In this document: piece by piece, positions 1-64,000 of the stretch | Numbering within the stretch: the first letter of the stretch is position 1 | How the letters are laid out: the number at the start of each line of letters is the position of its first letter | Assembly (NCBI RefSeq): GCF_027625935.1 | Contig: NZ_CP115300.1 | Coordinates: 3,410,001-3,474,000 of the forward strand | Length of the DNA stretch: 64,000 bases | Origin: Streptomyces camelliae | GTDB lineage: Bacteria; Actinomycetota; Actinomycetes; Streptomycetales; Streptomycetaceae | Direction of reading: 5' to 3' | Position numbers and translations under genes: made by a program | The notes under the pieces: generated by a model | What the model saw: only the letters and a program-made list of their open reading frames with translations | The model's database searches: none | What the model was told of the DNA's origin: nothing

Positions 1-296
1 AGGGCAAGCTGTGGCCGAAGGACGACGAGGAGCGTGCACGGGCCATCGACGCCGGGCACGATCTGGACCGCGTTCTGACGACGGACGACCTGGTGTCCGG
101 GGAGAACGTGTTCTTCGTCGCGACCGGCATCACCGACGGTGAGCTGCTGCGGGGTGTGCGGTACCGGTCGGAGACCGCGCTGACCGAGTCGATCGTGATG
201 CGGTCGAAGTCGGGGACGGTGCGGAGGATCGACTCCGAGCACCGGCTCAGCAAGCTGCGGGCGTACAGCGCGATCGACTTCGACAAGGCCAAGTAG
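1..296 (+). CDS. glpX: Class II fructose-1,6-bisphosphatase GlpX, C-terminal part
   Basis: The gene enters from the left edge; codons can be read from position 3 to the TAG at 294-296, about 97 residues. It ends with the segments [17 protein letters not shown] and [14 protein letters not shown], which are typical of the GlpX family. GlpX removes the 1-phosphate from fructose-1,6-bisphosphate in gluconeogenesis. The start and the metal-binding N-terminal half lie outside the window. The presence of GTP-dependent PEP carboxykinase later in the window fits gluconeogenic growth, although the two genes are far apart. The family call is firm. Confidence 0.93.
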
Positions 297-455
297 GTCC
301 GGGCCGAGTACGCCTGTTCAAAGGGGGCGCGTGGGGCGCCGGCGACTGCGGGTGGTTCGTGGTTGCTCGCGCCCACGCGGCGCAGCCGCACATCGATACA
401 GCCCCGCGCCCCTTCAGGTTGGGTTGCGCCCCCAGTGTGGAGAGGGCGCCCCTCC

Positions 456-833
456 CTAACCCGCCATCCTGTTCGCCGCCGTCGTCCTCGCCGCCTTCTT
501 CAGTTCCATCTCCCTGCGCCGGCGGCGCGCCAGGACCACGCGGCGTTCCGCTGCCGTGAGGCCGCCCCAGACGCCGTAGGGCTCGGGCTGGAGGAGAGCG
601 TGTTCACGGCACTCGACCATCACCGGGCAGCGGGCACAGACACGCTTGGCCGCCTCCTCGCGGGACAGGCGGGCGGCGGTCGGCTCTTTCGACGGCGCGA
701 AGAACAGGCCGGCCTCGTCGCGCCGGCACACCGCTTCGGTGTGCCAGGGTGCGTCTTGGTCCCTGTCTCGCGCTGGCACCCGCTGGGCCGGAAGGGCAGC
801 GACCTGCAGGGACGAATGCGGCGGTTGCAGCAC
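456..833 (-). CDS. WhiB-like iron-sulfur transcription factor
   Basis: This 125-residue protein has the WhiB signature. Four cysteines (C36, C66, C69, C75; spacing C-x29-C-x2-C-x5-C) would ligate a 4Fe-4S cluster. They are followed by the GVWGG turn (residues 87-91) and a very basic C-terminal stretch around VVLARRRRREM that contacts DNA. WhiB-like proteins bind the sigma factor region 4 and control development and redox responses in actinobacteria. The GTG start at 833 is supported by AGGAG seven bases upstream. From memory the position between glpX and a DUF1707 gene matches wblI of S. coelicolor, but I do not assign the symbol without an alignment. Confidence 0.93.
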   Translation of the reverse strand: MLQPPHSSLQVAALPAQRVPARDRDQDAPWHTEAVCRRDEAGLFFAPSKEPTAARLSREEAAKRVCARCPVMVECREHALLQPEPYGVWGGLTAAERRVVLARRRRREMELKKAARTTAANRMAG

Positions 834-1007
834 GGTCTACTCCTGACGACGGCTTCGCGAGCGAGAGACGATGCAGCAAGGCCTACCCGCTGTGCGCGCG
901 CCTATGCACTGCGTTCCCAACCGCGGGCGCGCGACGGCTCGTTCGCGCCCCCTGGCCCCCGGTGCGGGAGGACCGGCCCCTTCCGGTCAGCGGCGGATGC
1001 GCGACCG

Positions 1008-1727
1008 TCAATGGCCCAGGTGTTTGCGCAGCTTCCTGTCGACCTTGTCCTGGACCCGCTCCAGCTTGCGGTCGACCTTGCTCTGCACCCGGTCCAGGAT
1101 GTCGCCCACGCGCTTGCCGCGCCGGGGCCGCGCCTCCACGCTGCCGAGGACGGCCCAGCCGTCGACGTAGACCACGGGGGCGTCGGCATCGACCGAGTCC
1201 AGCGTGTCCACCTCGAAACTGCCGAGGACACCGCCGCCGGTGCCGCGCAGCGACACGTTCTCCGGGACGCGGATCTGGACGTCACCGAAGACCGAGACGG
1301 CCTTGATCACGACCTGCTGATATTCGAAGATCGCCTCGCTGAGGTCGATCTCGACGCTGCCGAAGACCGAGTACGCGTGCAGCCTGCGCCCCGCGCGCCA
1401 GCGGCCTCGGCGCACAGCGCTGCTGAAGACCGCCACGACGTTGGTGTCCGCCTCGTGGGGTATCGCGCCCGGGGTGGGGCGGGGCGGGACCGGCGTGTAG
1501 GCGGGGGCGGCCGGCTGCTGGTGGGCGGCAGGCAGGTCCCGGATGAAGGCCTCCAGCTCACCCACCGTCTTGGCGTGCAGCACCCCCTCGACACGCTCGG
1601 CGTGCTCGTCGGCGGTCAGCCGGCCCTCGGCGAGGGCCTCGCGGAGGATGTCGGCGACCCGGTCACGGTCGGCGTCCGAGGCACGCAGCTCGGAGACAGG
1701 CGCATCGGTGTGCTTCTGAAGGTCCAC
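1008..1727 (-). CDS. DUF1707 / LiaF-like domain protein
   Basis: The 239-residue protein starts with a DUF1707 domain (residues about 11-65, with the LRASDADRDRV motif and a helical repeat LTADEHAERVEG). A Pro/Ala linker follows, then a beta-rich domain with repeated short SVFGSVEIDL / SVFGDVQIRV / AVLGSVEA strands, as in the C-terminal domain of LiaF/YvqF-type envelope-stress proteins. The last 35 residues are a charged coiled region with two KVDRKL repeats. There is no membrane segment, so it is probably cytoplasmic or peripheral. The start is GTG at 1727. It is divergent from the class I fumarase gene. The exact role is unknown. Confidence 0.85.
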   Translation of the reverse strand: MDLQKHTDAPVSELRASDADRDRVADILREALAEGRLTADEHAERVEGVLHAKTVGELEAFIRDLPAAHQQPAAPAYTPVPPRPTPGAIPHEADTNVVAVFSSAVRRGRWRAGRRLHAYSVFGSVEIDLSEAIFEYQQVVIKAVSVFGDVQIRVPENVSLRGTGGGVLGSFEVDTLDSVDADAPVVYVDGWAVLGSVEARPRRGKRVGDILDRVQSKVDRKLERVQDKVDRKLRKHLGH

Positions 1728-1895
1728 GGAAGCAGCGTACCGAAACGCGATAGATCGCGACTAGGGGCTGTGGAAAACGCGCGTGTCGCGAACTGAGCCT
1801 TACCTCACAGGTTCCGTGTCGGCGGCAGGTCCTAGGCTGGTGAGGCCCGCCAGCGTCGGCGGGCGGCCGTCCGTCACAGTGAGGAATGGGCTGAG

Positions 1896-3566
1896 ATGCC
1901 TGAGTTCGCGTACACCGATCTGCTCCCCCAGGGAGAGGACACCACCCCGTACCGGCTGGTGACCTCCGAGGGCGTGTCCACCGTCGAGGGGCCGGACGGG
2001 CGCACGTTCCTCACGGTGGAGCCGGAGGCGCTGCGCAAGCTGGCCGAGGAGGCCATCCACGACATCCAGCACTACCTGCGCCCGGCCCACCTCGCCCAGC
2101 TGCGCCGCATCATCGACGACCCGGAGGCCAGCGCCAACGACAAGTTCGTCGCGCTGGACCTGCTGAAGAACGCGAACATCGCGGCGGCGGGCGTGCTGCC
2201 GATGTGCCAGGACACCGGCACGGCGATCGTCATGGGCAAGCGCGGGCAGAACGTGCTGACGCAGGGCCGCGACGAGGAGGCGCTGAGCCGCGGCATCTAC
2301 GACGCCTACACCAAGCTGAACCTGCGCTACTCGCAGATGGCTCCGCTCACCATGTGGGAGGAGAAGAACACCGGCTCCAACCTCCCGGCGCAGATCGAGC
2401 TGTACGCGACCGACGGCGGCGCCTACAAGTTCCTGTTCATGGCGAAGGGCGGCGGCAGCGCCAACAAGTCGTTCCTGTACCAGGAGACGAAGGCCGTCCT
2501 GAACGAGGCCTCCATGATGAAGTTCCTGGAGGCGAAGATCCGTTCGCTGGGCACGGCCGCCTGCCCGCCGTACCACCTGGCGATCGTCGTCGGCGGTACG
2601 AGCGCCGAGTACGCGCTGAAGACCGCGAAGTACGCCTCCGCGCACTACCTGGACGAGATCCCGACGGAGGGCTCGGAGCTGGGCCACGGCTTCCGGGACA
2701 AGGAGCTGGAGCAGAAGGTCTTCGAGCTGACGCAGAAGATCGGCATCGGCGCGCAGTTCGGTGGCAAGTACTTCTGCCACGACGTCCGCGTGATCCGGCT
2801 CCCGCGCCACGGCGCCTCCTGCCCGGTCGCGATCGCCGTCTCCTGCTCGGCCGACCGCCAGGCCGTCGCGAAGATCACCGCCGAGGGCGTCTTCCTGGAG
2901 CAGCTGGAGACGGACCCGGCGCGCTTCCTGCCGGAGACGACCGACGAGCACCTGGAGCAGGATGGTGACGTCGTCAAGATCGACCTCAACCAGCCGATGG
3001 ACACGATCCTCGCCGAGCTGACCAAGTACCCGGTCAAGACCCGGCTTTCGCTGACCGGCCCGCTGGTCGTGGCCCGTGACATCGCGCACGCCAAGATCAA
3101 GGAGCGGCTGGACGCGGGCGAGGAGATGCCGCAGTACCTGAAGGACCACCCGGTGTACTACGCGGGCCCGGCGAAGACCCCTGAGGGCTACGCCTCCGGT
3201 TCCTTCGGGCCCACGACCGCCGGCCGTATGGACTCCTACGTGGAGCAGTTCCAGGCGGCGGGCGGCTCCAAGGTGATGCTCGCCAAGGGCAACCGCAGCA
3301 AGCAGGTCACCGACGCCTGCAACTCCCACGGCGGCTTCTACCTCGGCTCCATCGGCGGCCCCGCCGCCCGCCTCGCCCAGGACTGCATCAAGAAGGTCGA
3401 GGTCGTCGAGTACGAGGAGCTCGGCATGGAGGCCGTCTGGAAGATCGAGGTCGAGGACTTCCCGGCGTTCATCGTGGTGGACGACAAGGGCAACGACTTC
3501 TTCCAGGACCCGGCGCCGCAGCCGACGTTCACGACCATCCCGGTGCGGGGGCCCGGGCCGGCGTGA
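1896..3566 (+). CDS. fumB: Class I fumarate hydratase (4Fe-4S)
   Basis: This 556-residue enzyme converts fumarate and malate in the citric acid cycle. It belongs to the oxygen-labile class I family: C104 in [10 protein letters not shown] is the first cluster cysteine, and the segment [19 protein letters not shown] supplies another. The C-terminal beta domain carries [18 protein letters not shown] and SIGGPAA, typical of the swivelling domain. The length matches the single-chain FumA/FumB type. ATG at 1896 is preceded by a GAGGAATGGG region. A strong terminator follows. A class II fumarase lies 1.5 kb downstream, so the strain carries both types. Confidence 0.96.
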
Positions 3567-3580
3567 GTCCCGCGGGCGCA

Positions 3581-3633
3581 GGGCCCTCTGGTGCAGCTCG
3601 GTCGGATCGCGACCCCGAGTCACCAGGGGGCCC
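3581..3633 (+). terminator. Intrinsic terminator after class I fumarase
   Basis: The arm GGGCCCTCTGGTG (3581-3593) pairs with CACCAGGGGGCCC (3621-3633) with a single G-U pair. A nested CTCGG/CCGAG stem sits in the loop, and TTCCCTT follows. It lies just behind the fumarase stop codon. Confidence 0.8.
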
Positions 3634-3738
3634 TTCCCTTATGCCCCGAATGCGGGAGCGGAGCAATTCGAAATCCGGTTCCACAACTCCCGGAATTTGA
3701 GCAGCATTTGAGGAAACCACTCATCCCCCGGGAATTCC

Positions 3739-3767
3739 TTGACAGGGCAATAACGGCACGGCATGCT
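3739..3767 (+). promoter_or_regulatory. Putative promoter for the secreted protein/lipoprotein pair
   Basis: A perfect TTGACA (3739-3744) is followed after 17 bases by CATGCT (3762-3767), a plausible minus-10. The surrounding 3640-3790 is noticeably richer in A+T than the rest of the window. It lies about 75 bases before the ATG at 3843. No start site was measured. Confidence 0.45.
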
Positions 3768-3842
3768 CATGCCAGCGCGATCACACGAGAGCGATCGCCG
3801 GACCATGCGGGCCGAATCAGTTCGGCCGCACAGGGGGACTAA

Positions 3843-4394
3843 ATGAAGAAGAATGCTCAGCGTACCGTTGCGCTCATAGGCGCCTCCGCGGCTCTCGCCC
3901 TTCTGGGCACCACCCAACTGACCGGGGTGGCATTCGCGGCGGAAGGCTCCAGCAAGGTGGCGGCGGGAACGATGCACCCCGACGGGTGCCCGCCGGACCC
4001 CGGTTACCGCTTCAGCGCCGTCCAGCACCGCTACAAGGACATGGTGAGCAGCGTCGAGGGTACGAAGGACGAGACCATCGGGATCACCCTCACGCGGGGC
4101 GTGACGGTCACGGGGACCGTCACCGGCACGGTGTCCGCGGAGGAAGGCGTCATCTTCGCCAACGCGAAGGAGTCGGTGAGCGTGTCGCTCGCCAAGGCCA
4201 TCACGGCCCAGGTGTCCTACTCCTCCACCTGGAAGGTGCCCACCCGCGTCGGGTACCTGCACGCGGGTGCCGACGAGAAGAGCATGCACTGGGAGTACGG
4301 CTCCACCAACGGCGCCTGCAAGTGGCACGTCGCCCGCCAGGGCACGGCCGTCTTCCCGTACCACGTCCCCACGTTCTGGCACACCTCGTCATGA
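3843..4394 (+). CDS. Small secreted protein, unknown function, beta-rich
   Basis: The 183-residue product has a clear Sec signal peptide: MKKNAQR, then a hydrophobic core to about residue 28, with cleavage likely near AFA-AEG. The mature part is not recognised. Its middle (about residues 78-125) alternates Thr/Ser/Val residues (GVTVTGTVTGTVSAEEG, ESVSVSLAKAITAQVSYSS), the pattern of long amphipathic beta-strands. Cysteines at CPPDPG and GACKWH may form one disulfide. AGGGGGA precedes the ATG. The stop overlaps the start of the next gene (ATGA), so the two are one unit. A surface or pore-type role is only inferred from the strand pattern. Confidence 0.8.
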   Translation: MKKNAQRTVALIGASAALALLGTTQLTGVAFAAEGSSKVAAGTMHPDGCPPDPGYRFSAVQHRYKDMVSSVEGTKDETIGITLTRGVTVTGTVTGTVSAEEGVIFANAKESVSVSLAKAITAQVSYSSTWKVPTRVGYLHAGADEKSMHWEYGSTNGACKWHVARQGTAVFPYHVPTFWHTSS

Positions 4395-4858
4395 GGCGCC
4401 GGCTGAGCGCGGCCGGGACCGCGGTGCTCCTGCTCGGCCTGGCGGCGTGTTCGTCGTCCGGGCATGAGCCGTCCAAGCACGCTTCACCGACCGCGGCCTC
4501 TCCTTCCGGCTCCGCTCAGCAGGGCGGCGATCTCGTCGATCCGTCGATATACGGGCAATCCGTTTCCGGGGCGAAGACACTTCTCAACATTCGCGGAAAA
4601 GGTGATTCCTCGCCCTCCGTTCCCGGTGCGGGAAAGAGCGGCGATCTGGTAATCGCCGTGAGCTGTTCCGGAAAAGGATCGCTGAAGGTGGCGGACAAGT
4701 CCGGACGGCTTCTGCTCGGCATTGCCACCTGCGAGGGAAGTCCCGGAGCCATCTACAACAGCCGCGGGTCGTTCCGCCCGGACGACTCGGCCCTGAAACT
4801 GACCACGGACGCGGCTGTCGCCTGGCGCATCGCCGCCCTGCAGGCTCCACACGCATAG
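4391..4858 (+). CDS. Small lipoprotein, unknown function
   Basis: The ATG at 4391 overlaps the upstream stop by four bases, so translation is probably coupled. The 155-residue product begins MRRRLSAAG and has a lipobox LAAC, giving a lipid-anchored Cys after about 19 residues. A Ser/Pro/Ala-rich spacer follows, then a compact domain of about 100 residues containing two further cysteines (AVSCSG and IATCEG) that could form a disulfide. Several codons in 4540-4680 end in A or T, unlike neighbouring core genes, which suggests a less adapted, possibly acquired gene. It probably works with the secreted protein before it. No family is recognised. Confidence 0.82.
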   Translation: MRRRLSAAGTAVLLLGLAACSSSGHEPSKHASPTAASPSGSAQQGGDLVDPSIYGQSVSGAKTLLNIRGKGDSSPSVPGAGKSGDLVIAVSCSGKGSLKVADKSGRLLLGIATCEGSPGAIYNSRGSFRPDDSALKLTTDAAVAWRIAALQAPHA

Positions 4859-4880
4859 CCGCGCAGGGATGGCGAGCTCA

Positions 4881-4912
4881 GTGGGGGTGCGGTGAGTTCT
4901 CCGCACCCCCAC
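4881..4912 (+). terminator. Terminator hairpin after the lipoprotein gene
   Basis: A perfect 12-bp stem: GTGGGGGTGCGG (4881-4892), an 8-base loop, then CCGCACCCCCAC (4901-4912). It can serve both strands, because a minus-strand gene remnant ends at 4919. Confidence 0.8.
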
Positions 4913-4918
4913 AGCGGG

Positions 4919-5005
4919 TCATGCGCCGAACCCGGCCTCGCCCACGGCCGACACGAACGACACCCAGGCCGGCGATCGCTCACTCAGCGTAACCCCCGGG
5001 AACAA
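4919..5005 (-). pseudogene. Possible DUF397 C-terminal remnant
   Basis: Read on the minus strand, about 28 codons ending at TGA 4921-4919 give [19 protein letters not shown] and then GEAGFGA. The W-x2-FV-x2-V pattern is that of the C-terminus of DUF397 proteins, as in the intact DUF397 gene at 43457. Further upstream the frame runs into the fumC gene and shows no DUF397 N-terminus (no WRKSSYS motif), so this can only be a fragment. A chance match is possible. Confidence 0.25.
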
Positions 5006-5024
5006 CCCCACGTGCCCGATCGCT

Positions 5025-6419
5025 ATGACTGCCATGAGCGAATACCGCATCGAGCACGACTCCATGGGCGAGGTCCAGGTCCCGGCGCACGCCAAGTGGC
5101 GGGCGCAGACGCAGCGGGCCGTCGAGAACTTCCCCATCTCCGGCCAACGCATCGAGCGCGCGCACATCGAGGCCCTCGCCCGGATCAAGGGCGCCGCCGC
5201 CAGGGTGAACGCGCGGCTCGGGGTGCTCGACAAGGACATCGCCGAGGCGATCCAGGAGGCGGCGGAGGAGGTGGCCCGTGGGGACTGGGACGAGCACTTC
5301 CCCATCGATGTGTTCCAGACCGGCTCCGGCACCTCGTCCAACATGAACACCAACGAGGTCATCGCCACGCTCGCGAGTGAGCGGCTCGGGCGGGACGTGC
5401 ATCCGAACGACCACGTCAACGCCTCGCAGTCGTCCAACGACGTCTTCCCCTCCTCCATCCACATCGCCGCCACCGCCGCCGTCACCCACGAGCTGATCCC
5501 GGCCCTCACCCACCTCGCCGACTCCCTCACCCGCAAGAGCGAGGAGTTCGCCGATGTCGTGAAGTCCGGGCGGACCCACCTCATGGACGCCACGCCCGTG
5601 ACCCTGGGGCAGGAGTTCGGCGGGTACGCGGCGCAGGTCAGGTACGGCGTCGAGCGGCTCAGCGCCTCCCTGCCCCGGCTCGCCGAGCTGCCGCTGGGCG
5701 GGACCGCCGTGGGGACCGGGATCAACACCCCGCCCGGGTTCTCCGCCGCCGTCATCCAGGAGGTCGCCCGGGCCACCGGGCTGCCGCTCACCGAGGCCCG
5801 GGACCACTTCGAGGCGCAGGGTGCCCGGGACGGGATCGTGGAGACCAGCGGGCAGCTGAGGACCATCGCCGTCGGGCTGACCAAGATCGCCAACGATCTG
5901 CGGTGGATGGCGTCGGGGCCGCGCACCGGGCTCGCCGAGATCCGGCTCCCGGATCTGCAGCCCGGGTCGTCCATCATGCCGGGCAAGGTCAACCCGGTCG
6001 TACCGGAGGCCGTGTTGATGGTCGCGGCGCAGGTGATCGGCAACGACGCCACCATCACCACCGCCGGCGCCGCCGGGAACTTCGAGCTGAATGTCATGCT
6101 CCCGGTCATCGCCAAGAACGTGCTGGAGTCCGTACGGCTGCTCGCCAACGTGGCGCGCCTGCTCGCCGACCGGACCGTCGACGGCATCACCGCCGACCGG
6201 GAGCGGGCCCGGGAGTACGCCGAGTCGTCCCCGTCCGTGGTCACCCCGCTCAACAAGTACATCGGCTACGAGGAGGCCGCGAAGGTCGCCAAGAAGTCCC
6301 TCGCCGAGCGGAAGACCATCCGTCAGGTCGTCATCGAGAGCGGCTACGTCGAGCGCGGTGATCTGACGCTGGAGCAGCTCGACGAGGCGCTGGATGTCCT
6401 CGGGATGACGCGCCCGTAA
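5025..6419 (+). CDS. fumC: Class II fumarate hydratase FumC
   Basis: The 464-residue protein belongs to the fumarase/aspartase superfamily and hydrates fumarate without an iron-sulfur cluster. It shows the early substrate-site segment [14 protein letters not shown], the [14 protein letters not shown] segment, and the flexible signature loop [12 protein letters not shown] with the catalytic serine around residue 315. The length is typical for FumC. Two in-frame starts exist, ATG at 5025 and ATG at 5034; neither has a strong Shine-Dalgarno, so the first nine bases are uncertain. As an oxygen- and iron-independent enzyme it can replace the class I fumarase under oxidative stress. Confidence 0.97.
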
Positions 6420-6503
6420 CCGCGAGCGAACCTTTCCGGCCTGCGGCGCGGAACCGTGACCCGCACCGCAGCGTCGCATGTCTACGGCACCTAATATCTG
6501 TCC

Positions 6504-7193
6504 ATGACGGACGACGGAGCGATGACACCCACGGCGGCGGGAACTGCGAGCTACTGGACTCCCGGGACCAGGATCCTGTGGCGCTACCGGGAGAACGCCG
6601 GCGCCCGCTTCCATATCGCCCGGCCCGTCACCGTCGTACGCGACGACGCGGACCTGCTCGCCGTGTGGCTGGCCCCCGGCACCGAGTGTGTGAAGCCGGT
6701 CCTGGCCGACGGCACCCCGGTGCACATGGAGCCGCTGCGGTCCCGCTACACCAAGCCGCGCACGGTGCAGCGGGACCACTGGTTCGGCACCGGTGTGCTG
6801 AAGCTCGCCCAGCCCGGCCGGCCCTGGTCGGTGTGGCTGTTCTGGGAGCCGGGCTGGCGGTTCAAGAACTGGTACGTCAATCTGGAGCAGCCGCTGGCCC
6901 GCTGGGCGGGCGGAGTGGACTCCGAGGACTACTTCCTGGACATCTCCGTACAGCCGGACCGCAGCTGGCACTGGCGCGACGAGGACGAGTTCGCGCAGGC
7001 CCAGCGGGACGGGCTGATGGACGCGCGGACGGCCGAGACGGCGCGGGCGGCGGGGCGGGACGCGGTCGAGGCGATCGAGGCCTGGGGGGTGCCGTTCGCG
7101 GACGGCTGGCAGCACTGGCGCCCGGATCCGTCCTGGGCGGTACCTTCTCTCCCCGAGGACTGGGACCGTACGCCTGCGCACGTGTCCTCATGA
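6504..7193 (+). CDS. DUF402 domain protein
   Basis: This 229-residue protein matches the DUF402 (FomD-like) family: an N-terminal beta-barrel with WTPGTRILWRYREN, then WLFWEPGWRFKNWYVNLEQP, and the acidic DYFLDI segment that in this family binds divalent metal. Known relatives include nucleotidyl hydrolases such as FomD of fosfomycin synthesis, so a phosphatase or nucleotide hydrolase role is a reasonable guess. The C-terminal helix contains the conserved RDEDEFAQAQRDGLM segment. It stands alone after fumC, and the next gene follows after a gap with a possible small open frame. Confidence 0.88.
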   Translation: MTDDGAMTPTAAGTASYWTPGTRILWRYRENAGARFHIARPVTVVRDDADLLAVWLAPGTECVKPVLADGTPVHMEPLRSRYTKPRTVQRDHWFGTGVLKLAQPGRPWSVWLFWEPGWRFKNWYVNLEQPLARWAGGVDSEDYFLDISVQPDRSWHWRDEDEFAQAQRDGLMDARTAETARAAGRDAVEAIEAWGVPFADGWQHWRPDPSWAVPSLPEDWDRTPAHVSS

Positions 7194-7369
7194 GACCCTT
7201 GATGCGCCCCCGGGCAAGAAACGTAGGATCGTCCTCCGCAAACATGTCATCAGGGTCAGTGCGAAGCACTGTCGTTGAGGGGTGGTGGTCGGGTGGCGGG
7301 CGGGCGCACATGAGCAACTCCCGGAGCATGGGCCGGGTCTGACCGATCGTCACCGAGGGGCGGCAGGAC

Positions 7370-7540
7370 GTGAGCGAGGGGCACCAGGGCAACACGGCCG
7401 GCCACACCACCGGCACAGGAACAACCTCTCAGCACGCGGGAATTCCGTTCCTGGGACACGTATTGCGGGTATCGGGATTTCTGCGGGACCAACTGCGCGC
7501 CGGGCGCGCAGCCCCGGACGGATGGATGCGACACGCGTGA
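7370..7540 (+). CDS. Possible 56-aa leader peptide before the PP2C gene
   Basis: A GTG at 7370, three bases after GGCAGGA, opens a frame of 56 codons ending TGA 7538-7540. It overlaps the PP2C gene; a GTG of that gene at 7537 would form a GTGA coupling. The first 15 codons all end in G or C, as in real Streptomyces genes; later codons are mixed. The product has a hydrophobic C-terminal stretch FLGHVLRVSGFLRDQL. No family is recognised, and it could be chance. Confidence 0.3.
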   Translation: MSEGHQGNTAGHTTGTGTTSQHAGIPFLGHVLRVSGFLRDQLRAGRAAPDGWMRHA

Positions 7541-9651
7541 CGGAGCAGCCCACCTCCTACGAGCGCCCCCAGGGCGCCGACCCCGCGGAGGCCCGCGGGG
7601 CGCTCTTGCGTACCCCGGACTCCCCCGGCAGCTCCGCCTTACCGGTGCAGGCCCGGGCCGAGGGAGCGTCCTCGGGACCGGGCACGGCCACACCCTGTGG
7701 TCAGGGACAGGACGGCAAGGGGACGCAGCCCCCGGTCGGCAAGGGGAAGGAGCCCCCAGTCAACGGCCCCGAGCACTCCCAGCCCGCCGCCGCCGAAGCC
7801 GGCGCACACCGCCCGCGCCCCGCGCCGGAGGGCATTCCGCCCCAGCCCGGTGCCGAGCAGGAGCGCTCGCCGGGCGGCCAGGACCGCCGTACCGGACGCG
7901 GACTTCCGCCGGGCCGGCCGATGCCGATGCGGCGCGACGGGGACCGGCTGAGGTTCGTGGGCGCGGCCACCCGGCGCATCGCGCGCGGCCTCGATCTGGA
8001 CGAGATCGTGATGGGGCTGTGCCGGGCGACCGTGCCGACGTTCTCGGACGCGATCCTGGTCTATCTGCGCGACCCGCTGCCGGTCGGCGACGAGCGGCCC
8101 ACCGGCCCGGTGGTGCTGCGGCTGCGCCGGACCGACCGGATACCGGAGGAGCGGGACACCGACGGGGTGCTGCTGCCGCCGGCCTTCGAGCCGGAGCCGG
8201 ATGCGAGCGCCCTGGCCGAGCTGTCCTCGCTCACCACCGAGCTGTGCGAGGTGCGGCCCGGCGGCGCGCTGAACGAGGTGCTGCGCGGGGTGCGGCCGGT
8301 GTTCGCCGACGCGCCCGCCGCCCGCGCCGCGCTGCCCGAGCTGCTCGGCGACGGCGGTGACGCGCTCGTGCCGCCCGGCCAGCACGCGATCCTCGCCCCC
8401 TTGCGCGGCCGGCGCCGGGTGATCGGCGCGGCCCTGTTCCTGCGCCGCCCGGAGCGGCTCGCGTTCGAGGCGGACGACCTGCTGGTCGCGGCGCAGCTGG
8501 CGACGCACAGCGCGCTCGGCATCGACAAGGCGGTGCTGTACGGCCGGGAGGCCTACATCGCCGACGAGCTGCAGCGCACCATGCTGCCCGAGACCCTGCC
8601 CCGCCCGACCGGGGTGCGGCTGGCCTCGCGCTATCTGCCGGCCGCCGAGACCGCGCGGGTCGGCGGCGACTGGTACGACGCGATCCCGCTGCCCGGCAGC
8701 CGGGTGGCGCTGGTCGTCGGCGATGTCATGGGGCACTCCATGACATCGGCGGCGATCATGGGCCAGCTGCGGACGACCGCGCAGACGCTGGCCAACCTGG
8801 ACCTGCCCCCGCAGGAGGTGCTGCACCACCTGGACGAGCAGGCGCAGCGGCTGGGCACCGACCGCATGGCGACCTGTCTGTACGCCGTCTACGACCCGGT
8901 CACGCACCGCATCACGATCGCCAATGCCGGCCATCCGCCGCCGGTGCTGCTGCACCTGGGCGGCCGGGCCGAGGTGCTGCGGGTGCCGCCCGGTGCGCCG
9001 ATCGGTGTCGGCGGGGTCGACTTCGAGGCGGTCGAGCTGGACGCGCCCGCCGGAGCCACCCTGCTTCTCTACACCGACGGGCTGGTGGAGTCCCGGCTGC
9101 GCGACGTCTGGACCGGCATCGAGCAGCTGCGGGAGAAGCTCGCGGCCACCGCCCGCCTGACCGGCCCGGACCATCCGCCGCCGCTGGAAGCGCTGTGCGA
9201 CGAGGTGCTGGACATGCTCGGGCCGGGCGACCGGGACGACGACATCGCGCTGCTCGCGGCCCGCTTCGACGGGATCGCCCCGAGCGATGTCGCGTACTGG
9301 CGGCTGGACCCCGAGGAGACGGCCCCCGGCCAGGCCCGCCGGCTGGCCCGCCGCGCGCTCGCCCGCTGGGACCTGGAGGACCTGACGGACTCGGTGGAGC
9401 TGCTGGTCAGCGAGGTCGTGACGAACGCCGTACGGTACACGTCCCGGCCGGTGACGCTCCGGCTGCTGCGCACCGACGTGCTGCGCTGCGAGGTCGGCGA
9501 CGACGTCCCGCAGCTGCCCCGGCTGCGTCAGGCCCGCGCCGACGACGAGGGCGGGCGCGGCCTGTTCCTGGTCAACAAGCTGGCCCGGCGCTGGGGCGCG
9601 ACGCGGCTGAGCAACGGCAAGGTGGTCTGGTTCGAGCTGAACCGGGGCTGA
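7522..9651 (+). CDS. GAF - SpoIIE PP2C phosphatase - HATPase regulator
   Basis: The roughly 709-residue protein has a disordered Pro/Gly-rich N-terminus (about 130 residues) and a GAF-like sensor. A PP2C/SpoIIE phosphatase domain follows, with GGDWYDA, LVVGDVMGHSM, NAGHPPP and LLLYTDGLVE motifs. At the C-terminus is an RsbW-type ATPase/kinase with VSEVVTNAVRY and GGRGLFLVN. Such fusions both phosphorylate and dephosphorylate anti-sigma factor antagonists and so set sigma-B-like activity. The start is uncertain: ATG 7522 is used here, and GTG 7537 is equally possible. Codon 7639-7641 is TTA, the rare leucine codon read by bldA tRNA in Streptomyces, so full translation may depend on development. 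Confidence 0.9.
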   Translation: MDATRVTEQPTSYERPQGADPAEARGALLRTPDSPGSSALPVQARAEGASSGPGTATPCGQGQDGKGTQPPVGKGKEPPVNGPEHSQPAAAEAGAHRPRPAPEGIPPQPGAEQERSPGGQDRRTGRGLPPGRPMPMRRDGDRLRFVGAATRRIARGLDLDEIVMGLCRATVPTFSDAILVYLRDPLPVGDERPTGPVVLRLRRTDRIPEERDTDGVLLPPAFEPEPDASALAELSSLTTELCEVRPGGALNEVLRGVRPVFADAPAARAALPELLGDGGDALVPPGQHAILAPLRGRRRVIGAALFLRRPERLAFEADDLLVAAQLATHSALGIDKAVLYGREAYIADELQRTMLPETLPRPTGVRLASRYLPAAETARVGGDWYDAIPLPGSRVALVVGDVMGHSMTSAAIMGQLRTTAQTLANLDLPPQEVLHHLDEQAQRLGTDRMATCLYAVYDPVTHRITIANAGHPPPVLLHLGGRAEVLRVPPGAPIGVGGVDFEAVELDAPAGATLLLYTDGLVESRLRDVWTGIEQLREKLAATARLTGPDHPPPLEALCDEVLDMLGPGDRDDDIALLAARFDGIAPSDVAYWRLDPEETAPGQARRLARRALARWDLEDLTDSVELLVSEVVTNAVRYTSRPVTLRLLRTDVLRCEVGDDVPQLPRLRQARADDEGGRGLFLVNKLARRWGATRLSNGKVVWFELNRG

Positions 9652-9681
9652 GGCGCGGCGCAGGACAGCACAGGACGGCGC

Positions 9682-9713
9682 AAGGGCGCCCGGGGAAGTC
9701 CCCGGGCGCCCTT
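9682..9713. terminator. Bidirectional terminator between convergent genes
   Basis: A perfect 14-bp stem, AAGGGCGCCCGGGG (9682-9695) and CCCCGGGCGCCCTT (9700-9713), with loop AAGT. It lies between the convergent PP2C and PBP genes and can terminate both. Confidence 0.9.
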
Positions 9714-9726
9714 CGCCTGTGTGCCG

Positions 9727-12078
9727 CTACTGGCCGGCGTTCTGGCCGCCGCCCGGATTGAGCGGGTTGCCCGTGACGGGGTCCGTCGGCGGCTGCGTCG
9801 TCGGCTGCGTGGGAGGCGTGGTCGTCGGCGGCTGCGTGGGCGGCGTGGTCGTCGGCGGCCTGCTGGTCGGCGGCTGCGACGGCGGTGCGGACGTCGGCGG
9901 CTTGCTGGTCGGAGGCTTCGACGGTGTGCTGGACGGCGTCGAGGGGGTGGTCGGCGTGTAGCTCGGCTGGACCGCCGCGCCCTGCGTGGTGTCCAGGTCG
10001 AACTTGCTGACGTCGCCCATCGCCCCGAAGGTGTACGCGGCCCATATCAGCGCCGGATAGCTGCCGCCGTTGATGCGGCCGCCGCCCGCGGTGATGAGGC
10101 CTGTGGCGCCCGTCAGCGGAACCTGTGCGTGGGTCGTGGCGGACTCGCCGAACAGGCCGACCGAGGTGACCAGGCCGGGCGTGTAGCCGGTGAACCAGGC
10201 CGACTTGTTGTTGTCGGACGTGCCCGTCTTGCCGGCGACCTGCTGGCCGTTGCGCGCCGGGTTGCTCGCCACCGACTTGTTGGCCGTACCGTCGTCGACC
10301 ACGCCGGTGAGCACGGAGGTGACCGTGTCGGCGGCGGTCCGGCTGATCACCTGGTCGCCGATCGGGTCCGGGAGGTTGACGGTGCGGTCCTTGTGCTCGG
10401 CCGACTTGATGATCGCCGGGGTGACCTTCTTGCCGTGGTTGTCGAGGGTCGCGTAGATGCCGGCCATCTCCAGCGGGCTGGCGCCCATGGAGCCGAGCGT
10501 CTGTGCGGGGACCGCCTCCATGCCCTTGGTGTTCATGCCGAGCTTGCCGGCGGTGGCCATCACCTTGTCCATGCCGACGTCGACGCCCATCTGCGCGAAG
10601 ACGGAGTTGACGGACTGGTTCATCGCCGTCTGGACGGTGATGTTGCCGTAGTCGTGGTTGTCCTCGTTCGGCGGGCCGAAGCCGACCTTGCTGCCGTGGT
10701 CCACCACCTGCCGGCCGCTCGTGCCGTCGTAGATCGTGCTCGCGCCGATCGCCCGGCCGTCCTGCGTCTGGGCGCCCTCGTCCACGGCGGCGGCCAGGAT
10801 CACCGGCTTGAAGGTGGAGGCGGGCTGGTAGTCGCGGCGGGTCGCGTTGTTGGTGAAGTGCTTGAAGTAGTCCACGCCGCCGTACATGGCGAGGACCTTG
10901 CCCGTCTTCGGGTCGACGGACACGGCACCGGGCTGGACGTCACCGTCGACGGAGCGCTTCTTCGCGTTCAGCTTGCTGGTCAGCTGCTCCGTGACGGCCT
11001 GCTCCAGCCGGCGCTGCTTCTTCTTGTCGATGTTGAGCGTGATGGTCCAGCCGCCCTTTTTCACCAGTGCCTCGGCGTCATTGAGGGTGGCGGCGTCGCC
11101 CTGGGCGACGAGCTGCTTGTAGAGGGCCGAGTTGGCCGCGTCCACCAGGTAGCCGGTCTGTCCCTTCATGCCGGGCGCCGCCTTGGGCGCCTTCGGCACG
11201 GGGAACTTCATGGCCTGGCGCTTGCCCGCGTCCAGCCATTGCTGCTTGACCATGTTGTCGAGGACGTAGTTCCAGCGGGCCTGCGCCAGTTTCTTGCCCG
11301 TGTCGGTCGCGATGCCCCAGTCGTACTGGTTCGGCGCCTGGAGCAGCGCGGCGAGGTAGGCGCCCTCCTCGACCGTGAGGTTCTTGGCGTCCTTGCGGTA
11401 GTACGCCTGGGCCGCGGCCTGGATGCCGTAGGCGCCGCGGCCGTAGTAGCTGGTGTTGATGTAGCCCGCGAGGATGTAGTCCTTGGACTTCTGGCGGTCC
11501 AGCTTCAGCGAGATGACCAGTTCCTTCAGCTTGCGCGTGACGGTCTGGTTCTGGTCCAGGTAGTAGTTCTTGACGTACTGCTGGGTGATCGTCGAACCGC
11601 CCTGGGTGCCGTGTCCCGTGAGGGTGTTGAGGATGCCGCGGGCCGTGCCCCTCAGGTCGACGCCGGAGTCCTGGTAGAAGGTCTTGTTCTCGGCCGCGAC
11701 GAAGGTGTGCTGGACGTCCTTGGGGACTTCGGCGAGGTCGACGCTCTCCCGGTTGAGTTCGCCGGTGCGGGCGAGGATCGTGCCGTCGCTGTACTTGTAG
11801 ATGTTGCTCTGCAGCTGGGCGGCCGCGTTCCCCTCCGGGATGTTGATCGTCATGTACAGCGCGATGAACGCGCCCACGACGAGCAGACAGAGCCCGAAGA
11901 AGGTCCCGAGGATCTTCTTCCAGGTGAAGAGCCGGCGTATTCGGCCCTTGGGCGGCTTGGCGCCGGCCGGGGCCGACCGTGAGCCGGTTGCCGACTGCGC
12001 GGGCTGCGAGCGGCGGCGCTTGGGCGCCGCGCGGTGGCCACCGCGCTGTCGCGCTCGTCTCTCTTCCGCTCGTCCCAT
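9727..12078 (-). CDS. Class A penicillin-binding protein (transglycosylase/transpeptidase)
   Basis: The 783-residue bifunctional PBP polymerises and cross-links peptidoglycan. It has a basic cytoplasmic tail, a membrane anchor at about 56-76, then a GT51 domain with the catalytic glutamate E130 in AAENKTFYQDSG, GGSTITQQ (160-167) and RKLKE. The transpeptidase domain has S421-x-x-K424 (ASTFKP), S489-V-N and K617-T-G. The canonical ED..F..H.G motif is changed to EN..F..D.G, keeping the catalytic Glu. About 75 C-terminal residues are a Pro/Thr/Ser-rich tail, likely crossing the wall. It is convergent with the PP2C gene and divergent from the PadR operon. Confidence 0.95.
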   Translation of the reverse strand: MGRAEERRARQRGGHRAAPKRRRSQPAQSATGSRSAPAGAKPPKGRIRRLFTWKKILGTFFGLCLLVVGAFIALYMTINIPEGNAAAQLQSNIYKYSDGTILARTGELNRESVDLAEVPKDVQHTFVAAENKTFYQDSGVDLRGTARGILNTLTGHGTQGGSTITQQYVKNYYLDQNQTVTRKLKELVISLKLDRQKSKDYILAGYINTSYYGRGAYGIQAAAQAYYRKDAKNLTVEEGAYLAALLQAPNQYDWGIATDTGKKLAQARWNYVLDNMVKQQWLDAGKRQAMKFPVPKAPKAAPGMKGQTGYLVDAANSALYKQLVAQGDAATLNDAEALVKKGGWTITLNIDKKKQRRLEQAVTEQLTSKLNAKKRSVDGDVQPGAVSVDPKTGKVLAMYGGVDYFKHFTNNATRRDYQPASTFKPVILAAAVDEGAQTQDGRAIGASTIYDGTSGRQVVDHGSKVGFGPPNEDNHDYGNITVQTAMNQSVNSVFAQMGVDVGMDKVMATAGKLGMNTKGMEAVPAQTLGSMGASPLEMAGIYATLDNHGKKVTPAIIKSAEHKDRTVNLPDPIGDQVISRTAADTVTSVLTGVVDDGTANKSVASNPARNGQQVAGKTGTSDNNKSAWFTGYTPGLVTSVGLFGESATTHAQVPLTGATGLITAGGGRINGGSYPALIWAAYTFGAMGDVSKFDLDTTQGAAVQPSYTPTTPSTPSSTPSKPPTSKPPTSAPPSQPPTSRPPTTTPPTQPPTTTPPTQPTTQPPTDPVTGNPLNPGGGQNAGQ
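9780..9960 (-). repeat. Pro/Thr-coding low-complexity repeats in the PBP tail
   Basis: Degenerate tandem units on the minus strand encode repeated PPT, TTPPTQ and SKPPTS blocks at the C-terminus of the PBP. On the plus strand they read as recurring GGCGGCTGCGTGGGCGGCGT-like words. Such tracts change length easily between strains. Confidence 0.75.
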
Positions 12079-12411
12079 CGGTCCCTACGCTCACTTCCGT
12101 CTCGGGGTCAGCTCCGAAAGCTAACACCCGCCTATATGACAAAGGGCGTCCGATCCGCTCTTTTGCGGACGTGACAATCAGCACCCGCCCCAAGGGAACC
12201 GACGGCTCTGGAGGTCACAGGGTTGCCTCGGCCCGGAAAGTCTTTCGCGGCGCGGCGACGCCGAGGAGATCACGGGAAGTCCCGCACAGAGGCAGGCCGC
12301 CTGTTTCGGAACCGTGACAATCCGCTCCCACCTGCGCCGCGACACGCCAGGCCATGATCTACACACTCCGCGTATACACGCCACGTATACACCGTGTGTA
12401 GAGTGCTCGGC
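12079..12411. other. Divergent intergenic region (333 bp), PBP / PadR
   Basis: No gene is seen here. The left part carries the PBP leader and an AT-rich stretch near 12128-12178. A GTCCG/CGGAC hairpin flanks CTCTTTTG around 12147-12171. The right end holds the dyad listed separately. The rest shows no recognisable element. Confidence 0.5.
12359..12401 (+). promoter_or_regulatory. Operator-like dyad before the PadR gene
   Basis: CTACACAC (12359-12366) and GTGTGTAG (12394-12401) form outer arms. Between them the word CGTATACAC occurs twice, 13 bp apart (12371 and 12384), each containing the palindrome GTATAC. It ends 10 bp before the ATG of a PadR-family gene, so autoregulation of the PadR-ABC operon through this site is likely. 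PadR proteins usually bind such ATAC-containing palindromes. Confidence 0.7.
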
Positions 12412-12936
12412 ATGTCCATCGGTCACACCCTTCTAGGGCTCCTGGAGTCCGGCCCGCGGCACGGCTACGACCTGAAGCGAGCCTTCGACGAGACGTTCGG
12501 TCACGACCGGCCGCTGCACTACGGCCAGGTCTACTCCACGATGTCCCGGCTGCTGAAGCACGGCCTCGTGGAAGTCGACGGGATCGAGGCGGGCGGCGGT
12601 CCCGAGCGCAAGCGGTACGCCATCACCGACGCGGGCATCACCGACGTCGAGCGCTGGCTCGCGACCCCGGAGAAGCCCGAGGAGTACCTCCAGTCGACCC
12701 TGTACACCAAGGTCGTCCTCGCACTGCTGACCCATCGCGACGCGGCCGACATCCTCGACGGCCAGCGCGCCGAGCACCTGCGCAGCATGCGGATCCTGAC
12801 CGACCGCAAGCGCAAGGGCGACCTCGCGGACCAGCTGATCTGCGACCACGCGCTGTTCCACCTGGAGGCCGATCTGCGCTGGCTGGAGCTGACCGCCGCG
12901 CGCCTGGACAAGCTCCGTGCGGCGGTGACCCGATGA
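12412..12936 (+). CDS. PadR family transcriptional regulator
   Basis: The 174-residue protein has the PadR winged-helix domain (MSIGHTLLGLLESGPRHGYD, then YGQVYSTMSRLLKHGLVE) and a C-terminal helical dimer domain (Vir-type, around LRSMRILTDRKRKG). An in-frame GTG at 12394 lies inside the operator dyad, so ATG 12412 is taken as the start. The stop overlaps the start of the ABC ATPase gene (ATGA). It most likely represses this three-gene transporter operon and is released by a small ligand, often a drug or peptide; the ligand is unknown. Confidence 0.92.
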   Translation: MSIGHTLLGLLESGPRHGYDLKRAFDETFGHDRPLHYGQVYSTMSRLLKHGLVEVDGIEAGGGPERKRYAITDAGITDVERWLATPEKPEEYLQSTLYTKVVLALLTHRDAADILDGQRAEHLRSMRILTDRKRKGDLADQLICDHALFHLEADLRWLELTAARLDKLRAAVTR

Positions 12937-13622
12937 CCGCACCCGCCGGCTCCCTGCTCACCGCCGACGACCTGCGCAAGGCCTACGGCCCCACGGTCGC
13001 GCTCGACGGCGCCGAGTTCTCCATCCACCCCGGCGAGGTCGTCGCCGTCATGGGCCCCTCCGGCTCCGGCAAGTCGACGCTGCTGCACTGTCTCGCGGGC
13101 ATCGTGCCGCCGGACTCCGGGTCCATCGTCTACGACGGCCGGGAACTGGCCGGCATGAACGACGCCGAGCGCAGTGCCCTCAGGCGCTCCGAGTTCGGGT
13201 TCGTCTTCCAGTTCGGCCAGCTGGTGCCCGAGTTGACCTGTGTGGAGAACGTGGCGCTGCCGCTGCGGCTGAACGGCACCCCGCGCAAGCAGGCCGAGAA
13301 GGCGGCCCTGGGCTGGCTGGAGCGCCTGGAGGTGGACGACCTGAAGGGCAAGCGGCCCGGCGAGGTCTCCGGCGGCCAGGGACAGCGGGTCGCGGTGGCA
13401 CGGGCACTGGTCACCGCACCTCGGGTGATCTTCGCCGACGAGCCGACCGGCGCGCTCGACTCCCTCAACGGCGAGCGCGTGATGGAGCTGCTGACCGACG
13501 CGGCCCGCTCGGCGGGCGCGGCCGTCGTCCTCGTCACGCACGAGGCCCGGGTGGCCGCCTACTCCGACCGGGAGATCGTCGTACGCGACGGCAAGTCCCG
13601 GGACATGGAGCGGATCGTATGA
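12933..13622 (+). CDS. ABC transporter ATP-binding protein (MacB/LolD type)
   Basis: The 229-residue ATPase has Walker A GPSGSGKST (near residue 41), signature motif VSGGQGQRVAVARAL, Walker B VIFADEPTGALDS and the switch histidine in LVTHEAR. The TGALDS form after Walker B is typical of the MacB/LolD/FtsE group, which pairs with FtsX-type permeases. It overlaps its neighbours on both sides by four bases. It powers export, or conformational signalling, with the permease that follows. Confidence 0.95.
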   Translation: MTAPAGSLLTADDLRKAYGPTVALDGAEFSIHPGEVVAVMGPSGSGKSTLLHCLAGIVPPDSGSIVYDGRELAGMNDAERSALRRSEFGFVFQFGQLVPELTCVENVALPLRLNGTPRKQAEKAALGWLERLEVDDLKGKRPGEVSGGQGQRVAVARALVTAPRVIFADEPTGALDSLNGERVMELLTDAARSAGAAVVLVTHEARVAAYSDREIVVRDGKSRDMERIV

Positions 13623-16018
13623 CCGCCCGTTCGAACTCCCGCCCGTCACCCACCACCACCCCGTCCGAGGCGCTTCGCGCCACCCCTTCCATTCCACAAT
13701 GGGGGCGGGACCTGGGCATGGGCATCAAGTTCGCCTTCACGGGCGGGCGCGAGGGTCACATCCGGGTGCTGCTGACCGCCGTCGGCGTCGGGCTCGGCGT
13801 GGCCCTGCTGCTGCTCACGACCGCGATCCCGAACGCGCTGTCGGTACGGCACGCCCGCGACGACGCCCGCATGGACTACACCTACGGCCCGAACCGGGCG
13901 AAGGCCGCGAACACCCTGGTGATCTCCGACGCGGACACGACGTACCACGGCAAGGACATCCGCGGCCGGCTGGTGGAGCCCGAGGGGCCGCGCGCGCCCC
14001 TCGCTCCGGGCCTGTCGGCGTACCCCGCGCCGGGCGAGATGGTCGTCTCCCCCGCGCTGAAGGACCTGCTCGGCTCCGGCGACGGCAGACTGCTGCGCGA
14101 GCGGCTGCCGTACCGGATCACCGGGACGATCGGCGAGAGCGGACTGATCGGCTCGCGCGAACTGGCCTACTACGCCGGCGCGACGGACCTCACCCCGCGC
14201 ATCGGCGGCTCGCGGACGGCCCGGATCACCCGGTTCGGGCGCCTCATCGCGTCGTCGAACACGATGGACCCGGTGCTGATCCTGCTCGTCCTGGTCGTCT
14301 TCGTGGTGCTGCTCGCCCCGGTCGCCGTGTTCATCGCCACGGCCGTACGGTTCGGCGGCGAGCGGCGCGACCGCAGGCTGGCCGCGCTGCGGCTGGTGGG
14401 CTCCGACACCCGGATGACCCGGCGGATCGCGGCGGGCGAGGCGCTCGCCGGCTCGCTGGTCGGGCTGGTCTTCGGCACGGTCTTCTTCCTGGTCGGCCGG
14501 CAGCTCGCGGGCTCGGTCGAGATCATGGACGTCAGCGTCTTTCCCAGCTATCTCAACCCCTCCCCCGCGCTGGCCGCCCTGGTCGCGGTCGCGGTGCCGG
14601 CGGCAGCGGTGCTGGTCACGCTGTTCGCGCTGCGCCGGGTGGTCATCGAGCCGCTGGGCGTGGTCCGTACGACCCGGCCCACGCGCCGCCGGCTGTGGTG
14701 GCGGCTGCTGCTGCCGCTGGGCGGTCTGGCCTGCCTCGCGCCGATGATCGGCCAGGGCCGGACGAACGGCGACTTCAACGCGTACCTGGTGATCGGCGGT
14801 GTGCTGCTGCTGCTCGTCGGCGTGACCACGCTGCTGCCGTGGGTCGTGGAGGCCGTGGTGGCCCGGCTCGGGCGCGGCGGGCTCGCCTGGCAACTGGCCG
14901 TACGACGGCTGCAGTTGAGCAGCGGTTCGGCGGCCCGCATGGTGAACGGCATCGCGGTCGCGGTGGCCGGGGCGGTCGCGATGCAGATGCTGTTCGCGGG
15001 CGTCGCGGGCGACTACACCAAGAGCACCGGGCGGGACACGAACCGCGCCCAGATGCAGGTCAATCTGTCGCGGGGCCTCGACTTCGTGCCGTCCGCCGGG
15101 AAGTTCGCCGCCACCCAGGGGGTGCGCAAAGCGACCGCGCTCGGCACCACCGAGCTGGGCGACCAGGACTGGCAGCACGGGCCCAGCACCACGGCACTGG
15201 TGACCGTCGGCACCTGCGACTCCCTGCGCGAGGTCGCCCGGCTGACCTCCTGCACGGACGGGGATGTGTTCGTGGCCGAGGGCGGCGACAACGACGCCGA
15301 CATGGCCAAGCTCGTCCGGCCGGGCCGCACGCTCCAGGTCGACACCAGCAACGGCAGGGGCTACGGCACCAAGATCCCCTGGACCGTACCCGGCCATCTG
15401 AAGCAGGCCACCGCGATCACCGGCCCGAACGGCACCAAGGACAGCAGCGTGCTGCTGACCCCGGCCGCCGTGCCCGAGCGGATGAGCCGCCAGCTGAACG
15501 GGGCTGTCTATCTCTCGGTGGACGCGTCGGTGCCGGACGCGGCGGAGCACGTCCGCAACACCGCGGCGGCGATCGACCCGCTGGCGGACACGATCGTGTG
15601 GTCGGCCACCGAGCAGTCCGCGAAGTTCACCTCCATCCGCACCGGTGTCTCCGTCGGCGCGGTCTGCGTCCTGATGCTGATCGGCGCGAGCCTGCTGGTC
15701 TCCCAGCTGGAGCAGCTGCGCGAACGCAGGAAGCTCCTGTCGGCCCTCGTCGCCGTCGGCACCCGGCGGCGCACCCTGAGCCTGTCGGTCCTGTGGCAGA
15801 CGGCGATCCCGATCGCCCTGGGCCTGCTGCTCGCCTCGGCCGTGGGGCTGACCCTGGGCGCGGTCCTGCTGAAGATGGCCGGCGCGACGATCGGCGTGGA
15901 CTGGCCGAGCGTGCTGTCGATGACGGGCGCGGGCGCGGGGGTGGTGCTGGCGGTGACCCTGCTCAGCCTGCCGCCGTTGCTGAGGCTGATGCGGCCGGAC
16001 GGGTTGCGGACGGAGTAG
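13619..16018 (+). CDS. FtsX-like ABC transporter permease
   Basis: The 799-residue membrane protein has an N-terminal segment, a first membrane helix near residues 50-65 (VLLTAVGVGLGVALLLLTT), an extracellular part, and two FtsX-type blocks of about three to four helices each. The second extracellular domain (about residues 455-670) precedes the last helices. This duplicated layout is that of large MacB-like permeases of Gram-positive bacteria, often used in antimicrobial peptide resistance or lipid-linked export. The PadR regulator in front suggests inducible resistance; the substrate cannot be read from the sequence. Confidence 0.9.
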   Translation: MTARSNSRPSPTTTPSEALRATPSIPQWGRDLGMGIKFAFTGGREGHIRVLLTAVGVGLGVALLLLTTAIPNALSVRHARDDARMDYTYGPNRAKAANTLVISDADTTYHGKDIRGRLVEPEGPRAPLAPGLSAYPAPGEMVVSPALKDLLGSGDGRLLRERLPYRITGTIGESGLIGSRELAYYAGATDLTPRIGGSRTARITRFGRLIASSNTMDPVLILLVLVVFVVLLAPVAVFIATAVRFGGERRDRRLAALRLVGSDTRMTRRIAAGEALAGSLVGLVFGTVFFLVGRQLAGSVEIMDVSVFPSYLNPSPALAALVAVAVPAAAVLVTLFALRRVVIEPLGVVRTTRPTRRRLWWRLLLPLGGLACLAPMIGQGRTNGDFNAYLVIGGVLLLLVGVTTLLPWVVEAVVARLGRGGLAWQLAVRRLQLSSGSAARMVNGIAVAVAGAVAMQMLFAGVAGDYTKSTGRDTNRAQMQVNLSRGLDFVPSAGKFAATQGVRKATALGTTELGDQDWQHGPSTTALVTVGTCDSLREVARLTSCTDGDVFVAEGGDNDADMAKLVRPGRTLQVDTSNGRGYGTKIPWTVPGHLKQATAITGPNGTKDSSVLLTPAAVPERMSRQLNGAVYLSVDASVPDAAEHVRNTAAAIDPLADTIVWSATEQSAKFTSIRTGVSVGAVCVLMLIGASLLVSQLEQLRERRKLLSALVAVGTRRRTLSLSVLWQTAIPIALGLLLASAVGLTLGAVLLKMAGATIGVDWPSVLSMTGAGAGVVLAVTLLSLPPLLRLMRPDGLRTE

Positions 16019-16030
16019 GTCGGCTGAGGC

Positions 16031-16055
16031 GCCCCGGGGACCCCCTCCCCGGGGC
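16031..16055. terminator. Bidirectional terminator between permease and oxyR
   Basis: A 10-bp stem GCCCCGGGGA (16031-16040) and TCCCCGGGGC (16046-16055) with loop CCCCC, between convergent stop codons. Confidence 0.8.
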
Positions 16056-16057
16056 CG

Positions 16058-17002
16058 CTACTCCAGCACCCGTACCGGCAACGAACGCAGCGCCACACGC
16101 AGAGCAGCGGCCAACTCCTCGTACTCGGCGGCCCGCGCCGCCCCCGCCCGCATGGCAAAGGCGACACGACGACTCGGCGCCGGGTCGGCAAAGGACCCGG
16201 TGAGCAACTGACTGCTGCGAGCCGTCTCCAGCTTCAGCGCCGTCCGCGGCAGCAGCGTGCAGCCGAGGCCGCCGGCGACGAGCTGGACCAGGGTCGACAG
16301 GCCGGCGGCCGTCGTGGTGACCGGGGCGTCCTCGCGGCCGGCCTCGCGGCAGATGTCGAGGGCCTGGTCGCGCAGGCAGTGGCCCTCGTCCAGGAGCAGC
16401 AGGTTCAGCTCCTTCAGCGCCTCGCGCGGGATGCCCTCACGGCCGCCGAGCCAGTGGTCGAGCGGGGTGACGAGCACGAAGTCCTCGTCGAACAGCGGGA
16501 GTTCGACGACGCCGGGGACGCCGAGCGGGACCGCCAGCAACAGCAGGTCCAGGCGGCCGGAGTGCAGGCCGTCGATCAGGTTGGCGGTCTGCTCCTCGTG
16601 CACCTGGAGGTCGAGGTGCGGATAGCGCTCGTGGACCAGCCGCAGCACGGTCGGCAGCAGGTACGGCGCGACCGTGGGGATCACCCCGAGGCGCAGGGCG
16701 CCCGTGAACGGCGCCCGGACCGCCTCGGCCTCCTCCAGCAGCGCGCCGACCGCCTCCAGCACCGTCTTCGCCCGCACCGCGAGCCGCTCACCGGCCGGCG
16801 AGAGCAGCACCTTGCGCGTCGTACGCTCAAGGAGGGTCACGCCGAGGGTCTCCTCCAGTGCCGAGACCGCGCCGGACAGGGCGGGCTGGCTCATCCCGAT
16901 CGCGGCGGCCGCGTCCCGGAAGTGCAGATGCTCGGCGACGGCGGCGAAGGCACGCAGCTGTGCGAGGCTCGGCTGCCTCCGCTTGCCGTTACTGATGGTC
17001 AC
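16058..17002 (-). CDS. oxyR: LysR-type peroxide sensor OxyR
   Basis: The 314-residue LysR protein has an N-terminal HTH (PSLAQLRAFAAVAEHLHFRD, then AAIGMSQPALSGAVSALEE) and a substrate-like sensor domain. Two cysteines, C209 and C218 in GHCLRDQALDIC, have the exact nine-residue spacing and context of the redox pair of E. coli OxyR, so this is a true peroxide sensor and not a generic LysR protein. The GTG start at 17002 has GGAGG nine bases upstream. It is divergent from ahpC-ahpD, the expected target genes. Confidence 0.95.
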   Translation of the reverse strand: MTISNGKRRQPSLAQLRAFAAVAEHLHFRDAAAAIGMSQPALSGAVSALEETLGVTLLERTTRKVLLSPAGERLAVRAKTVLEAVGALLEEAEAVRAPFTGALRLGVIPTVAPYLLPTVLRLVHERYPHLDLQVHEEQTANLIDGLHSGRLDLLLLAVPLGVPGVVELPLFDEDFVLVTPLDHWLGGREGIPREALKELNLLLLDEGHCLRDQALDICREAGREDAPVTTTAAGLSTLVQLVAGGLGCTLLPRTALKLETARSSQLLTGSFADPAPSRRVAFAMRAGAARAAEYEELAAALRVALRSLPVRVLE

Positions 17003-17137
17003 TGATAACTACCTCCGATCAACATGACCGAGTGTAGCTATTTCACTAATCAATGCACCATGTGCCACCATCGGCCACGTCCAACCCACACGGGAAACGC
17101 CCTCAAAAGGGGCGTTTCTTCGCTGCAAGGAGAGCGT
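17003..17137. promoter_or_regulatory. oxyR-ahpC divergent control region
   Basis: This 135-bp spacer is markedly richer in A+T (around 17003-17060, for example TGATAACTACC and GCTATTTCACTAATCAATG) than the genes beside it. OxyR normally binds such divergent promoters and activates ahpC on oxidation. A Shine-Dalgarno AAGGAGAG (17127-17134) decides the GTG start of ahpC. The exact OxyR site was not resolved. Confidence 0.7.
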
Positions 17138-17692
17138 GTGCTCACTGTCGGTGACAAGTTCCCCGAGTTCGAACTGACCGCCTGCGTCTCGCTGGAGAAG
17201 GGCAAGGAGTTCGAGCAGATCCACCACAAGTCCTACGAGGGCAAGTGGCTGGTCGTCTTCGCGTGGCCCAAGGACTTCACCTTCGTCTGCCCGACCGAGA
17301 TCGCCGCGTTCGGCAAGCTGAACGACGAGTTCGCCGACCGCGACGCCCAGATCCTCGGCTTCTCCGGTGACTCCGAGTTCGTCCACCACGCCTGGCGCAA
17401 GGACCACCCGGACCTGACCGACCTGCCGTTCCCGATGATGGCCGACTCCAAGCACGAGCTGATGCGCGACCTGGGCATCGAGGGCGAGGACGGCTTCGCG
17501 CAGCGCGCGGTGTTCGTCGTCGACCCGAACCGCGAGATCCAGTTCACCATGGTCACCGCCGGTTCCGTGGGCCGTAACCCCAAGGAGGTCCTGCGGGTCC
17601 TGGACGCCCTGCAGACCGACGAGCTGTGCCCGTGCAACTGGAGCAAGGGCGACGACACCCTGGACCCGGTCGCGCTGCTGGCCGGTGAGTGA
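17138..17692 (+). CDS. ahpC: Alkyl hydroperoxide reductase AhpC (peroxiredoxin)
   Basis: The 184-residue 2-Cys peroxiredoxin reduces hydrogen peroxide and organic hydroperoxides. The peroxidatic cysteine is C51 in [10 protein letters not shown]164 and C166 in ELCPCNW provide the resolving cysteine, as in actinobacterial AhpC. GTG 17138 is chosen because AAGGAGAG lies just before it and the protein then begins like known AhpC ([11 protein letters not shown]); the longer upstream frame has no family similarity. The stop overlaps a GTG of ahpD, so the pair is coupled. Confidence 0.97.
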
Positions 17693-17697
17693 CCGAG

Positions 17698-18231
17698 ATG
17701 TCCCTCGACTCCCTGAAGTCCCGCGTCCCGGACTACGCCAAGGACCTGAAGCTCAACCTGGGCTCGGTCATCGGCAACTCCGACCTGCCGGCACAGCAGC
17801 TGTGGGGCACGGTGCTGGCGACCGCCATCGCCTCCCGTTCCCCGATCGTGCTGCGTGAGCTGGAGCCGGAGGCGAAGGCGAACCTGACGCCGGAGGCGTA
17901 CACCGCGGCGAAGTCCGCGGCCGCCATCATGGCGATGAACAACGTGTTCTACCGGACGCGTCACCTGCTGTCCGACCACGAGTACGGCACCCTGCGCGCG
18001 GGCCTGCGGATGAACGTCATCGGCAACCCGGGCGTGGACAAGACCGACTTCGAGCTGTGGTCGTTCGCGGTCTCCGCGATCAACGGCTGTGGCATGTGCC
18101 TGGACTCGCACGAGCAGGTGCTGCGCAAGGCCGGCGTGGAGCGCGATGTGATCCAGGAGGCGTTCAAGATCGCCTCCGTGGTCCAGGCCGTCGCCGTCAC
18201 GCTGGAGGCCGAGGCCGTCCTGGCCGAGTAG
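17698..18231 (+). CDS. ahpD: Alkyl hydroperoxidase AhpD
   Basis: This 177-residue all-helical protein passes electrons to AhpC. The active site C131-GM-C134 with H138 ([12 protein letters not shown]) matches the catalytic CxxC/His of M. tuberculosis AhpD almost position for position. GTG 17689 overlaps the ahpC stop (GTGA), and ATG 17698 gives the family N-terminus ([16 protein letters not shown]), so the latter is used. In mycobacteria AhpD is recycled by lipoamide and lipoamide dehydrogenase. It is the second gene of the OxyR-controlled operon. Confidence 0.97.
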
Positions 18232-18254
18232 GTCCCGCCGCCAGGCCCGTCGCG

Positions 18255-18287
18255 AAGGCCCCGTTCACTCCGCGTGGACGGGGTCTT
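18255..18287. terminator. Terminator hairpin between ahpD and AI-2E permease genes
   Basis: AAGGCCCCGT (18255-18264) pairs with ACGGGGTCTT (18278-18287) with one G-U pair. The hairpin includes the stop codon of the minus-strand gene and lies 24 bp after ahpD. Confidence 0.6.
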
Positions 18288-19599
18288 CCGCGTTCTCCGT
18301 CACGGGCTCGGCCGCCACGGCGGCGGCCTGCTGCTGCTGCCGGAGCTCCTCCGAATACTGCCGCAGGTATCCCACCACCGTGTTCGTCACCGCCACCAGC
18401 GGTACGGCCACGACGGCACCGCCGATGCCGGCCACCATGCCGCCGGCCGCCACGGTGAGGACGACCGCCAGCGGGTGGACGCGGACCGCGCGGCCGAGGA
18501 TGAAGGGCTGCAGGATATGGCCCTCTATCTGCTGGACGGCGAGGACGACCACGAGGGTCATGACGGCCGTGAAGACGCCCTGGGTGACCAGGGCCACGAT
18601 CACCGCGAGCGCGCCGGAGGCGACCGCGCCGACGAGCGGGATGAACGAGAACAGGAAGATGAACACGGCCAGCGGGACGGCCATCGGCACGTTCAGGAAG
18701 TAGATGCCGACCCCGATGAAGGTGGCGTCGATGAGGGCGACCAGGACCGTGCCGCGGACGTAGGCGGTCAGGGTGCGCCAGGCGCGCGGGCCGGCGCCGG
18801 CCACGCCCGGCCGGGCGGCGGCGGGCACCAGTTTCAGGAACCACTCCCAGATGCGCTTGCCGTCGTAGAGCAGGAACAGCGTCGAGAAGAACACCAGCAG
18901 GATGGCGGTGAGGGTCTCGACGATGACCTGGACGCCCTCCAGACCGAAGGACGTTATCTGGTCGGCGTTGGCGCCGATCGCCTCGCGCAGGTTCTTGGCG
19001 ATCTGGTTGATCTGCTTGTCGGTGACGTGGAAGGGGCTCTTCAGCAGCCAGTTGCGCAGGTCGTCGATGCCGGACTGGATCTGGTTGGAGAGCGTGTCGA
19101 TGTTCTCCATGACCTGCCAGGTCACGAACCAGCCCATCAGACCGATGACGACGAAGCCGCTGATGGCGGTCAGCGCGGTGGCGATGCCGCGCGGCACCCC
19201 GCGGCGGGTGAGCCGGGCGACGGTCGGCTGGAGCAGCGCGGTGACGAGCAGGGCGATGACGAAGGCGAAGACCACCAGCTGGACCGAGCTGATGACCTTC
19301 ATCAGGACCCAGACCGTGCCGGCGAGCACCAGCAGCCGCCAGCCCGCCTCGGCGGCGACCCGCACACCCCACGGCACGGCCTCGACGGGGTCGGGGCGGG
19401 GGCCGGCCGGCTGGGCGCGTCCGGGGGCGGCCGGCGCAGCGTCGACGGCCGGGGCGGCGGGCGCGGGCCGTTCGGGGGCGGGCAGTGGCGCGTTCGGGTC
19501 GGTCTCCTGCTCGACCTCCGCGCGGCGTTCGTCCAGGCGCTCGCTCATCTCGGTGAGTCCGGCACCGAGCTTGCCGAGCCACCCTGGCACTCGCGACAT
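18265..19599 (-). CDS. AI-2E family transporter
   Basis: The roughly 444-residue protein has a polar Pro/Ala-rich N-terminus (about 80 residues) and then about eight membrane helices in the arrangement of the AI-2E/PerM permease family: a helix pair near LLVLAGTVWVLMKVISSVQLVVFAFVIALL, a soluble amphipathic middle, then helices with FSFIPLVGAVASGALAVIVAL and the PLVAV terminus. ATG 19599 is used because GGGGGAAGAGGGCGG precedes it. Despite the family name, members export varied substrates or sodium. The C-terminal tail is cytoplasmic and Gln-rich (RQQQQAAAVA). Confidence 0.9.
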   Translation of the reverse strand: MSRVPGWLGKLGAGLTEMSERLDERRAEVEQETDPNAPLPAPERPAPAAPAVDAAPAAPGRAQPAGPRPDPVEAVPWGVRVAAEAGWRLLVLAGTVWVLMKVISSVQLVVFAFVIALLVTALLQPTVARLTRRGVPRGIATALTAISGFVVIGLMGWFVTWQVMENIDTLSNQIQSGIDDLRNWLLKSPFHVTDKQINQIAKNLREAIGANADQITSFGLEGVQVIVETLTAILLVFFSTLFLLYDGKRIWEWFLKLVPAAARPGVAGAGPRAWRTLTAYVRGTVLVALIDATFIGVGIYFLNVPMAVPLAVFIFLFSFIPLVGAVASGALAVIVALVTQGVFTAVMTLVVVLAVQQIEGHILQPFILGRAVRVHPLAVVLTVAAGGMVAGIGGAVVAVPLVAVTNTVVGYLRQYSEELRQQQQAAAVAAEPVTENAEDPVHAE

Positions 19600-19681
19600 G
19601 ATCCGCCCTCTTCCCCCGCGTCCCCGCGTGCTCGCCACCTCTCCTCCCCCAGGAGGTATCCGGATACGACCGTACAGGGCG

Positions 19682-19714
19682 AAAGCCCCTCCCCTAAGGA
19701 CGGGGAGGGGCTTT
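19682..19714 (-). terminator. Terminator after the transglycosylase gene
   Basis: A perfect 13-bp stem AAAGCCCCTCCCC (19682-19694) and GGGGAGGGGCTTT (19702-19714) with a 7-base loop, 26 bp downstream of the minus-strand stop codon. Confidence 0.9.
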
Positions 19715-19739
19715 GCGAGGTTGAGAGCCGCGGCCGGTC

Positions 19740-20438
19740 TCAGTAGTTGCCGTTCGCCTGCCAGTAGGTCCAGGCGTCACAGGGGCTGCCGTACCGCTCG
19801 TTCATGTAGCTCAGGCCCCACTTGATCTGGGTGGCCGGGTTGGTCCGCCAGTCGGCGCCCGCGGAGGCCATCTTGCCGGCGGGCAGGGCCTGCACGAGGC
19901 CGTAGGCGCCGGAGGAGGCGTTGACCGCCTGGTAGTTCCAGGTGGACTCGCGCGTCACGATGTTGCTGAAGCACTGGTACTGGCCCGCCGGCACGATCTG
20001 CCGTGCGATGGCCTGGACCTGCGCCACCGTGTACGAGGACTGCACGGGGAAGATGCCGTCGCTGCCGTCACCGCTGCGGCTGGCCGCCGCCTTCGTCTCG
20101 GCGCGCTGCTTGGCTTCCTCCGCCGCCTTCTCGGCGGCCGCCTTCTTCGCGTACGCGGTCTCGGCGGCTGCCTTGCGGGCGGCTGCCTCGGCGTCCTTCT
20201 TGGCGCTCGCGTCCGCGGCGATGGCCTGGGCGTCGGCCTGCTGCGTCAGGGACGCGGACTGGACCTGGGCCTGCTGACCCGCGGGTATGTCCGCGAGGAG
20301 CGTGGTGTCGGCTGCCGTCGCCTCGGCGTCGTTGTTGTTCTGCGCGACGCTGCCCGAGGCAACTCCGACGACGCTTCCGACGGCGGTGACCGCGGTGGCC
20401 GAGGCCACTGCGAATCCCCGGACCGAAATCCGGCTCAC
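19740..20438 (-). CDS. Secreted lytic transglycosylase-like protein
   Basis: The 232-residue product begins at GTG 20438, chosen for GGAAGGAAA six bases upstream. It has a signal peptide ending near GSVAQ, an Ala/Lys/Glu-rich coiled region (residues about 70-130) and a C-terminal SLT/lysozyme-like domain. That domain carries IVTRESTWN with the likely catalytic Glu, SSGAYGLVQALP, and GLSYMNERYGSPCDAW. Two cysteines (QYQCF and SPCDAW) probably form a disulfide. It would cleave peptidoglycan glycan strands during growth or sporulation. The long structured leader suggests post-transcriptional control, common for cell-wall hydrolases in Streptomyces. Confidence 0.92.
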   Translation of the reverse strand: MSRISVRGFAVASATAVTAVGSVVGVASGSVAQNNNDAEATAADTTLLADIPAGQQAQVQSASLTQQADAQAIAADASAKKDAEAAARKAAAETAYAKKAAAEKAAEEAKQRAETKAAASRSGDGSDGIFPVQSSYTVAQVQAIARQIVPAGQYQCFSNIVTRESTWNYQAVNASSGAYGLVQALPAGKMASAGADWRTNPATQIKWGLSYMNERYGSPCDAWTYWQANGNY

Positions 20439-20467
20439 ACGGTTTCCTTCCAGCATCGCCCGCTTCG

Positions 20468-20658
20468 GTGACCCTGGCGGACGCAATCGTGCCCCTGGCA
20501 CTGGCCTCCCAACTGCGGGGTCACGGGAGGCACGGGCCCGGTGGGCAACTCCCCCGGAGGGAGCGCCGCGTGGTGCTCGGGCGGCATACGACGAACTCTA
20601 TGGAGTTGGTGGTGCTTCTGTGGCGCCGTACCGCTGGGGGTACAGCTGTGTCGTATGC
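20468..20658 (-). ncRNA. Candidate structured 5' leader of the transglycosylase mRNA
   Basis: Read in mRNA sense (minus strand), GCATACGAC (20658-20650) pairs with GTCGTATGC (20592-20584), enclosing GTACC/GGTAC and AACTC/GAGTT hairpins. Downstream, GCCTCCC (20531-20525) pairs with GGGAGGC (20510-20504). GTGACCC, located in that loop (20524-20518), can pair with GGGTCAC (20474-20468). This gives an interleaved (pseudoknot or alternative) arrangement ending about 30 bases before the start codon. It does not look like the ydaO c-di-AMP riboswitch from memory. A regulatory RNA is inferred only from the pairing. Confidence 0.4.
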
Positions 20659-20776
20659 GGGGCCTGACAGGAACGAGACTCTGCCGTAACCCGACGCCGC
20701 GTGGCAATTCCGAGTTGCGTGTGAAAGCTCACATCCCGTTTGCCCCTGGGGATTTCCGGAAAGCCCTACATGCCGA

Positions 20777-20818
20777 GGCGCCGCCCGGCTAGGCTCTTGG
20801 CCTTTGCCGGACGGCGCC
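20777..20818 (-). terminator. Terminator after the PhoH gene
   Basis: The 13-base arms GGCGCCGCCCGGC (20777-20789) and GCCGGACGGCGCC (20806-20818) are complementary except for one wobble. They begin 20 bp past the minus-strand stop codon of the PhoH gene. Confidence 0.75.
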
Positions 20819-20837
20819 AACTGGTGTGCGGGACGGG

Positions 20838-22163
20838 TCAGATGTGACCGTCCTCCAGCATTTCGGTCACAAGCGCGGCAATCTGGGACCTCTCGGACCG
20901 CGTCAGCGTGACATGGGCGAAGAGCGGATGCCCCTTCAGCTTCTCCACGACGGCGACCACACCGTCGTAGCGGCCGACCCGCAGATTGTCCCTTTGCGCC
21001 ACATCATGGGTCAGAACGACCCGCGAATTGGCGCCGATCCGGGACAGAACGGTCAGCAGGACGTTCCGTTCCAGCGACTGCGCCTCGTCCACGATCACGA
21101 ACGCGTCGTGGAGGGAGCGGCCCCGGATGTGGGTCAGGGGCAGCACCTCCAGCATCCCGCGCGCGGTGACCTCCTCGATGACCTCGCGGCTGGTGACCGC
21201 CGACAGCGTGTCGAAGACGGCCTGCGCCCACGGGCTCATCTTCTCCGCCTCGCTGCCCGGCAGATAGCCCAACTCCTGCCCGCCGACCGCGTACAGCGGC
21301 CGGAAGACCATCACCTTCTGGTGCTGGCGGCGCTCCAGGACCGCCTCCAGGCCCGCGCACAGCGCCAGTGCCGACTTGCCGGTGCCGGCCCGGCCGCCCA
21401 TCGAGACGATGCCGACGTCCGGGTCGAGCAGCAGATCGAGGGCGATGCGCTGCTCGGCGCTGCGGCCCTTGATGCCGAACGCCTCCCGGTCGCCGCGCAC
21501 CAGACGGACGTTGCCCTCGGCGGTCACCCGGCCGAGCGCCTTGCCACGCTCGGACTGGATGGTCAGGCCCGTGTGCACCGGAAGCTCCGAGGCCTCCGGG
21601 ACGTACACGTGCCCTTCCTCGAACAGGATGTCCACCTGCTCGGCGGAGAGCGCCAGTTCGGACATTCCGGTCCAGCCGGAGTTCTCCGTGATGGCGAGCT
21701 CGGCCCGGTACTCCTCGGCGAGGAGGCCCACGGACGAGGCCTTGATCCTGAGCGGGAGGTCCTTCGACACGACGGTGACGTCGTACCCCTCGGCCTGCAG
21801 ATTGCGGGCCACCGCGAGGATGCGGGAGTCGTTGTCCCCCAGGCGGTAGCCGGTGGGCAGCACGCTGGGGTCCGAGTGGTTGAGCTCGACACGGACGGTC
21901 CCGCCCAGCTCCCCGATCGGGATGGGGGCGTCGAGGCGACCGTTCTTCACCCGGTAGTCGTCCAGCAGGCGCAGCGCCTGGCGGGCGAAGTAGCCGAGTT
22001 CGGGATGGTGCCGCTTGGCCTCCAGCTCCGTGACCACCACGATGGGGAGCACGACCTCGTGCTCGTCGAAGCGGGTCAGGGCGTTCGGGTCGGCCAGCAG
22101 GACGCTGGTGTCGAGAACATAGGTGCGCCGGTCTGGCTTGTGGCGCTTTGTGCTGGTCACCAC
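20838..22163 (-). CDS. PIN domain - PhoH family ATPase
   Basis: The roughly 441-residue protein combines an N-terminal PIN nuclease-like domain ([15 protein letters not shown], later [14 protein letters not shown] and VVSKD with the acidic residues) with a C-terminal PhoH ATPase domain: Walker [13 protein letters not shown], Walker B FVIVDEAQ, and the [10 protein letters not shown] segment. In mycobacteria PhoH2 of this build is a sequence-specific RNA unwinding nuclease, so an RNA-processing role is likely. The start is one of two adjacent GTG codons (22163 or 22160); the homologous N-terminus [17 protein letters not shown] begins there. Confidence 0.94.
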
Positions 22164-22569
22164 GGAAGGACGTACCCCCTCGGATGAGGTCGGGGAGCGA
22201 CGAGGTGGAAGCTGGGCCGGGAGGGCGGGAAAAGACCCGCCCGGGAGGGCGGGACTGACCAGGCCGGTCGGCGGCCCTCGCACGCGGCGGGCCGTGAACC
22301 GGCCCTCCGCGGCTGCTTCCGTGCGGTGACCACACGGTCGGGCTGGTGCAAAGGGCCTCCCGGGCGGACGGCCCCGAGCCGCCCGCTGAGAACCGACACC
22401 CGTGGTTCGGGTGTCGACCTGCTTGGCTTATGCCCTCGAACATGCGCCGCCATGCAAATGTGGCCAACAGCGCGCCGGTGAACTCCTGGTTACGGCTCCG
22501 CGAGCCGGCGCACACGGCGACGCCCCGTCACCGGGCGGCGACGGGGCGTGTGACGGGACGTGGGCCGGG
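22164..22569. other. Intergenic region (406 bp) upstream of PhoH
   Basis: No gene was recognised. It carries the terminator of the prenyltransferase gene at its right end and a short hairpin GACACCC/GGGTGTC near 22396-22413. The AT-richer stretch around 22430-22470 is a probable place for the PhoH promoter, reading leftward. The leader of the PhoH transcript would be over 200 bases. Confidence 0.5.
22520..22549 (-). terminator. Terminator after the cis-prenyltransferase gene
   Basis: ACGCCCCGTC (22520-22529) pairs perfectly with GACGGGGCGT (22540-22549), loop 10 bases, 21 bp past the stop codon. Confidence 0.75.
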
Positions 22570-23343
22570 TCAGCCGCCGTAACGGCGGTGACGTGCGGCG
22601 TAGTCGCGCAGTGCGCGCAGGAAGTCGACCTTCCGGAAGGCCGGCCAGAAGACCTCGCAGAAGTAGTACTCCGAGTGAGCGGTCTGCCAGAGCATGAATC
22701 CGGACAGCCGCTGTTCGCCGCTGGTGCGGATGACGAGGTCCGGGTCGGGCTGGTCGCTGGTGTAGAGATGACGGCCGATCATGTCGATGTCGACGGACTC
22801 GGCGAGCTCCAGCATGGACACGCCCCGGTCGTGCGCGTCGAACATCATGGAGCGCACGGCGTCGGCGATCTCCTGCCGGCCGCCGTAGCCGATGGCCACG
22901 TTGACCAGTATTCCGTCGATGTCGGCGGTGGCCTCCTCGGCCTCCTTCAGCGCGATCCGCATGGGATGGGGCAGCAGATCGGGCGTGCCGACGTGGTGCA
23001 CCCGCCAGCGGCCGTCGGCGGCGAGGGTGCGCACGACGTCCTCGATGATGCCGAGCAGCGGGACGAGTTCCTCCTGCGGCCGGTCGAAGTTGTCCGTGGA
23101 CAACAGCCACAGGGTGACGACCTCGACGTCGGTCTCGGTGCACCAGCCGAGGAACTCCTCGATCTTCTCGGCGCCGGCCCGGTGGCCGTGGACCGTGGTG
23201 GAGCCGGACGCCTTCGCCCAGCGCCGGTTGCCGTCCATGATGACGCCGATGTGCTTGGGCACCTGAGTGTGGTCCAGGTGGCCTTCCACCCGGCGTGCGT
23301 AGAGCCTGACGAGCAGGCTGCGCAGGTTGTCGCGCAGGTTCAC
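22570..23343 (-). CDS. uppS: Isoprenyl transferase (undecaprenyl diphosphate synthase family)
   Basis: The 257-residue cis-prenyltransferase adds isopentenyl units to make long polyprenyl diphosphates, the lipid carrier for cell wall and glycan synthesis. The N-terminal HIGVIMDGNRRWAK contains the catalytic aspartate D37. The family signature RTSGEQRLSGFMLWQ binds the diphosphate, and the SEYYFCEVFWPAFRKVDFL segment follows. The GTG start at 23343 has GGAGGG ten bases upstream. Streptomyces usually has more than one such gene, so the chain length and exact role are not decided here. Confidence 0.95.
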   Translation of the reverse strand: MNLRDNLRSLLVRLYARRVEGHLDHTQVPKHIGVIMDGNRRWAKASGSTTVHGHRAGAEKIEEFLGWCTETDVEVVTLWLLSTDNFDRPQEELVPLLGIIEDVVRTLAADGRWRVHHVGTPDLLPHPMRIALKEAEEATADIDGILVNVAIGYGGRQEIADAVRSMMFDAHDRGVSMLELAESVDIDMIGRHLYTSDQPDPDLVIRTSGEQRLSGFMLWQTAHSEYYFCEVFWPAFRKVDFLRALRDYAARHRRYGG

Positions 23344-23572
23344 GTGGCCCTCCGGGGGATTGGCGGGGGATAGCGGGTTCCGGAGCCGTTGAGCCTACCG
23401 TTGCTAGAGGCTTGCTAGGGCCCGGGGGTTGGGGGGTGGGGGTTCGTGCGGAGGGGTTGGGGGTTCGTGCCGCTTCGTCTTCGGCACCGCGCCCGCCGCG
23501 TCGGGAGCGGCCCCCTTCGGGCTGGGACGACTGAACCGTACGGAGAGGTTCCGGAACCCCGACAGAGAAAAC

Positions 23573-23605
23573 GGGCCGGTCCGTGGGGGGGAGACGGACC
23601 GGCCC
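23573..23605. terminator. Strong hairpin, probable terminator
   Basis: A perfect 12-bp stem GGGCCGGTCCGT (23573-23584) and ACGGACCGGCCC (23594-23605) with a purine loop. No annotated gene ends nearby on either strand, so the transcript it serves is unknown. Confidence 0.55.
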
Positions 23606-23922
23606 GAGGGGGGGTTTCCACCATAACCCTTCGTAAGGGTTGGTGGGTGCATCGGCGTCAAACAACTACTCTCCGAAATCGTCCGGCGACGCCCCGATGG
23701 CTACGGAAGGCTGGATTCAGGGGCGACGCATGGCCGATTCACAGCGGAATCCCAGGGAAATCCGGTCAGCTACGAGCTGATTCGAAAGATTTCGGAAGGT
23801 TTACGCCAACTTGAGCACTCTGCGGCGAGTTGCCCGGGGGTCCCCCCGATGGGCTAACAGACCGGCGAACGGTGACTTGACGCTTCCGCTACGGCACCCA
23901 GGGCGGATCGAACGATCTCACA

Positions 23923-23953
23923 GCACCGCGCAGCCCCCTCCACTGCGCGGTGC
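23923..23953. terminator. Second strong hairpin in the spacer
   Basis: A perfect 11-bp stem GCACCGCGCAG (23923-23933) and CTGCGCGGTGC (23943-23953) with a 9-base pyrimidine-rich loop. It may end a transcript from the minus-strand methyltransferase side or from an unannotated RNA on the plus strand. Confidence 0.45.
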
Positions 23954-24113
23954 CGGCCGCGCAGCTTTGCTCACGCGAATTACCTTGGTCTGAACTTACG
24001 TGACAGGTGGGGCTGATGTGAACTCAGACGGATAACGATGTGAAAACCTCAGGAAAACTCCGGATGAACAGAGCCCGTTTGCACCCTGTCTGTCGGATTC
24101 GTCAGCGGGACGG

Positions 24114-24221
24114 CGTACGGGCCTGGGTACGGGTCGGCTTACGGTCCTGCGTGTGGGTCGGCTTCCGGGCCGGCTTACGGGTCGGCTCATGGGCCGGCTC
24201 ACGGGTCGGCTTACGGAACGG
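24114..24221. repeat. 12-bp minisatellite, nine degenerate units
   Basis: Nine consecutive 12-bp units, consensus CTTACGGGTCGG, run from 24114 to 24221 (for example CTTACGGGTCGG at 24174, CTCACGGGTCGG at 24198). The last unit overlaps the stop codon of the minus-strand methyltransferase gene. All three minus-strand frames except that stop are nearly open across the array; one reads repeated RKPT/REPA tetrapeptides. Confidence 0.85.
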
Positions 24222-24999
24222 ACAGCTTACGGGCGTCGAAAAGATGCCGGGTGCTGTGCGCGACGAACGGGCCCTCCCGCTCGATCCGCTCGTGCAGTGC
24301 GCGGAGTTGGGGCTCGTACGCCTCCACCGTGAAGCCCGGGACCATCCACACCACCTTGCGCAGAAAATGCACGACCGCGGCGATGTCGTGGAACTCCATC
24401 CGCAGCCGCTCCGCCCGCAGCGCGACGATCTCCAGGCCCGCCGCCTCGGCGTCGGCCCCCTCGCCCTCGGGATCCCGGCCGGCGCGCACCTCGGCCGGCA
24501 GCGGCCCGAGGAAGTGCTCGACGAGTTCGAAGACGCTGGTCGGCCCGACGTGCTGGGCGAAATACGTCCCGCCGGGGCACAGCACCCGCGCGATCTCCGT
24601 CCAGTACGGGCGCACCGGGTGCCGGCTGAGCACCAGGTCGAAGGCCTCGTCGGCGAACGGCAGCGGCGCGTCGTCCGGGGCGGCGACGACCACCACACCG
24701 CGCGGCCGCAAGCGCGCGGTGGCCTCGGCGGCGTTCGGCGCCCAGCCCTCCGTCGCGGCGACCAGCACCGGGCGGGCCGGCTCGGCCCGGGTCAGCGCGA
24801 AGTCCAGCACCTCACCGCCACCGGTCTGGATGTCGAGCGCGGCCTCCGCCCCGCCCAGCCGCTCCCCCGCCTTCGCGGCATACCCCCACGAGGGCCGCTC
24901 CTCGGTGGCCCGCCCCTCGAACCAGGAGAAATCCCACCCCTCGGTCGGTACGGCGGCCCCCTCGGCCACGAGGTCCTCGAAGGAACGGTTCACTGCCAT
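24211..24999 (-). CDS. Class I SAM-dependent methyltransferase
   Basis: The 262-residue protein has the Rossmann motif I in ALDIQTGGGEVLDF, an acidic residue at the end of strand 2, and VVVVAAPDDAPLPFADEAFDLVLSRH-like segments corresponding to motifs II-IV of ubiE/Methyltransf_11 proteins. The substrate cannot be named. The gene stands alone, with a probable divergent promoter shared with the DinB gene (51-bp spacer). Its TAA stop falls in the first unit of a 12-bp tandem repeat, so indels there could extend or change the C-terminus. Confidence 0.9.
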   Translation of the reverse strand: MAVNRSFEDLVAEGAAVPTEGWDFSWFEGRATEERPSWGYAAKAGERLGGAEAALDIQTGGGEVLDFALTRAEPARPVLVAATEGWAPNAAEATARLRPRGVVVVAAPDDAPLPFADEAFDLVLSRHPVRPYWTEIARVLCPGGTYFAQHVGPTSVFELVEHFLGPLPAEVRAGRDPEGEGADAEAAGLEIVALRAERLRMEFHDIAAVVHFLRKVVWMVPGFTVEAYEPQLRALHERIEREGPFVAHSTRHLFDARKLSVP

Positions 25000-25050
25000 G
25001 CCCTCATGATCGCAGTCCGCTGTCGGAGGGGCCTGCTAATTTCCGCCCGC

Positions 25051-25560
25051 ATGACGACACCTGTGACGCCTTACACCGCTGCGGAGAAGCAGACCCTGCA
25101 CGCGAGTCTCGACCGGCACCGGGACGCGGTGCTGTGGAAGCTGGAGGGCCTCGACGACGAGCAGCTGCGCCGGCCGATGACACCGACCGGCACCAACCTG
25201 CTGGGCCTGGTGAAACATCTGGCCTCGGTCGAGTACGGCTGGTTTGTGGAGACGTTCGGAGGCGAGGCGGAACCTCTGTGGTTCGACCCGTACGACGACC
25301 TGCGCATCACCCCCGACGAGTCGACGGACCAGATCCTCGCCTTCTACGGCCGCGCCCGCGCCGCGGCCGACGCGATGATCACCGAGCTGCCGCTGGACGC
25401 CCAGGGCCGCCCCTCCTGGCACGACATCACCGTCAGCCTGCGCTGGACCCTGGTCCACATGATCGAGGAGACCGCGCGGCACGCGGGGCACATGGACATC
25501 CTGCGGGAACTGATCGACGGCGCGACCGGGGACCATCCGCGGGTCACGAGCACGAGCTGA
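25051..25560 (+). CDS. DinB family protein (DUF664)
   Basis: The 169-residue helical protein matches the DinB/DUF664 group. Histidines expected to bind a metal lie in LLGLVKHLASVEYGWF and in the C-terminal MIEETARHAGHMDILREL helix. Many members are thiol S-transferases using mycothiol or bacillithiol, so a mycothiol-dependent detoxification role is plausible. ATG 25051 is chosen as the N-terminus matches the family (MTTPVTPYTAAEKQTLH). It is divergent from the methyltransferase and convergent with the deaminase gene, five bases away. Confidence 0.9.
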   Translation: MTTPVTPYTAAEKQTLHASLDRHRDAVLWKLEGLDDEQLRRPMTPTGTNLLGLVKHLASVEYGWFVETFGGEAEPLWFDPYDDLRITPDESTDQILAFYGRARAAADAMITELPLDAQGRPSWHDITVSLRWTLVHMIEETARHAGHMDILRELIDGATGDHPRVTSTS

Positions 25561-25564
25561 GGGG

Positions 25565-26242
25565 TTATGGGGCGGCGGACTCGGGACCGGCGGACTGCCG
25601 GTGGGTCGGGTCCGTCCTGACGGACTCCGGGTGGGTCGGCTCCGGGCCGGCCAGTTCCGGGGCGGCCAGGGCGTACGCCGCCTCGGCGGTCGGCGCGTCG
25701 AGCAGCCCGGCGTCCAGCAGTCGCCGGGCGGGGGTGTGCGGCGGGACCCGCTCCGGCTGATGGAGCGCCTCCCACACTTCCATGAGCAGCCCGCCGAACC
25801 GGGCCAGGGGCCGCAGCGGCCCGGTAAGCGGCCCCTCGCGCTGCGCCCAGCGTGCGCCGATCGCCCCGCCGACCTCCGGCACCCGCTCGACACCGCGCCA
25901 GCGCTCGTCGGGCGCGGCGAAGACGACGTGCGGCACATGGGCATGCATCAGCGCGCTGCTGCACAGGAGGCAGGGCTCGACAGTGGTGTAAAGCCGGTGC
26001 CCCGGATGGTGCCGCCCGGCCGGCAGCTGGGCGAGGGCATTGACCTCGGCGTGTGCGAGATCCGTCCCTGCCAGCTGCCCGGGCGGGGCATCCGGCTCCC
26101 GGCTCCGGTTCCGCCCGGACGCGACGACGTTCCCCTCCGGGCCGTACAGCACCGCACCGACAGGCCGGCTGCCGGCGCGCAGGGCTTCCCAGGCGAGCTC
26201 GAAGGGGAGGTGCCAGGGGGCGGGGAGGGGGCCGACGGTCAT
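25565..26242 (-). CDS. CMP/dCMP-type zinc deaminase
   Basis: The 225-residue protein has the zinc deaminase signature: H64-A-E (LAHAEVNAL) with the proton-shuttling Glu, and PCLLC (VEPCLLCSS) with the two zinc cysteines. The core resembles guanine/tRNA-adenosine type deaminases. About 70 C-terminal residues form a separate helical part with a Pro-rich end. The start overlaps the stop of the LLM oxidoreductase gene (ATGA), so both are one transcription unit. The substrate is unknown; a role in converting an amino-heterocycle is a guess. Confidence 0.88.
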   Translation of the reverse strand: MTVGPLPAPWHLPFELAWEALRAGSRPVGAVLYGPEGNVVASGRNRSREPDAPPGQLAGTDLAHAEVNALAQLPAGRHHPGHRLYTTVEPCLLCSSALMHAHVPHVVFAAPDERWRGVERVPEVGGAIGARWAQREGPLTGPLRPLARFGGLLMEVWEALHQPERVPPHTPARRLLDAGLLDAPTAEAAYALAAPELAGPEPTHPESVRTDPTHRQSAGPESAAP

Positions 26243-27129
26243 GGGCGGGAGCCGCGCGGCACCAGGGGCCGGACCTCCTGCGCGGCAAACCGCACGAAAC
26301 CCTCCGGGTCGGGCTCGTCCCCTGTCGGCTGCAGCACGACAGTGTCGGCACCGGCGTCGGCGAGGCGTCGTACGGCTTCGGCCACGGCGGCGGCGTCGCC
26401 GGCGACCCCGAGGTCCGGTACCGACTCCAGCCCCTCGGCGGTGAGTTCGGCCCGCAGCCGGGCCTCGGCGTCGGCTCCCGTTGCAGTCAGCAGATAGACG
26501 ACGACCTTGTGCGGCTCTCCGTCCCGCCCGGCCTCCCGCTGCCCCTCCTCGATCAGCCGCCGTGCCTGCCGTACGCCGTCCGGCGGAGTGGCGGCGGTGA
26601 GGACGGTGCCGTCGGCCCTCGCGCCGGAGAGCCGCAGGGTACGCGGCCCGGTGGCACCGGTGAGCACGGGCACGGCCGACTCCGGCGGCCAGTCGAGGGC
26701 GACGCCGTCGAGGGAGACGTACCGCCCCCGCACACTGAGCCGATCACCTCTCAACAGGGCGCGCAGGGCGTCGAGATGCTCGCCGAGGAGGGCGAGCGGA
26801 GAGGCGGCGCGGGCGCCGACCTGTCCCATCCAGTCCTGGACGCCGTGCCCGACGACGAGGGTGGCGCGGCCGGGAAAGATACGGTGCAGGGTGGCGGCCT
26901 CCATGGCGGTGAGGGCCACGTTCCTGAGGGGAACGGGCAGCAGTCCGACACCGACGCGCACCCGCTCGGTCCACGCGAGCGCCGCTGCTGCGGTGGAAAT
27001 CCCGCCCTCCCTGAAGCAGTCCTCCCACAGCCACAGCTCGTCGAGCCCCGCCTCCTCCGCGGCACGGGCGACGGCCCGCAGCCGCTCGGGAGGAAGCTGG
27101 GGACGGAAGACGGCACCGAGTTCAGTCAT
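26239..27129 (-). CDS. LLM class flavin-dependent oxidoreductase
   Basis: The 296-residue TIM-barrel protein resembles F420- or FMN-dependent luciferase-like monooxygenases and reductases: GLDELWLWEDCF, ERVRVGVGLLPVPLRNVALTAME and GRATLVVGHGVQDWMGQVG are family segments. ATG 27129 is used because GGAAGG lies six bases upstream; the longer frame has no ribosome binding site. It is the first gene of a two-gene operon with the zinc deaminase. Actinobacterial members commonly use F420; which cofactor applies cannot be read here. Confidence 0.9.
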   Translation of the reverse strand: MTELGAVFRPQLPPERLRAVARAAEEAGLDELWLWEDCFREGGISTAAAALAWTERVRVGVGLLPVPLRNVALTAMEAATLHRIFPGRATLVVGHGVQDWMGQVGARAASPLALLGEHLDALRALLRGDRLSVRGRYVSLDGVALDWPPESAVPVLTGATGPRTLRLSGARADGTVLTAATPPDGVRQARRLIEEGQREAGRDGEPHKVVVYLLTATGADAEARLRAELTAEGLESVPDLGVAGDAAAVAEAVRRLADAGADTVVLQPTGDEPDPEGFVRFAAQEVRPLVPRGSRP

Positions 27130-27218
27130 GTCGGCCTTCCTAGTGGGGAGGAAGGGAATCGGCAACGTGTTTAAGAATCGGGCGCGTTGGGTGTGCTGAG
27201 CGGGAGGGCGGGGCGACG

Positions 27219-27635
27219 ATGGTCCGACGGCGCTGGCGGGACGGACGGGGCAGACTGGTCGTGGGCGCGGACGCGGACACCGAGGGGCCGGGCACGTCCG
27301 TCCCCCTGGAGATCGCGACGTCTTACCGGGCCCGCACGAGGGGCCTGCTGGGCCGGGACGGGATCGACGGTGCGATGCTGCTGTCCCCGGCGAGCGGGGT
27401 GCACACGTTCGGCATGCGCATCCCGATCGACGTGGCTTATCTGGACCGCCGCCTGACCGTGGTGGCCGTGCGCACGATGCCCCCTGGCCGCCTGGGTCTG
27501 CCCCGCCTGCGGGCCCGGCATGTGCTGGAGGCGGAGGCGGGGGCGATGGCGGGGTGGGGGGTGCGGGCGGGGGTACGGGTGACGGTCGAGGATGCGGCCG
27601 TCAGGGGTGAGGACACTGGCAGTGGGCCTGCCTAG
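27219..27635 (+). CDS. DUF192 domain protein
   Basis: The 138-residue protein matches DUF192: a leading beta-strand, TSYRARTRGLLGRDGIDGAMLL, then SGVHTFGMRIPIDVAYLD and the VVAVRTMPPGRLGLPR segment, ending with LEAEAGAMAGWGVRAG. The family forms small beta-barrels; some are exported, but this one has no signal peptide. In Streptomyces DUF192 genes often lie near Tad pilus genes, and a large Tad locus starts about 600 bp downstream here, on the other strand. Function unknown. Confidence 0.88.
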   Translation: MVRRRWRDGRGRLVVGADADTEGPGTSVPLEIATSYRARTRGLLGRDGIDGAMLLSPASGVHTFGMRIPIDVAYLDRRLTVVAVRTMPPGRLGLPRLRARHVLEAEAGAMAGWGVRAGVRVTVEDAAVRGEDTGSGPA

Positions 27636-27691
27636 CACGCGGGCATGAGAGCTCGGGTGCCTGTGGAAGGAGCGCCGCGGCGGCAGCCGAG

Positions 27692-27960
27692 TCAGCGGTT
27701 CAAGTCCATGACCCCGACTCCGAGCGCGGCGTGGACCTCCGATGAGACGGTGGCCACCAGCGCCCCTTCAGGGAGCATCGGGTCGGGGCGCGCCACATGT
27801 ACGGCTGCCGCGATGCCGGGGACCACACCCTCGCTGAGCAGCTCGGCAACAGTCGGGGCCCTTCCAGGAGGCTCAGGACAGATGCCCAGAGGCGCACGTC
27901 CTCACCGGACGCCGCTGGATGGGACTGTCGAGGACGTAGTGTTCGATCTGGTTCGACGGG
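27692..27960 (-). pseudogene. Frameshifted PIN-like toxin remnant
   Basis: Downstream of an antitoxin-like gene, three minus-strand frames in succession give pieces of one protein: IEHYVLDSP (start of a PIN domain, about 27950-27925), then SGEDVRLWASVLSLLEG (about 27905-27855), then TVAELLSEGVVPGIAAAV and a tail ending VGVMDLNR at TGA 27694-27692. No single frame covers all parts, and no good start codon remains, so the toxin has been inactivated by indels. The type is VapC-like by order and first motif. Confidence 0.6.
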
Positions 27961-28237
27961 GTGACTCCGACGCCGCAAGAGCAGCCCGGTGAGCCGCGGT
28001 GGCTTCCCGCATCCTGTGCCGCATCTCCGCAGATTCCGCGTCCGTCACGTCATGCCCGAACCGCTCGGCGAGCAGGCCACGCGTGCGGTCGGCCCGCGCC
28101 TTGATCTGTTCGGGGGTCAGCGTCTGAGCGGCGATCTCCTGCAGGAGCGCACGAAGACTGATGCCTCGTTCTTTCGCCACGGCGGCGAGCTGGTAGCGGA
28201 CCTCGGCGGGCACGCGAATCACGGCGTCGTCACGCAT
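27902..28237 (-). CDS. VapB-like antitoxin, partner lost
   Basis: The 111-residue product from ATG 28237 starts with a strand plus two helices (DDAVIRVPAEVRYQLAAVAK, ERGISLRALLQEIAAQ) like ribbon-helix-helix or VapB-type antitoxins of actinobacteria. A charged segment with HDVTDAESAEMRHRMREAT follows. The last about 19 residues (PRRTRSNTTSSTVPSSGVR) overlap the decayed toxin and look like a frame-shifted extension. The gene appears intact while the toxin behind it is broken, so it is either an orphan regulator or on the way to loss. Confidence 0.7.
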   Translation of the reverse strand: MRDDAVIRVPAEVRYQLAAVAKERGISLRALLQEIAAQTLTPEQIKARADRTRGLLAERFGHDVTDAESAEMRHRMREATAAHRAALAASESPRRTRSNTTSSTVPSSGVR

Positions 28238-28259
28238 GGCACGAGTATCGCTCGTGCGG

Positions 28260-28877
28260 TCAGCTCCCCGAGCGCGGGAACGACACCTCCACCCGGCGGT
28301 TCTTCCTTCGCCCCTCCTCCGTGGAGTTGTCGGCAATCGGGAACTGCTCGCCGTAGCCGCGGACCTCGAAGGTGATGTTCGGGTCGTTCAGGTCTTGGTC
28401 GAGGACGGCTTGCACGGCGTTGGCGCGTTGCTTGGACAGGACGGCGCCGTGGGCCGTGGAGCCGAGGTTGTCGGTGAAGCCGAAGACCCGGATCTGGGTG
28501 GCGTTCTGCTTCTTGATCTCCTCGGCGATGGTGGCGATCCTCGCCTTCGCCTCGTCGCTGAGTTTGGCGCTGTCCTTGCTGAACAGGACCTCGGCCTGGA
28601 GGGCGAAGGTGACGTCCGCGTTGGTGTCCTCCCGGCGTTCGTCCCCGCTCTGGTCCTCCACGACCGACTTGATGTCCAGCACCTTGGGCGCGGCGAGGGT
28701 GGCGCCCTCGGGGAGCTTGAGGTTCGGGGAGGTGGGGTCGATCTTCACGGGGGCGGCGGCGGAGGGGGCGGTGTCGGGGGGCTGGGTGGGGTCGGTGCCG
28801 TCGGCCCGGGCGGCGGGGGTGGCGGTGAGGAGGAGGGTGGTGGCGGTGAGGGTCAGGGCGAGACGGGTGATGGTCAC
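28260..28877 (-). CDS. OmpA-family protein of the Tad locus
   Basis: The 205-residue exported protein has a signal peptide (TRLALTLTATTLLLTATPAARA), an Asp/Pro-rich spacer and a C-terminal OmpA/MotB domain with AEVLFSKDSAKLSDEAKARI, VFGFTDNLGSTAHG and LSKQRANAVQAVLD, NRRVEVSF. In Gram-positives such domains bind peptidoglycan. The GTG start at 28877 follows the lipoprotein stop after seven bases, with GGGTGAGG upstream, so it is the last gene of the Tad operon. It may anchor the pilus apparatus to the wall. Confidence 0.9.
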   Translation of the reverse strand: MTITRLALTLTATTLLLTATPAARADGTDPTQPPDTAPSAAAPVKIDPTSPNLKLPEGATLAAPKVLDIKSVVEDQSGDERREDTNADVTFALQAEVLFSKDSAKLSDEAKARIATIAEEIKKQNATQIRVFGFTDNLGSTAHGAVLSKQRANAVQAVLDQDLNDPNITFEVRGYGEQFPIADNSTEEGRRKNRRVEVSFPRSGS

Positions 28878-28884
28878 TGGTGCC

Positions 28885-29466
28885 TCACCCGGAGATCTTG
28901 ATGGTGGCACTGGCGAGGGTGGGCAGTTGGAGGGTCACCTCGGTGACGTCCGTGGGCGGGGAGGGAAACTGCATGAACACCGGGAGCGACGCACCCCCCT
29001 TGAGTGTGTTGAGGCCGGTGGTGGTGAGCGGGCGGCCTTCTGTGTCGCGCAGTACGTAGTAGCGCTTCTTGCCCTTGGAGTCGACGAGGGTGGCTCCGCC
29101 CAGGGACGGGCCGTTCTTGGTGATCTCGGTTTCGTTGCCGCTGAGGGCGGACGGGATGAGCAGGTCCTTGGCGCCGTCGTTCTTCAGGGTGCCGTTCACC
29201 GTGACGAAGCCACCGGAGTCACGTTGCGCGGAGGTGATCTGAAGGAGCAGACCGTCCGGCCCCCTCAGTTCGGCCAGTGGCTGGTCCGACTGACCCTCCT
29301 GAGGGCTCGGGGCGGAGTCGCCCGCCTTGGAAGCCGACGCGGAACTGTGCGACGTCTTGCCTCCGCCGCCACCTCCGCCGCAGCCGGCCACACCGACGGC
29401 CAGACCAGCCGCAACGGCCAATGCGACCATCCCCCTGCGGGCCCTCGCAGTGAACCGAACGCTCAT
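28885..29466 (-). CDS. Lipoprotein of the Tad locus
   Basis: The 193-residue product has a signal peptide and lipobox (VGVAGC) followed by a glycine run and a Ser-rich spacer. A beta-rich domain (residues about 60-190) follows, with LLLQITSAQRDSGGFVTVNGTLKND and VMQFPSPPTDVTEVTLQLP. It resembles the DUF4352-like immunoglobulin-type domains of secreted actinobacterial lipoproteins. It is encoded between the TadG-like and OmpA-like genes with short gaps, so a role in pilus anchoring or the envelope side of the Tad machine is likely. No closer family is recognised. Confidence 0.85.
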   Translation of the reverse strand: MSVRFTARARRGMVALAVAAGLAVGVAGCGGGGGGGKTSHSSASASKAGDSAPSPQEGQSDQPLAELRGPDGLLLQITSAQRDSGGFVTVNGTLKNDGAKDLLIPSALSGNETEITKNGPSLGGATLVDSKGKKRYYVLRDTEGRPLTTTGLNTLKGGASLPVFMQFPSPPTDVTEVTLQLPTLASATIKISG

Positions 29467-29499
29467 CGCTCTGCTTCCCTTTTCATCGTCGTTCGCTTG

Positions 29500-30093
29500 T
29501 CAGTCGGCCAGGTGGACGTCGAAGAGGTCGTTGGGCTTGGGGAGTGCTGACAGATCGCCCGGCTTCAGGTCCCACACCTTGTCCTTGCAGGTGAGCTGGG
29601 GCAGCGTGCCGCCTGTGGCGCCCCCACCGGGAAGCTTGAAGGTACAGAGCGGTTCGATCTCGGCGATGGCGTGGGCTTTCGACTTGACGTCCTCGGTACC
29701 GGGTACGACGGAATGGCCGACGGTCTTGTTGGTCTGCACGTCGACCTGGTACTTCAACAACCCGGGCGGAAAGCAGTTGTTCAGCGCGGCATCGTTCTGC
29801 GTGGCGAGTTCGCGGGCCCGCTGACATGGGTCCTGAGTGAACGTCGCCTTGCCGTCGAAGATGTCCTGCCACTTCGTCGGGTCGAGCAGATCCGTGACCC
29901 ACTGGGCCGTGAGCTGATCACGCTCGTTCTGGGCGGCCGCCAGCGCGGCCGAGTCGGCGGCCGTCTGGGCGCTGCTGCGGTTCACCGAGGCCTGGCCGAC
30001 CGCGAGGTAGGCCAACGCAAGAAAGAGCAGGCCCGCCACCACCGTGAGATAGATGGGGAAGGCCTGCCCCGCGTCGCGCCGTGGAGGAATCAG
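29500..30093 (-). CDS. TadG-like pilus assembly protein, probable CTG start
   Basis: The mature-looking sequence RRDAGQAFPIYLTVVAGLLFLAL with a single membrane helix, and the NRSSAQTAADSAALAAAQ segment, are typical of TadG/TadE-like proteins of actinobacteria. The rest (to about residue 197) is extracellular with several cysteines. In this frame there is no ATG, GTG or TTG near the conserved N-terminus. A CTG (30093-30091) overlaps the upstream pilin stop as CTGA, copying the usual ATGA coupling, and is taken as the start. A GTG further in would remove the conserved N-terminus. Confidence 0.8.
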   Translation of the reverse strand: MIPPRRDAGQAFPIYLTVVAGLLFLALAYLAVGQASVNRSSAQTAADSAALAAAQNERDQLTAQWVTDLLDPTKWQDIFDGKATFTQDPCQRARELATQNDAALNNCFPPGLLKYQVDVQTNKTVGHSVVPGTEDVKSKAHAIAEIEPLCTFKLPGGGATGGTLPQLTCKDKVWDLKPGDLSALPKPNDLFDVHLAD

Positions 30094-30287
30094 CCGCCGG
30101 TGACCTGGCTGATCTTGGTCCGGATCGCATCGAAGATCGTCTGCCCGATGCTCGTCCCCGTGATCGCCAACACGATCGCCACGACCACCGCGATGATGCC
30201 GAGGTACTCCACCGCGGTCTGGCCCCGGTCGCTGCGCGCGGCGCGGGTCTGCAGGTACGCGACGGTGGTGTTGAACCATTTGCTCAC
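30090..30287 (-). CDS. flp: Flp/Fap-type pilin
   Basis: The 65-residue protein has a short basic leader, then DRGQTAVEYLGIIAVVVAI, the glycine/glutamate motif and hydrophobic helix of Flp type IVb pilins (E at +5 of the processed form). It is the likely major pilin of the Tad system. GTG 30287 is chosen because GGAGGGGAC lies directly upstream; the longer frame before it has no family features. It is followed by the TadG-like gene with an overlapping stop/start. Confidence 0.92.
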   Translation of the reverse strand: MSKWFNTTVAYLQTRAARSDRGQTAVEYLGIIAVVVAIVLAITGTSIGQTIFDAIRTKISQVTGG

Positions 30288-30397
30288 GGTTGTCCCCTCC
30301 AGCTTCGCCTCCGGTCCGGGCACCGTACGGCCGGAGGTCACCGTCACCGAAGGGCCCCAGGGCCCAACTCCAGGCCCAATCCCCGTACGCCCCCATG

Positions 30398-31135
30398 TCA
30401 TGCCACCCCCAGCCACTTCGCGGCGGCCTGGGATCTGGTGGTGCTCTGGAGTTTGGCGAAGATGCGGTTGATGTGGTTCTTGACCGTCTTCTCGGAGATG
30501 AAGCAGGCGGCGGCGATCTGCTGGTTGGTCATGCCGGACGCGATGAGGTCCATGATCTCCGCCTCCCTCGTGCTCAGCTGATACCGGAACCGGGACCGGG
30601 AATGGGATGACTGTCCCATAGATGGTTGCAGTTGCGAAAGCCGTTGAGGGGTACTTTCCCTTAAAATTGGCGGAAGTTGGGGTTCAGCGTGTGCAGATGC
30701 ACCGGTATGGAGCAGACCCAGCAACGCCTGTGCCGCCCCTGGCGTCACATGCGGCCGCCCCTCCCGTACGTCCCGTACGGCCCGTACCAGCTGCTCCGTC
30801 GTGAACTCCCCGTGCACCAGGTATCCCCCCGCCCCCAGCCGCAACGCCTCCCGCACGGTCTCCGTCTCGTGGCTGTAGGTGAGCATCATGACGGGGGCCA
30901 GCCGTACCAGGTGCGGCAATGCCGAGATTCCGTCGACTCCGGGCATGCGGACGTCGAGCAGGATGACGTCCGGGCGGTGCCGTACCGCGGCCTCGTACGC
31001 CTCCTGGCCGTCGGTCGCCTCCGCCACCACCGTCGTGTCCGTACGCCCGGACAGCAGGGCCGTCAGGCCCGCCCGGACCACGGGGTTGTCGTCGGCCACC
31101 AGCAGTCGCAGCGGCGCGGGGGGAGTGTCCTGCAT
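30398..31135 (-). CDS. NarL-type response regulator in the Tad locus (TTA codon)
   Basis: The 245-residue regulator has a receiver domain with phospho-acceptor D61 (VILLDVRMPG) and a LuxR-type HTH at the C-terminus (LSTREAEIMDLIASGMTNQQI, KTVKNHINRIFAKL). The linker (about residues 142-190) is Gln/Ser-rich, with unusually A+T-rich codons, and contains one TTA leucine codon (L158, bases 30664-30662). TTA codons in Streptomyces depend on the bldA tRNA, so the regulator may only be made late in development. Its kinase is encoded directly upstream, 16 bp away. Confidence 0.94.
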   Translation of the reverse strand: MQDTPPAPLRLLVADDNPVVRAGLTALLSGRTDTTVVAEATDGQEAYEAAVRHRPDVILLDVRMPGVDGISALPHLVRLAPVMMLTYSHETETVREALRLGAGGYLVHGEFTTEQLVRAVRDVREGRPHVTPGAAQALLGLLHTGASAHAEPQLPPILRESTPQRLSQLQPSMGQSSHSRSRFRYQLSTREAEIMDLIASGMTNQQIAAACFISEKTVKNHINRIFAKLQSTTRSQAAAKWLGVA

Positions 31136-31151
31136 GGTGTGGTGCCTCCTC

Positions 31152-32507
31152 TCAGGGTTCCCGGGGCGCGGGAGCGGGGACGGTCAGGGCCGACAGCGGT
31201 AGTTCCACGCGTACCTCCGTGCCCCGTTCCCGGTCGCCCCGGCCGATACGGATCCTGGCTCCCGCCTGCGCCGCCCGCTCCACCATGCCGAGCAGCCCGA
31301 AGTGGCCGGACGCCCGTAGCCGTTCGAGCGTGGTGTCCGGCGGCAGGCCGCGGCCGTCGTCGTGGACCGACAGGCGCAGGAGGCCGCCAACCACCGTCAC
31401 ACGTACGTCCACCTGGGTCGCGGACGCGTGCCGGTGGGCGTTCTCCAGCGCCTCCGCCGTGATGGACAGGAGGTGGCGGGCCAACGCGACGGGGAGAGCA
31501 GGGGTGTCCAGCGGTGGGAACGAGCACGTGACCTTCAATGACGTGCGCGAGGTGAAGTCGCTGATGTACGACTGGAGTTCTGGCCGGAGAGGTATCTCCT
31601 GCACACCCTCCCGGCGCAGGTCCCTCAGCAGTTCCCTCGACTCCGCCGCCGCCCTGCGCGCCGAGCGGGACACCAGGTCGGCCTGGTCCCTGATCCGGGC
31701 CGGGTCGGGATCCTGCGTCGATGCCGTGGCCGCCAGGCCGTCCGCCGCCAGGGCCACGCCGTACAGGGTCTTGGCCACGGAGTCGTGCATCTCGCGGGCC
31801 AGCCGGGCGCGTTCCGCGCTCACCGCCTCCGCCGCCGCGAGGCGCGCCTGGGCCGTCGTCAGGGCCTGGGTCGCGGCGCCGAAGCGGAGCATCAGGCCCC
31901 GCAGGGTCGAGCCCATGGCGCCGGCGATGACGCACAGGCCGGGAAGGAGGAGCGCCTCGGCGACCGGGGCGTGCCGGTCGGCCTTCAGGGTGGCGTGGAC
32001 CAGCAGCAGGATCAGGCCCTGGAGGGAGGCGAAACAGGCCGCGCCGCGCCAGCTGTAGACGAGCCCGGCCAGCAGCGGGGTGCAGACGCTGACGTAGGCC
32101 AGGGTGGTGTCCGGGCCGGCCGAGACGAGGAGGAGGGAGCCGATGAGGGTGTCCGCCGCGAGGAGGGTCGGGTGGCGCAGGAGGAGGGGGCCGAAGCGTT
32201 CCCAGTCGCGGAAGAGGACGTAGGACACCATGAAGGTGACGACCACGGCCACGCCGACCAGGCGCACGCCCAGCCCCGGGGCCGCGTGGAGCAGCGCCGC
32301 CGGAGCCGCCAGGGCGATCATGGCCAGCCGGAAGCCGAAGACCTGCCGGCACAGCGCCTGCAACGCGCTGACCTGGATCTTCACCGAGGGTTCGGATGGC
32401 TCCGCTGATGTGTCCACCGGCGGCTTCGCGCGGCGTAGCCGTACGAAGCCGCCGGTGACCCCGCTCAGCCACCCCCCGCCCCGACCCGTCACCCCGGCCA
32501 CCGTCAC
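31152..32507 (-). CDS. NarX/LiaS-type sensor histidine kinase in the Tad locus
   Basis: The 451-residue kinase has about five to six predicted membrane helices (residues about 60-200). Then comes the HisKA_3 dimerisation region with the phospho-histidine H241 in LAREMHDSVAKTLYG, and a C-terminal HATPase with ALENAHRHASA and DDGRGLPP, GHFGLLGMVERA. The GTG start at 32507 lies seven bases after the TadC stop. With the response regulator it forms a two-component pair placed inside the pilus operon, presumably controlling pilus or development genes. The signal is unknown. Confidence 0.93.
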   Translation of the reverse strand: MTVAGVTGRGGGWLSGVTGGFVRLRRAKPPVDTSAEPSEPSVKIQVSALQALCRQVFGFRLAMIALAAPAALLHAAPGLGVRLVGVAVVVTFMVSYVLFRDWERFGPLLLRHPTLLAADTLIGSLLLVSAGPDTTLAYVSVCTPLLAGLVYSWRGAACFASLQGLILLLVHATLKADRHAPVAEALLLPGLCVIAGAMGSTLRGLMLRFGAATQALTTAQARLAAAEAVSAERARLAREMHDSVAKTLYGVALAADGLAATASTQDPDPARIRDQADLVSRSARRAAAESRELLRDLRREGVQEIPLRPELQSYISDFTSRTSLKVTCSFPPLDTPALPVALARHLLSITAEALENAHRHASATQVDVRVTVVGGLLRLSVHDDGRGLPPDTTLERLRASGHFGLLGMVERAAQAGARIRIGRGDRERGTEVRVELPLSALTVPAPAPREP

Positions 32508-32514
32508 CCCCGCC

Positions 32515-33417
32515 TCACTTCCCCGTGAGCGAGCCGAAGTCCACCCCGGAGCCCAGGATCAGGCCCGCGCCGAGCAGCAGCATCGTCGCCGGGACCATGA
32601 ACGTGGTGATCATCAGCGTGGCCTTCGGCACCGCGCGGGCGGCCTTGCGGCGGGCGTTCTGGGCGTCGGTACGGCGCATGTCCTTCGCCAGGGAGACCAG
32701 GGTGTCCACGATGGGCGCGCCCAGCTCCTCCCCCTGCTGCAGTGCCGTCACGAACATCGCCACCTGCTCGGAGTCGTTGCGCCGGCGCAGCTCGGTGAAG
32801 GCCTGGCGGCGGCTCATGCCGAGGTCCATCTGGCGCAGGGTGATGCGCAGTTCGTCGGCCCAGGGGCCCTCGTAGTGGGAGGCGACCCGGTCCAGGGCCT
32901 GGCGGAAGCCGAGCCCGGCGCTGACCACCACCGCGAGTACGTCCAGGAAGTCCGGCAGGGTGCGCTCGATGACGTCCCTGCGGACCCGGATCGCCGACCA
33001 GATGCCGACCTCCGTCCAGAACGCCCCGAAGAGCAGCAGCAGTACGGCGACGAACCACTGGCCGCGGAGGAGGAACACGACACAGCCGACGGCGCCCAGC
33101 GCGCCGTAGACCGCCCGGCGGGCCGCGTAGCGGTCGATGGTCAGGCCGCCCGGGTTGCCCGCCAGGTCGATCTTGCGGCGGTACTTGGCGACCAGCCGCG
33201 GGCCCATCAGGCGCAGCACGGCGGGGGCGTAGCGCATGCCCATGCGGTCGATGACCGAGCCGACCGCGCCCGTGCGGGTGGCGCCGACCTCCAGGGCGAC
33301 GGCGAGGTCGCCGGGAAGCTTGGCGTCCGCGCGGTACATACGGATGCCGGCGAAGGCGCCCCAGACGCCGAGGCCCATCAGCAGCGCGAGCAGGATTCCC
33401 ACCATCGGAGCCGTCAT
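32515..33417 (-). CDS. tadC: TadC-like inner membrane platform protein
   Basis: This 300-residue type II secretion F-family protein has an N-terminal helix (MVGILLALLMGLGVWGAF), a central cytoplasmic region with the T2SSF motif LDVLAVVVSAGLGFRQALDRV and RRQAFTELRRRNDSEQVAMF, and two C-terminal helices (ATMLLLGAGLILG). With TadB it forms the membrane platform on which the CpaF ATPase acts. It ends seven bases before the kinase gene and starts 16 bases after TadB. Confidence 0.93.
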   Translation of the reverse strand: MTAPMVGILLALLMGLGVWGAFAGIRMYRADAKLPGDLAVALEVGATRTGAVGSVIDRMGMRYAPAVLRLMGPRLVAKYRRKIDLAGNPGGLTIDRYAARRAVYGALGAVGCVVFLLRGQWFVAVLLLLFGAFWTEVGIWSAIRVRRDVIERTLPDFLDVLAVVVSAGLGFRQALDRVASHYEGPWADELRITLRQMDLGMSRRQAFTELRRRNDSEQVAMFVTALQQGEELGAPIVDTLVSLAKDMRRTDAQNARRKAARAVPKATLMITTFMVPATMLLLGAGLILGSGVDFGSLTGK

Positions 33418-33433
33418 CGGATCGCCCGCCCCC

Positions 33434-34381
33434 TCACACGTCGATCCGGCTCAGGCGCCGGATGAGGACGAAGCCGACGGCGTACATCGCGAACGCGATG
33501 ATCACGCAGGCCTGGCCGATCGGTGAGCCGGTCATGCGATCCAGCGCGCCGTTCCTGACCCCGTTCATCAGGAACAGCGCGCCGATGCCGAGGACCGGGA
33601 CGGCGTACGACGTCATCGTCACCTGGGAGAGCTGGGTACGGATCTCGCGTCTCGTCTCCTTGCGCTCCTCCAGGGTCTCCGTCAGGTTGCGCAGGGCGGA
33701 CACCACTTGGCCGCCGGCCCGGTTCGACAGCACCAAGGTCGTGACCAGGACGACCAGCTCGCGGGACGGCAGCCGGCCGGCCAGCTCGCCCAGTGCGTCG
33801 TCCAGGGAGTGTCCGATGGCCAACTGGTCGGCCACCTTGGCCAGTTCCTCGCCCGCCGGGGCCTCAAGCTCCTCCGCCGCCATGCCTATCGCGGTGCGCA
33901 GGGCGAGGCCGGCCTGGGTGGCGTTGGCCAGGATGCGGGCGAGCTCGGGGAGTTGGTTGATGAAGCGCTCGATGCGTTTCTGGCGCTGCCAGTTGAGGAA
34001 CTGGACCGCCGCCCCGATGCCGAGCAGGCCGGCGAGGGGGCCGAAGAAGGGGGCGAGGGTGGCCTGGCCGATCAGCCAGAGCGCGGCGACCACGGCGAGC
34101 ATGTAGACGAAGAACTCGCCCGGGGTGACGTCCAGTCCGGTTGCGGCGAGGCGCAGTTCGAGCCGGTGCCCGAAGCGGGTACGGCGCAGTCGCCGGTCCA
34201 GGTCGCGGAAGCGGCGCCTGCGGCTGCTGTACGCCGGCACCGGGCCGGTGTGGGTGAGGCGGTCCACGAGGGCGGCGCGCTGGGCCCGGCCCGAGGCGTA
34301 GGCGTGCAGTCCGGCCACCGCCAGGACGCAGGCCAGCAGCGTCACACCGGTGGTGAGCTGGACGAGGGTGTGGAGTTCCAT
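33434..34381 (-). CDS. tadB: TadB-like inner membrane platform protein
   Basis: The 315-residue protein has an N-terminal helix (LVQLTTGVTLLACVLAVAGL), a helix pair near residues 90-125, the T2SSF domain with FINQLPELARILANATQAGLALRTAIG and GGQVVSALRNLTETLEERKETRREI, and C-terminal helices. It pairs with TadC, which is encoded next. Its start follows the CpaF stop after 15 bases. Function as pilus assembly platform is inferred from family and context. Confidence 0.93.
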   Translation of the reverse strand: MELHTLVQLTTGVTLLACVLAVAGLHAYASGRAQRAALVDRLTHTGPVPAYSSRRRRFRDLDRRLRRTRFGHRLELRLAATGLDVTPGEFFVYMLAVVAALWLIGQATLAPFFGPLAGLLGIGAAVQFLNWQRQKRIERFINQLPELARILANATQAGLALRTAIGMAAEELEAPAGEELAKVADQLAIGHSLDDALGELAGRLPSRELVVLVTTLVLSNRAGGQVVSALRNLTETLEERKETRREIRTQLSQVTMTSYAVPVLGIGALFLMNGVRNGALDRMTGSPIGQACVIIAFAMYAVGFVLIRRLSRIDV

Positions 34382-34396
34382 GGTCCTTGGTCCTAC

Positions 34397-35734
34397 CTAC
34401 CTGGCTTCTCGGGTGGCGAGCTGGTCCGCCGTACGGGCGACGCCGAAGGCCTGCGGGATGGGCTGGCTCGCCATGTAGAGGCGGTCGGCGGTGCGGCGCG
34501 GGAGCGGGAAGTACGCGAAGGTGCCGTGGACGCGGCCGTCGGGGGTCATCGGCTGGGCGTCGAACCGGGCGACCGTCGCCAGCCGGTACGGCTCCCCGCC
34601 GTGGCTGTCGAGCAGGGCGATCTCGGTGATGCGGCGGGCGCCGTCGGCGAACCGGGTGAGCTGGACGAGGACGTCGACGGCGCTGTTGATCTGGTCGTGC
34701 AGCGCGACGAAGGGGACCTCCACGTCGGACATGGAGGCGAGGGTCTGGAGCCGGGTCAGGGCGTCCTCGGCGCTGTTGGCGTGCACGGTCGCGAGCGATC
34801 CGTCGTGGCCCGTCGACATCGCCTGGAGCATGTCGAGGGACTCGCCGCCACGGACCTCGCCGACCACGATCCGGTCGGGGCGCATGCGCAGCGAGTTGCG
34901 GACCAGGTCGCGGATGGTGACCTGCCCCTTGCCCTCGACGTTCGGCGGCCGGGACTCCAGGCGGACCACGTGGGTCTGCTGGAGCTGGAGTTCGGCGGAG
35001 TCCTCGATGGTGATGATGCGTTCGTGGGAGGGGATGAGCCCGGAGAGGGCGTTCAGCAGGGTCGTCTTCCCGGTGCCGGTCGCCCCCGAGACGATGATGT
35101 TGAACTTCGCCTGCACCAGGCCCGCCAGCAGATACACCATGTGCTCGTCCAGCGAGCCGAAGGAGATCAGCTCCTGGAGGGTGAAGGAGCGCGGGAAGCG
35201 GCGGATGGTGAGGATCGGGCCGGACAGCGACAGCGGCGGGATGATGACGTTGACGCGCTCGCCGGAGGGCAGCCGGGCGTCGACCATCGGGTTCGACTCG
35301 TCCACCCGGCGGTTGACCGTCGACACGATCCGCTCGATGGTCTGCATGAGTTGATCGGCGGAGACGAATCTCAAGGGCAGCTGCTCGACGCGCCCGCCGC
35401 GCTCCACGAAGATCGCGTCCGGGCCGTTCACCATGATCTCGGTGATCGACGCGTCTTCGAGGAGCGGCTCCAGGATGCCGAGGCCCAGCGCCTCGTCCAC
35501 CACCCGGCGGATCAGCTGCGAGCGCTCGACCGTCGACAGCACCGGTCCCTCACGGCTGATGATGTGCCCGAGCACCCGCTCAAGCCGCGCCCGGCGCTCG
35601 GCCGCCGCGAGCGAACTCATCTCCGCGAGGTCGATCTCCTCCAGCAGCTTGGCCCGGTAGGAGGCGACCAGATGCCCGTCCTCGCCCCGGCTGCCGTGCT
35701 CCTCCGGAGTGCTGATGCGTGCCCGCAGACTCAT
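34397..35734 (-). CDS. cpaF: CpaF/TadA secretion ATPase
   Basis: The 445-residue hexameric ATPase energises Tad pilus assembly. Visible motifs are DASITEIMVNGPDAIFVERGG in the N-terminal domain, Walker A VSGATGTGKTTLLNAL, the Asp box IITIEDSAELQL, Walker B/His box DRIVVGEVRGGESLDML, and ATVHANSAEDAL. The length is typical for CpaF. The ATG at 35734 follows the first TadE-like gene by 18 bases. Confidence 0.96.
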   Translation of the reverse strand: MSLRARISTPEEHGSRGEDGHLVASYRAKLLEEIDLAEMSSLAAAERRARLERVLGHIISREGPVLSTVERSQLIRRVVDEALGLGILEPLLEDASITEIMVNGPDAIFVERGGRVEQLPLRFVSADQLMQTIERIVSTVNRRVDESNPMVDARLPSGERVNVIIPPLSLSGPILTIRRFPRSFTLQELISFGSLDEHMVYLLAGLVQAKFNIIVSGATGTGKTTLLNALSGLIPSHERIITIEDSAELQLQQTHVVRLESRPPNVEGKGQVTIRDLVRNSLRMRPDRIVVGEVRGGESLDMLQAMSTGHDGSLATVHANSAEDALTRLQTLASMSDVEVPFVALHDQINSAVDVLVQLTRFADGARRITEIALLDSHGGEPYRLATVARFDAQPMTPDGRVHGTFAYFPLPRRTADRLYMASQPIPQAFGVARTADQLATREAR

Positions 35735-35752
35735 GGGTTCGCTTCTCCTGGC

Positions 35753-36097
35753 TCAGTGGTCGAGGGGCATGGTGGCGGTCTTGGTGGCGTCGCCGAAGTC
35801 CCAGACGATTCTGGGGATGTGAACGGTGGCCGTGACGGTCACGGAGTCGCCGCCGTCCCCGGCCGAGCAGCTCACCGTGATCCCGCTGCTGACGGCTCCG
35901 GCACACGCCTGCTGGGCGTCCTGCCGCAAGGACGCGGCCCGCGCCCCCGCCCGAGCCGCCGTACCTGCCTGCTCGGCGGCGTAGGCGACGGCGCCGATCT
36001 GGATGCCGGCCAGCCCGACGATCAGCAGGACGGGGATGAACCCCAGGTATTCGATGGCGACTTGGCCGCGGTCTCTGTGTGTGCGGCGGTACGGCAT
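35753..36097 (-). CDS. TadE-family pseudopilin 1
   Basis: The 114-residue protein has the short basic leader followed by DRGQVAIEYLGFIPVLLIVGL, a type IV-pilin-like processing motif and helix. Then come AAEQAGTAARAGARAAS and a beta-rich, Cys-containing extracellular part. TadE-like proteins are minor pilins needed for Flp fibre assembly. It starts one base after the second TadE-like gene stop, so the two are tightly coupled. Confidence 0.88.
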   Translation of the reverse strand: MPYRRTHRDRGQVAIEYLGFIPVLLIVGLAGIQIGAVAYAAEQAGTAARAGARAASLRQDAQQACAGAVSSGITVSCSAGDGGDSVTVTATVHIPRIVWDFGDATKTATMPLDH

Positions 36098-36098
36098 C

Positions 36099-36479
36099 TC
36101 AGCGCTTCACCTCCTCGACGGCACCGGCGTGGCCGGTCACCGTGGCCGGGAAGTCGATCAGGCCCGGGAAGAGGACGGGGACGTGCAGCTTGACGTCGGC
36201 CGTCACATAGCCGCTCCCGCCACAGGACACTTCCGCGCTCCCCCTCCACGCTGCCGACAGGTGCCCCAGCCCTGCCGCCGAGCAGGCCGCCTGCCGTGCG
36301 CCCGGCGCCACCGCCGTACCCGCCCGTACCGCTTCGTCGGCAGCATTCCCGGCGAGCGTGAAGGTGTACCCCACGAGTACGGCCTGCCACACCAGCACCA
36401 GGGTCAGGACGATCAGCGGAGTCATCCCGAGGAACTCGATGCTGACCTGCCCCCGGTCCCCTTCCCCTCCTCGTCTCAT
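36099..36479 (-). CDS. TadE-family pseudopilin 2
   Basis: The 126-residue protein shows DRGQVSIEFLGMTPLIVLTL, again the Gly/Glu motif and a membrane helix, then TLAGNAADEAVRAGTAVAPGARQAAC and an extracellular part ending with HVPVLFPGLIDFPATV. It is homologous in layout to its downstream neighbour. The ATG at 36479 follows the CpaE stop (36487) by seven bases. Confidence 0.88.
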   Translation of the reverse strand: MRRGGEGDRGQVSIEFLGMTPLIVLTLVLVWQAVLVGYTFTLAGNAADEAVRAGTAVAPGARQAACSAAGLGHLSAAWRGSAEVSCGGSGYVTADVKLHVPVLFPGLIDFPATVTGHAGAVEEVKR

Positions 36480-36486
36480 CGCCCGC

Positions 36487-37725
36487 TCACTCCTTCCGCC
36501 GCCGGAATCCCACGGTGCCCCGCCCGCCTCCGCGATGGGCCCCCTCGGTCGCCGTCTTCACCAGCCCGAGCTCCCCGGCGAGCGCCCACAGGGCCTGCTT
36601 CACCGTGCTCCTGCTGTCCAGCTCGTGGACCCGCCCCGCGTCCACGACGGCCTGGAGTTCCTTGAAATGGGCGGGTACGGCGGTGCGTGCGAGGGCCGTA
36701 CCCGTGATGCGCTGTACGAGCGCGGGCTGGATCTCCGCGGTGCGGCTGTGCCGGTTGACGACGACCGTGGTCTCCTCGGCCTTGCGGATCTGGAGCCGGT
36801 CCCACATCCGTACGGTCCGTTTGGCGGCGCGTACGGCGATGACGTCGGGGGTGGTGACCAGCAGCGCGGTGTCCGCCATCTCGACGGCCGCCGCGCCCGC
36901 GCCGCTCAGCTGGGCGCCGCAGTCCACCACGACGACCTCGTAGCGGGAGCGCAGGGCGCTGATGATCTGGCGGGCGACGCGGTCGCTGACCTCCTCGCCG
37001 CGTTCGCCCTCGGCGGGGGCGAGGAGCAGGGCGAGCCCGGTGTCGTGGCGGAACACGGCGTCGGCGAGGACGCGGGGCGAGATGTCGGTGATGGCGGCGA
37101 GGTCGGCCACGGACCGGCGGAACTGGATGTCCAGGTAGGAGGCGATGTCACCGGTCTGGAGGTCGAGGTCGACCAGCGCGGTGGGCCGGCCGGAGGCCTG
37201 CGCGGCGAGGGCCAGCTGGATCGCGGCCAGCGTCGCGCCCGTTCCGCCCTTGGCGCCGCTGACCGTGACGACCGTACCGCCGACCCCGCCGAGGACGTCG
37301 GAGGCCGCGTGGCCGAGATGGCGCCGTACGCCGGTCGACCACTGGGCGACGGCCTGGACGCGGCTGGCGAGTTCCTCGTACGACAGCGGGAGCGCGACCA
37401 GGCCGCGGGCGCCGGAGTCCATGGCGGCGGAGAAGAGGCCGGGGCTCGCGTCGGTGGTGACGAGGATGACGCCGACGGCGGGGAAGCGGAGGGCGACCTC
37501 GCGGATCAGCTCCAGGGCGGGGACGGGCCCGATCCGCTCATGTACGACGACCACCTCGGGCAGCTCGTCGACGGACTCGGCGGCGAGGCGGGCGAGGGTG
37601 TCGACGAGCTGGGTGGAGTCACCGACCGGCGGCTGCGGCTCGGCGTCGGGGAGCTGGCTGAGGAGGGTGACGAGGGAGCGGACGGCGTCCGGGTCCGCGC
37701 CGGCCGGAAGGATCCTGGTGGGCAT
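36487..37725 (-). CDS. cpaE: CpaE/TadZ-like ParA/MinD-family ATPase
   Basis: The 412-residue protein has an atypical receiver-like N-terminal domain (about residues 1-130) and a MinD-type ATPase domain: deviant Walker A VSGAKGGTGATLAAI, LVDLDLQTGDIASYLD, and VVVDCGAQLSG. The usual GKT lysine is replaced (GAT), as seen in TadZ/CpaE, which localise the Tad machine and may hydrolyse ATP weakly. A basic tail RRGGGRGTVGFRRRKE-like segment ends the protein. It lies between CpaB and the pseudopilins, 12 bp after CpaB. Confidence 0.92.
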   Translation of the reverse strand: MPTRILPAGADPDAVRSLVTLLSQLPDAEPQPPVGDSTQLVDTLARLAAESVDELPEVVVVHERIGPVPALELIREVALRFPAVGVILVTTDASPGLFSAAMDSGARGLVALPLSYEELASRVQAVAQWSTGVRRHLGHAASDVLGGVGGTVVTVSGAKGGTGATLAAIQLALAAQASGRPTALVDLDLQTGDIASYLDIQFRRSVADLAAITDISPRVLADAVFRHDTGLALLLAPAEGERGEEVSDRVARQIISALRSRYEVVVVDCGAQLSGAGAAAVEMADTALLVTTPDVIAVRAAKRTVRMWDRLQIRKAEETTVVVNRHSRTAEIQPALVQRITGTALARTAVPAHFKELQAVVDAGRVHELDSRSTVKQALWALAGELGLVKTATEGAHRGGGRGTVGFRRRKE

Positions 37726-37737
37726 GCGGGCCGCCTC

Positions 37738-38460
37738 TCACTTGTCCGTCGCGAGTTCGTAGGTGCGGTCCTTGTCCGGGACGCTGGTCTCGCTGCCGGG
37801 GGCGACCAGTGCGAGCCGGACGCGCTGGGCGAAGGACTCGGCGTAGGTGATGCGCTGGGCGTCGAGGGTGGACAGCGCGAAGGTGATGGGGACGGCCTCG
37901 CTCGGCTGCTGGCTCTGGCTCTGGTTCTGGCTCTTGCCGGTGTCGGGGTCGAGGGCGGTGATGCGGCCGACGTCGAGGACGCGGGCGTTGGTCACGATGA
38001 TCTTCGACTGGTCGGGATCGCCGTTGCTCTTCCCGGAGAAGGTGGCATACACATTCACCCGCGCCCCCGGAGTGATCTTTCCGGCGACCCCGGTGGCCGC
38101 GTCGATCATGATGGCGACCTCCTGCTGTCCGGGCTGGAGGGCGGGCTGGTCGACGATCATGTCGGTCTGGAGCAGGGACCCGGCGCGCAGGGTGGTGACG
38201 GCGATCTTGCCCTGGATCTGCCGCAGATCGGTGACGGCGTTGTCGGACAGCCACCGCTTCGGCATCTTGATCTTCTCGAACTGGCTGGTGTCCAGGGCGG
38301 TGTACGGCTTCACGTCGGACCGGACCCGGTAGGCGCTGACCTCGGGGCCGACCTTGGAATTGACGTTGTGGACGACGGAGAGCACGCCGGCGAACGCGCC
38401 GAGAGCGCACAGGACCGACAGGATCAGCAGTATCACGCCGCGGCGCTGACGGGAGTTCAT
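37738..38460 (-). CDS. cpaB: CpaB/RcpC-like pilus assembly protein (SAF domain)
   Basis: The 240-residue protein starts at ATG 38460 (MNSRQRRGVILLILSVLCALGAFAGVL), with one N-terminal membrane helix. A SAF domain follows (VSAYRVRSDVKPYTALDTSQFEKIKMPKRW, then AGSLLQTDMI), then a second beta domain with VAGKITPGARVNVYATF. CpaB-type proteins form or stabilise the outer ring of the Tad apparatus; in Gram-positives the binding partner may be peptidoglycan. Upstream frame without ribosome binding site is excluded. Confidence 0.9.
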   Translation of the reverse strand: MNSRQRRGVILLILSVLCALGAFAGVLSVVHNVNSKVGPEVSAYRVRSDVKPYTALDTSQFEKIKMPKRWLSDNAVTDLRQIQGKIAVTTLRAGSLLQTDMIVDQPALQPGQQEVAIMIDAATGVAGKITPGARVNVYATFSGKSNGDPDQSKIIVTNARVLDVGRITALDPDTGKSQNQSQSQQPSEAVPITFALSTLDAQRITYAESFAQRVRLALVAPGSETSVPDKDRTYELATDK

Positions 38461-38518
38461 GAGCCGTACAACCTCATTGGGGGAATCGGTCGGGCGGGAC
38501 GGTGACTTACGGATCTGG

Positions 38519-39379
38519 TCAGGCGGGCGTGCGCTGTTCCAGGGCGCGGGGGGCGGCGGGTTCGTGGACGGGCGGGGTGGCGGAGCAGAAGACGCAGCGG
38601 TCGCCGATGACGTCCAGGCCGCACCAGTGACAGCCGGTCTGCCGTACGGAGGTGACCAGTTGATACAGAACGGACAGATCGGCGAGGTATCCGCAGAACT
38701 CGACCATGCGGCCGGTGCCCCACCACACCGGGGACTCGGCGGGCAGCGGGACCTCGCGCAGCCCGTGCACGCTCCACTGCCCGCCGAGCCCGCCGACCCA
38801 GTCGCTCTGCAACTGCCCCTTCGCGACGAGCATCCACGTGCTGAACTCGGGCCCCTTGAGGGTCGCACCGGGCACGATCTTGACGAGCTGCGGCTCCGGA
38901 TGGGCCAGCACGGCGAACTGGCTGCCGGGCATCCACGACCTGGCGTGCGCCTTGAGCCCGACCGGCACCCGGTCCAGCTTGGCGACGGAGCCGAGGACGG
39001 CCCCGGCGTGCAGATAGTGGGTGAGCAGCCGCCCGGCGGAGGCGAGCACTCCCGGGCTCAGATCGCAGGAGGCGAGCTGGCGCAGCTGCCGGGCGAGGAC
39101 GGCGACGCCGAGGGGCGGGAGGTCGGGCCGGAAGAGGGCGACGCGATCGCTTTCGAGCAGCGAGCGAAGGGTGTACAGCCGTCGTACGACACTTTCCGGG
39201 GTGGCGCTGGAGCAGACGACGACGAGATACCCGTACTGCTCGATCAGGGTGTGCAGTTCGGTGAGCGCGTGGTCCAGCGGTCGCTGGTCGAGGCCGCTCA
39301 GCACGACGGCGGGCATGGTCCGTTCGTCCTGGGCCGGCAGCGCCATGTCGGCACTGGTCACGGCGATGGCAGTTGGCAC
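38519..39379 (-). CDS. Unknown Tad-associated protein with C-terminal zinc ribbon
   Basis: The roughly 286-residue protein is the first gene of the Tad operon. GTG 39379 is chosen because GGGGAG lies seven bases upstream. No signal peptide or membrane helix is evident. The N-terminal half has a Rossmann-like pattern (QYGYLVVVCSSATPESVVRRLYTL, DRVALFRPDLPPLG). The middle has WMLVAKGQLQSDWVGGLGGQW. The end holds two cysteine pairs, CHWCG and CVFC, a likely zinc ribbon. I do not recognise a family. Its place suggests a regulatory or assembly-accessory role. Confidence 0.8.
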   Translation of the reverse strand: MPTAIAVTSADMALPAQDERTMPAVVLSGLDQRPLDHALTELHTLIEQYGYLVVVCSSATPESVVRRLYTLRSLLESDRVALFRPDLPPLGVAVLARQLRQLASCDLSPGVLASAGRLLTHYLHAGAVLGSVAKLDRVPVGLKAHARSWMPGSQFAVLAHPEPQLVKIVPGATLKGPEFSTWMLVAKGQLQSDWVGGLGGQWSVHGLREVPLPAESPVWWGTGRMVEFCGYLADLSVLYQLVTSVRQTGCHWCGLDVIGDRCVFCSATPPVHEPAAPRALEQRTPA

Positions 39380-39589
39380 GCGCAGCTCCCCGCTCTTCAC
39401 ACCCGCCGGCCGTCCGGGGTAACTCCCGTACGCCGGGACGACTTCACTGCGTGACTACCTGAGCACTGTATCCACGGCCGTATGACCGGAGAACAGCGTT
39501 TGTGAAGCTCGCGTGGAACTCTCTGAGCACAAGTACGGCGCAAGTCCCGCCAAAACCGGACAGGTTGAGCACCGGCACGGAGACGAGTT

Positions 39590-39627
39590 TGGTCTGGACC
39601 TCTTGACACCCCAATTGGTCTGGACCA
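39590..39627 (+). promoter_or_regulatory. Chitinase-type direct repeats with TTGACA
   Basis: TGGTCTGGACCT (39590-39601) and TGGTCTGGACCA (39616-39627) are 12-bp direct repeats 26 bp apart, flanking a perfect TTGACA (39603-39608). The same kind of repeat (TGGTCTAGACCT) overlaps chitinase promoters such as S. plicatus chi63 and mediates chitin induction and glucose repression. The chitinase GTG is 40 bp further on. Confidence 0.9.
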
Positions 39628-39666
39628 ACTTGTACGCACACTCGAACTCCCCACTCGGAGGCCCCC

Positions 39667-41394
39667 GTGGACCGCGCCCCAGGCACAGGCATACCCAGAT
39701 CCGGCAGACGACGCCTCACTCTCTGGTCGGCCGCCACGGCCCTGGCCCTCTCGGTCGCCGGGCTGGCCGCCGCGAGCCCCGCATCGGCGGCCGACGTGAA
39801 CAACGTCAAGAACGCGGGCTTCGAGTCGGGCCTGAGCAACTGGACGTGTACGGCGAACAGCGGTGTTTCCGTCTCCTCCCCGGTGCACAGCGGCACGTCG
39901 GCACTGAAGGCGACCCCGGCCGGCCAGGACGACGCCCAGTGCACCCAGACGGTCGCGGTCCAGCCCAACTCGACGTACACCCTGAGCGCGTGGGTGCAGG
40001 GCGGCTACGCGTACCTGGGCGTGACCGGCACGGGCACGACGGACGTCTCGACCTGGACCCCCGACACCACGGCCTGGAAGCAACTGTCGACGGCCTTCAC
40101 CACCGGCGCGTCAACGACGTCGGTCACGGTGTACACCCACGGGTGGTACGGCCAGGCGGCCTACTACGCCGACGACGTCTCGGTCTACGGCCCCGACGGC
40201 GGCGGAGGCGGCGACCCCGGCCCGACGGTCCCTTCCGCCCCGACGGGTCTGACGGTCTCGGGAACGACCTCCTCCTCGGCGTCTCTGTCCTGGTCCCCGG
40301 TGTCGGGCGCGACGGGCTACAACGTCTACCAGAACGGCACGAAGGCCACGGCGGTGACGGGAACGTCGGCGACGCTGACGGGGTTGACCGCCGCCACGTC
40401 GTACAGCTTCCAGGTGACGGCGACGAACGCGGCCGGCGAGTCGGCGAAGTCGGCGGCGGTGACGGCGACGACGCCCTCCGGAACGGGCGGTGGCGGCGGT
40501 GGTGCCGGGGTGCCGAAGCACGCGGTGACGGGCTACTGGCAGAACTTCAACAACGGCGCGACGGTCCAGAAGCTGTCGGACGTCCCGTCGTCGTACGACA
40601 TCATCGCGGTGGCTTTCGCGGACGCGACGTCGACGCCGGGCGCGGTGACCTTCAACCTGGACTCGGCGGGCCTCGGCGGCTACACGGTCGACCAGTTCAA
40701 GGCGGACATCAAGGCGAAGCAGGCGGCCGGCAAGAAGGTCGTCGTCTCGATCGGCGGCCAGAACGGCACGGTGTCGGTGAGCGACTCGGCGTCGGCGACG
40801 AACTTCGCGAACTCGGTGTACTCCCTGATGCAGACATACGGCTTCGACGGCGTGGACATCGACCTGGAGAACGGCCTCGACGCGACGTACATGACACAGG
40901 CGCTCCGGGCCCTTTCCGCCAAGGCCGGCTCGTCGCTCATCCTCACGATGGCCCCGCAGACGATCGACATGCAGTCGACGTCGAACTCGTACTTCCAGAC
41001 GGCCCTGAACGTGAAGGACATCCTCACGGTCGTCAACATGCAGTACTACAACAGCGGTTCCATGCTGGGCTGCGACGGCAAGGTCTACAGCCAGGGCACG
41101 GTCGACTTCCTGACCGCCCTCGCCTGCATCCAGCTCCAGGGCGGCCTCTCCCCCTCCCAGGTGGGCCTGGGCCTCCCCGCCTCGACCAGCGCGGCCGGCA
41201 GCGGCTACGTCTCACCGACGGTGGTGAACAACGCCCTGGACTGCCTGACGGCCGGCACGAACTGCGGCACCTTCAAGCCGTCGAAGACGTATCCCGACCT
41301 CCGGGGCGCGATGACGTGGTCGACGAACTGGGACGCGGCTGCGGGGAACGCTTGGTCCGGCTCGGTGGGGGCGCATGTGCATGCGTTGCCGTAG
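39667..41394 (+). CDS. Secreted GH18 chitinase with CBM and FnIII domains
   Basis: The 575-residue enzyme cleaves chitin. It has an RR-type leader and signal peptide (to about residue 41, ASPASA-AD) and a carbohydrate-binding jelly-roll module (about 43-178, NAGFESGLSNWTC). A Gly/Pro linker leads to a fibronectin type III domain (about 190-275), a glycine linker and a GH18 barrel. The catalytic motif D394-G-V-D-I-D-L-E401 is intact. Barrel segments KKVVVSIGGQNG, ILTMAPQTIDM and NMQYYNSGSM resemble bacterial ChiC/ChiD-like family 18 enzymes. A strong terminator follows. Confidence 0.96.
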   Translation: MDRAPGTGIPRSGRRRLTLWSAATALALSVAGLAAASPASAADVNNVKNAGFESGLSNWTCTANSGVSVSSPVHSGTSALKATPAGQDDAQCTQTVAVQPNSTYTLSAWVQGGYAYLGVTGTGTTDVSTWTPDTTAWKQLSTAFTTGASTTSVTVYTHGWYGQAAYYADDVSVYGPDGGGGGDPGPTVPSAPTGLTVSGTTSSSASLSWSPVSGATGYNVYQNGTKATAVTGTSATLTGLTAATSYSFQVTATNAAGESAKSAAVTATTPSGTGGGGGGAGVPKHAVTGYWQNFNNGATVQKLSDVPSSYDIIAVAFADATSTPGAVTFNLDSAGLGGYTVDQFKADIKAKQAAGKKVVVSIGGQNGTVSVSDSASATNFANSVYSLMQTYGFDGVDIDLENGLDATYMTQALRALSAKAGSSLILTMAPQTIDMQSTSNSYFQTALNVKDILTVVNMQYYNSGSMLGCDGKVYSQGTVDFLTALACIQLQGGLSPSQVGLGLPASTSAAGSGYVSPTVVNNALDCLTAGTNCGTFKPSKTYPDLRGAMTWSTNWDAAAGNAWSGSVGAHVHALP

Positions 41395-41412
41395 CCGATC
41401 GGGTTCTTGATG

Positions 41413-41448
41413 TGCGACGCCCGGGCCTGCGGAGGTCCGGGCGTCGCA
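41413..41448 (+). terminator. Terminator after the chitinase gene
   Basis: A 15-bp stem TGCGACGCCCGGGCC (41413-41427) and GGTCCGGGCGTCGCA (41434-41448) with one G-U pair and loop TGCGGA, 18 bp past the stop codon. Confidence 0.9.
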
Positions 41449-42023
41449 CCGTTATGTACGGCTGAAGCCGCTCTTGGGATCAGCTCCCTTGAGTCTCATC
41501 CGTCCCATTGGCCCAGCACAACCGGTGATGGGACCTCCCGCAGACGGTGACGGGAAGATTCGGGTCAGCCTGCCCCGCTCCACCCGCCCCTCACCAGCCA
41601 GTTCGTCCCCACAGATGGCCCAAACCTGCCACTCACTCATCGCCGATCTCCGCGATCCGGTACCCCCGCCCCCACCACTCGCAGCCGCGAGCCGCCAAAC
41701 CCACCCGGCGTCCATGCGAGACGCGACCGCGCCCCAGCCAAGACCAGGAACGCAGCCCACCCAAGGGGCCGGCACCGGCCAGGGCCACCGCCCTTCCGGG
41801 CCGCTCGCTCGCTTCTCCCCCGGGCTGGAGCGAGGTGTGTCAAGGGTGGCCCGCAGGGCCATCGGCGGCAGCCGACGCGGGAGTGGAGCGCAGCGGAACG
41901 GGAGCGCCCTTGACTCACCTCGCGCAAGCCCGACAATCACCGAGAAGCGGGCGGCCCAACGGCCACCGACTCACTCCGTCTCGAACAGCTCCGCCGACTT
42001 GCTCTGTGTGACGCGCGGCGGCA
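41449..42023. other. Intergenic region (575 bp) after the chitinase
   Basis: No protein gene is supported; open frames on both strands lack family features and normal third-base bias. The region holds the imperfect palindromic element at 41832-41921 and otherwise shows no recognisable signal. Confidence 0.5.
41832..41921. repeat. Palindromic REP-like element
   Basis: Arms GAGGTGTGTCAAGGG (41832-41846) and CCCTTGACTCACCTC (41907-41921) are inverted with one mismatch. Between them are nested hairpins (TGGCCC/GGGCCA, CGGC/GCCG) and the phrase GGAGCGCAGCGGAACGGGAG. From memory similar phrases occur in other Streptomyces spacers, which suggests a dispersed non-autonomous element; copy number cannot be checked here. 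Confidence 0.55.
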
Positions 42024-42428
42024 TCACGCCACCCCCAGCTCACACCACACGTACTTCCCCCGGTCCCCGAACCGCGCCGACGGCTGCCAGCCCCACAGTT
42101 CCGCGCACGCCATGACCAGGCCCAGCCCCCGCCCTTCCTCCAGCTCGATCACCTGCTCCAGCGGGCGCGGCGGGTCGGGCGGGGCCGGGTCGGTGTCCCA
42201 GGCCCCGATCCACACCATGCCCTCCGGGGAACGGCGGACCCTGAGTGCGGCGGGCCCCTTGGTGTGCCGTACGGCGTTGGAGACCAGCTCCGTGGCGAGG
42301 AGTTCGGCGGTGTCCACGAGCCCGGTCAGCCCGTGCAGGGTCAGGATCAGGCGCAGGGTGCGGCGGCACACCGTCACCGCTCTCGGGTCGTTCGGGATGT
42401 AGAGGGTGTAGTCCCAGGTTTCGGGCAT
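42024..42428 (-). CDS. RsbW-like ATP-binding anti-sigma factor protein
   Basis: The 134-residue GHKL ATPase has the N-box LATELVSNAVRHT, the acidic G1 region GAWDTDP, and G2-box GRGLGLVMACAELWGW. It resembles the HATPase_c_2 proteins that Streptomyces encodes beside WhiJ/DUF397 genes, some of which act on sigma factors or anti-sigma antagonists. It is divergent from the XRE gene at 42598 with a 169-bp shared spacer, so it very probably belongs to that cluster. Confidence 0.9.
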   Translation of the reverse strand: MPETWDYTLYIPNDPRAVTVCRRTLRLILTLHGLTGLVDTAELLATELVSNAVRHTKGPAALRVRRSPEGMVWIGAWDTDPAPPDPPRPLEQVIELEEGRGLGLVMACAELWGWQPSARFGDRGKYVWCELGVA

Positions 42429-42524
42429 GCGTCATCAACTCCGTTGAGGTGAGGGGATTTTCGGGCGCAGGGTGGCAACGCCGCAGCTGCGGTGCACTTC
42501 CGCTGCGTGTGCGGTACGTCACCG

Positions 42525-42597
42525 ACCGTAGACCTTAGAATTAAGAGCAGGCAAGCCGATCCCGTAATCTGACCCCGAACGAGTCAAGGAGCAACCG
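42525..42597 (+). promoter_or_regulatory. Promoter/operator region of the WhiJ-type operon
   Basis: An A+T-rich stretch ACCTTAGAATTAAGAGC with the inverted ends CTTA/TAAG (42534-42545) lies about 55 bp before the ATG 42598, which is preceded by AAGGAGCAACCG. It is a plausible promoter and self-binding site for the XRE protein; no binding is known. Confidence 0.4.
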
Positions 42598-43449
42598 ATG
42601 GGGACCAAGCGCGAACCCACAGCGCGACAGATGCGGTTGGCCGTGGAATTGCGCCGGCTTCGCGAGGCAGCAGGCCTCAGTTCACGTGAGGCGGCCGCGA
42701 TGCTCGGCGTGAACTCCGTTCAGATCAGTCAGATCGAGTCCGGCACCTCAGGCGTGAGTGAGCAGCGGCTGCGCCGCATGGCTGCCAACTATGCCTGTCT
42801 GGACCAGGAGTTGGTCGAGGCGCTGGCGGCCATCGCCTCCGAGCGGACCCAGGGTTGGTGGGAGGAGTACAGAGGTCGCCTGCCCACGTCATTCCTGGAC
42901 CTGTCGGAGCTGGAGTACTACGCCGCCCACCGATGGGACGTGGACTTCCTGCTTGTTCCCGGACTTCTTCAAACCGAGGACTGGGCACGGGCGCTCTTCT
43001 CGTCCCGTGTGCCCGAACTCCCCGAAGAAGAGCTGGAGCTGCGAGTGGCGCACCGCATGCAGCGGCGCACCATCCTGGAGAGGGCACCAGCTGTCCCCTA
43101 CGAAGCCGTGATCCACGAAGCGGCGCTCCGCATGATGGTCGGCAGTCGTGCTGCGTCTCGGGCGCAACTCACTCGGGTCTTGGAGCTTTCCGAAGCAGAA
43201 CACATCACGGTGCGCGTGATCCCCTTCGACCTGGAACACTTCGCCGACCTGGGTGCCGCCATGGTGTACGCCGGCGGCGCGGTCCCGAAACTGGACACCG
43301 TCGTACGCGATGGCCCTCACGGCACAGGGTTCATCGACTCGGAAGCACAACTAGGGGTATTTCGAGCACACTTCCGTAGAGTGGAGGCCGTGTCACTCGA
43401 CCCGGATCGGTCGCGTGATTTCATCCACCGGCTGGCGAAAGAACTGTGA
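42598..43449 (+). CDS. WhiJ/Scr1-type XRE regulator (DUF5753)
   Basis: The 283-residue protein has an N-terminal XRE HTH (LRRLREAAGLSSREAAAMLG, VNSVQISQIESG) and a long C-terminal DUF5753 domain (YYAAHRWDVDFLLVPGLLQTEDWARALF, ERAPAVPYEAVIHEAALRMMVG, HITVRVIPFDLEHFADLGAAMVY). In Streptomyces such regulators are encoded next to DUF397 proteins and control development or antibiotic genes. AAGGAG precedes the ATG. The DUF397 gene follows after seven bases. Confidence 0.94.
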   Translation: MGTKREPTARQMRLAVELRRLREAAGLSSREAAAMLGVNSVQISQIESGTSGVSEQRLRRMAANYACLDQELVEALAAIASERTQGWWEEYRGRLPTSFLDLSELEYYAAHRWDVDFLLVPGLLQTEDWARALFSSRVPELPEEELELRVAHRMQRRTILERAPAVPYEAVIHEAALRMMVGSRAASRAQLTRVLELSEAEHITVRVIPFDLEHFADLGAAMVYAGGAVPKLDTVVRDGPHGTGFIDSEAQLGVFRAHFRRVEAVSLDPDRSRDFIHRLAKEL

Positions 43450-43456
43450 GGAACAC

Positions 43457-43639
43457 ATGGCCATTCGCGACCACTGGCGCAAGTCGTCCTACTCCGGTGG
43501 CGGCGACGGCAACGCCTGCGTAGAGATCGCCAACCGCCGCACCCACATAGCCATCCGAGACTCCAAGGCCCCCGCCCGAGCCACCCTCACTGTCCCGGTG
43601 GACGTCTTCGTCTCCTTCGTGGAGGCGCTCAGGAAGTGA
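43457..43639 (+). CDS. DUF397 domain protein
   Basis: This 60-residue protein is a complete DUF397 domain: HWRKSSYSGGGDGNACVEIA, then HIAIRDSKAP and the C-terminal VFVSFVEALRK. ATG 43457 is used because GTGAGGAAC lies just before it and the family begins there. DUF397 proteins are partners of WhiJ/Scr1-type regulators and are thought to antagonise them. Its stop overlaps the next GTG (GTGA). Confidence 0.93.
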   Translation: MAIRDHWRKSSYSGGGDGNACVEIANRRTHIAIRDSKAPARATLTVPVDVFVSFVEALRK

Positions 43640-43923
43640 AGCCTTATTGGCGGCCTTACTGGTATCGCATACGCATGCGTGACGCGGCTGCGCCATGGGC
43701 CGGCTGGAAGGCACTGGGTGTGCCGGAGTTCAGCCAGGTTCCGGTGGGAGCGTTGAGCGACTCGCCGCTGGAAGTGTGGGCCACCGCCTTGCTGCACGAG
43801 GCCCGGAGCGAACTCGACGACCTATGCGGTGACCTGCTGATCGAGTGCTATGACGAGCCGACTCCGAGTGCGGGCACCGAGCCTGCCTTCTCCGCCCAGG
43901 TACCGCTGGGACCTGGGACCTGA
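43636..43923 (+). CDS. Unknown 95-aa protein, third gene of the WhiJ-type operon
   Basis: GTG 43636 overlaps the DUF397 stop by four bases, which supports a coupled gene. The product begins with aromatic residues (MKPYWRPYWYRIRMRDA) and has a helical middle (SPLEVWATALLHEARSELDDLCGDLLIE) and a Pro/Ala-rich end. No family is recognised. Its first codons are less G/C-ending than usual (CCT, TAT), hinting at an accessory gene. It may be a small partner of the XRE/DUF397 pair. Confidence 0.65.
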   Translation: MKPYWRPYWYRIRMRDAAAPWAGWKALGVPEFSQVPVGALSDSPLEVWATALLHEARSELDDLCGDLLIECYDEPTPSAGTEPAFSAQVPLGPGT

Positions 43924-43969
43924 GCGACCTCTCTTGCCGGTGCCCGCCCCGAACCGCGGGGGTGGGCGC

Positions 43970-44521
43970 CTAAGCGGACTCTTCGGCTTCGGACTCGTCC
44001 TCGAAGTACGCGTCCAGCACCGCGTCCAGCTGCTCGTCCCACTCCTGGAAGCGGGACTTCGACGCCGCCTCGATCTCGATGGGGTACCAGCGGCGGTCGG
44101 GGGTGTGGACCGTGATCGTGTAGCGCTTGCCGAAGCGGGGGGTCTCCGTCTCCACCGCCGCGACCTCGTCCCAGCGGAACTCGCAGGACTCCTGGTCCAG
44201 GCTGAGGCGGACGCCCTTGCGGTCGGCCACGATCTTCGCGCGGCGGTCGGAGGCCTCGAAGACCGGGCCGTCGTCGTCCGTGGGCTCGTCGGCCTCCTCG
44301 GCCTCCTCCGGCTGAGCCGTCACCTTGGCATCCTGCACCTCCGGTTCCGGCTCCACGACTTCCGGCCCGGCGGCCGTAGACGCGTCGGTGCCCGTGTCCA
44401 CCTTGGCCGGAGCCGTGATCCCCGGGATGAAGGCCGGGTCGAAACCGGCGCCCGTCACGGGCTCGGTCTTCAACGGCTCGGCCTTCGACGGCTTGCTGCT
44501 CGCTCCTGTGCGCTGCTCCAC
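43970..44521 (-). CDS. Conserved hypothetical actinobacterial protein
   Basis: The 183-residue product (GTG 44521) has a disordered acidic Pro/Glu-rich first part, then a beta-rich domain (residues about 95-165): RRAKIVADRKGVRLSLDQESC, FRWDEVAAVETETPRFGKRYTITVHT, RRWYPIEIEA. A helix follows with FQEWDEQLDAVLDAYFEDE. The domain looks PH-like. An upstream ATG (44602) has a GGGAGAG ribosome site, but the 81 bases in between have poor third-base G/C, so the shorter start is preferred. Function unknown. Confidence 0.75.
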   Translation of the reverse strand: MEQRTGASSKPSKAEPLKTEPVTGAGFDPAFIPGITAPAKVDTGTDASTAAGPEVVEPEPEVQDAKVTAQPEEAEEADEPTDDDGPVFEASDRRAKIVADRKGVRLSLDQESCEFRWDEVAAVETETPRFGKRYTITVHTPDRRWYPIEIEAASKSRFQEWDEQLDAVLDAYFEDESEAEESA

Positions 44522-44774
44522 GGCGGCAGTATGGACGACTTCCCTGTGCTGGAACCAGTCAGCCCGCGCATCCTCCGTTCCCACGGCAGCTCGGAGCGTC
44601 ATCTCGTCCGCTCTCCCCCGGGCGTGAAGCACCCCTACAGCCACCCTCGGAGCCAAGGAATAAGACACGTTTACATAACAAAGACCACCGCCGCCACCCC
44701 GAACCGGGTAGGGGGAGCGCGGCACGGTGGCCCGGGGGTGTGGGGCGCCGTGCCGTACGGGACGTGCGGGGACG

Positions 44775-45185
44775 TCAGCTCAGTACGGCGAGCGCGTCGA
44801 TCTCGATGAGGAGGCCGGCCGGGAGACCGACGTAGACCGTGGTCCGGGCGGCGGGCGGTTGAGTGAGGCCCTGTTCCTCGAAGTACGCGTCGTACATCTC
44901 GTTCATCTCGGCGAAGTGGTCCACGTCCGTCAGATAGACGCGGATCATCATCGCGTCGTCCCAGCTCGCGCCGCCCTCCTCCAGGATCGCCTTGACGTTG
45001 GCGAGGGTCTGGAGGGTCTGTTCGCGCAGGGTGGGGCCGGCCGGTGTCGGGGGCTTGCCCTCCTCGGCGGGCAGGAAGCCGACCTGGCCGGCCACCTGGA
45101 GGATGTTGCCCTTCTTCACGCCGTGCGAGAACTTCGCGGGCGGGGTGGTGTGGGTCTTCGGGGTGAGCGCGATCTTCTCGGTCAT
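44775..45185 (-). CDS. RidA family protein (enamine/imine deaminase)
   Basis: The 136-residue protein matches YjgF/RidA: FSHGVKKGNILQVAGQVGFLP, LREQTLQTLANVKAILEEGGASWDD, VRVYLTDVDHFAEMNEMYDAYF, and PAARTTVYVGLPAGLLIEIDALAV, which includes the conserved Arg. RidA removes reactive 2-aminoacrylate-type intermediates made by PLP enzymes. The ATG overlaps the IclR gene stop (ATGA). Near a D-amino-acid deaminase gene, its use would be to clear enamine by-products. Confidence 0.95.
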   Translation of the reverse strand: MTEKIALTPKTHTTPPAKFSHGVKKGNILQVAGQVGFLPAEEGKPPTPAGPTLREQTLQTLANVKAILEEGGASWDDAMMIRVYLTDVDHFAEMNEMYDAYFEEQGLTQPPAARTTVYVGLPAGLLIEIDALAVLS

Positions 45186-45958
45186 GCAGGGTCGTCCTTC
45201 GTGGGGTCCGTCACTGGCGTTCTTCCGGAGTACTCGCCGCTGATCGCGTCCGCCGTACGACGCACCAGCGGGAGCAGGGTGAGGAGTTCCTCGGCGGTGA
45301 CGACCACGTTCGGCGCGGACACCGACATCGCGGCGACCACCCGGCCGTCGGCGCCGCGGATGGGGGCAGCGACGCAGTTGATGGACTCCTCGTGGCCACC
45401 GAGGTCGGCGGCCCATCCCTGTTCGCGAACCTGCTCCAACTCCCGCAGAAATGCCGGGGCGTTGGGGGTCGAACGGGGCGTGTACAGGGGGTAGTCGAGC
45501 TGGTCCGCGAGGGCGCGGCGCTCGGCTTCGGGGAGGTCGGCGAGGAGGAGCTTCGCGACGGCCGCGACCGTGATGGCGACCGGCTTGCCGATCCGGGAGT
45601 ACATGCGGACCGGGTAGCGGCTCTCCACCTTGTCGATGTAGAGGACCTCGCCCTCCTCGTGCACGGCGAGGTGCACGGTGTGCCCGCAGGCCTCGTTGAG
45701 CCGCACGAGGTGGGGGTGGGCGATCTCGCGGATGTCGAGGTTCTCCATCGCCTCCTGTGCGAGGGCGAAGAGGCGGGCGCCGAGGCGGTAGCGCTGGTCG
45801 GACTGGCGGTAGACCAGGCCGTGTTCGTGCAGGGTGCGCAGGAGGCGGAGTGCCGTGGATTTGTGGACGCCCAGGCGGTCGGCCACCTGGCCCAGGTCTG
45901 CGGGGCCCTCGGCGAGCAGCGGCAGGATGCTCAGGGCGCGGTCGACGGTCTGACTCAT
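45182..45958 (-). CDS. IclR family transcriptional regulator
   Basis: The 258-residue regulator has the N-terminal winged helix (QTVDRALSILPLLAEGPADL, then VADRLGVHKSTALRLLRTLHEHG) and the C-terminal effector domain (YIDKVESRYPVRMYSRIGKPV, GGHEESINCVAAPIRGADG, ISVSAP-like AAMSVSAPNV). It sits between the sugar-kinase and RidA genes with ATGA overlaps on both sides. It most likely controls both divergent units by binding the palindromes at 47102-47144. Confidence 0.95.
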   Translation of the reverse strand: MSQTVDRALSILPLLAEGPADLGQVADRLGVHKSTALRLLRTLHEHGLVYRQSDQRYRLGARLFALAQEAMENLDIREIAHPHLVRLNEACGHTVHLAVHEEGEVLYIDKVESRYPVRMYSRIGKPVAITVAAVAKLLLADLPEAERRALADQLDYPLYTPRSTPNAPAFLRELEQVREQGWAADLGGHEESINCVAAPIRGADGRVVAAMSVSAPNVVVTAEELLTLLPLVRRTADAISGEYSGRTPVTDPTKDDPA

Positions 45959-46992
45959 GGGGTGTTCGCCTCCTCCGTGGCCCGCTCGGCCTGTGTCCAG
46001 CCGGGGCCGAGTCGCAGTCTCCCCCATGCGGTGTCGTCCAGGGCGCTCAGGCGGTCGGCGTGGTCCCGGGTGGGGGGCGGGGCCAGGTCACCGGGGGTGG
46101 TGAGGGCCGCGGCGGCGAAGAGGTGGCCGTACCGGAGGCGATCCCTCACGGGCAGGCCCCGGAGGGTGCCGGAGAGGAAGCCTGCGGCGAAGGCGTCTCC
46201 GGCCCCGACGTGGGCGAGGACGTCCACCTTCGGGGCGCGAACGAACGTCGCGGTTCCGTCGGCGTCCGCCGTGCTCCCGTCGGTGATCTTGTCGAAGGCA
46301 GTCGCTCCGCCCTTGCCCTGCTTGACGACGACGATCGCCGGCTCGGGCAGCGCCGTCAGGATGGCTCGTCCGCCGTGCAGTGACCAGGCGTCACGCGCCT
46401 CGTCGTCCCCCACGAACACGATGTCCGCGCGCCGCGCCAGTTCCAGCAGGACGCGGGGTCCGTCCGAAGCGTGGCGCCACAGCGCCGGCCGGTAGTTGAC
46501 ATCGAAGGAGATCAGCGGGCGGCCGGGACGGGGTGCCGTCAGCTCGTAGAGCAGGTCGCGGCACGCGTCGGAGAGCGCGGCTGTGATGCCCGACAGGTGC
46601 AGTACGCGCCCTGCCCGCACCGCCGCCAGGTCCACGGTGTCCACGGCCATCGCGGAGGCCGCGGAGCCGGCGCGGTAGTAGGCCACCTCGTGGGTGTCGG
46701 TGGCGCGGTCGGCGGCGGTGCGGAAGTAGATGCCCGTGGGCCGCGCCGGGTCGGTGCGCACGGCACTCGTGTCGACGCCGTACCCCGCGATCCCCTCCAC
46801 CAGATGCTGCCCGAAGCCGTCCGCCCCCACCCGGCTCACCCACCGTGCGGTGTGGCCGGCGGCGGCCAGCGCGCAGGCCACGTTGGATTCGGCGCCGCCG
46901 ATCGCGCGGTCGAAGGAGGGCACGTCCGCGAGGCGCCCGGGGCGGCTGGGCAGGAAGGTGACCATGGACTCGCCGAGCGCCACGACGTCCAC
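45955..46992 (-). CDS. PfkB family kinase (2-keto-3-deoxygluconate kinase-like)
   Basis: The roughly 345-residue ribokinase-fold enzyme has VVALGESMVTFLPSRPG, the GG signature IGGAESNVACALAAAG, and the C-terminal anion hole/catalytic motif HVGAGDAFAAGFLSG. It phosphorylates a sugar or sugar acid, most like KDG kinases. The start is unclear: GTG 46992 is the first in-frame start codon before the conserved core but has no ribosome site, while AGGAGT upstream is not followed by a usable start codon. It is the first gene of the kinase-IclR-RidA operon. Confidence 0.9.
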   Translation of the reverse strand: MDVVALGESMVTFLPSRPGRLADVPSFDRAIGGAESNVACALAAAGHTARWVSRVGADGFGQHLVEGIAGYGVDTSAVRTDPARPTGIYFRTAADRATDTHEVAYYRAGSAASAMAVDTVDLAAVRAGRVLHLSGITAALSDACRDLLYELTAPRPGRPLISFDVNYRPALWRHASDGPRVLLELARRADIVFVGDDEARDAWSLHGGRAILTALPEPAIVVVKQGKGGATAFDKITDGSTADADGTATFVRAPKVDVLAHVGAGDAFAAGFLSGTLRGLPVRDRLRYGHLFAAAALTTPGDLAPPPTRDHADRLSALDDTAWGRLRLGPGWTQAERATEEANTP

Positions 46993-47101
46993 AGGGTGGT
47001 ACGCAACTGTCCCGGCGTAAGCAGCGTCGTCGATGATGACTCCTGTCGATACCTGGGCGGCGGCTCCGTTGACCCGGTGTCGGCGAGATGCTAGACACCC
47101 G

Positions 47102-47144
47102 TAGCACCATACGCAATGGCCGTTGCGCACACTGCAACGCATGC
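47102..47144. promoter_or_regulatory. IclR-type operator between divergent units
   Basis: Two overlapping dyads: CGCAATGGCCGTTGCG (47113-47128, centre imperfect) and CGTTGC/GCAACG around GCACACT (47121-47139). IclR proteins bind such TTGC/GCAA palindromes. The site lies 16 bp before the deaminase gene start and upstream of the kinase operon, so it can control both directions. Confidence 0.6.
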
Positions 47145-47159
47145 CGAGAGAGGGGCTCC

Positions 47160-48431
47160 ATGCGCACCGAAGCGCTCGCCCGGCTGGCCGAGGAACGCGT
47201 CGACCATCGCTTCAAGGGCCTGCCGCCCGACGCCGACGGCCTCACCGTCGGCGAACTGGCCGCCCAGCGCCGTAACCTCTTCCGCGAGGCCGACGGCTTC
47301 ACCACCCCCGTCCTCGCCCTGTCCGCCGAGCGCCTGGAGCACAATCTGGCGCTCATGGAGACGTACGCCGCGCGGCACGGGCTCGCCTTCGCCCCGCACG
47401 GCAAGACCTCCATGGCTCCGCAGCTCTTCCACCGCCAGATCGAGCACGGCGCCTGGGGCGTCACCCTGGCGGTGCCCCACCAGGTGCGCGTGGCCCGCGC
47501 GTTCGGCGTCCAGCGGATCTTCCTCGCCAACGAGCTCGTGGACGCCCCGGCGCTGCGCTGGATCGCGGGCGAGCTGGCCGCCGACCCGGACTTCCGGTTC
47601 GTCTGCTACGTCGACTCCGTGCGCGGTGTCGAGCTGATGGACGCCGCGCTGAAAGGCTCCTCAAGGCAGCTGGACGTCGTCGTCGAGCTGGGCGCCGGCG
47701 AGGGCGCGCGGACCGGGGTGCGCACGGAGGCGGACGCGCGGGCCGTCGCCGAGGCCGTGGGCGGTACGGACACGCTGCGGCTCGTCGGCGTGGCGGGCTA
47801 CGAGGCCCAGGTGCCGGGCGCCGACCCGGTGCTCGTGCATGCGTGGCTGGACCGGCTGGTCGCACTGGCGGTGGAACTCGACAAGGCCGGCCGGTTCGCC
47901 GGCGCCGACGAGATCGTGGTGAGCGCCGGTGGCAGTGAGTGGTTCGACGCGGTCGCCGATGTCTTCGCCGCCGTGCCCGAACTCTCCCGCCCGGTACTGA
48001 AGCTGCTGCGCTCGGGCGCGTACATCTCGCACGACGACGTGCACTACAGCAGGCTCACCCCCTTCAACCGGGTCCCCGAGGAGGGCGCCCTGGAGCCCGC
48101 GTTCCGGCTGTGGGCCCAGGTCGTCTCCCGTCCCTCGGCGGACCAGGCCTTCCTCAACGCGGGCAAGCGCGACGCGGCCTACGACCTCGACCTTCCGGTG
48201 GCGCACGTGGTACGCCGGAACGGTACCGAGCGTCCGGCGAGCGGCGTCGAGGTGAGCGCCCTGTCCGACCAGCACCTGTGGCTGCGCACGGACGCGGGCG
48301 CGGACGTCGAGGTCGGCGACTGGGTCGGGCTGGGGCTGTCCCATCCGTGCACGTCGTTCGACAAGTGGCAGCTGATCCCGGTGGCCGAGGCGGACGGGAC
48401 GGTCGTCGACTTCATCCGCACCTACTTCTAG
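47160..48431 (+). CDS. DSD1-like PLP amino-acid deaminase/aldolase (alanine racemase fold)
   Basis: The 423-residue PLP enzyme has the alanine-racemase-type N-terminal barrel with the cofactor lysine in FAPHGKTSMAPQLF, the segments VRVARAFGVQRIFLANELV and VVVELGAGEGARTG, and the C-terminal zinc-type site with SHPCTSFDKW. This is the build of D-serine dehydratase (DSD1) and D-threonine aldolase. GAGAGGGG precedes ATG 47160. With the D-aminoacylase gene 10 bp on and RidA opposite, it very likely breaks down D-amino acids. Confidence 0.92.
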   Translation: MRTEALARLAEERVDHRFKGLPPDADGLTVGELAAQRRNLFREADGFTTPVLALSAERLEHNLALMETYAARHGLAFAPHGKTSMAPQLFHRQIEHGAWGVTLAVPHQVRVARAFGVQRIFLANELVDAPALRWIAGELAADPDFRFVCYVDSVRGVELMDAALKGSSRQLDVVVELGAGEGARTGVRTEADARAVAEAVGGTDTLRLVGVAGYEAQVPGADPVLVHAWLDRLVALAVELDKAGRFAGADEIVVSAGGSEWFDAVADVFAAVPELSRPVLKLLRSGAYISHDDVHYSRLTPFNRVPEEGALEPAFRLWAQVVSRPSADQAFLNAGKRDAAYDLDLPVAHVVRRNGTERPASGVEVSALSDQHLWLRTDAGADVEVGDWVGLGLSHPCTSFDKWQLIPVAEADGTVVDFIRTYF

Positions 48432-48441
48432 GGAGCCTTCC

Positions 48442-50052
48442 GTGGAGGACCTGGTCATCCGGGACGCCGACGTCGTGGACGGCAGCGGCGAGGCGTCGTA
48501 CCGGGCCGACGTGGTGATCGACGGCGGCCGGATCGTCTCGATCGTCAAGGAGGCCGCCGCGGCCGGCTGCCAGCGCCCGCGCGCCATGCGGGAGCTGGAC
48601 GCGGAGGGCCTGGTCCTCTCCCCCGGCTTCATCGACATGCACGCCCACTCCGACCTCGCCCTGCTGCGCGACCCCGACCACAGCGCCAAGGCCGCGCAGG
48701 GGGTCACGCTGGAGGTCCTCGGCCAGGACGGGTTGTCGTACGCGCCGGTGGACGACCGCACCCTGGAGGAGGTGCGGCGGGCGATCACCGGATGGAACGG
48801 GTACGGCGACGACATCGAGTTCGACTGGCGCTCGGTCGGCGCGTACCTGGACCGGCTGGACCGGGGCATCGCCGTGAACGCCGCGTATCTGATCCCGCAG
48901 GGCACGGTCCGCGCACTCGCCGTCGGCTGGGAGGACCGCGCGGCCACCCCCGAAGAGCTGGACCGCATGCGGCGGTTGGTGGCCGAGGGCATGGAGCAGG
49001 GTGCGGTCGGGATGTCCTCCGGGCTCACCTACACCCCCGGCATGTACGCCCCGGACGCCGAACTGACCGAGCTGTGCCGGGTGGTGGCGTCGTACGGCGG
49101 CTACTACTGCCCGCACCACCGCTCCTACGGCGCCGGCGCCCTGGCGGCGTACGCCGAGATGGTGGAGCTCGCGCGGGAGGCGGACTGTCCGCTGCATCTG
49201 GCACACGCGACGATGAACTTCGGGGTGAACAAGGGCCGGGCGCCGGAGCTGCTCGCCCTGCTCGACCAGGCCCTCGACGCCGGCGCGGACATCACGCTGG
49301 ACACCTACCCCTACACCCCCGGCTCCACCACGCTGGCCGCATTGCTGCCGAGCTGGGCGAGCGCGGGCGGACCGCGGGAGATCCTGGCCCGGCTGGGCGA
49401 CCCGGAGACGGCCGAGCGGATCCGGCACGGCCTGGAGGTGACCGGCTCGGACGGCTGCCACGGGGTGCCGGTGGAGTGGGAGACGATCGAGATCTCGGGC
49501 GTCGCCGACCCGGCGCTGGGCGCGTACGTGGGCCGTACGGTCCGGGAGGCGGCGCGGCTGCGGGGCGAGGCGCCGTGGGAGACGGCCCGCGGGCTGCTGC
49601 TGGGGGACCGGCTCGGTACGACGATCCTCCAGCACGTCGGGCACGAGGAGAACGTCCGCACGATCATGCGGCACCGCGCCCACACCGGCGGCTCGGACGG
49701 CATCCTGCGGGGCGCCAAGCCGCACCCGCGCGCGTACGGCACGTTCCCGTGCTATCTCGGCCACTGTGTACGGGAGTTGGGGGTGCTGACCCTGGAGGAG
49801 TGCGTCGCGCACCTCACCTCCCGGCCCGCGGCCCGGCTGAGGCTGCCGGACCGCGGGCTGGTGCGCGAGGGCTACCGGGCCGACCTGGTGCTCTTCGACC
49901 CGGAGACGGTGGCGCCGGGCGCGACGTTCGCCGAGCCCCGCAGGCTGCCGACCGGGATCCCGTACGTCTTCGTCGACGGCCGGTTCGTCATCGAGGACGG
50001 GAAGCGGACGGACGTGCTCGCGGGGCGGGCGGTGCGTCGTACCCCCGTGTGA
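48442..50052 (+). CDS. N-acyl-D-amino-acid deacylase (amidohydrolase)
   Basis: The 536-residue metal amidohydrolase has the N-terminal zinc motif PGFIDMHAHSDLALL, YYCPHHRSYG, HLAHATMNFG, TLDTYPYTPG and the C-terminal HTGGSDGILRGAKPHPRAYGTFP with the catalytic Asp, all typical of D-aminoacylases. It releases free D-amino acids from N-acyl forms, which the preceding PLP enzyme can then degrade. The GTG start at 48442 has AGGGAG ten bases upstream, so it is co-transcribed with the deaminase gene. Confidence 0.94.
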   Translation: MEDLVIRDADVVDGSGEASYRADVVIDGGRIVSIVKEAAAAGCQRPRAMRELDAEGLVLSPGFIDMHAHSDLALLRDPDHSAKAAQGVTLEVLGQDGLSYAPVDDRTLEEVRRAITGWNGYGDDIEFDWRSVGAYLDRLDRGIAVNAAYLIPQGTVRALAVGWEDRAATPEELDRMRRLVAEGMEQGAVGMSSGLTYTPGMYAPDAELTELCRVVASYGGYYCPHHRSYGAGALAAYAEMVELAREADCPLHLAHATMNFGVNKGRAPELLALLDQALDAGADITLDTYPYTPGSTTLAALLPSWASAGGPREILARLGDPETAERIRHGLEVTGSDGCHGVPVEWETIEISGVADPALGAYVGRTVREAARLRGEAPWETARGLLLGDRLGTTILQHVGHEENVRTIMRHRAHTGGSDGILRGAKPHPRAYGTFPCYLGHCVRELGVLTLEECVAHLTSRPAARLRLPDRGLVREGYRADLVLFDPETVAPGATFAEPRRLPTGIPYVFVDGRFVIEDGKRTDVLAGRAVRRTPV

Positions 50053-50072
50053 CCGTTCTTACGGCGTGAGGC

Positions 50073-50945
50073 TCACGGCTTGGGCAGGGTGCAGCCGGAC
50101 GCGCTGAGGTTCAGCTTGTTGCCGGTGGTGAAGCACGCCGGGATGATGTACGTCTCCTCGGCGTAGTTGATGCCCTGGCGGACGGTGACGTTGCCGTTCT
50201 CGTCCACCTCGCAAGGGTTGTTCTCGGTGCAGCGCTCGCCGTCCTCGTTGCCGGTGTTGTTGACGGCCACGACCTTGCCGGTGGCGGTGTCGATCACCGG
50301 GGAGCCGGAGGTGCCGCCGATGGTGTTGCAGGCGGAGGTGTAGCGGACGGAGTCCTTCCAGGTCCAGTCGCCCTCCTGCAGCCGGTACACGAAGCCGTCG
50401 ATGGCGCAGCTGTAGATCCTCTTCCAGTAGCCGGAGACGACCTTGATGGTGGTGCCGGCCGTCGGGTGGGTGTCCTGCACGGTGAGCGGGCTGATGCCGT
50501 AGTTGCTCTTGATCGCCGCGTACGTGGTGGTCGTGCGGTAGATCGTCACGTCCGTGTCCGTCATGGTCGAGTACACGACCTGGTTGGCGCGGAGGGTGGC
50601 GACCTTGGTGCCGGCGGAGTTCAGCAGGCCGAAGGTACGGCTGGAGGACTGGCCGGTGATGACCTCACCGGGTTGCGGGAAGCCGGTCTCCAGGCAGTGG
50701 CCGTTGGTCAGCACGAGCGCCGGGTCGGTGTCCGCGGAGTTGCGGAAGCGGATGACCGAGCCGGAGCAGTTGCTGAGCGATACGGTGCCGGCGAAGTCGA
50801 CGGTGACCGCGGCGGGCCTGGCGGTGTGCGGTGCGGTGGTGTGCGGTGTGGAGTGCGGTGCGGTGTGTGGTGCGGCCACCGCCGGGGTCGCGCCCAGCGC
50901 GGCCAGGGCCACGGAGGAGAGCACGGCAAGGAGAGGCTTGTTCAT
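50073..50945 (-). CDS. Secreted trypsin-like serine protease
   Basis: The 290-residue product from ATG 50945 has a signal peptide (MNKPLLAVLSSVALAALG, cleavage near AVAA), a short His/Thr/Pro repeat (APHTAPHSTPHTTAPHTARP), then a chymotrypsin-fold domain. The triad is visible: H in VLTNGHCLE, D in TDTDVTIYR, and S in TIGGTSGSPVID. Several cysteine pairs suggest disulfides. It is convergent with the D-aminoacylase gene, 20 bp apart. The target is unknown. Confidence 0.92.
   Translation of the reverse strand: MNKPLLAVLSSVALAALGATPAVAAPHTAPHSTPHTTAPHTARPAAVTVDFAGTVSLSNCSGSVIRFRNSADTDPALVLTNGHCLETGFPQPGEVITGQSSSRTFGLLNSAGTKVATLRANQVVYSTMTDTDVTIYRTTTTYAAIKSNYGISPLTVQDTHPTAGTTIKVVSGYWKRIYSCAIDGFVYRLQEGDWTWKDSVRYTSACNTIGGTSGSPVIDTATGKVVAVNNTGNEDGERCTENNPCEVDENGNVTVRQGINYAEETYIIPACFTTGNKLNLSASGCTLPKP
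50818..50880 (-). repeat. His/Thr/Pro-coding short repeats
   Basis: Degenerate GTGCGGTG/GTGTGCGGTG words on the plus strand code on the minus strand for APHT, PHST, PHTT and APHTAR blocks between the signal peptide and the protease domain. The repeated His residues could bind metal. Confidence 0.6.
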
Positions 50946-51089
50946 GTGGGGGTCCCCTCTGACGACGTGGGCGACCGGAGATCTTCCGGTCGCCCTCACG
51001 CTTGTCATGCGCATTCTCAAGGCGAGAGGGGGGTGTGAACAAGAAGGCGTGGCGGGCCGTAGGGGTTTCCCTGTGTGGCGAAGCCTGGC

Positions 51090-51953
51090 TCAGTGGCGCG
51101 TCCGTCCCACGCCGTGACCACGGCCCCGGTCCCCGGGTGTGCCCGACGTGGAGGCCGTCGGGCTGGGCGTCGATGTCGTGGGTGTGGGTGCGGGTGTGCC
51201 GGGCGTCGTGGCGGAGGGTGAGACGGTCGGGGCGCCCGGTGTCTGCGACCGGGGTGCGCCGGATGCCGGGGAGGTGGCCGAGGCGGATCCGCCGGCCGCC
51301 GGCGAGGCGGGGCCGGACGGGGAGCCGGTGTCCACGCGGGGGCTCGCCGCGGCGGAGTCGTCCACGGCCACATGCCCGCCGCCGGCAGGGCTGGACCCGT
51401 CCTGTGCCGGGGAGTCCGAGCCGCCCGTGAGCGCCGTGATCACCGCGACCGCACCGGCCACCCCCAGCGCCCCGGCGACGACCGCCACCCGCCGGCGGCC
51501 ACCCGTACGCCGCTCGGCACGCCGTCGTTCAGCCCGCCGGCGCTCGGCACGCCCCTCCCCCGGCCCACGGCCCGATCCCTGGCCCGGCCCCTCACCAGAC
51601 CCCTGCCCCGGGCCCGGACCCAGCCCCTGACCCGGACCCAGCCCCTGGCCCGACCCATGACCAAACCCATGCCCCGAACCCTGGCCCGATCCCCGACTCG
51701 GTCCCTGACCCAGCCCTGGTCCGTCGACCGGCTCCAGCGGCTCGGTCGGGTCGGTCACCGGGGGCAGTTCGCGGGTCTCGTCGTAGGCGTTCTGCCAGCC
51801 ATGGGCGGCGGCGGGGTCGGCGTACTCCTCGTACGCCGGGGCCGGGGCCTGCGGGAGGTAGACGTTCGGCTGCGCGGGGGGTCGTTCCCAGGGCACACCG
51901 GCAGGTCCCTGTGCACCGTACGCCCCCGCCTCGCCCTCACGTTCGGTGGACAT
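51090..51953 (-). CDS. Low-complexity single-pass membrane protein
   Basis: The 287-residue product begins at ATG 51953. Its cytoplasmic first half is acidic then Gly/Ser/Gln-repetitive (blocks like GSGQGSGHGFGHGSGQG), followed by a basic RAERRRAERRRAERR stretch. One membrane helix follows (VAVVAGALGVAGAVAVITAL), then a Ser/Pro/Thr-rich outer part. No domain is recognised. Such proteins in Streptomyces are often annotated only as hypothetical. It is divergent from the aminotransferase gene with a 125-bp spacer. Confidence 0.72.
   Translation of the reverse strand: MSTEREGEAGAYGAQGPAGVPWERPPAQPNVYLPQAPAPAYEEYADPAAAHGWQNAYDETRELPPVTDPTEPLEPVDGPGLGQGPSRGSGQGSGHGFGHGSGQGLGPGQGLGPGPGQGSGEGPGQGSGRGPGEGRAERRRAERRRAERRTGGRRRVAVVAGALGVAGAVAVITALTGGSDSPAQDGSSPAGGGHVAVDDSAAASPRVDTGSPSGPASPAAGGSASATSPASGAPRSQTPGAPTVSPSATTPGTPAPTPTTSTPSPTASTSGTPGDRGRGHGVGRTRH
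51545..51735 (-). repeat. Hexanucleotide-like repeats in the Gly-rich protein
   Basis: Tandem CCCAGCCCCTGACCCGGA-like words (plus strand) code on the minus strand for the repeated GQG, GPG, GSG tripeptide blocks. The tract is likely length-variable. Confidence 0.65.
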
Positions 51954-52078
51954 GACGCCGGATTCTAGGGACGCAAGTGACCCCAGAGACAGCCATCGGC
52001 GAAATCCGGGCAAACCTCCGCGTCCCACGTGGCGGAAAACACGACCCAAGAGGCGTGAACCGGCCGTAAGCTCACGAC

Positions 52079-53290
52079 ATGCAGGTGATCCAGTCGACCA
52101 AGCTCGCCAACGTCTGTTACGAGATCCGGGGACCGGTGCTCCAGGAGGCGATGCGGCTGGAGGCGGCCGGTCACCGCATCCTCAAGCTGAACACCGGCAA
52201 CCCCGCCGCCTTCGGTTTCGAGTGCCCCCCGGAGATCCTGGAGGACATCCTCCGGAACGTCTCGACGGCGCACGGCTACGGCGACGCCAAGGGCCTGCTG
52301 GCCGCCCGGCGCGCGGTCGTCATGCACAACCAGACCCTCGGCATCGAGACGGACGTCGAGCACGTCTTCATCGGCAACGGCGTCTCCGAGCTGATCGTGA
52401 TGGCCATGCAGGGCCTGCTGGACGACGGCGACGAGGTCCTCGTACCGGCGCCGGACTACCCGCTGTGGACCGCCGCCGTCTCCCTCGCCGGCGGCACCGC
52501 CGTCCACTACCGCTGCGACGAGCAGGCGGACTGGACGCCCGACCTCGCCGACATCGAGCGCAAGGTCACGGACCGCACCAAGGCGATCGTGATCATCAAC
52601 CCGAACAACCCGACGGGCGCGGTCTACGACGAGCCGGTGCTCAAGGGGCTGACGGACATCGCCCGGCGGCACAATCTGCTGGTCTGCTCCGACGAGATCT
52701 ACGACAAGATCCTCTACGACGGCGCCACGCACACCCCGACCGCGAAGGTCGCCCCCGATCTGCTCACCCTCACCTTCAACGGCATGTCGAAGGCGTACCG
52801 GGTGGCCGGGTACCGGGTGGGCTGGATGTCGATCTCCGGGCCGCGCGCCCACGCCGACTCCTACATCGAAGGCCTGACGATCCTGGCGAACATGCGGCTG
52901 TGCGCCAACATGCCAGGACAGCACGGGGTCGTCGCCGCGCTCAGCGGACGCCAGTCGATCAACGACCTCGTACTGCCGGGCGGCCGGCTGAAGGAGCAGC
53001 TGGACACCGCGTACGACCTGCTGACGCAGATCCCGGGCGTGAGCTGTGTACGGCCGAAGGGCGCGCTGTATCTCTTCCCGCGCCTCGACCCCCAGGTCTT
53101 CAAGATCAACGACGACCGCCGGATGGTCCTGGACCTGCTGCGCCAGGAAAAGATCATGGTCGTGCAGGGGACGGGCTTCAACTGGCCCGAGCCCGATCAC
53201 TTCCGGGTGGTGACCCTGCCGACGGTCGGCGACCTGAAGGACGCGATCACCCGGATCGGGAACTTCCTGGACGGCTACAGCCAGGCATAG
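52079..53290 (+). CDS. PLP-dependent aminotransferase (AlaT/AlaA-like)
   Basis: The 403-residue class I/II aminotransferase has SELIVMAMQGLLDDGDEVLVPAPDYPLW, IIINPNNPTGAVYDEP, and the PLP lysine in FNGMSKAYRVAGYRVGW, then the C-terminal domain ending FRVVTLPTVGDLKDAITRI. It closely resembles the alanine aminotransferases used in E. coli and mycobacteria to link pyruvate and glutamate. ATG 52079 begins the family N-terminus (MQVIQSTKLANVCYEIRGP). It is monocistronic or read into the small gene after it. Confidence 0.94.
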   Translation: MQVIQSTKLANVCYEIRGPVLQEAMRLEAAGHRILKLNTGNPAAFGFECPPEILEDILRNVSTAHGYGDAKGLLAARRAVVMHNQTLGIETDVEHVFIGNGVSELIVMAMQGLLDDGDEVLVPAPDYPLWTAAVSLAGGTAVHYRCDEQADWTPDLADIERKVTDRTKAIVIINPNNPTGAVYDEPVLKGLTDIARRHNLLVCSDEIYDKILYDGATHTPTAKVAPDLLTLTFNGMSKAYRVAGYRVGWMSISGPRAHADSYIEGLTILANMRLCANMPGQHGVVAALSGRQSINDLVLPGGRLKEQLDTAYDLLTQIPGVSCVRPKGALYLFPRLDPQVFKINDDRRMVLDLLRQEKIMVVQGTGFNWPEPDHFRVVTLPTVGDLKDAITRIGNFLDGYSQA

Positions 53291-53340
53291 GACCGACAGC
53301 GATGCGCGAACGGGCTCAACTTTAGACGAGATCTAAGCTA

Positions 53341-53374
53341 GGATGGCCTCCTGTCAGAGCACAGGAGGCCATCC
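53341..53374 (+). promoter_or_regulatory. RBS-sequestering hairpin before the small protein gene
   Basis: GGATGGCCTCCTGT (53341-53354) and ACAGGAGGCCATCC (53361-53374) form a perfect 14-bp stem with a 6-base loop, ending one base before ATG 53376. The right arm contains the Shine-Dalgarno AGGAGG, so the folded RNA would hide the ribosome site. Just upstream lie TTAGA/TCTAA (53321-53335) and a TAAGCT box (53334-53339). Confidence 0.7.
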
Positions 53375-53375
53375 C

Positions 53376-53795
53376 ATGTACGAGCCGATCCGCACCAAGT
53401 CGGTCCACAGCACGATGGCCGACGCCTCCTCCGACTTTCCCCACCGGTCGCGCGAGGAGGAGCTGGACATCCAGCTCGCCGGTCACCTCGCCGCGCTGCT
53501 CGCCGTGACCGACGAGCTGCGTGGCTCGACCCCGTCGGCCGACCTGGACGGCGCGGCCGAGCGGCTCGTCGAGCAGGTGACCCGGCTCCGGGGCGGACGT
53601 GCCCCGCTGCGGGCGACGCCGTCCGCCGGTGCCGACCCCGCCGCCCTGCACCGGCGTGCACACACCCTCGCAGGCCGCGCGCTCGTGGTCGCCGCGTCCC
53701 GCGCCGACACGGCGGCGGCGATCCTCACGGCGGAGCGGATGGACGCCCACAGCTCCGCGCTGGCCGACCCGAAAGAGCTGAGCGCCGCCCACTGA
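53376..53795 (+). CDS. Small unknown actinobacterial protein
   Basis: The 139-residue product (ATG 53376, AGGAGG inside the hairpin arm) is rich in Ala, Arg, Asp and Glu and predicted helical: SREEELDIQLAGHLAALLAVTDELRG and AAERLVEQVTRLRGG, then HRRAHTLAGRALVVAASRADTAAAILTAERM. There is no signal peptide or membrane segment. From memory similar small proteins are encoded next to the PEP carboxykinase gene in other Streptomyces. Function unknown. The unusual leader hairpin suggests translational control. Confidence 0.8.
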   Translation: MYEPIRTKSVHSTMADASSDFPHRSREEELDIQLAGHLAALLAVTDELRGSTPSADLDGAAERLVEQVTRLRGGRAPLRATPSAGADPAALHRRAHTLAGRALVVAASRADTAAAILTAERMDAHSSALADPKELSAAH

Positions 53796-53882
53796 CCCCG
53801 TCCCGGGGTCCCCCGATCGGCCCCGGTCCGCGTGCACCCGCAGCGACGCGCGGACCGGGAGCCACACACTCCGATAAAAGGC

Positions 53883-53914
53883 GGGTGCCCCGCACGCCAT
53901 TGTGCGAGGCACCC
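53883..53914 (-). terminator. Terminator hairpin after the PEP carboxykinase gene
   Basis: GGGTGCCCCGCAC (53883-53895) and GTGCGAGGCACCC (53902-53914) form a 12-bp stem with one mismatch. It lies 80 bp past the minus-strand stop and 88 bp past the plus-strand one, so it may serve both. Confidence 0.65.
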
Positions 53915-53995
53915 GGGGTCGTTCCACGGCCGGTCGTGACGATCGCTGGTCAGGGCACGGCGACCGGCCGTGGAGTCTGGGGCGGGAGCGCGGGA

Positions 53996-55816
53996 CTAAC
54001 CGAGGCGCTCCACCAGCGCGTGGTACTGGTCCCACAGCTCCTTCGGGGTGTGGTCTCCGAAGGTGTTCAGGTGCTCGGGGACCAGTGCGGCCTCCTCGCG
54101 CCAGACGTCCTTGTCGACCGTGAGCAGGAAGCCCAGGTCGGACTCGGACAGTTCGAGACCGTCGGTGTCGAGGGCCTCCTTGGTCGGCAGCACGCCGATC
54201 GGGGTCTCGACGCCCTCGGCCTTGCCGTCGAGGCGCTCCACGATCCACTTCAGGACGCGGGAGTTCTCGCCGAAGCCCGGCCAGACGAACTTACCCTCGT
54301 CGTTCTTGCGGAACCAGTTGACGTAGTAGATCTTCGGCAGCTTGGCCGCGTCCGCGGACTTGCCGACCTTGATCCAGTGCGCCATGTAGTCGCCCATGTT
54401 GTAGCCGCAGAACGGCAGCATCGCGAACGGGTCGCGGCGCAGCTCGCCGACCTTGCCCTCGGCCGCGGCGGTCTTCTCGGAGGCCACGTTGGCGCCGAGG
54501 AACACGCCGTGGTTCCAGTCGAAGGACTCCGTCACCAGCGGAACCGCGCTCGCGCGGCGGCCGCCGAAGAGGATCGCCGAGATCGGCACGCCCTTGGGGT
54601 CCTCCCACTCGGGCGCGATGATCGGGCACTGCGAGGCGGGGACGGTGAAGCGGGCGTTGGGGTGGGCGGCCGGGGCCTCGGAGGCCGGCGTCCAGTCGTT
54701 GCCCTTCCAGTCGGTCAGATGGGCGGGGGCCTCCTCGGTCATGCCCTCCCACCACACGTCGCCGTCGTCGGTGAGGGCGACGTTGGTGAAGACCGCGTTG
54801 CCCCACAGGGTCTTCATCGCGTTGGCGTTGGTGTGCTCACCGGTGCCGGGCGCGACGCCGAAGAAACCGGCCTCGGGGTTGATCGCGTACAGCCGGCCGT
54901 CCTCGCCGAAGCGCATCCAGGCGATGTCGTCGCCGATGGTCTCCACGGTCCAGCCGGAGATCGTGGGCTCCAGCATGGCGAGGTTGGTCTTGCCGCAGGC
55001 CGAAGGGAAGGCCGCCGCCACGTACTTCGACTCGCCCTGCGGAGGCGTGAGCTTGAGGATCAGCATGTGCTCGGCCAGCCAGCCCTCGTCACGCGCCATG
55101 ACGGAGGCGATACGCAGCGCGTAGCACTTCTTGCCGAGCAGGGCGTTGCCGCCGTAGCCGGAGCCGTAGGACCAGATCTCGCGGTCCTCGGGGAAGTGCG
55201 AGATGTACTTGGTGGAGTTGCACGGCCACGGAACGTCCTCCTGGCCCTCCTCCAGGGGGGCGCCGAGGCTGTGCACGGCCTTCACGAAGAAGCCCTCGGA
55301 GCCGAGCTCGTCCAGGACGGCCTGACCCATGCGCGTCATGGTGCGCATGGAGACGGCCACGTAGGCGGAGTCGGTGATCTCCACGCCGATCGCCGACAGC
55401 GGGGAGCCCAGCGGGCCCATGCAGAACGGGACGACGTACATGGTGCGGCCGCGCATGGAGCCGCGGAACAGGCCCTTCTCACCGGCGAAGATCTCCCGCA
55501 TCTCGGCGGGGGCCTTCCAGTGGTTGGTCGGGCCGGCGTCCTCCTCCTTCTCGGAGCAGATGAAGGTCCGGTCCTCGACGCGCGCGACGTCGGTCGGGTC
55601 GGAGGCGGCGTAGTAGGAGTGCGGGCGCTTGATCGGGTCGAGCTTCTTGAACGTCCCCTTGGCTACGAGCTCTTCGGCCAGCCGCTCGTACTCCGCCTCG
55701 GAGCCGTCGCACCAGACCACGCTGTCCGGCTGCGTCAGTTCGGCGATCTCGTTGACCCACGAGATCAGTTCCTGGTGGTTGGTGGGAACGCTGGAAGCCG
55801 AGTTGTCGCGCGCCAC
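53996..55816 (-). CDS. pckG: Phosphoenolpyruvate carboxykinase (GTP)
   Basis: The roughly 606-residue enzyme makes PEP from oxaloacetate with GTP, the entry step of gluconeogenesis. It shows the kinase loop [16 protein letters not shown] with the hyper-reactive cysteine, [20 protein letters not shown], and FGGRRA. The GTG start at 55816 follows AGGAGCAACC; the longer frame is not family-like. The N-terminal [21 protein letters not shown] is usual for actinobacterial PckG. It is divergent from the TrhA gene. Confidence 0.97.
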
Positions 55817-56114
55817 GGTTGCTCCTAAGTGAGGGATTTTGTCCTTGTTGCCCCGTGGGGGCTGCGACCCGGATGCTTCACGACTGATCTTGTGGTGCTC
55901 ATCCGGTGCCGACCGCACTCATTTGATCATCCGTCGCGAGCGCCCATCTGTCCAGGGGGAGCTACAGGTGAGCGGCGTGACGAAAGCCACGGTTTCCAGG
56001 CCTGTTTGCGTTCCCTTTACGTACAGGTTTGGGTCACCTGAAGGTCTTTTTGCGTTCGAACGACCAAGACCCGCGCTGACAAGCGACTTACGGTGCCGTA
56101 GGTACCATGCGGCC

Positions 56115-56837
56115 ATGACTGCGTCCGTCCCCGACGCGCCCACGGACACGCCGGCCGACGGCCACGGTCCCGCCGCGCTCTCCTTGCCGCAACAGGTCAA
56201 GCAGGTCAAGCCGAAGCTCCGCGGCTGGCTGCACCTCGGCATGTTCCCGGCCGTACTCGTCGCGGGCCTCGTGCTCACCGCTCTCGCCGACTCGACCAGA
56301 GGCCGCATCGCGTGCGGCATCTACGTCCTGACGGCCTGCCTGCTGTTCGGCGTCAGCGCGCTGTACCACCGGGGCAACTGGGGCCCGCGGATGGACGGCC
56401 TGCTGCGCCGCCTCGACCACGCCAACATCTTCCTGATCATCGCGGGCACCTACACCCCGCTGACCCTGCTGCTCCTGCCGAGCGCGAAGGGCCAGTGGCT
56501 GCTGTGGGGGATCTGGGCCGCCGCCGCGGCCGGCATCGTCTTCCGCGTCTTCTGGGTCGGCGCCCCGCGCTGGCTCTACACGCCCTGCTACATCGCGATG
56601 GGCTGGGCGGCCGTCTTCTTCCTGCCCGACTTCCTGCGCACCGGCGGCATCGCCGTCCTGGTCCTGGTCGTCGTCGGCGGCCTGCTCTACAGCGCCGGCG
56701 GCGTGATCTACGGCATCAAGCGGCCGAACCCGTCACCGCGCTGGTTCGGCTTCCACGAGGTCTTCCACTCCTTCACGCTGGCCGCGTTCGTCGTGCACTA
56801 CGTCGGCATCTCCCTGGTGGCGTACCAGCACGCGTAA
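56115..56837 (+). CDS. TrhA/hemolysin III family membrane protein
   Basis: The 240-residue protein has seven predicted helices and the family motifs: GVSALYHRGNWGPRMDGLLRRLDHANIFLIIAGTYTPL, and the C-terminal FHEVFHSFTLAAFVVHYVG with zinc-type histidines. TrhA-type members in B. subtilis are linked to membrane homeostasis; hemolysis is doubtful in general. The N-terminal 40 residues are polar. ATG 56115 is used because the family N-terminus follows. A terminator comes 22 bp after the stop codon. Confidence 0.93.
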   Translation: MTASVPDAPTDTPADGHGPAALSLPQQVKQVKPKLRGWLHLGMFPAVLVAGLVLTALADSTRGRIACGIYVLTACLLFGVSALYHRGNWGPRMDGLLRRLDHANIFLIIAGTYTPLTLLLLPSAKGQWLLWGIWAAAAAGIVFRVFWVGAPRWLYTPCYIAMGWAAVFFLPDFLRTGGIAVLVLVVVGGLLYSAGGVIYGIKRPNPSPRWFGFHEVFHSFTLAAFVVHYVGISLVAYQHA

Positions 56838-56858
56838 CCCCTCGACACCCTCCCCTTC

Positions 56859-56883
56859 GGGCCACGGCATCTCGCCGTGGCCC
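56859..56883 (+). terminator. Terminator after trhA-like gene
   Basis: A perfect 10-bp stem GGGCCACGGC (56859-56868), loop ATCTC, GCCGTGGCCC (56874-56883), then TCTCTTCTTCT. It is the most typical rho-independent terminator of the window. Confidence 0.9.
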
Positions 56884-56912
56884 TCTCTTCTTCTGCCGAC
56901 AGGAGATACCGA

Positions 56913-56945
56913 TTGACAGTACCAATATTTTGAGAGCTACTCTCA
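56913..56945 (+). promoter_or_regulatory. Promoter with TetR-type operator, probably leaderless
   Basis: TTGACA (56913-56918) is followed after 19 bases by TACTCT (56938-56943). The palindrome TGAGAGCTACTCTCA (56931-56945) covers the minus-10. With a start about seven bases on, the transcript would begin at or next to ATG 56950, that is, leaderless. The TetR gene two genes on is the likely repressor. Confidence 0.75.
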
Positions 56946-56949
56946 TTTC

Positions 56950-58503
56950 ATGGTTGCTGTCACCGCGAACCCTCGGCGCTGGTGGGCCCTCGGGGCCCTG
57001 GTCGCGAGCATGCTCACGCTCGGCTTCGACATGACGATCCTCAACGTGGCGCTGCCGACGATGGCCGGCGATCTCGGCGCCGGCACCGGCCAGCAGCAGT
57101 GGATGGCGGACGCGTACGTCGTCGTCTTCGCCGCCCTGATGCTCCCGGCCGGCCTCCTCGGCGACCGGTTCGGGCGGCGCCGGATGCTGATCACCGGGCT
57201 CGCCCTCTTCCTCGCCGGCTCCCTGATGGGCGCCCTCGCCTCCGACGTGAACTGGGTCATCGCGGCCCGCGCGTTCATGGGTATCGGCGGCGCGCTCGTC
57301 ACCCCGCTCGCCCTGTCCGTGCTGCCCTCGCTGTTCGACCCCGACGAGCGCGCCAAAGCCATCGGCATCATCTCCGCCGCCTCCGCGCTCGGCATGCCGC
57401 TCGGCCCGATCATCGGCGGCTGGCTGCTGAACCACTTCTGGTGGGGCTCGGTCTTCCTGGTCAACGTCCCGATGGCCGCGATCGGCATCGCCGCCTGTGT
57501 CTTCCTGCTCCCCGAGACCAGCGACCCCGCCTCCCCACGGGTCGACCCGCTGTCCACCGCGCTCACCGCGACCGGCCTCGGCGCCCTCATCTACGCGATC
57601 ATCGAGGCGCCCGGCCGGGGCTGGAGCGACGGCGTGGTGCTGGCGATGTTCGCGGCGGCCGCCGTCCTGCTGACCGCGCTGGTGCTGCGCGAACGCCGGG
57701 CCGTGCGCCCCATGCTCGACATGACGCTGCTGGCCCACCGCGGCTTCCTGTTCAACACGCTCGCCGCGACCCTGGTGATGTTCGTGCTGTCGGGCCTGAT
57801 GTTCGTGCTGCCGCCGTATCTCCAGGCCGTCCTCGGTCATGACGCGCTCGGCACCGGGGTGCGGCTGCTGCCGATGATGGGCGGGCTGATGATCGCCGCG
57901 CGGGGCGCCCAGCCGGTCGTCGCCAAGTTCGGCGCACGGGCCGTGGTGAGCGCCGGGCTGGTCGTGCTGGCCTTCGCCGCGCTGCTCGGAAGCCGTACGA
58001 CGGCCGAATCCGGGTACGGCTTCGTCGCGCTGTGGCTGTCGATCACCGGCGTCGGCTTCGGTTTCTGCGTCGTGCCCGCGATGGACGGCGCCCTCGGTGC
58101 GTTGCCCCGGGACCGGGCCGGCAGCGGTTCGGGCCTGCTGATGACGCTGCGCCAGGTCGGCGCCGCCATCGGCATCGCCCTGCTGGGCAGTCTGCTCGCC
58201 GGCATCTTCCGCGACCGGCTCGACGTCACCGGGCTGCCCCCGCAGGCGGCGCACACCGCCGGGGAGTCGGTGATCGCCGCGCATCTGATCGCCGCGAAGG
58301 CGGGCCCCGACAGCGCGGCCCGCCTCGCCGCCTCCGCGAACGACGCCTACGTTCACGGCATGGGCGTGGTCCTGCTGGTGTGCGGGATCGCCGCTCTGGT
58401 CGCCGCGCTGCTGGCCGCGGTGCTCCTGCCGAAGGCCGCCGCACCCGCCCAGGAGGCGGAAAGCACCGGTGCCGCCATGGTCGTCACCGTGGAGGATGCC
58501 TGA
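56950..58503 (+). CDS. MFS drug efflux transporter (DHA2/EmrB type)
   Basis: The 517-residue protein has about 14 helices. Family motifs include LGFDMTILNVALPTM in helix 1, QWMADAYVVVFAALMLPAGLLGDRFGRRRML (motif A), and FMGIGGALVTPLALSVLPSLF. DHA2 proteins export drugs using the proton gradient. The ATG lies inside or next to the start of transcription (see promoter), and the TetR gene follows after two bases. The substrate is unknown; in Streptomyces such pairs often give self- or multidrug resistance. Confidence 0.94.
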   Translation: MVAVTANPRRWWALGALVASMLTLGFDMTILNVALPTMAGDLGAGTGQQQWMADAYVVVFAALMLPAGLLGDRFGRRRMLITGLALFLAGSLMGALASDVNWVIAARAFMGIGGALVTPLALSVLPSLFDPDERAKAIGIISAASALGMPLGPIIGGWLLNHFWWGSVFLVNVPMAAIGIAACVFLLPETSDPASPRVDPLSTALTATGLGALIYAIIEAPGRGWSDGVVLAMFAAAAVLLTALVLRERRAVRPMLDMTLLAHRGFLFNTLAATLVMFVLSGLMFVLPPYLQAVLGHDALGTGVRLLPMMGGLMIAARGAQPVVAKFGARAVVSAGLVVLAFAALLGSRTTAESGYGFVALWLSITGVGFGFCVVPAMDGALGALPRDRAGSGSGLLMTLRQVGAAIGIALLGSLLAGIFRDRLDVTGLPPQAAHTAGESVIAAHLIAAKAGPDSAARLAASANDAYVHGMGVVLLVCGIAALVAALLAAVLLPKAAAPAQEAESTGAAMVVTVEDA

Positions 58504-58505
58504 CA

Positions 58506-59147
58506 ATGAACCGTATGACGGCCGCACGTTCCCCGCTCTCCCCCGCCGACCGCCCCCAGCTGGGCCTGCGCGAACGCAAGAAGATCAAGACCCGCGAGGC
58601 GATCCGCACCGCGACCTACGCGCTGATCCAGGAGCAGGGGTACGACGCGACGACGATCGAGCAGATCGCCGAGCGCGCCGAGGTGTCGCCGTCGACGGTC
58701 TTCCGCTACTTCCCCACGAAGGAGGACATCGTCCTCACGGACGAGTACGACCCGCTGATGGCAGCGGAGTTGCGCGCCCGGCCCGCCGGCGAGTCGTGGA
58801 TGGACTCGATGCGGCATGTGCTGCGCAAGGCCGTCGACGCGAACATGGCCGAGGGACCCGAGGTGGTGCGCATGCGCACCCACCTCGCGGTGCAGGTCCC
58901 CGCCGTCCGCTCCCGGATGTTCGAGAGCATGTCGGAGACCGGCCGCCTGCTCCGTGAGGTCCTCGCCGAACGCTCCGGCCTGGACCCCGACAGCCTGGAG
59001 ATCCGCGTCTACGCCATGTCCCTCATCGGCGGCCTGATGGAGGTCTCCATGTACTGGGCGGAGAACGACTTCACGGGCGAACTCGGCGACCTCATGGACC
59101 GGGCCCTGGACGTTCTGGAGCAGGGGCTGCCGGGCGAAAACCGCTGA
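58506..59147 (+). CDS. TetR family transcriptional regulator
   Basis: The 213-residue regulator has the TetR HTH (TREAIRTATYALIQEQGYDATTIEQIAERAEVSPSTVFRYFPTKEDIVL, about residues 30-79) and an all-helical ligand domain. The start codon lies two bases after the MFS gene stop, so the two are co-transcribed. It most likely binds the palindrome 56931-56945 and represses the efflux gene and itself until a substrate of the pump binds. The ligand is unknown. Confidence 0.94.
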   Translation: MNRMTAARSPLSPADRPQLGLRERKKIKTREAIRTATYALIQEQGYDATTIEQIAERAEVSPSTVFRYFPTKEDIVLTDEYDPLMAAELRARPAGESWMDSMRHVLRKAVDANMAEGPEVVRMRTHLAVQVPAVRSRMFESMSETGRLLREVLAERSGLDPDSLEIRVYAMSLIGGLMEVSMYWAENDFTGELGDLMDRALDVLEQGLPGENR

Positions 59148-59180
59148 GGTCGCACCGGCCCGCCATGGGATGCTGACGAG

Positions 59181-59912
59181 GTGAACGCAGCCGAGATCCA
59201 CGTCGAAGTCGCCCCCGCGCTCCATGTGTTCGTACCGCAGGCCCGGCGCGCCGGTACGACCCCCTTGGCCACGGACGGCGTCTCCACCCTCGGCCATGTC
59301 ATCGAGTCCCTGGGCGTGCCGCTGACCGAGGTGGGCGCCCTGCTGGTGGACGGCCACGAGGTCCCGGTGTCACACATCCCGAAGCCGGGCGAGCACGTGA
59401 GCGTACGCCCGGTCGCCCGCCCCCAGCAGGTTCCCGGCGCCCCGCTCCGCTTCCTCCTCGACGTCCACCTCGGCACCCTGGCCCGCCGCCTGCGCCTCCT
59501 CGGCGTGGACACGGCGTACGAGTCGACGGACATCGGCGACCCGGCGCTGGCGGCCCGCTCGGCAGCCGAGAAACGCGTGATGCTGAGCCGCGACCGGGGC
59601 CTGCTGCGCCGCCGTGAACTCTGGGCGGGCGCCTTCGTCTACAGCACCCGCCCCGACGACCAGCTCCACGACGTCCTCGACCGCTTCGCCCCCGCCCTGC
59701 ACCCCTGGACCCGCTGCACGGCCTGCAACGGCCTGCTGAAACAAGCGACAAAGGAAGAACTGGCCGACCAGCTCAAGGGCGGCACCCAACGCTCGTACGA
59801 CGTCTTCGCCCAGTGCACCTCCTGCGGCCGTGCGTACTGGAAGGGCGCCCACCACGACCAGCTGGAGGCGGTCGTGGAGCGGGCGTTGAGCATGCGTACC
59901 CAGGGGGATTGA
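59181..59912 (+). CDS. Mut7-C RNase domain protein with ubiquitin-like N-terminus
   Basis: The 243-residue protein has an N-terminal beta-grasp (ubiquitin-like) domain (residues about 5-85, VSTLGHVIESLGVPLTEVGALLVDG). The Mut7-C domain follows: PLRFLLDVHLGTLARRLRLLGVD, AAEKRVMLSRDRGLLRR with the PIN-type acidic residues, and zinc ribbon cysteines RCTACNG and CTSCGRAYWKG. The family is predicted to be an RNase. GTG 59181 has a GACGAG ribosome site. It is separate from the TetR gene by 33 bp. Confidence 0.92.
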   Translation: MNAAEIHVEVAPALHVFVPQARRAGTTPLATDGVSTLGHVIESLGVPLTEVGALLVDGHEVPVSHIPKPGEHVSVRPVARPQQVPGAPLRFLLDVHLGTLARRLRLLGVDTAYESTDIGDPALAARSAAEKRVMLSRDRGLLRRRELWAGAFVYSTRPDDQLHDVLDRFAPALHPWTRCTACNGLLKQATKEELADQLKGGTQRSYDVFAQCTSCGRAYWKGAHHDQLEAVVERALSMRTQGD

Positions 59913-59934
59913 GCACGGGAGCCGAAACTGGTCC

Positions 59935-59972
59935 GGCCCCGGGCCCGGTGGAGGATCGCCGGGGCCGGGGCC
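59935..59972. terminator. GC-rich terminator between convergent genes
   Basis: GGCCCCGGGCCCGG (59935-59948) and CCGGGGCCGGGGCC (59959-59972) pair along 14 bases with one mismatch. It lies between the convergent Mut7-C gene and copper oxidase gene. Confidence 0.7.
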
Positions 59973-60018
59973 GTGTTCGTGCAGTGGGGGGCTCAGCTCA
60001 CGCTCGGGGCGATGATCC

Positions 60019-62418
60019 TCAGCGGCGCCTGACGTCCCCCTTTCCGCACGCCACCCCGTCCCGGTTCGGGTCGAGCCCCAGCGGATCGTCCCCGCCGTTG
60101 ACCTTCAGCCGGCCGTAGTTGTTCTCCCGAAGCCAGGCGCAGCGGGCGGCCGTCGTCTTCTTCACCTCGGGCGGGAAGACGGTCGGTACGCACACGTTGA
60201 TCGAGCCGTAGTGGCGGTCGCAGCCGGAGAGCGTCGGGCTGACCTGCTGGGACGTGCGCTTCTTGCCGGGGCCGGAGACCTTGCCGGTCAGGGAGTCGGC
60301 GAAGGAGTGGACGTGCGGCGAGGCGGCGGTCATGGCCGTCGGGCCCGTCAGATGGACCCACTGGGCAACGGACGGAACGCCGTTGGCGTCGACCGCGAAG
60401 AGCATGTACCAGCCGGGCGGGGCGACGTTCGGGTTGTTCGTCACGTTCAGGTCGACGTTGTTGCCGTCCACCGACAGCGGCAGGTCCACGAAGCGCTGGT
60501 TCGGGTCCGAGGAGTGGGTCACCGCCGCCGGGCGGATCAGCTCCGCTTTCGCGATCGGGCGGTCCACCGTGATCCGCTGGGTGTCGCCGTACTTCCACTC
60601 CTGGCTGATCACCGAGGTGATCGTCGGCCGGGGGCCCTTGAAGAGGTACGACGGGGTGTAGATGGACACGTTGTGGTTCCAGCTGCCGTTGCCCGGGTTG
60701 TCGCCGGTGGCCATCACCCGGCCGTCGGGCAGCAGGAACGCCGAGGAGTGGTAGCCGCGGGCCTGGGGGTCGGCGGCGACCTGCTGGAAGGTGTTGGTGC
60801 CGGGGTCGTACAGCGAGGACTCGTACACCGGGTTGGCCCGGTTGTGCAGGGCGCCGCCCGTCTCCAGCACCTTGCCGTCGGGCAGCAGCACGGCGGAGAC
60901 GTACATCTTGCCCTGGGAACCGGTCTCCGGCTGCGGCCCGTTCCCGAGGTCGACCGTGCCCTGCGGCAGCGGCGGCCCGGCGACGTACGACGGGTTCGGC
61001 TGCTTGAGGTCGATCAGGTCCGTGAGGCGGTTGGCGTCGGGGTTGGAGTCGATGTTGCCGCCGCCGATCGTCAGCACCCGCTGGTCCTGCGCCGGAGGCA
61101 GCAGCACGGACGCCGACTGGTCCCGCTCGTCCTTGTTCTGGAGCCCCGGGATCTGCGTGATCGTGTTGGCGCCGTAGTCGTAGATCGCCGAGCCCGTGCC
61201 GGGGATGTTGTTGCCGAAGACATGGCTGCCCGTGTAGAAGAGGCGGCCGTCCTGCATCAGGATCATCGCCGGGTACAGGCCCCAGTACGACCAGGTCTGG
61301 TTGACCTGCCACGTCGGCAGCCACTGCTGCTGCGCGTCCGACCAGCGCTCGGCGGTCACCGAGCCGGTGGAGTCCTCGCGCAGCCCGCCGAAGGTGATGA
61401 CGTCACCGTTGCCGAGCTCGGTCGCCGACGGGTACCAGTGGCCGTCGTTCAGGTCGTTCGTCTTGGTGTACGTCTCCGTCGCCGGGTCGAAGATGTACGA
61501 GTCCCTGAAGCCCTCGTACCCGTGCCCGCCCGCGACCGGGTACGCCTTGTTGCCGCTCAGGACCAGCACCCGGCCGTCCTGGAGCTGGACATGGCCCGCG
61601 CAGAACATGTCCTTCGGCGTCGGGATGACCTTGTAGGTGCCGTCGGCCGGGTTGTACACCGCGCTCGTGAACGTGCCCGCGTTGAACTGCTCCTCGCTGT
61701 TGCCGGAGCCGGCGATCAGCAGCACCTTGCCGTTCTTCAGCACGACGGAGTGCATGGAGCGGACCGGGTTCTGCGTCGGCAGGACCGACCAGCTGCCGCC
61801 CGCGCACTGGTCGCTGGTGCCGGTGCACTGTGCGGGCGGGGTCACGTCCGGCACCTGGTCCATGGTGTAGTCGTCGGTGGTCGCCGACCCGGTGCCGTAC
61901 ACGGAGACACCCCAGGTGATGCGGTCGGTGCCGGCCGGGATCTCGGGGGTGCGGACCGACGCCTGGGTCCAGTCCGAGGCCATGTCCAGCGTCTTGACGT
62001 CGGTCCAGTACTGCCAGCCGGCCGTCGTGTCGTGCCGGAACAGCGTGACGTTCGCGTCGGGGGTCGTGGTCTTGTACCAGAGGCCCAGGTCGTACTGCTT
62101 GCCGACGGTCACGACCGGCGCGCAGTCGGTGGACTCGGTGATCATCGCCTTGCGGTCGCCGTCGACCCGGCGGGTCAGCGTGACCTTCATGGCCTTGGTC
62201 CCGGAGTGCGCGTCCGAGGTCGTCTCGAAGGTGAAGTCGTTGTCGCCCCAGCCGGACTTCTCCCAGCAGTACGGCATGTCGTTCGTGCCGGCGGTCTCGA
62301 AGCCGGGGTTCTTGATCAGGTTGGCGGCCTCGGCCGGCTGGGGTGCGGTCAGAAGCAGACCGGCGGTCAGGGCGCCCACCCCGGCCAGCGCGGTCCGTCT
62401 GCGGTACTTACGGCTCAC
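60019..62418 (-). CDS. Secreted copper-radical oxidase (galactose oxidase/GlxA-like)
   Basis: The 799-residue enzyme (GTG 62418, AAGGAGAG upstream) has a signal peptide, a carbohydrate-binding module (about 33-190), and a Kelch/galactose-oxidase barrel with DUF1929. A C-terminal Excalibur calcium motif (LDPNRDGVACG) ends the protein. All radical-copper residues are visible: C273 (DMFCAGH), Y329 (HWYPS) for the cross-link, Y556-H557 (ARGYHSS), H635 (AVTHSSD). In S. lividans GlxA works with cellulose-synthase-like CslA on a tip glycan; here the partner genes are GT2-GtrA and an ArnT-like protein, so a different glycan is likely. Confidence 0.93.
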   Translation of the reverse strand: MSRKYRRRTALAGVGALTAGLLLTAPQPAEAANLIKNPGFETAGTNDMPYCWEKSGWGDNDFTFETTSDAHSGTKAMKVTLTRRVDGDRKAMITESTDCAPVVTVGKQYDLGLWYKTTTPDANVTLFRHDTTAGWQYWTDVKTLDMASDWTQASVRTPEIPAGTDRITWGVSVYGTGSATTDDYTMDQVPDVTPPAQCTGTSDQCAGGSWSVLPTQNPVRSMHSVVLKNGKVLLIAGSGNSEEQFNAGTFTSAVYNPADGTYKVIPTPKDMFCAGHVQLQDGRVLVLSGNKAYPVAGGHGYEGFRDSYIFDPATETYTKTNDLNDGHWYPSATELGNGDVITFGGLREDSTGSVTAERWSDAQQQWLPTWQVNQTWSYWGLYPAMILMQDGRLFYTGSHVFGNNIPGTGSAIYDYGANTITQIPGLQNKDERDQSASVLLPPAQDQRVLTIGGGNIDSNPDANRLTDLIDLKQPNPSYVAGPPLPQGTVDLGNGPQPETGSQGKMYVSAVLLPDGKVLETGGALHNRANPVYESSLYDPGTNTFQQVAADPQARGYHSSAFLLPDGRVMATGDNPGNGSWNHNVSIYTPSYLFKGPRPTITSVISQEWKYGDTQRITVDRPIAKAELIRPAAVTHSSDPNQRFVDLPLSVDGNNVDLNVTNNPNVAPPGWYMLFAVDANGVPSVAQWVHLTGPTAMTAASPHVHSFADSLTGKVSGPGKKRTSQQVSPTLSGCDRHYGSINVCVPTVFPPEVKKTTAARCAWLRENNYGRLKVNGGDDPLGLDPNRDGVACGKGDVRRR

Positions 62419-63584
62419 ACGGCTCTCCTTGCTCGGCTCCCCCGGCGACGGGGGAGATAGACCAGCGCTTCGGTCCCGGCGAAGCGCAGGACGAACGTCA
62501 TGACCAGCGCGAGCGCGGTCGCGGCCAGGGCGCCCATGCCGAACCGGTCGACGAGCAGCGCGATCAGCGGGATCCGCAGCACGAGGTCGGCGTTGGCGAG
62601 CAGCGCGAACCGGCCGAGCCGGTCCCACCAGCGGCGGTGCGCGCGCCGGTCACGGAACAGCAGCTGCTCGATGAGCAGGAAGTTCCAGGCGACGCCCAGT
62701 TGGTTGGCGAGGATCTCGGCGAGCACGTAGTGCAGGCCGAGCCCCGTCAGGGCGGCGAGGCCCACCAGATTGGGCACGAAGCCGCTCGCCCCGATCAGCC
62801 CGAAGCCGATCATGCGGGCGACCGGGGACGCGGTGCGCAGGCCCGCCAGGTGGCGCAGGAAGCGGAAGCCTTCCCGCGCCGTGGACTTGGACTCGCCCGC
62901 GTACCGGTCCTGGAAGACGAACGGCACCTCGGCGACCTGCCGGGGCCGGCTGCGCACGGCCAGCTCCAGCAGGATCTTGTAGCCGAGCGGCTTCAGCGCA
63001 TCGGCCGTGACCACGCTGCGCCGGATGGCGAAGAAGCCGCTCATCGGATCGCTGATGCCGTGCAGCCGGCGCGGGAAGAGGGCCTTGGCGAGCCAGGTCG
63101 CACCGCGCGAGACGGCGACCCGGTAGCCACCGGCGAGCCCGGCCCGGCTGCCGCCCGCGATGTACCGGGAGGCGACGACCAGTCCGGCGTTCGTACGCTC
63201 CCCGGTGGCGATCAACTCCGGTACCAGGGACGGCGGATGCTGGCAGTCGCCGTCCATGACGACGATCCACTCCGAGCCCGCCGCCTTCAGCCCCTCGACC
63301 ACCGCCCCGCCGAGCCCGCCGACGGGTTCCTCGCGGTGCAGTACGGCCACCGGGTACGGGCAGTCCTCGGCGGCCTCGCGGATGACCTCGGGTGTGTCGT
63401 CGGTGGAGTCGTCCACGAAGAGGACCTCGCACGGCATCCGCTCGGGCACCGACTCGGTGATGTGGTGCAGCAGTTGACGGATGTTCGCGGACTCGTTGAA
63501 GGTCGGTACGACGAGGGTGACGGCGCCGGGTTCAGGTATCTCGACGGCGTCGAGGCCGGGTACGGGCGCGGTGTACTCGCTCAT
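62415..63584 (-). CDS. GT2 glycosyltransferase fused to GtrA membrane domain
   Basis: The 389-residue protein joins a polyprenol-phosphate glycosyltransferase (DPM1/GT2) domain, with VTLVVPTFNESANIRQLL, VLFVDDSTDDTPE, VMDGDCQHPPS and SDPMSGFFAIRR, to a C-terminal GtrA domain of four helices (about residues 265-380). Such fusions attach a sugar to undecaprenyl phosphate and flip it outward. The start overlaps the upstream gene stop and its own stop overlaps the oxidase start (GTGA), so the operon is tightly coupled. The ArnT-like protein upstream would use the lipid-linked sugar. Confidence 0.94.
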   Translation of the reverse strand: MSEYTAPVPGLDAVEIPEPGAVTLVVPTFNESANIRQLLHHITESVPERMPCEVLFVDDSTDDTPEVIREAAEDCPYPVAVLHREEPVGGLGGAVVEGLKAAGSEWIVVMDGDCQHPPSLVPELIATGERTNAGLVVASRYIAGGSRAGLAGGYRVAVSRGATWLAKALFPRRLHGISDPMSGFFAIRRSVVTADALKPLGYKILLELAVRSRPRQVAEVPFVFQDRYAGESKSTAREGFRFLRHLAGLRTASPVARMIGFGLIGASGFVPNLVGLAALTGLGLHYVLAEILANQLGVAWNFLLIEQLLFRDRRAHRRWWDRLGRFALLANADLVLRIPLIALLVDRFGMGALAATALALVMTFVLRFAGTEALVYLPRRRGSRARRAV

Positions 63585-64000
63585 CGGGCACTCCCGGTGG
63601 CCTGGATCTGCCGGATCTCGACGCGGTCCTCTCCGGTGCCGAAGGTGGCGACCGGCGCGGAGTGCTGGATGGCGGCCCTGACATTGGGCAGGTCCTTGGC
63701 GTCGCGGCGGACGGTCGGCGAGGCGACGACGTAGTCGATGTCCCGCCAGCCGTGCGGCATGGTCTTCGTGACGGCCGGGTCGAGGTCGGCCTTGTAGAAC
63801 CAGATGGCGCCGAGTCCGGGCCGGTATCCGGCGTGTACGAGGTCCAGCCAGAGGGCGTCGTCGACGAGGACGCGGGTGTCCTTCGGGTCCGCGACCTTCG
63901 TGCTGAGCCAGTGGGAGGCCTGCCGGTAGGGCTTGTTGGCGTCGGCGGTGACGGCGGTGCGGTCGCCGTCGTACCAGTGCGGTACGACGTAGGCGCCGGC
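63581..64000 (-). CDS. C-terminal part of an ArnT/PMT-like membrane glycosyltransferase
   Basis: Minus-strand codons from 64000 to TGA 63583-63581 give 139 residues, for example HWYDGDRTAVTADANKPY, VLVDDALWLDLVHAGY, RDIDYVVASPTVRR, and SAPVATFGTGEDRVEIRQIQ. This resembles the soluble extracellular end of actinobacterial PMT/ArnT-type glycosyltransferases, which take sugar from lipid phosphate. The N-terminal membrane part is outside the window. It is followed by the GT2-GtrA gene with an ATGA overlap. Confidence 0.75.
   Translation of the reverse strand, partial: AGAYVVPHWYDGDRTAVTADANKPYRQASHWLSTKVADPKDTRVLVDDALWLDLVHAGYRPGLGAIWFYKADLDPAVTKTMPHGWRDIDYVVASPTVRRDAKDLPNVRAAIQHSAPVATFGTGEDRVEIRQIQATGSAR

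What the first reader, a model, noticed from the sequence alone, without database searches (positions are those of the whole stretch)
53341..53376. Perfect 14-bp hairpin hides the ribosome binding site of a small gene
GGATGGCCTCCTGT and ACAGGAGGCCATCC are exact inverted copies, and the Shine-Dalgarno AGGAGG is inside the right arm, one base before the ATG region. A stem this strong would block translation unless opened by a helicase, a protein, a ligand or a competing RNA, or unless transcription starts inside the left arm. A TAAGCT box at 53334-53339 could put the start at about 53346, which would leave only part of the left arm.
Basis: partly seen in the sequence, partly recalled or inferred. 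Interest (0 to 1): 0.72.

Follow-up and report, generated by a model that had tools for sequence, protein, structure and literature searches.

The report
Hairpin silencing read-through of peroxide-type gene
A small Streptomyces gene has a hairpin that probably hides its ribosome site only in long transcripts running in from the gene next door, while its own promoter, which looks like the peroxide-controlled catalase promoter, starts inside the hairpin and leaves the site open.

Summary
The hairpin is real: 14 of 14 pairs, 53341-53354 with 53361-53374, holding the Shine-Dalgarno (SD) AGGAGG (53363-53368) of a SCO4983-family gene (53376-53795). It ranks first of 768 sampled gene starts of this genome for an SD-burying stem.

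A conserved -10 box, TAGGAT (53339-53344), forms the foot of the left arm. Seven orthologues whose start codon follows this box by 6-7 nt (leaderless) put the start at about 53351-53353. The gene's own mRNA then lacks most of the left arm; the stem forms only in transcripts reading through from the aminotransferase upstream. Pairing is kept largely through G-U wobble (69 of 127 leaders pair at all 11 core positions, 2 of 127 by Watson-Crick alone) and in one other genus by double changes. I read it as a read-through silencer, like those of transposase genes.

The promoter carries TTRGACNNNGTCYAA ending two bases before the -10, as in the catA promoter beside the peroxide repressor CatR. Catalase was called the only known CatR target in 2015, so this is a candidate second one. 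The modelled protein is a ferritin-like four-helix bundle. No transcript, binding or translation data were available.

The parts
52079..53290 (+). PLP-dependent aminotransferase, co-directional upstream gene, source of read-through transcripts (inferred)
   Evidence: NCBIfam hits below their curated cut-offs but clear family; an aminotransferase in the same direction precedes the gene in 151 of 154 distinct leaders
53317..53322 (+). -35 region CAACTT, 16 nt before the -10 (same place as TTGACT of the catA promoter)
   Evidence: conserved in the 132 leaders; catA promoters TTGACT-N16-TAGGAT
53322..53336 (+). dyad TTAGACGAGATCTAA, candidate CatR/PerR-type operator, ending 2 nt before the -10
53339..53344 (+). 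-10 box TAGGAT; its last four bases are the first four of the left arm
   Evidence: exact in 121 of 132 distinct leaders
53341..53354 (+). left arm of the stem, mostly not transcribed from the gene's own promoter
   Evidence: best partner of the SD region lies at this place in 109 of 130 leaders
53351..53353 (+). predicted transcription start of the native mRNA
   Evidence: inferred from leaderless orthologues with 6-7 nt between -10 and start codon and the ~12-nt rule of PMC3160421
53355..53360 (+). loop
53361..53374 (+). right arm of the stem, containing the SD
53363..53368 (+). Shine-Dalgarno AGGAGG
   Evidence: sequence
53376..53795 (+). SCO4983-family protein, 139 aa, predicted four-helix bundle
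   Evidence: NF052236, 209.5 bits, cut-off 55; model

Best explanation
The hairpin is a read-through silencer built into a peroxide-type promoter. The gene has its own promoter (CAACTT, 16 nt, TAGGAT) with a CatR/PerR-like operator in the spacer. The -10 box is the foot of the left arm and transcription starts inside that arm, at about 53351-53353. The short native mRNA therefore lacks most of the left arm and exposes the SD. Polymerase arriving from the aminotransferase (stop codon ends 48 nt before the -10) copies the whole left arm, the stem folds and the SD is buried. The protein would be made only when its own promoter fires, probably when peroxide removes CatR. Shown by sequence and comparison: hairpin, promoter conservation, operator match to catA in sequence and register, gene order, conserved pairing. 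Inferred: start site, read-through, translational block, CatR binding, peroxide induction.
For: -10 TAGGAT on the left arm, exact in 121 of 132 leaders. Seven leaderless orthologues fix the -10 to start distance. SD unpaired probability is below 0.1 in 92 of 132 read-through folds and 0 of 132 native folds; z -5.9 against +1.7 in the window. Wobble-kept pairing: 69 of 127 pair at all 11 positions with G-U, 2 of 127 without. Double changes at pairs 6 and 7 in 5 of 5 leaders of genus g35. Own arms pair better than swapped ones in 77% of 147. Aminotransferase in front in 151 of 154, median 60 nt. Same dyad two bases before the -10 in catA promoters, 25 of 30, whose leaders lack the stem (median -13.4 against -22.9 kcal/mol).
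Against: No mapped 5' end, read-through or translation data. Within the Streptomyces set alone covariation is not above shuffles (78 of 500 reach the paired percentage), and double-change counts are as high in one slid control (18 against 17). The g35 changes are one lineage. In 2 of 2 leaders of the first set with TAGGCT the opposite arm did not follow. Stem strength does not clearly fall with distance from the aminotransferase (rho 0.16, P 0.07). The native SD is not wholly free (median unpaired 0.37). Some leaders of other genera lack a strong stem. The dyad is not enriched in the genome over the reversed control (3 against 9).
Confidence: 0.6

Rival explanations
1. Regulated leader: the stem forms in the main mRNA and is opened by heat, a ligand, a protein or a small RNA.
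For: Very strong stem over the SD; a start only 4 nt upstream of the predicted one, at 53347, would keep an 8-bp stem.
Against: The -10 lies on the left arm and leaderless orthologues set the start 6-7 nt after it. No Rfam family reaches its threshold in the window.
Confidence: 0.12
2. Transcription barrier or 3'-end stabiliser of the aminotransferase mRNA: the stem ends or protects the upstream transcript, and hiding the SD is a side effect.
For: It follows the upstream gene closely and needs the same RNA stem.
Against: No T-run terminator at 53200-53450. It does not explain why one arm is the -10 and the other the SD. It could act together with the main reading.
Confidence: 0.13
3. DNA operator or cruciform: the palindrome binds a repressor over -10 and start.
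For: Perfect DNA palindrome in this window. A similar hairpin elsewhere in this genome has a conserved operator-like core.
Against: Only 2 of 127 leaders are Watson-Crick over 11 pairs; 120 of 127 contain G-U pairs. The sequence of both arms differs between genera while the upstream dyad stays.
Confidence: 0.06
4. No function: complementarity by chance between a conserved -10 region and a conserved SD region.
For: Both arms overlap constrained sites, and covariation inside Streptomyces is not above shuffles.
Against: GCCATCC between SD and start codon is conserved although it is neither promoter nor SD. Inner-shuffled left arms pair worse by 6.2 kcal/mol on average. Both arms changed together in g35. 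First of 768 gene starts.
Confidence: 0.06

Closest known systems
Tn10/IS10 (and IS50) transposase genes: RNA fold that hides the ribosome site in transcripts from external promoters (Davis, Simons and Kleckner 1985, title seen in the reference list of PMC2965389; its content and the IS50 case are recalled)
   Same: Native start inside one arm of an inverted repeat; the fold forms only in longer transcripts and buries the ribosome site.
   Different: Here a chromosomal gene beside a conserved housekeeping gene, not a mobile element; the arm contains the -10 box of a peroxide-type promoter.
Phage T4 late genes such as e, whose early long transcripts hide the ribosome site (recalled, no call)
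   Same: Same gene, two transcripts, only the short one translatable.
   Different: Phage timing against insulation from a neighbour.
catA promoter of Streptomyces, repressed by CatR/PerR (PMC5288332 passages)
   Same: TTRGACNNNGTCYA dyad ending 2 nt before TAGGAT; -35 sixteen nt before the -10.
   Different: catA is divergent from catR (checked by family search in this genome only) and its leader lacks the SD-hiding stem.

Membership tests
SCO4983 family (NF052236) | score above the curated cut-off | tested here: met
   209.5 bits against 55; five orthologues of other genera also above it
Transposase-type read-through silencers (IS10/IS50) | native promoter starts inside the left arm | tested here: inconclusive
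   -10 on the left arm and leaderless orthologues say so; no mapped 5' end
Transposase-type read-through silencers (IS10/IS50) | stem buries the ribosome site in longer transcripts only | tested here: met
   by computed folds only
Transposase-type read-through silencers (IS10/IS50) | part of a mobile element | tested here: not met
   same neighbour gene in 151 of 154 distinct leaders, so it works like one but is not a member
Transposase-type read-through silencers (IS10/IS50) | read-through transcripts poorly translated | not testable with these tools
   needs reporters
CatR (PerR-type) regulon | operator as in the catA promoter, same register | tested here: met
   the own-genome site carries one mismatch of the 15-nt consensus
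CatR (PerR-type) regulon | CatR binding and peroxide induction | not testable with these tools
   needs experiments
Known riboswitch, RNA thermometer or other Rfam family | match at the Rfam gathering score | tested here: not met
   0 matches in the window
Intrinsic terminator | stem followed by a T-run | tested here: not met
   0 found at 53200-53450
Ferritin-like superfamily (Dps, bacterioferritin) | ferritin-like four-helix fold | tested here: inconclusive

The most novel reading that the evidence does not exclude
A two-level lock on a second member of the Streptomyces CatR peroxide regulon: a catA-like promoter controls transcription, and a stem that uses the promoter's own -10 box as its foot silences translation of any transcript that does not start there. 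The locked gene encodes a ferritin-like four-helix protein with three invariant histidines. Some orthologues of another genus reach the same end by having no leader at all.
Probability: 0.5. Interest if true: 0.75.

Novelty: new variant of a known kind. Interest (0 to 1): 0.6.

Why it matters
Read-through silencing by a stem that contains the promoter is, to my knowledge, known mainly from transposons and phages. Here it would be a conserved device of a chromosomal gene, suggesting that genes in tight co-directional order can be insulated without a terminator. It also offers a directly testable second target for CatR, whose regulon had catalase as its only known member in 2015 (PMC4530454, abstract passage), and a function lead for a protein family named only after a locus tag.

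Tried and rejected
Start at the ATG inside the left arm (53343, in frame here): rejected. The distance from the -10 to the start codon varies between species, so the frame is not kept, while MYEP is invariant in 26 aligned proteins.

Search of the own genome with the whole promoter motif: only this site with up to 3 mismatches. The looser ACTTTAGAC-N11-TAGGAT gave 3 further sites at 3 mismatches, below the reversed control. The dyad alone gave 3 sites with up to 1 mismatch against 9 for the reversed control, so the count is not above chance; what counts is that one of the three lies in the catA-catR gap.

Stem strength against distance from the aminotransferase: not significant. Covariation inside the Streptomyces set: not above shuffles. 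Hpt domain in Pfam: E 0.16, below its cut-off. Foldseek search of the model: not run, machine busy; the VIA table shows only 50 entries, so other helical bundles are not excluded.

Rows dropped: 5 of 181 loci gave no leader by my pattern (L113, L167, L169, L173, L175) and 22 of 176 leaders were duplicates, leaving 154. Seven leaderless ones were left out of pairing tests (147 kept) and 11 more had no GGAG anchor with room (136 kept). The leader pattern demands TTRGA-N5-TCYAA, and that demands TCYAA-N2-TA, so those columns are fixed by selection. My group S holds one leader (L102, same as L148) that the genome tool puts in another genus.

Papers: passages only, by the find function, of PMC4895711, PMC3160421, PMC8780764, PMC4530454, PMC5288332 and PMC2965389; also of PMC4265352, PMC8450116, PMC6733600 and PMC5006887, from which nothing was used. 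SCO4983 gave 0 papers and TTTAGAC with Streptomyces 0; most subscription journals are not held and supplements could not be opened.

Full report
The observation. The inverted repeat is exact: 53341-53354 with 53361-53374, loop of 6. The SD AGGAGG (53363-53368) is in the right arm and the start codon is at 53376. Perfect arms this long occur at two places in the window and in none of 20 simulated windows. In 768 crudely called SD-bearing gene starts from 1.26 Mb of the same genome, this one has the strongest SD-burying stem. The gene belongs to the SCO4983 family. The gene before it is an aminotransferase in the same direction.

The promoter. I collected leaders of orthologues: 132 distinct ones in the first set, 154 distinct ones when other genera were added. 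In the first set CAACTTTAGAC-N4-TCYAA-N2-TAGGAT is nearly fixed: TAGGAT is exact in 121 of 132 and TTAGA in 132 of 132 (TCYAA and the first TA were required by the search pattern). TANNNT is the -10 motif found at 80.4% of S. coelicolor starts (PMC4895711, passages). TAGGAT covers 53339-53344, so the foot of the left arm is the -10 box. Seven of 24 distinct leaders from other genera (L156-L160, L163, L165, all of genus g31) keep the dyad and a -10 (TAGGCT or TATGCT) but have the start codon 6 or 7 nt after it. A -10 signal about 12 bp before the start codon marks leaderless genes (PMC3160421, passages), so these show where transcription starts. Transferred to the window this gives 53351-53352; the nearest purine is G53353. 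This is inference; no 5' end was available.

What the stem can do. Folded from 53301, the 100-nt RNA has z = -5.9 with the SD fully paired. Folded from 53351 it has z = +1.7 and the stem is gone. Over 132 leaders, SD unpaired probability is below 0.1 in 92 for a read-through transcript and in none for a native one. The native SD is not wholly free (median 0.37, above 0.5 in 20 of 132). If transcription began at 53347 an 8-bp stem would remain, so the exact start matters.

Is the stem conserved as RNA? In 109 of 130 leaders of the Streptomyces set the best partner of the SD region is the stretch at the -10. Of 127 that could be aligned without gaps, 69 pair at all 11 core positions when G-U is allowed, 96 have at most one mismatch, 5 have four or more, and only 2 are Watson-Crick throughout. 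The perfect palindrome of the window is thus the exception; the rule is a stem with G-U pairs, which argues for RNA and against a DNA operator. Own arms pair better than arms swapped between unlike species by 2.1 kcal/mol on average, in 77% of 147 leaders, and better than inner-shuffled left arms by 6.2 kcal/mol, in 95% of 130. In genus g35 all 5 leaders changed both sides of pairs 6 and 7, for example GGATGCACTCCT with AGGAGTGCATCC in L149, and stay paired. With g35 included, 0 of 500 shuffles reach the paired percentage or the number of double-change cells; the percentage (89.5) is also far above the slid controls (at most 56). Against this, the Streptomyces set alone shows no covariation beyond shuffles (78 of 500 reach it), the g35 changes are one lineage, and one slid control has as many double changes (18 against 17). 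In L155 the -10 is TAGGCT and the opposite arm reads CAGCC instead of CATCC, a matching change seen once; in L073 and L118 the same -10 change is not matched. Among leaders of other genera several have only weak pairing (for example L171, L172, L182).

Why such a stem? In 151 of 154 distinct leaders an aminotransferase gene in the same direction precedes the gene. The median distance from its stop codon to the -10 is 60 nt; in 148 it is 13-180 nt and in three 807-1489 nt by my estimate. Of the other three, L107 has only 148 nt of flank, and in L043 and L170 none was found. In L014, L046 and L069 the coding sequence runs into the operator itself. No T-run terminator is seen at 53200-53450. Polymerases may therefore often run in from upstream (inferred), and a stem that forms only then hides the SD only then. 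Leaderless orthologues would reach the same end by another road, since their read-through transcripts offer no SD. Stem strength does not clearly depend on the distance (rho 0.16, P 0.07, n = 126).

The operator. A search of the own genome for the dyad found three sites with at most one mismatch, fewer than the reversed control (9). One of the other two lies between a catalase gene and a divergent Fur-family gene, as in the catA-catR pair. NCBIfam's PerR models hit the Fur-family protein below their cut-offs, so the name CatR rests on gene order and family. In 30 catR-type loci from 26 genomes (26 first and 4 second copies) the dyad is upstream with at most one mismatch in 26 and at most two in 29. 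In 25 of 30 it ends two bases before a -10-like box, 24 times TAGGAT, on the strand opposite catR, with TTGACT 16 nt before it. In SCO4983 leaders the dyad ends two bases before the -10 in 153 of 154. So both promoters share sequence and register. CatR is an orthologue of PerR and derepresses catA when oxidised (PMC5288332, passages). KatA1 was called the only known representative of the CatR regulon in 2015 (PMC4530454, abstract passage). A useful control: leaders on the catA side, with the same promoter, lack the stem (median -13.4 against -22.9 kcal/mol, 25 and 130 leaders). That a catalase stands opposite catR was checked by family search only in this genome. Most SCO4983 dyads of the Streptomyces set have one mismatch to the consensus (104 of 130; 14 have none, 12 have two), and I saw no genome-by-genome matching of the two dyads.

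Verdict. The best reading is a read-through silencer on a peroxide-type promoter. It works like the transposase read-through protection of IS10/IS50 and matches no Rfam family.

Noticed in passing
L240:1372-2703 (-), own genome C1:6081372-6082703: FAD-binding oxidase gene (PF01565) with another long hairpin over its SD and a possible -10 (TAGCCT) in the left arm. The inner core TGAC-G-...TGTCA recurs in 11 of 12 upstream regions printed, so it looks like an operator.
   Followed up: partly
L156-L160, L163, L165: Orthologues of genus g31 in which the start codon lies 6-7 nt after the -10, that is leaderless; other members of the same genus have leaders of 47-72 nt from the -10.
   Followed up: partly
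53376-53795: Invariant H37, H92, H96 and D111 in a predicted ferritin-like four-helix bundle suggest a metal site.
   Followed up: partly
L312-L315 and further rows: 18 of 26 genomes carry a second close copy of catR (above 75% identity); the four second copies fetched each have the dyad upstream within two mismatches.
   Followed up: no
9682-9713: The only other perfect 14-bp hairpin of the window, arms AAGGGCGCCCGGGG, loop of 4.
   Followed up: no
53996-55822 (-): PEP carboxykinase gene runs convergent to the SCO4983 gene; in S. coelicolor PEPCK is reported as a target of sRNA scr5239 (PMC7025569, seen only in the listing).
   Followed up: no
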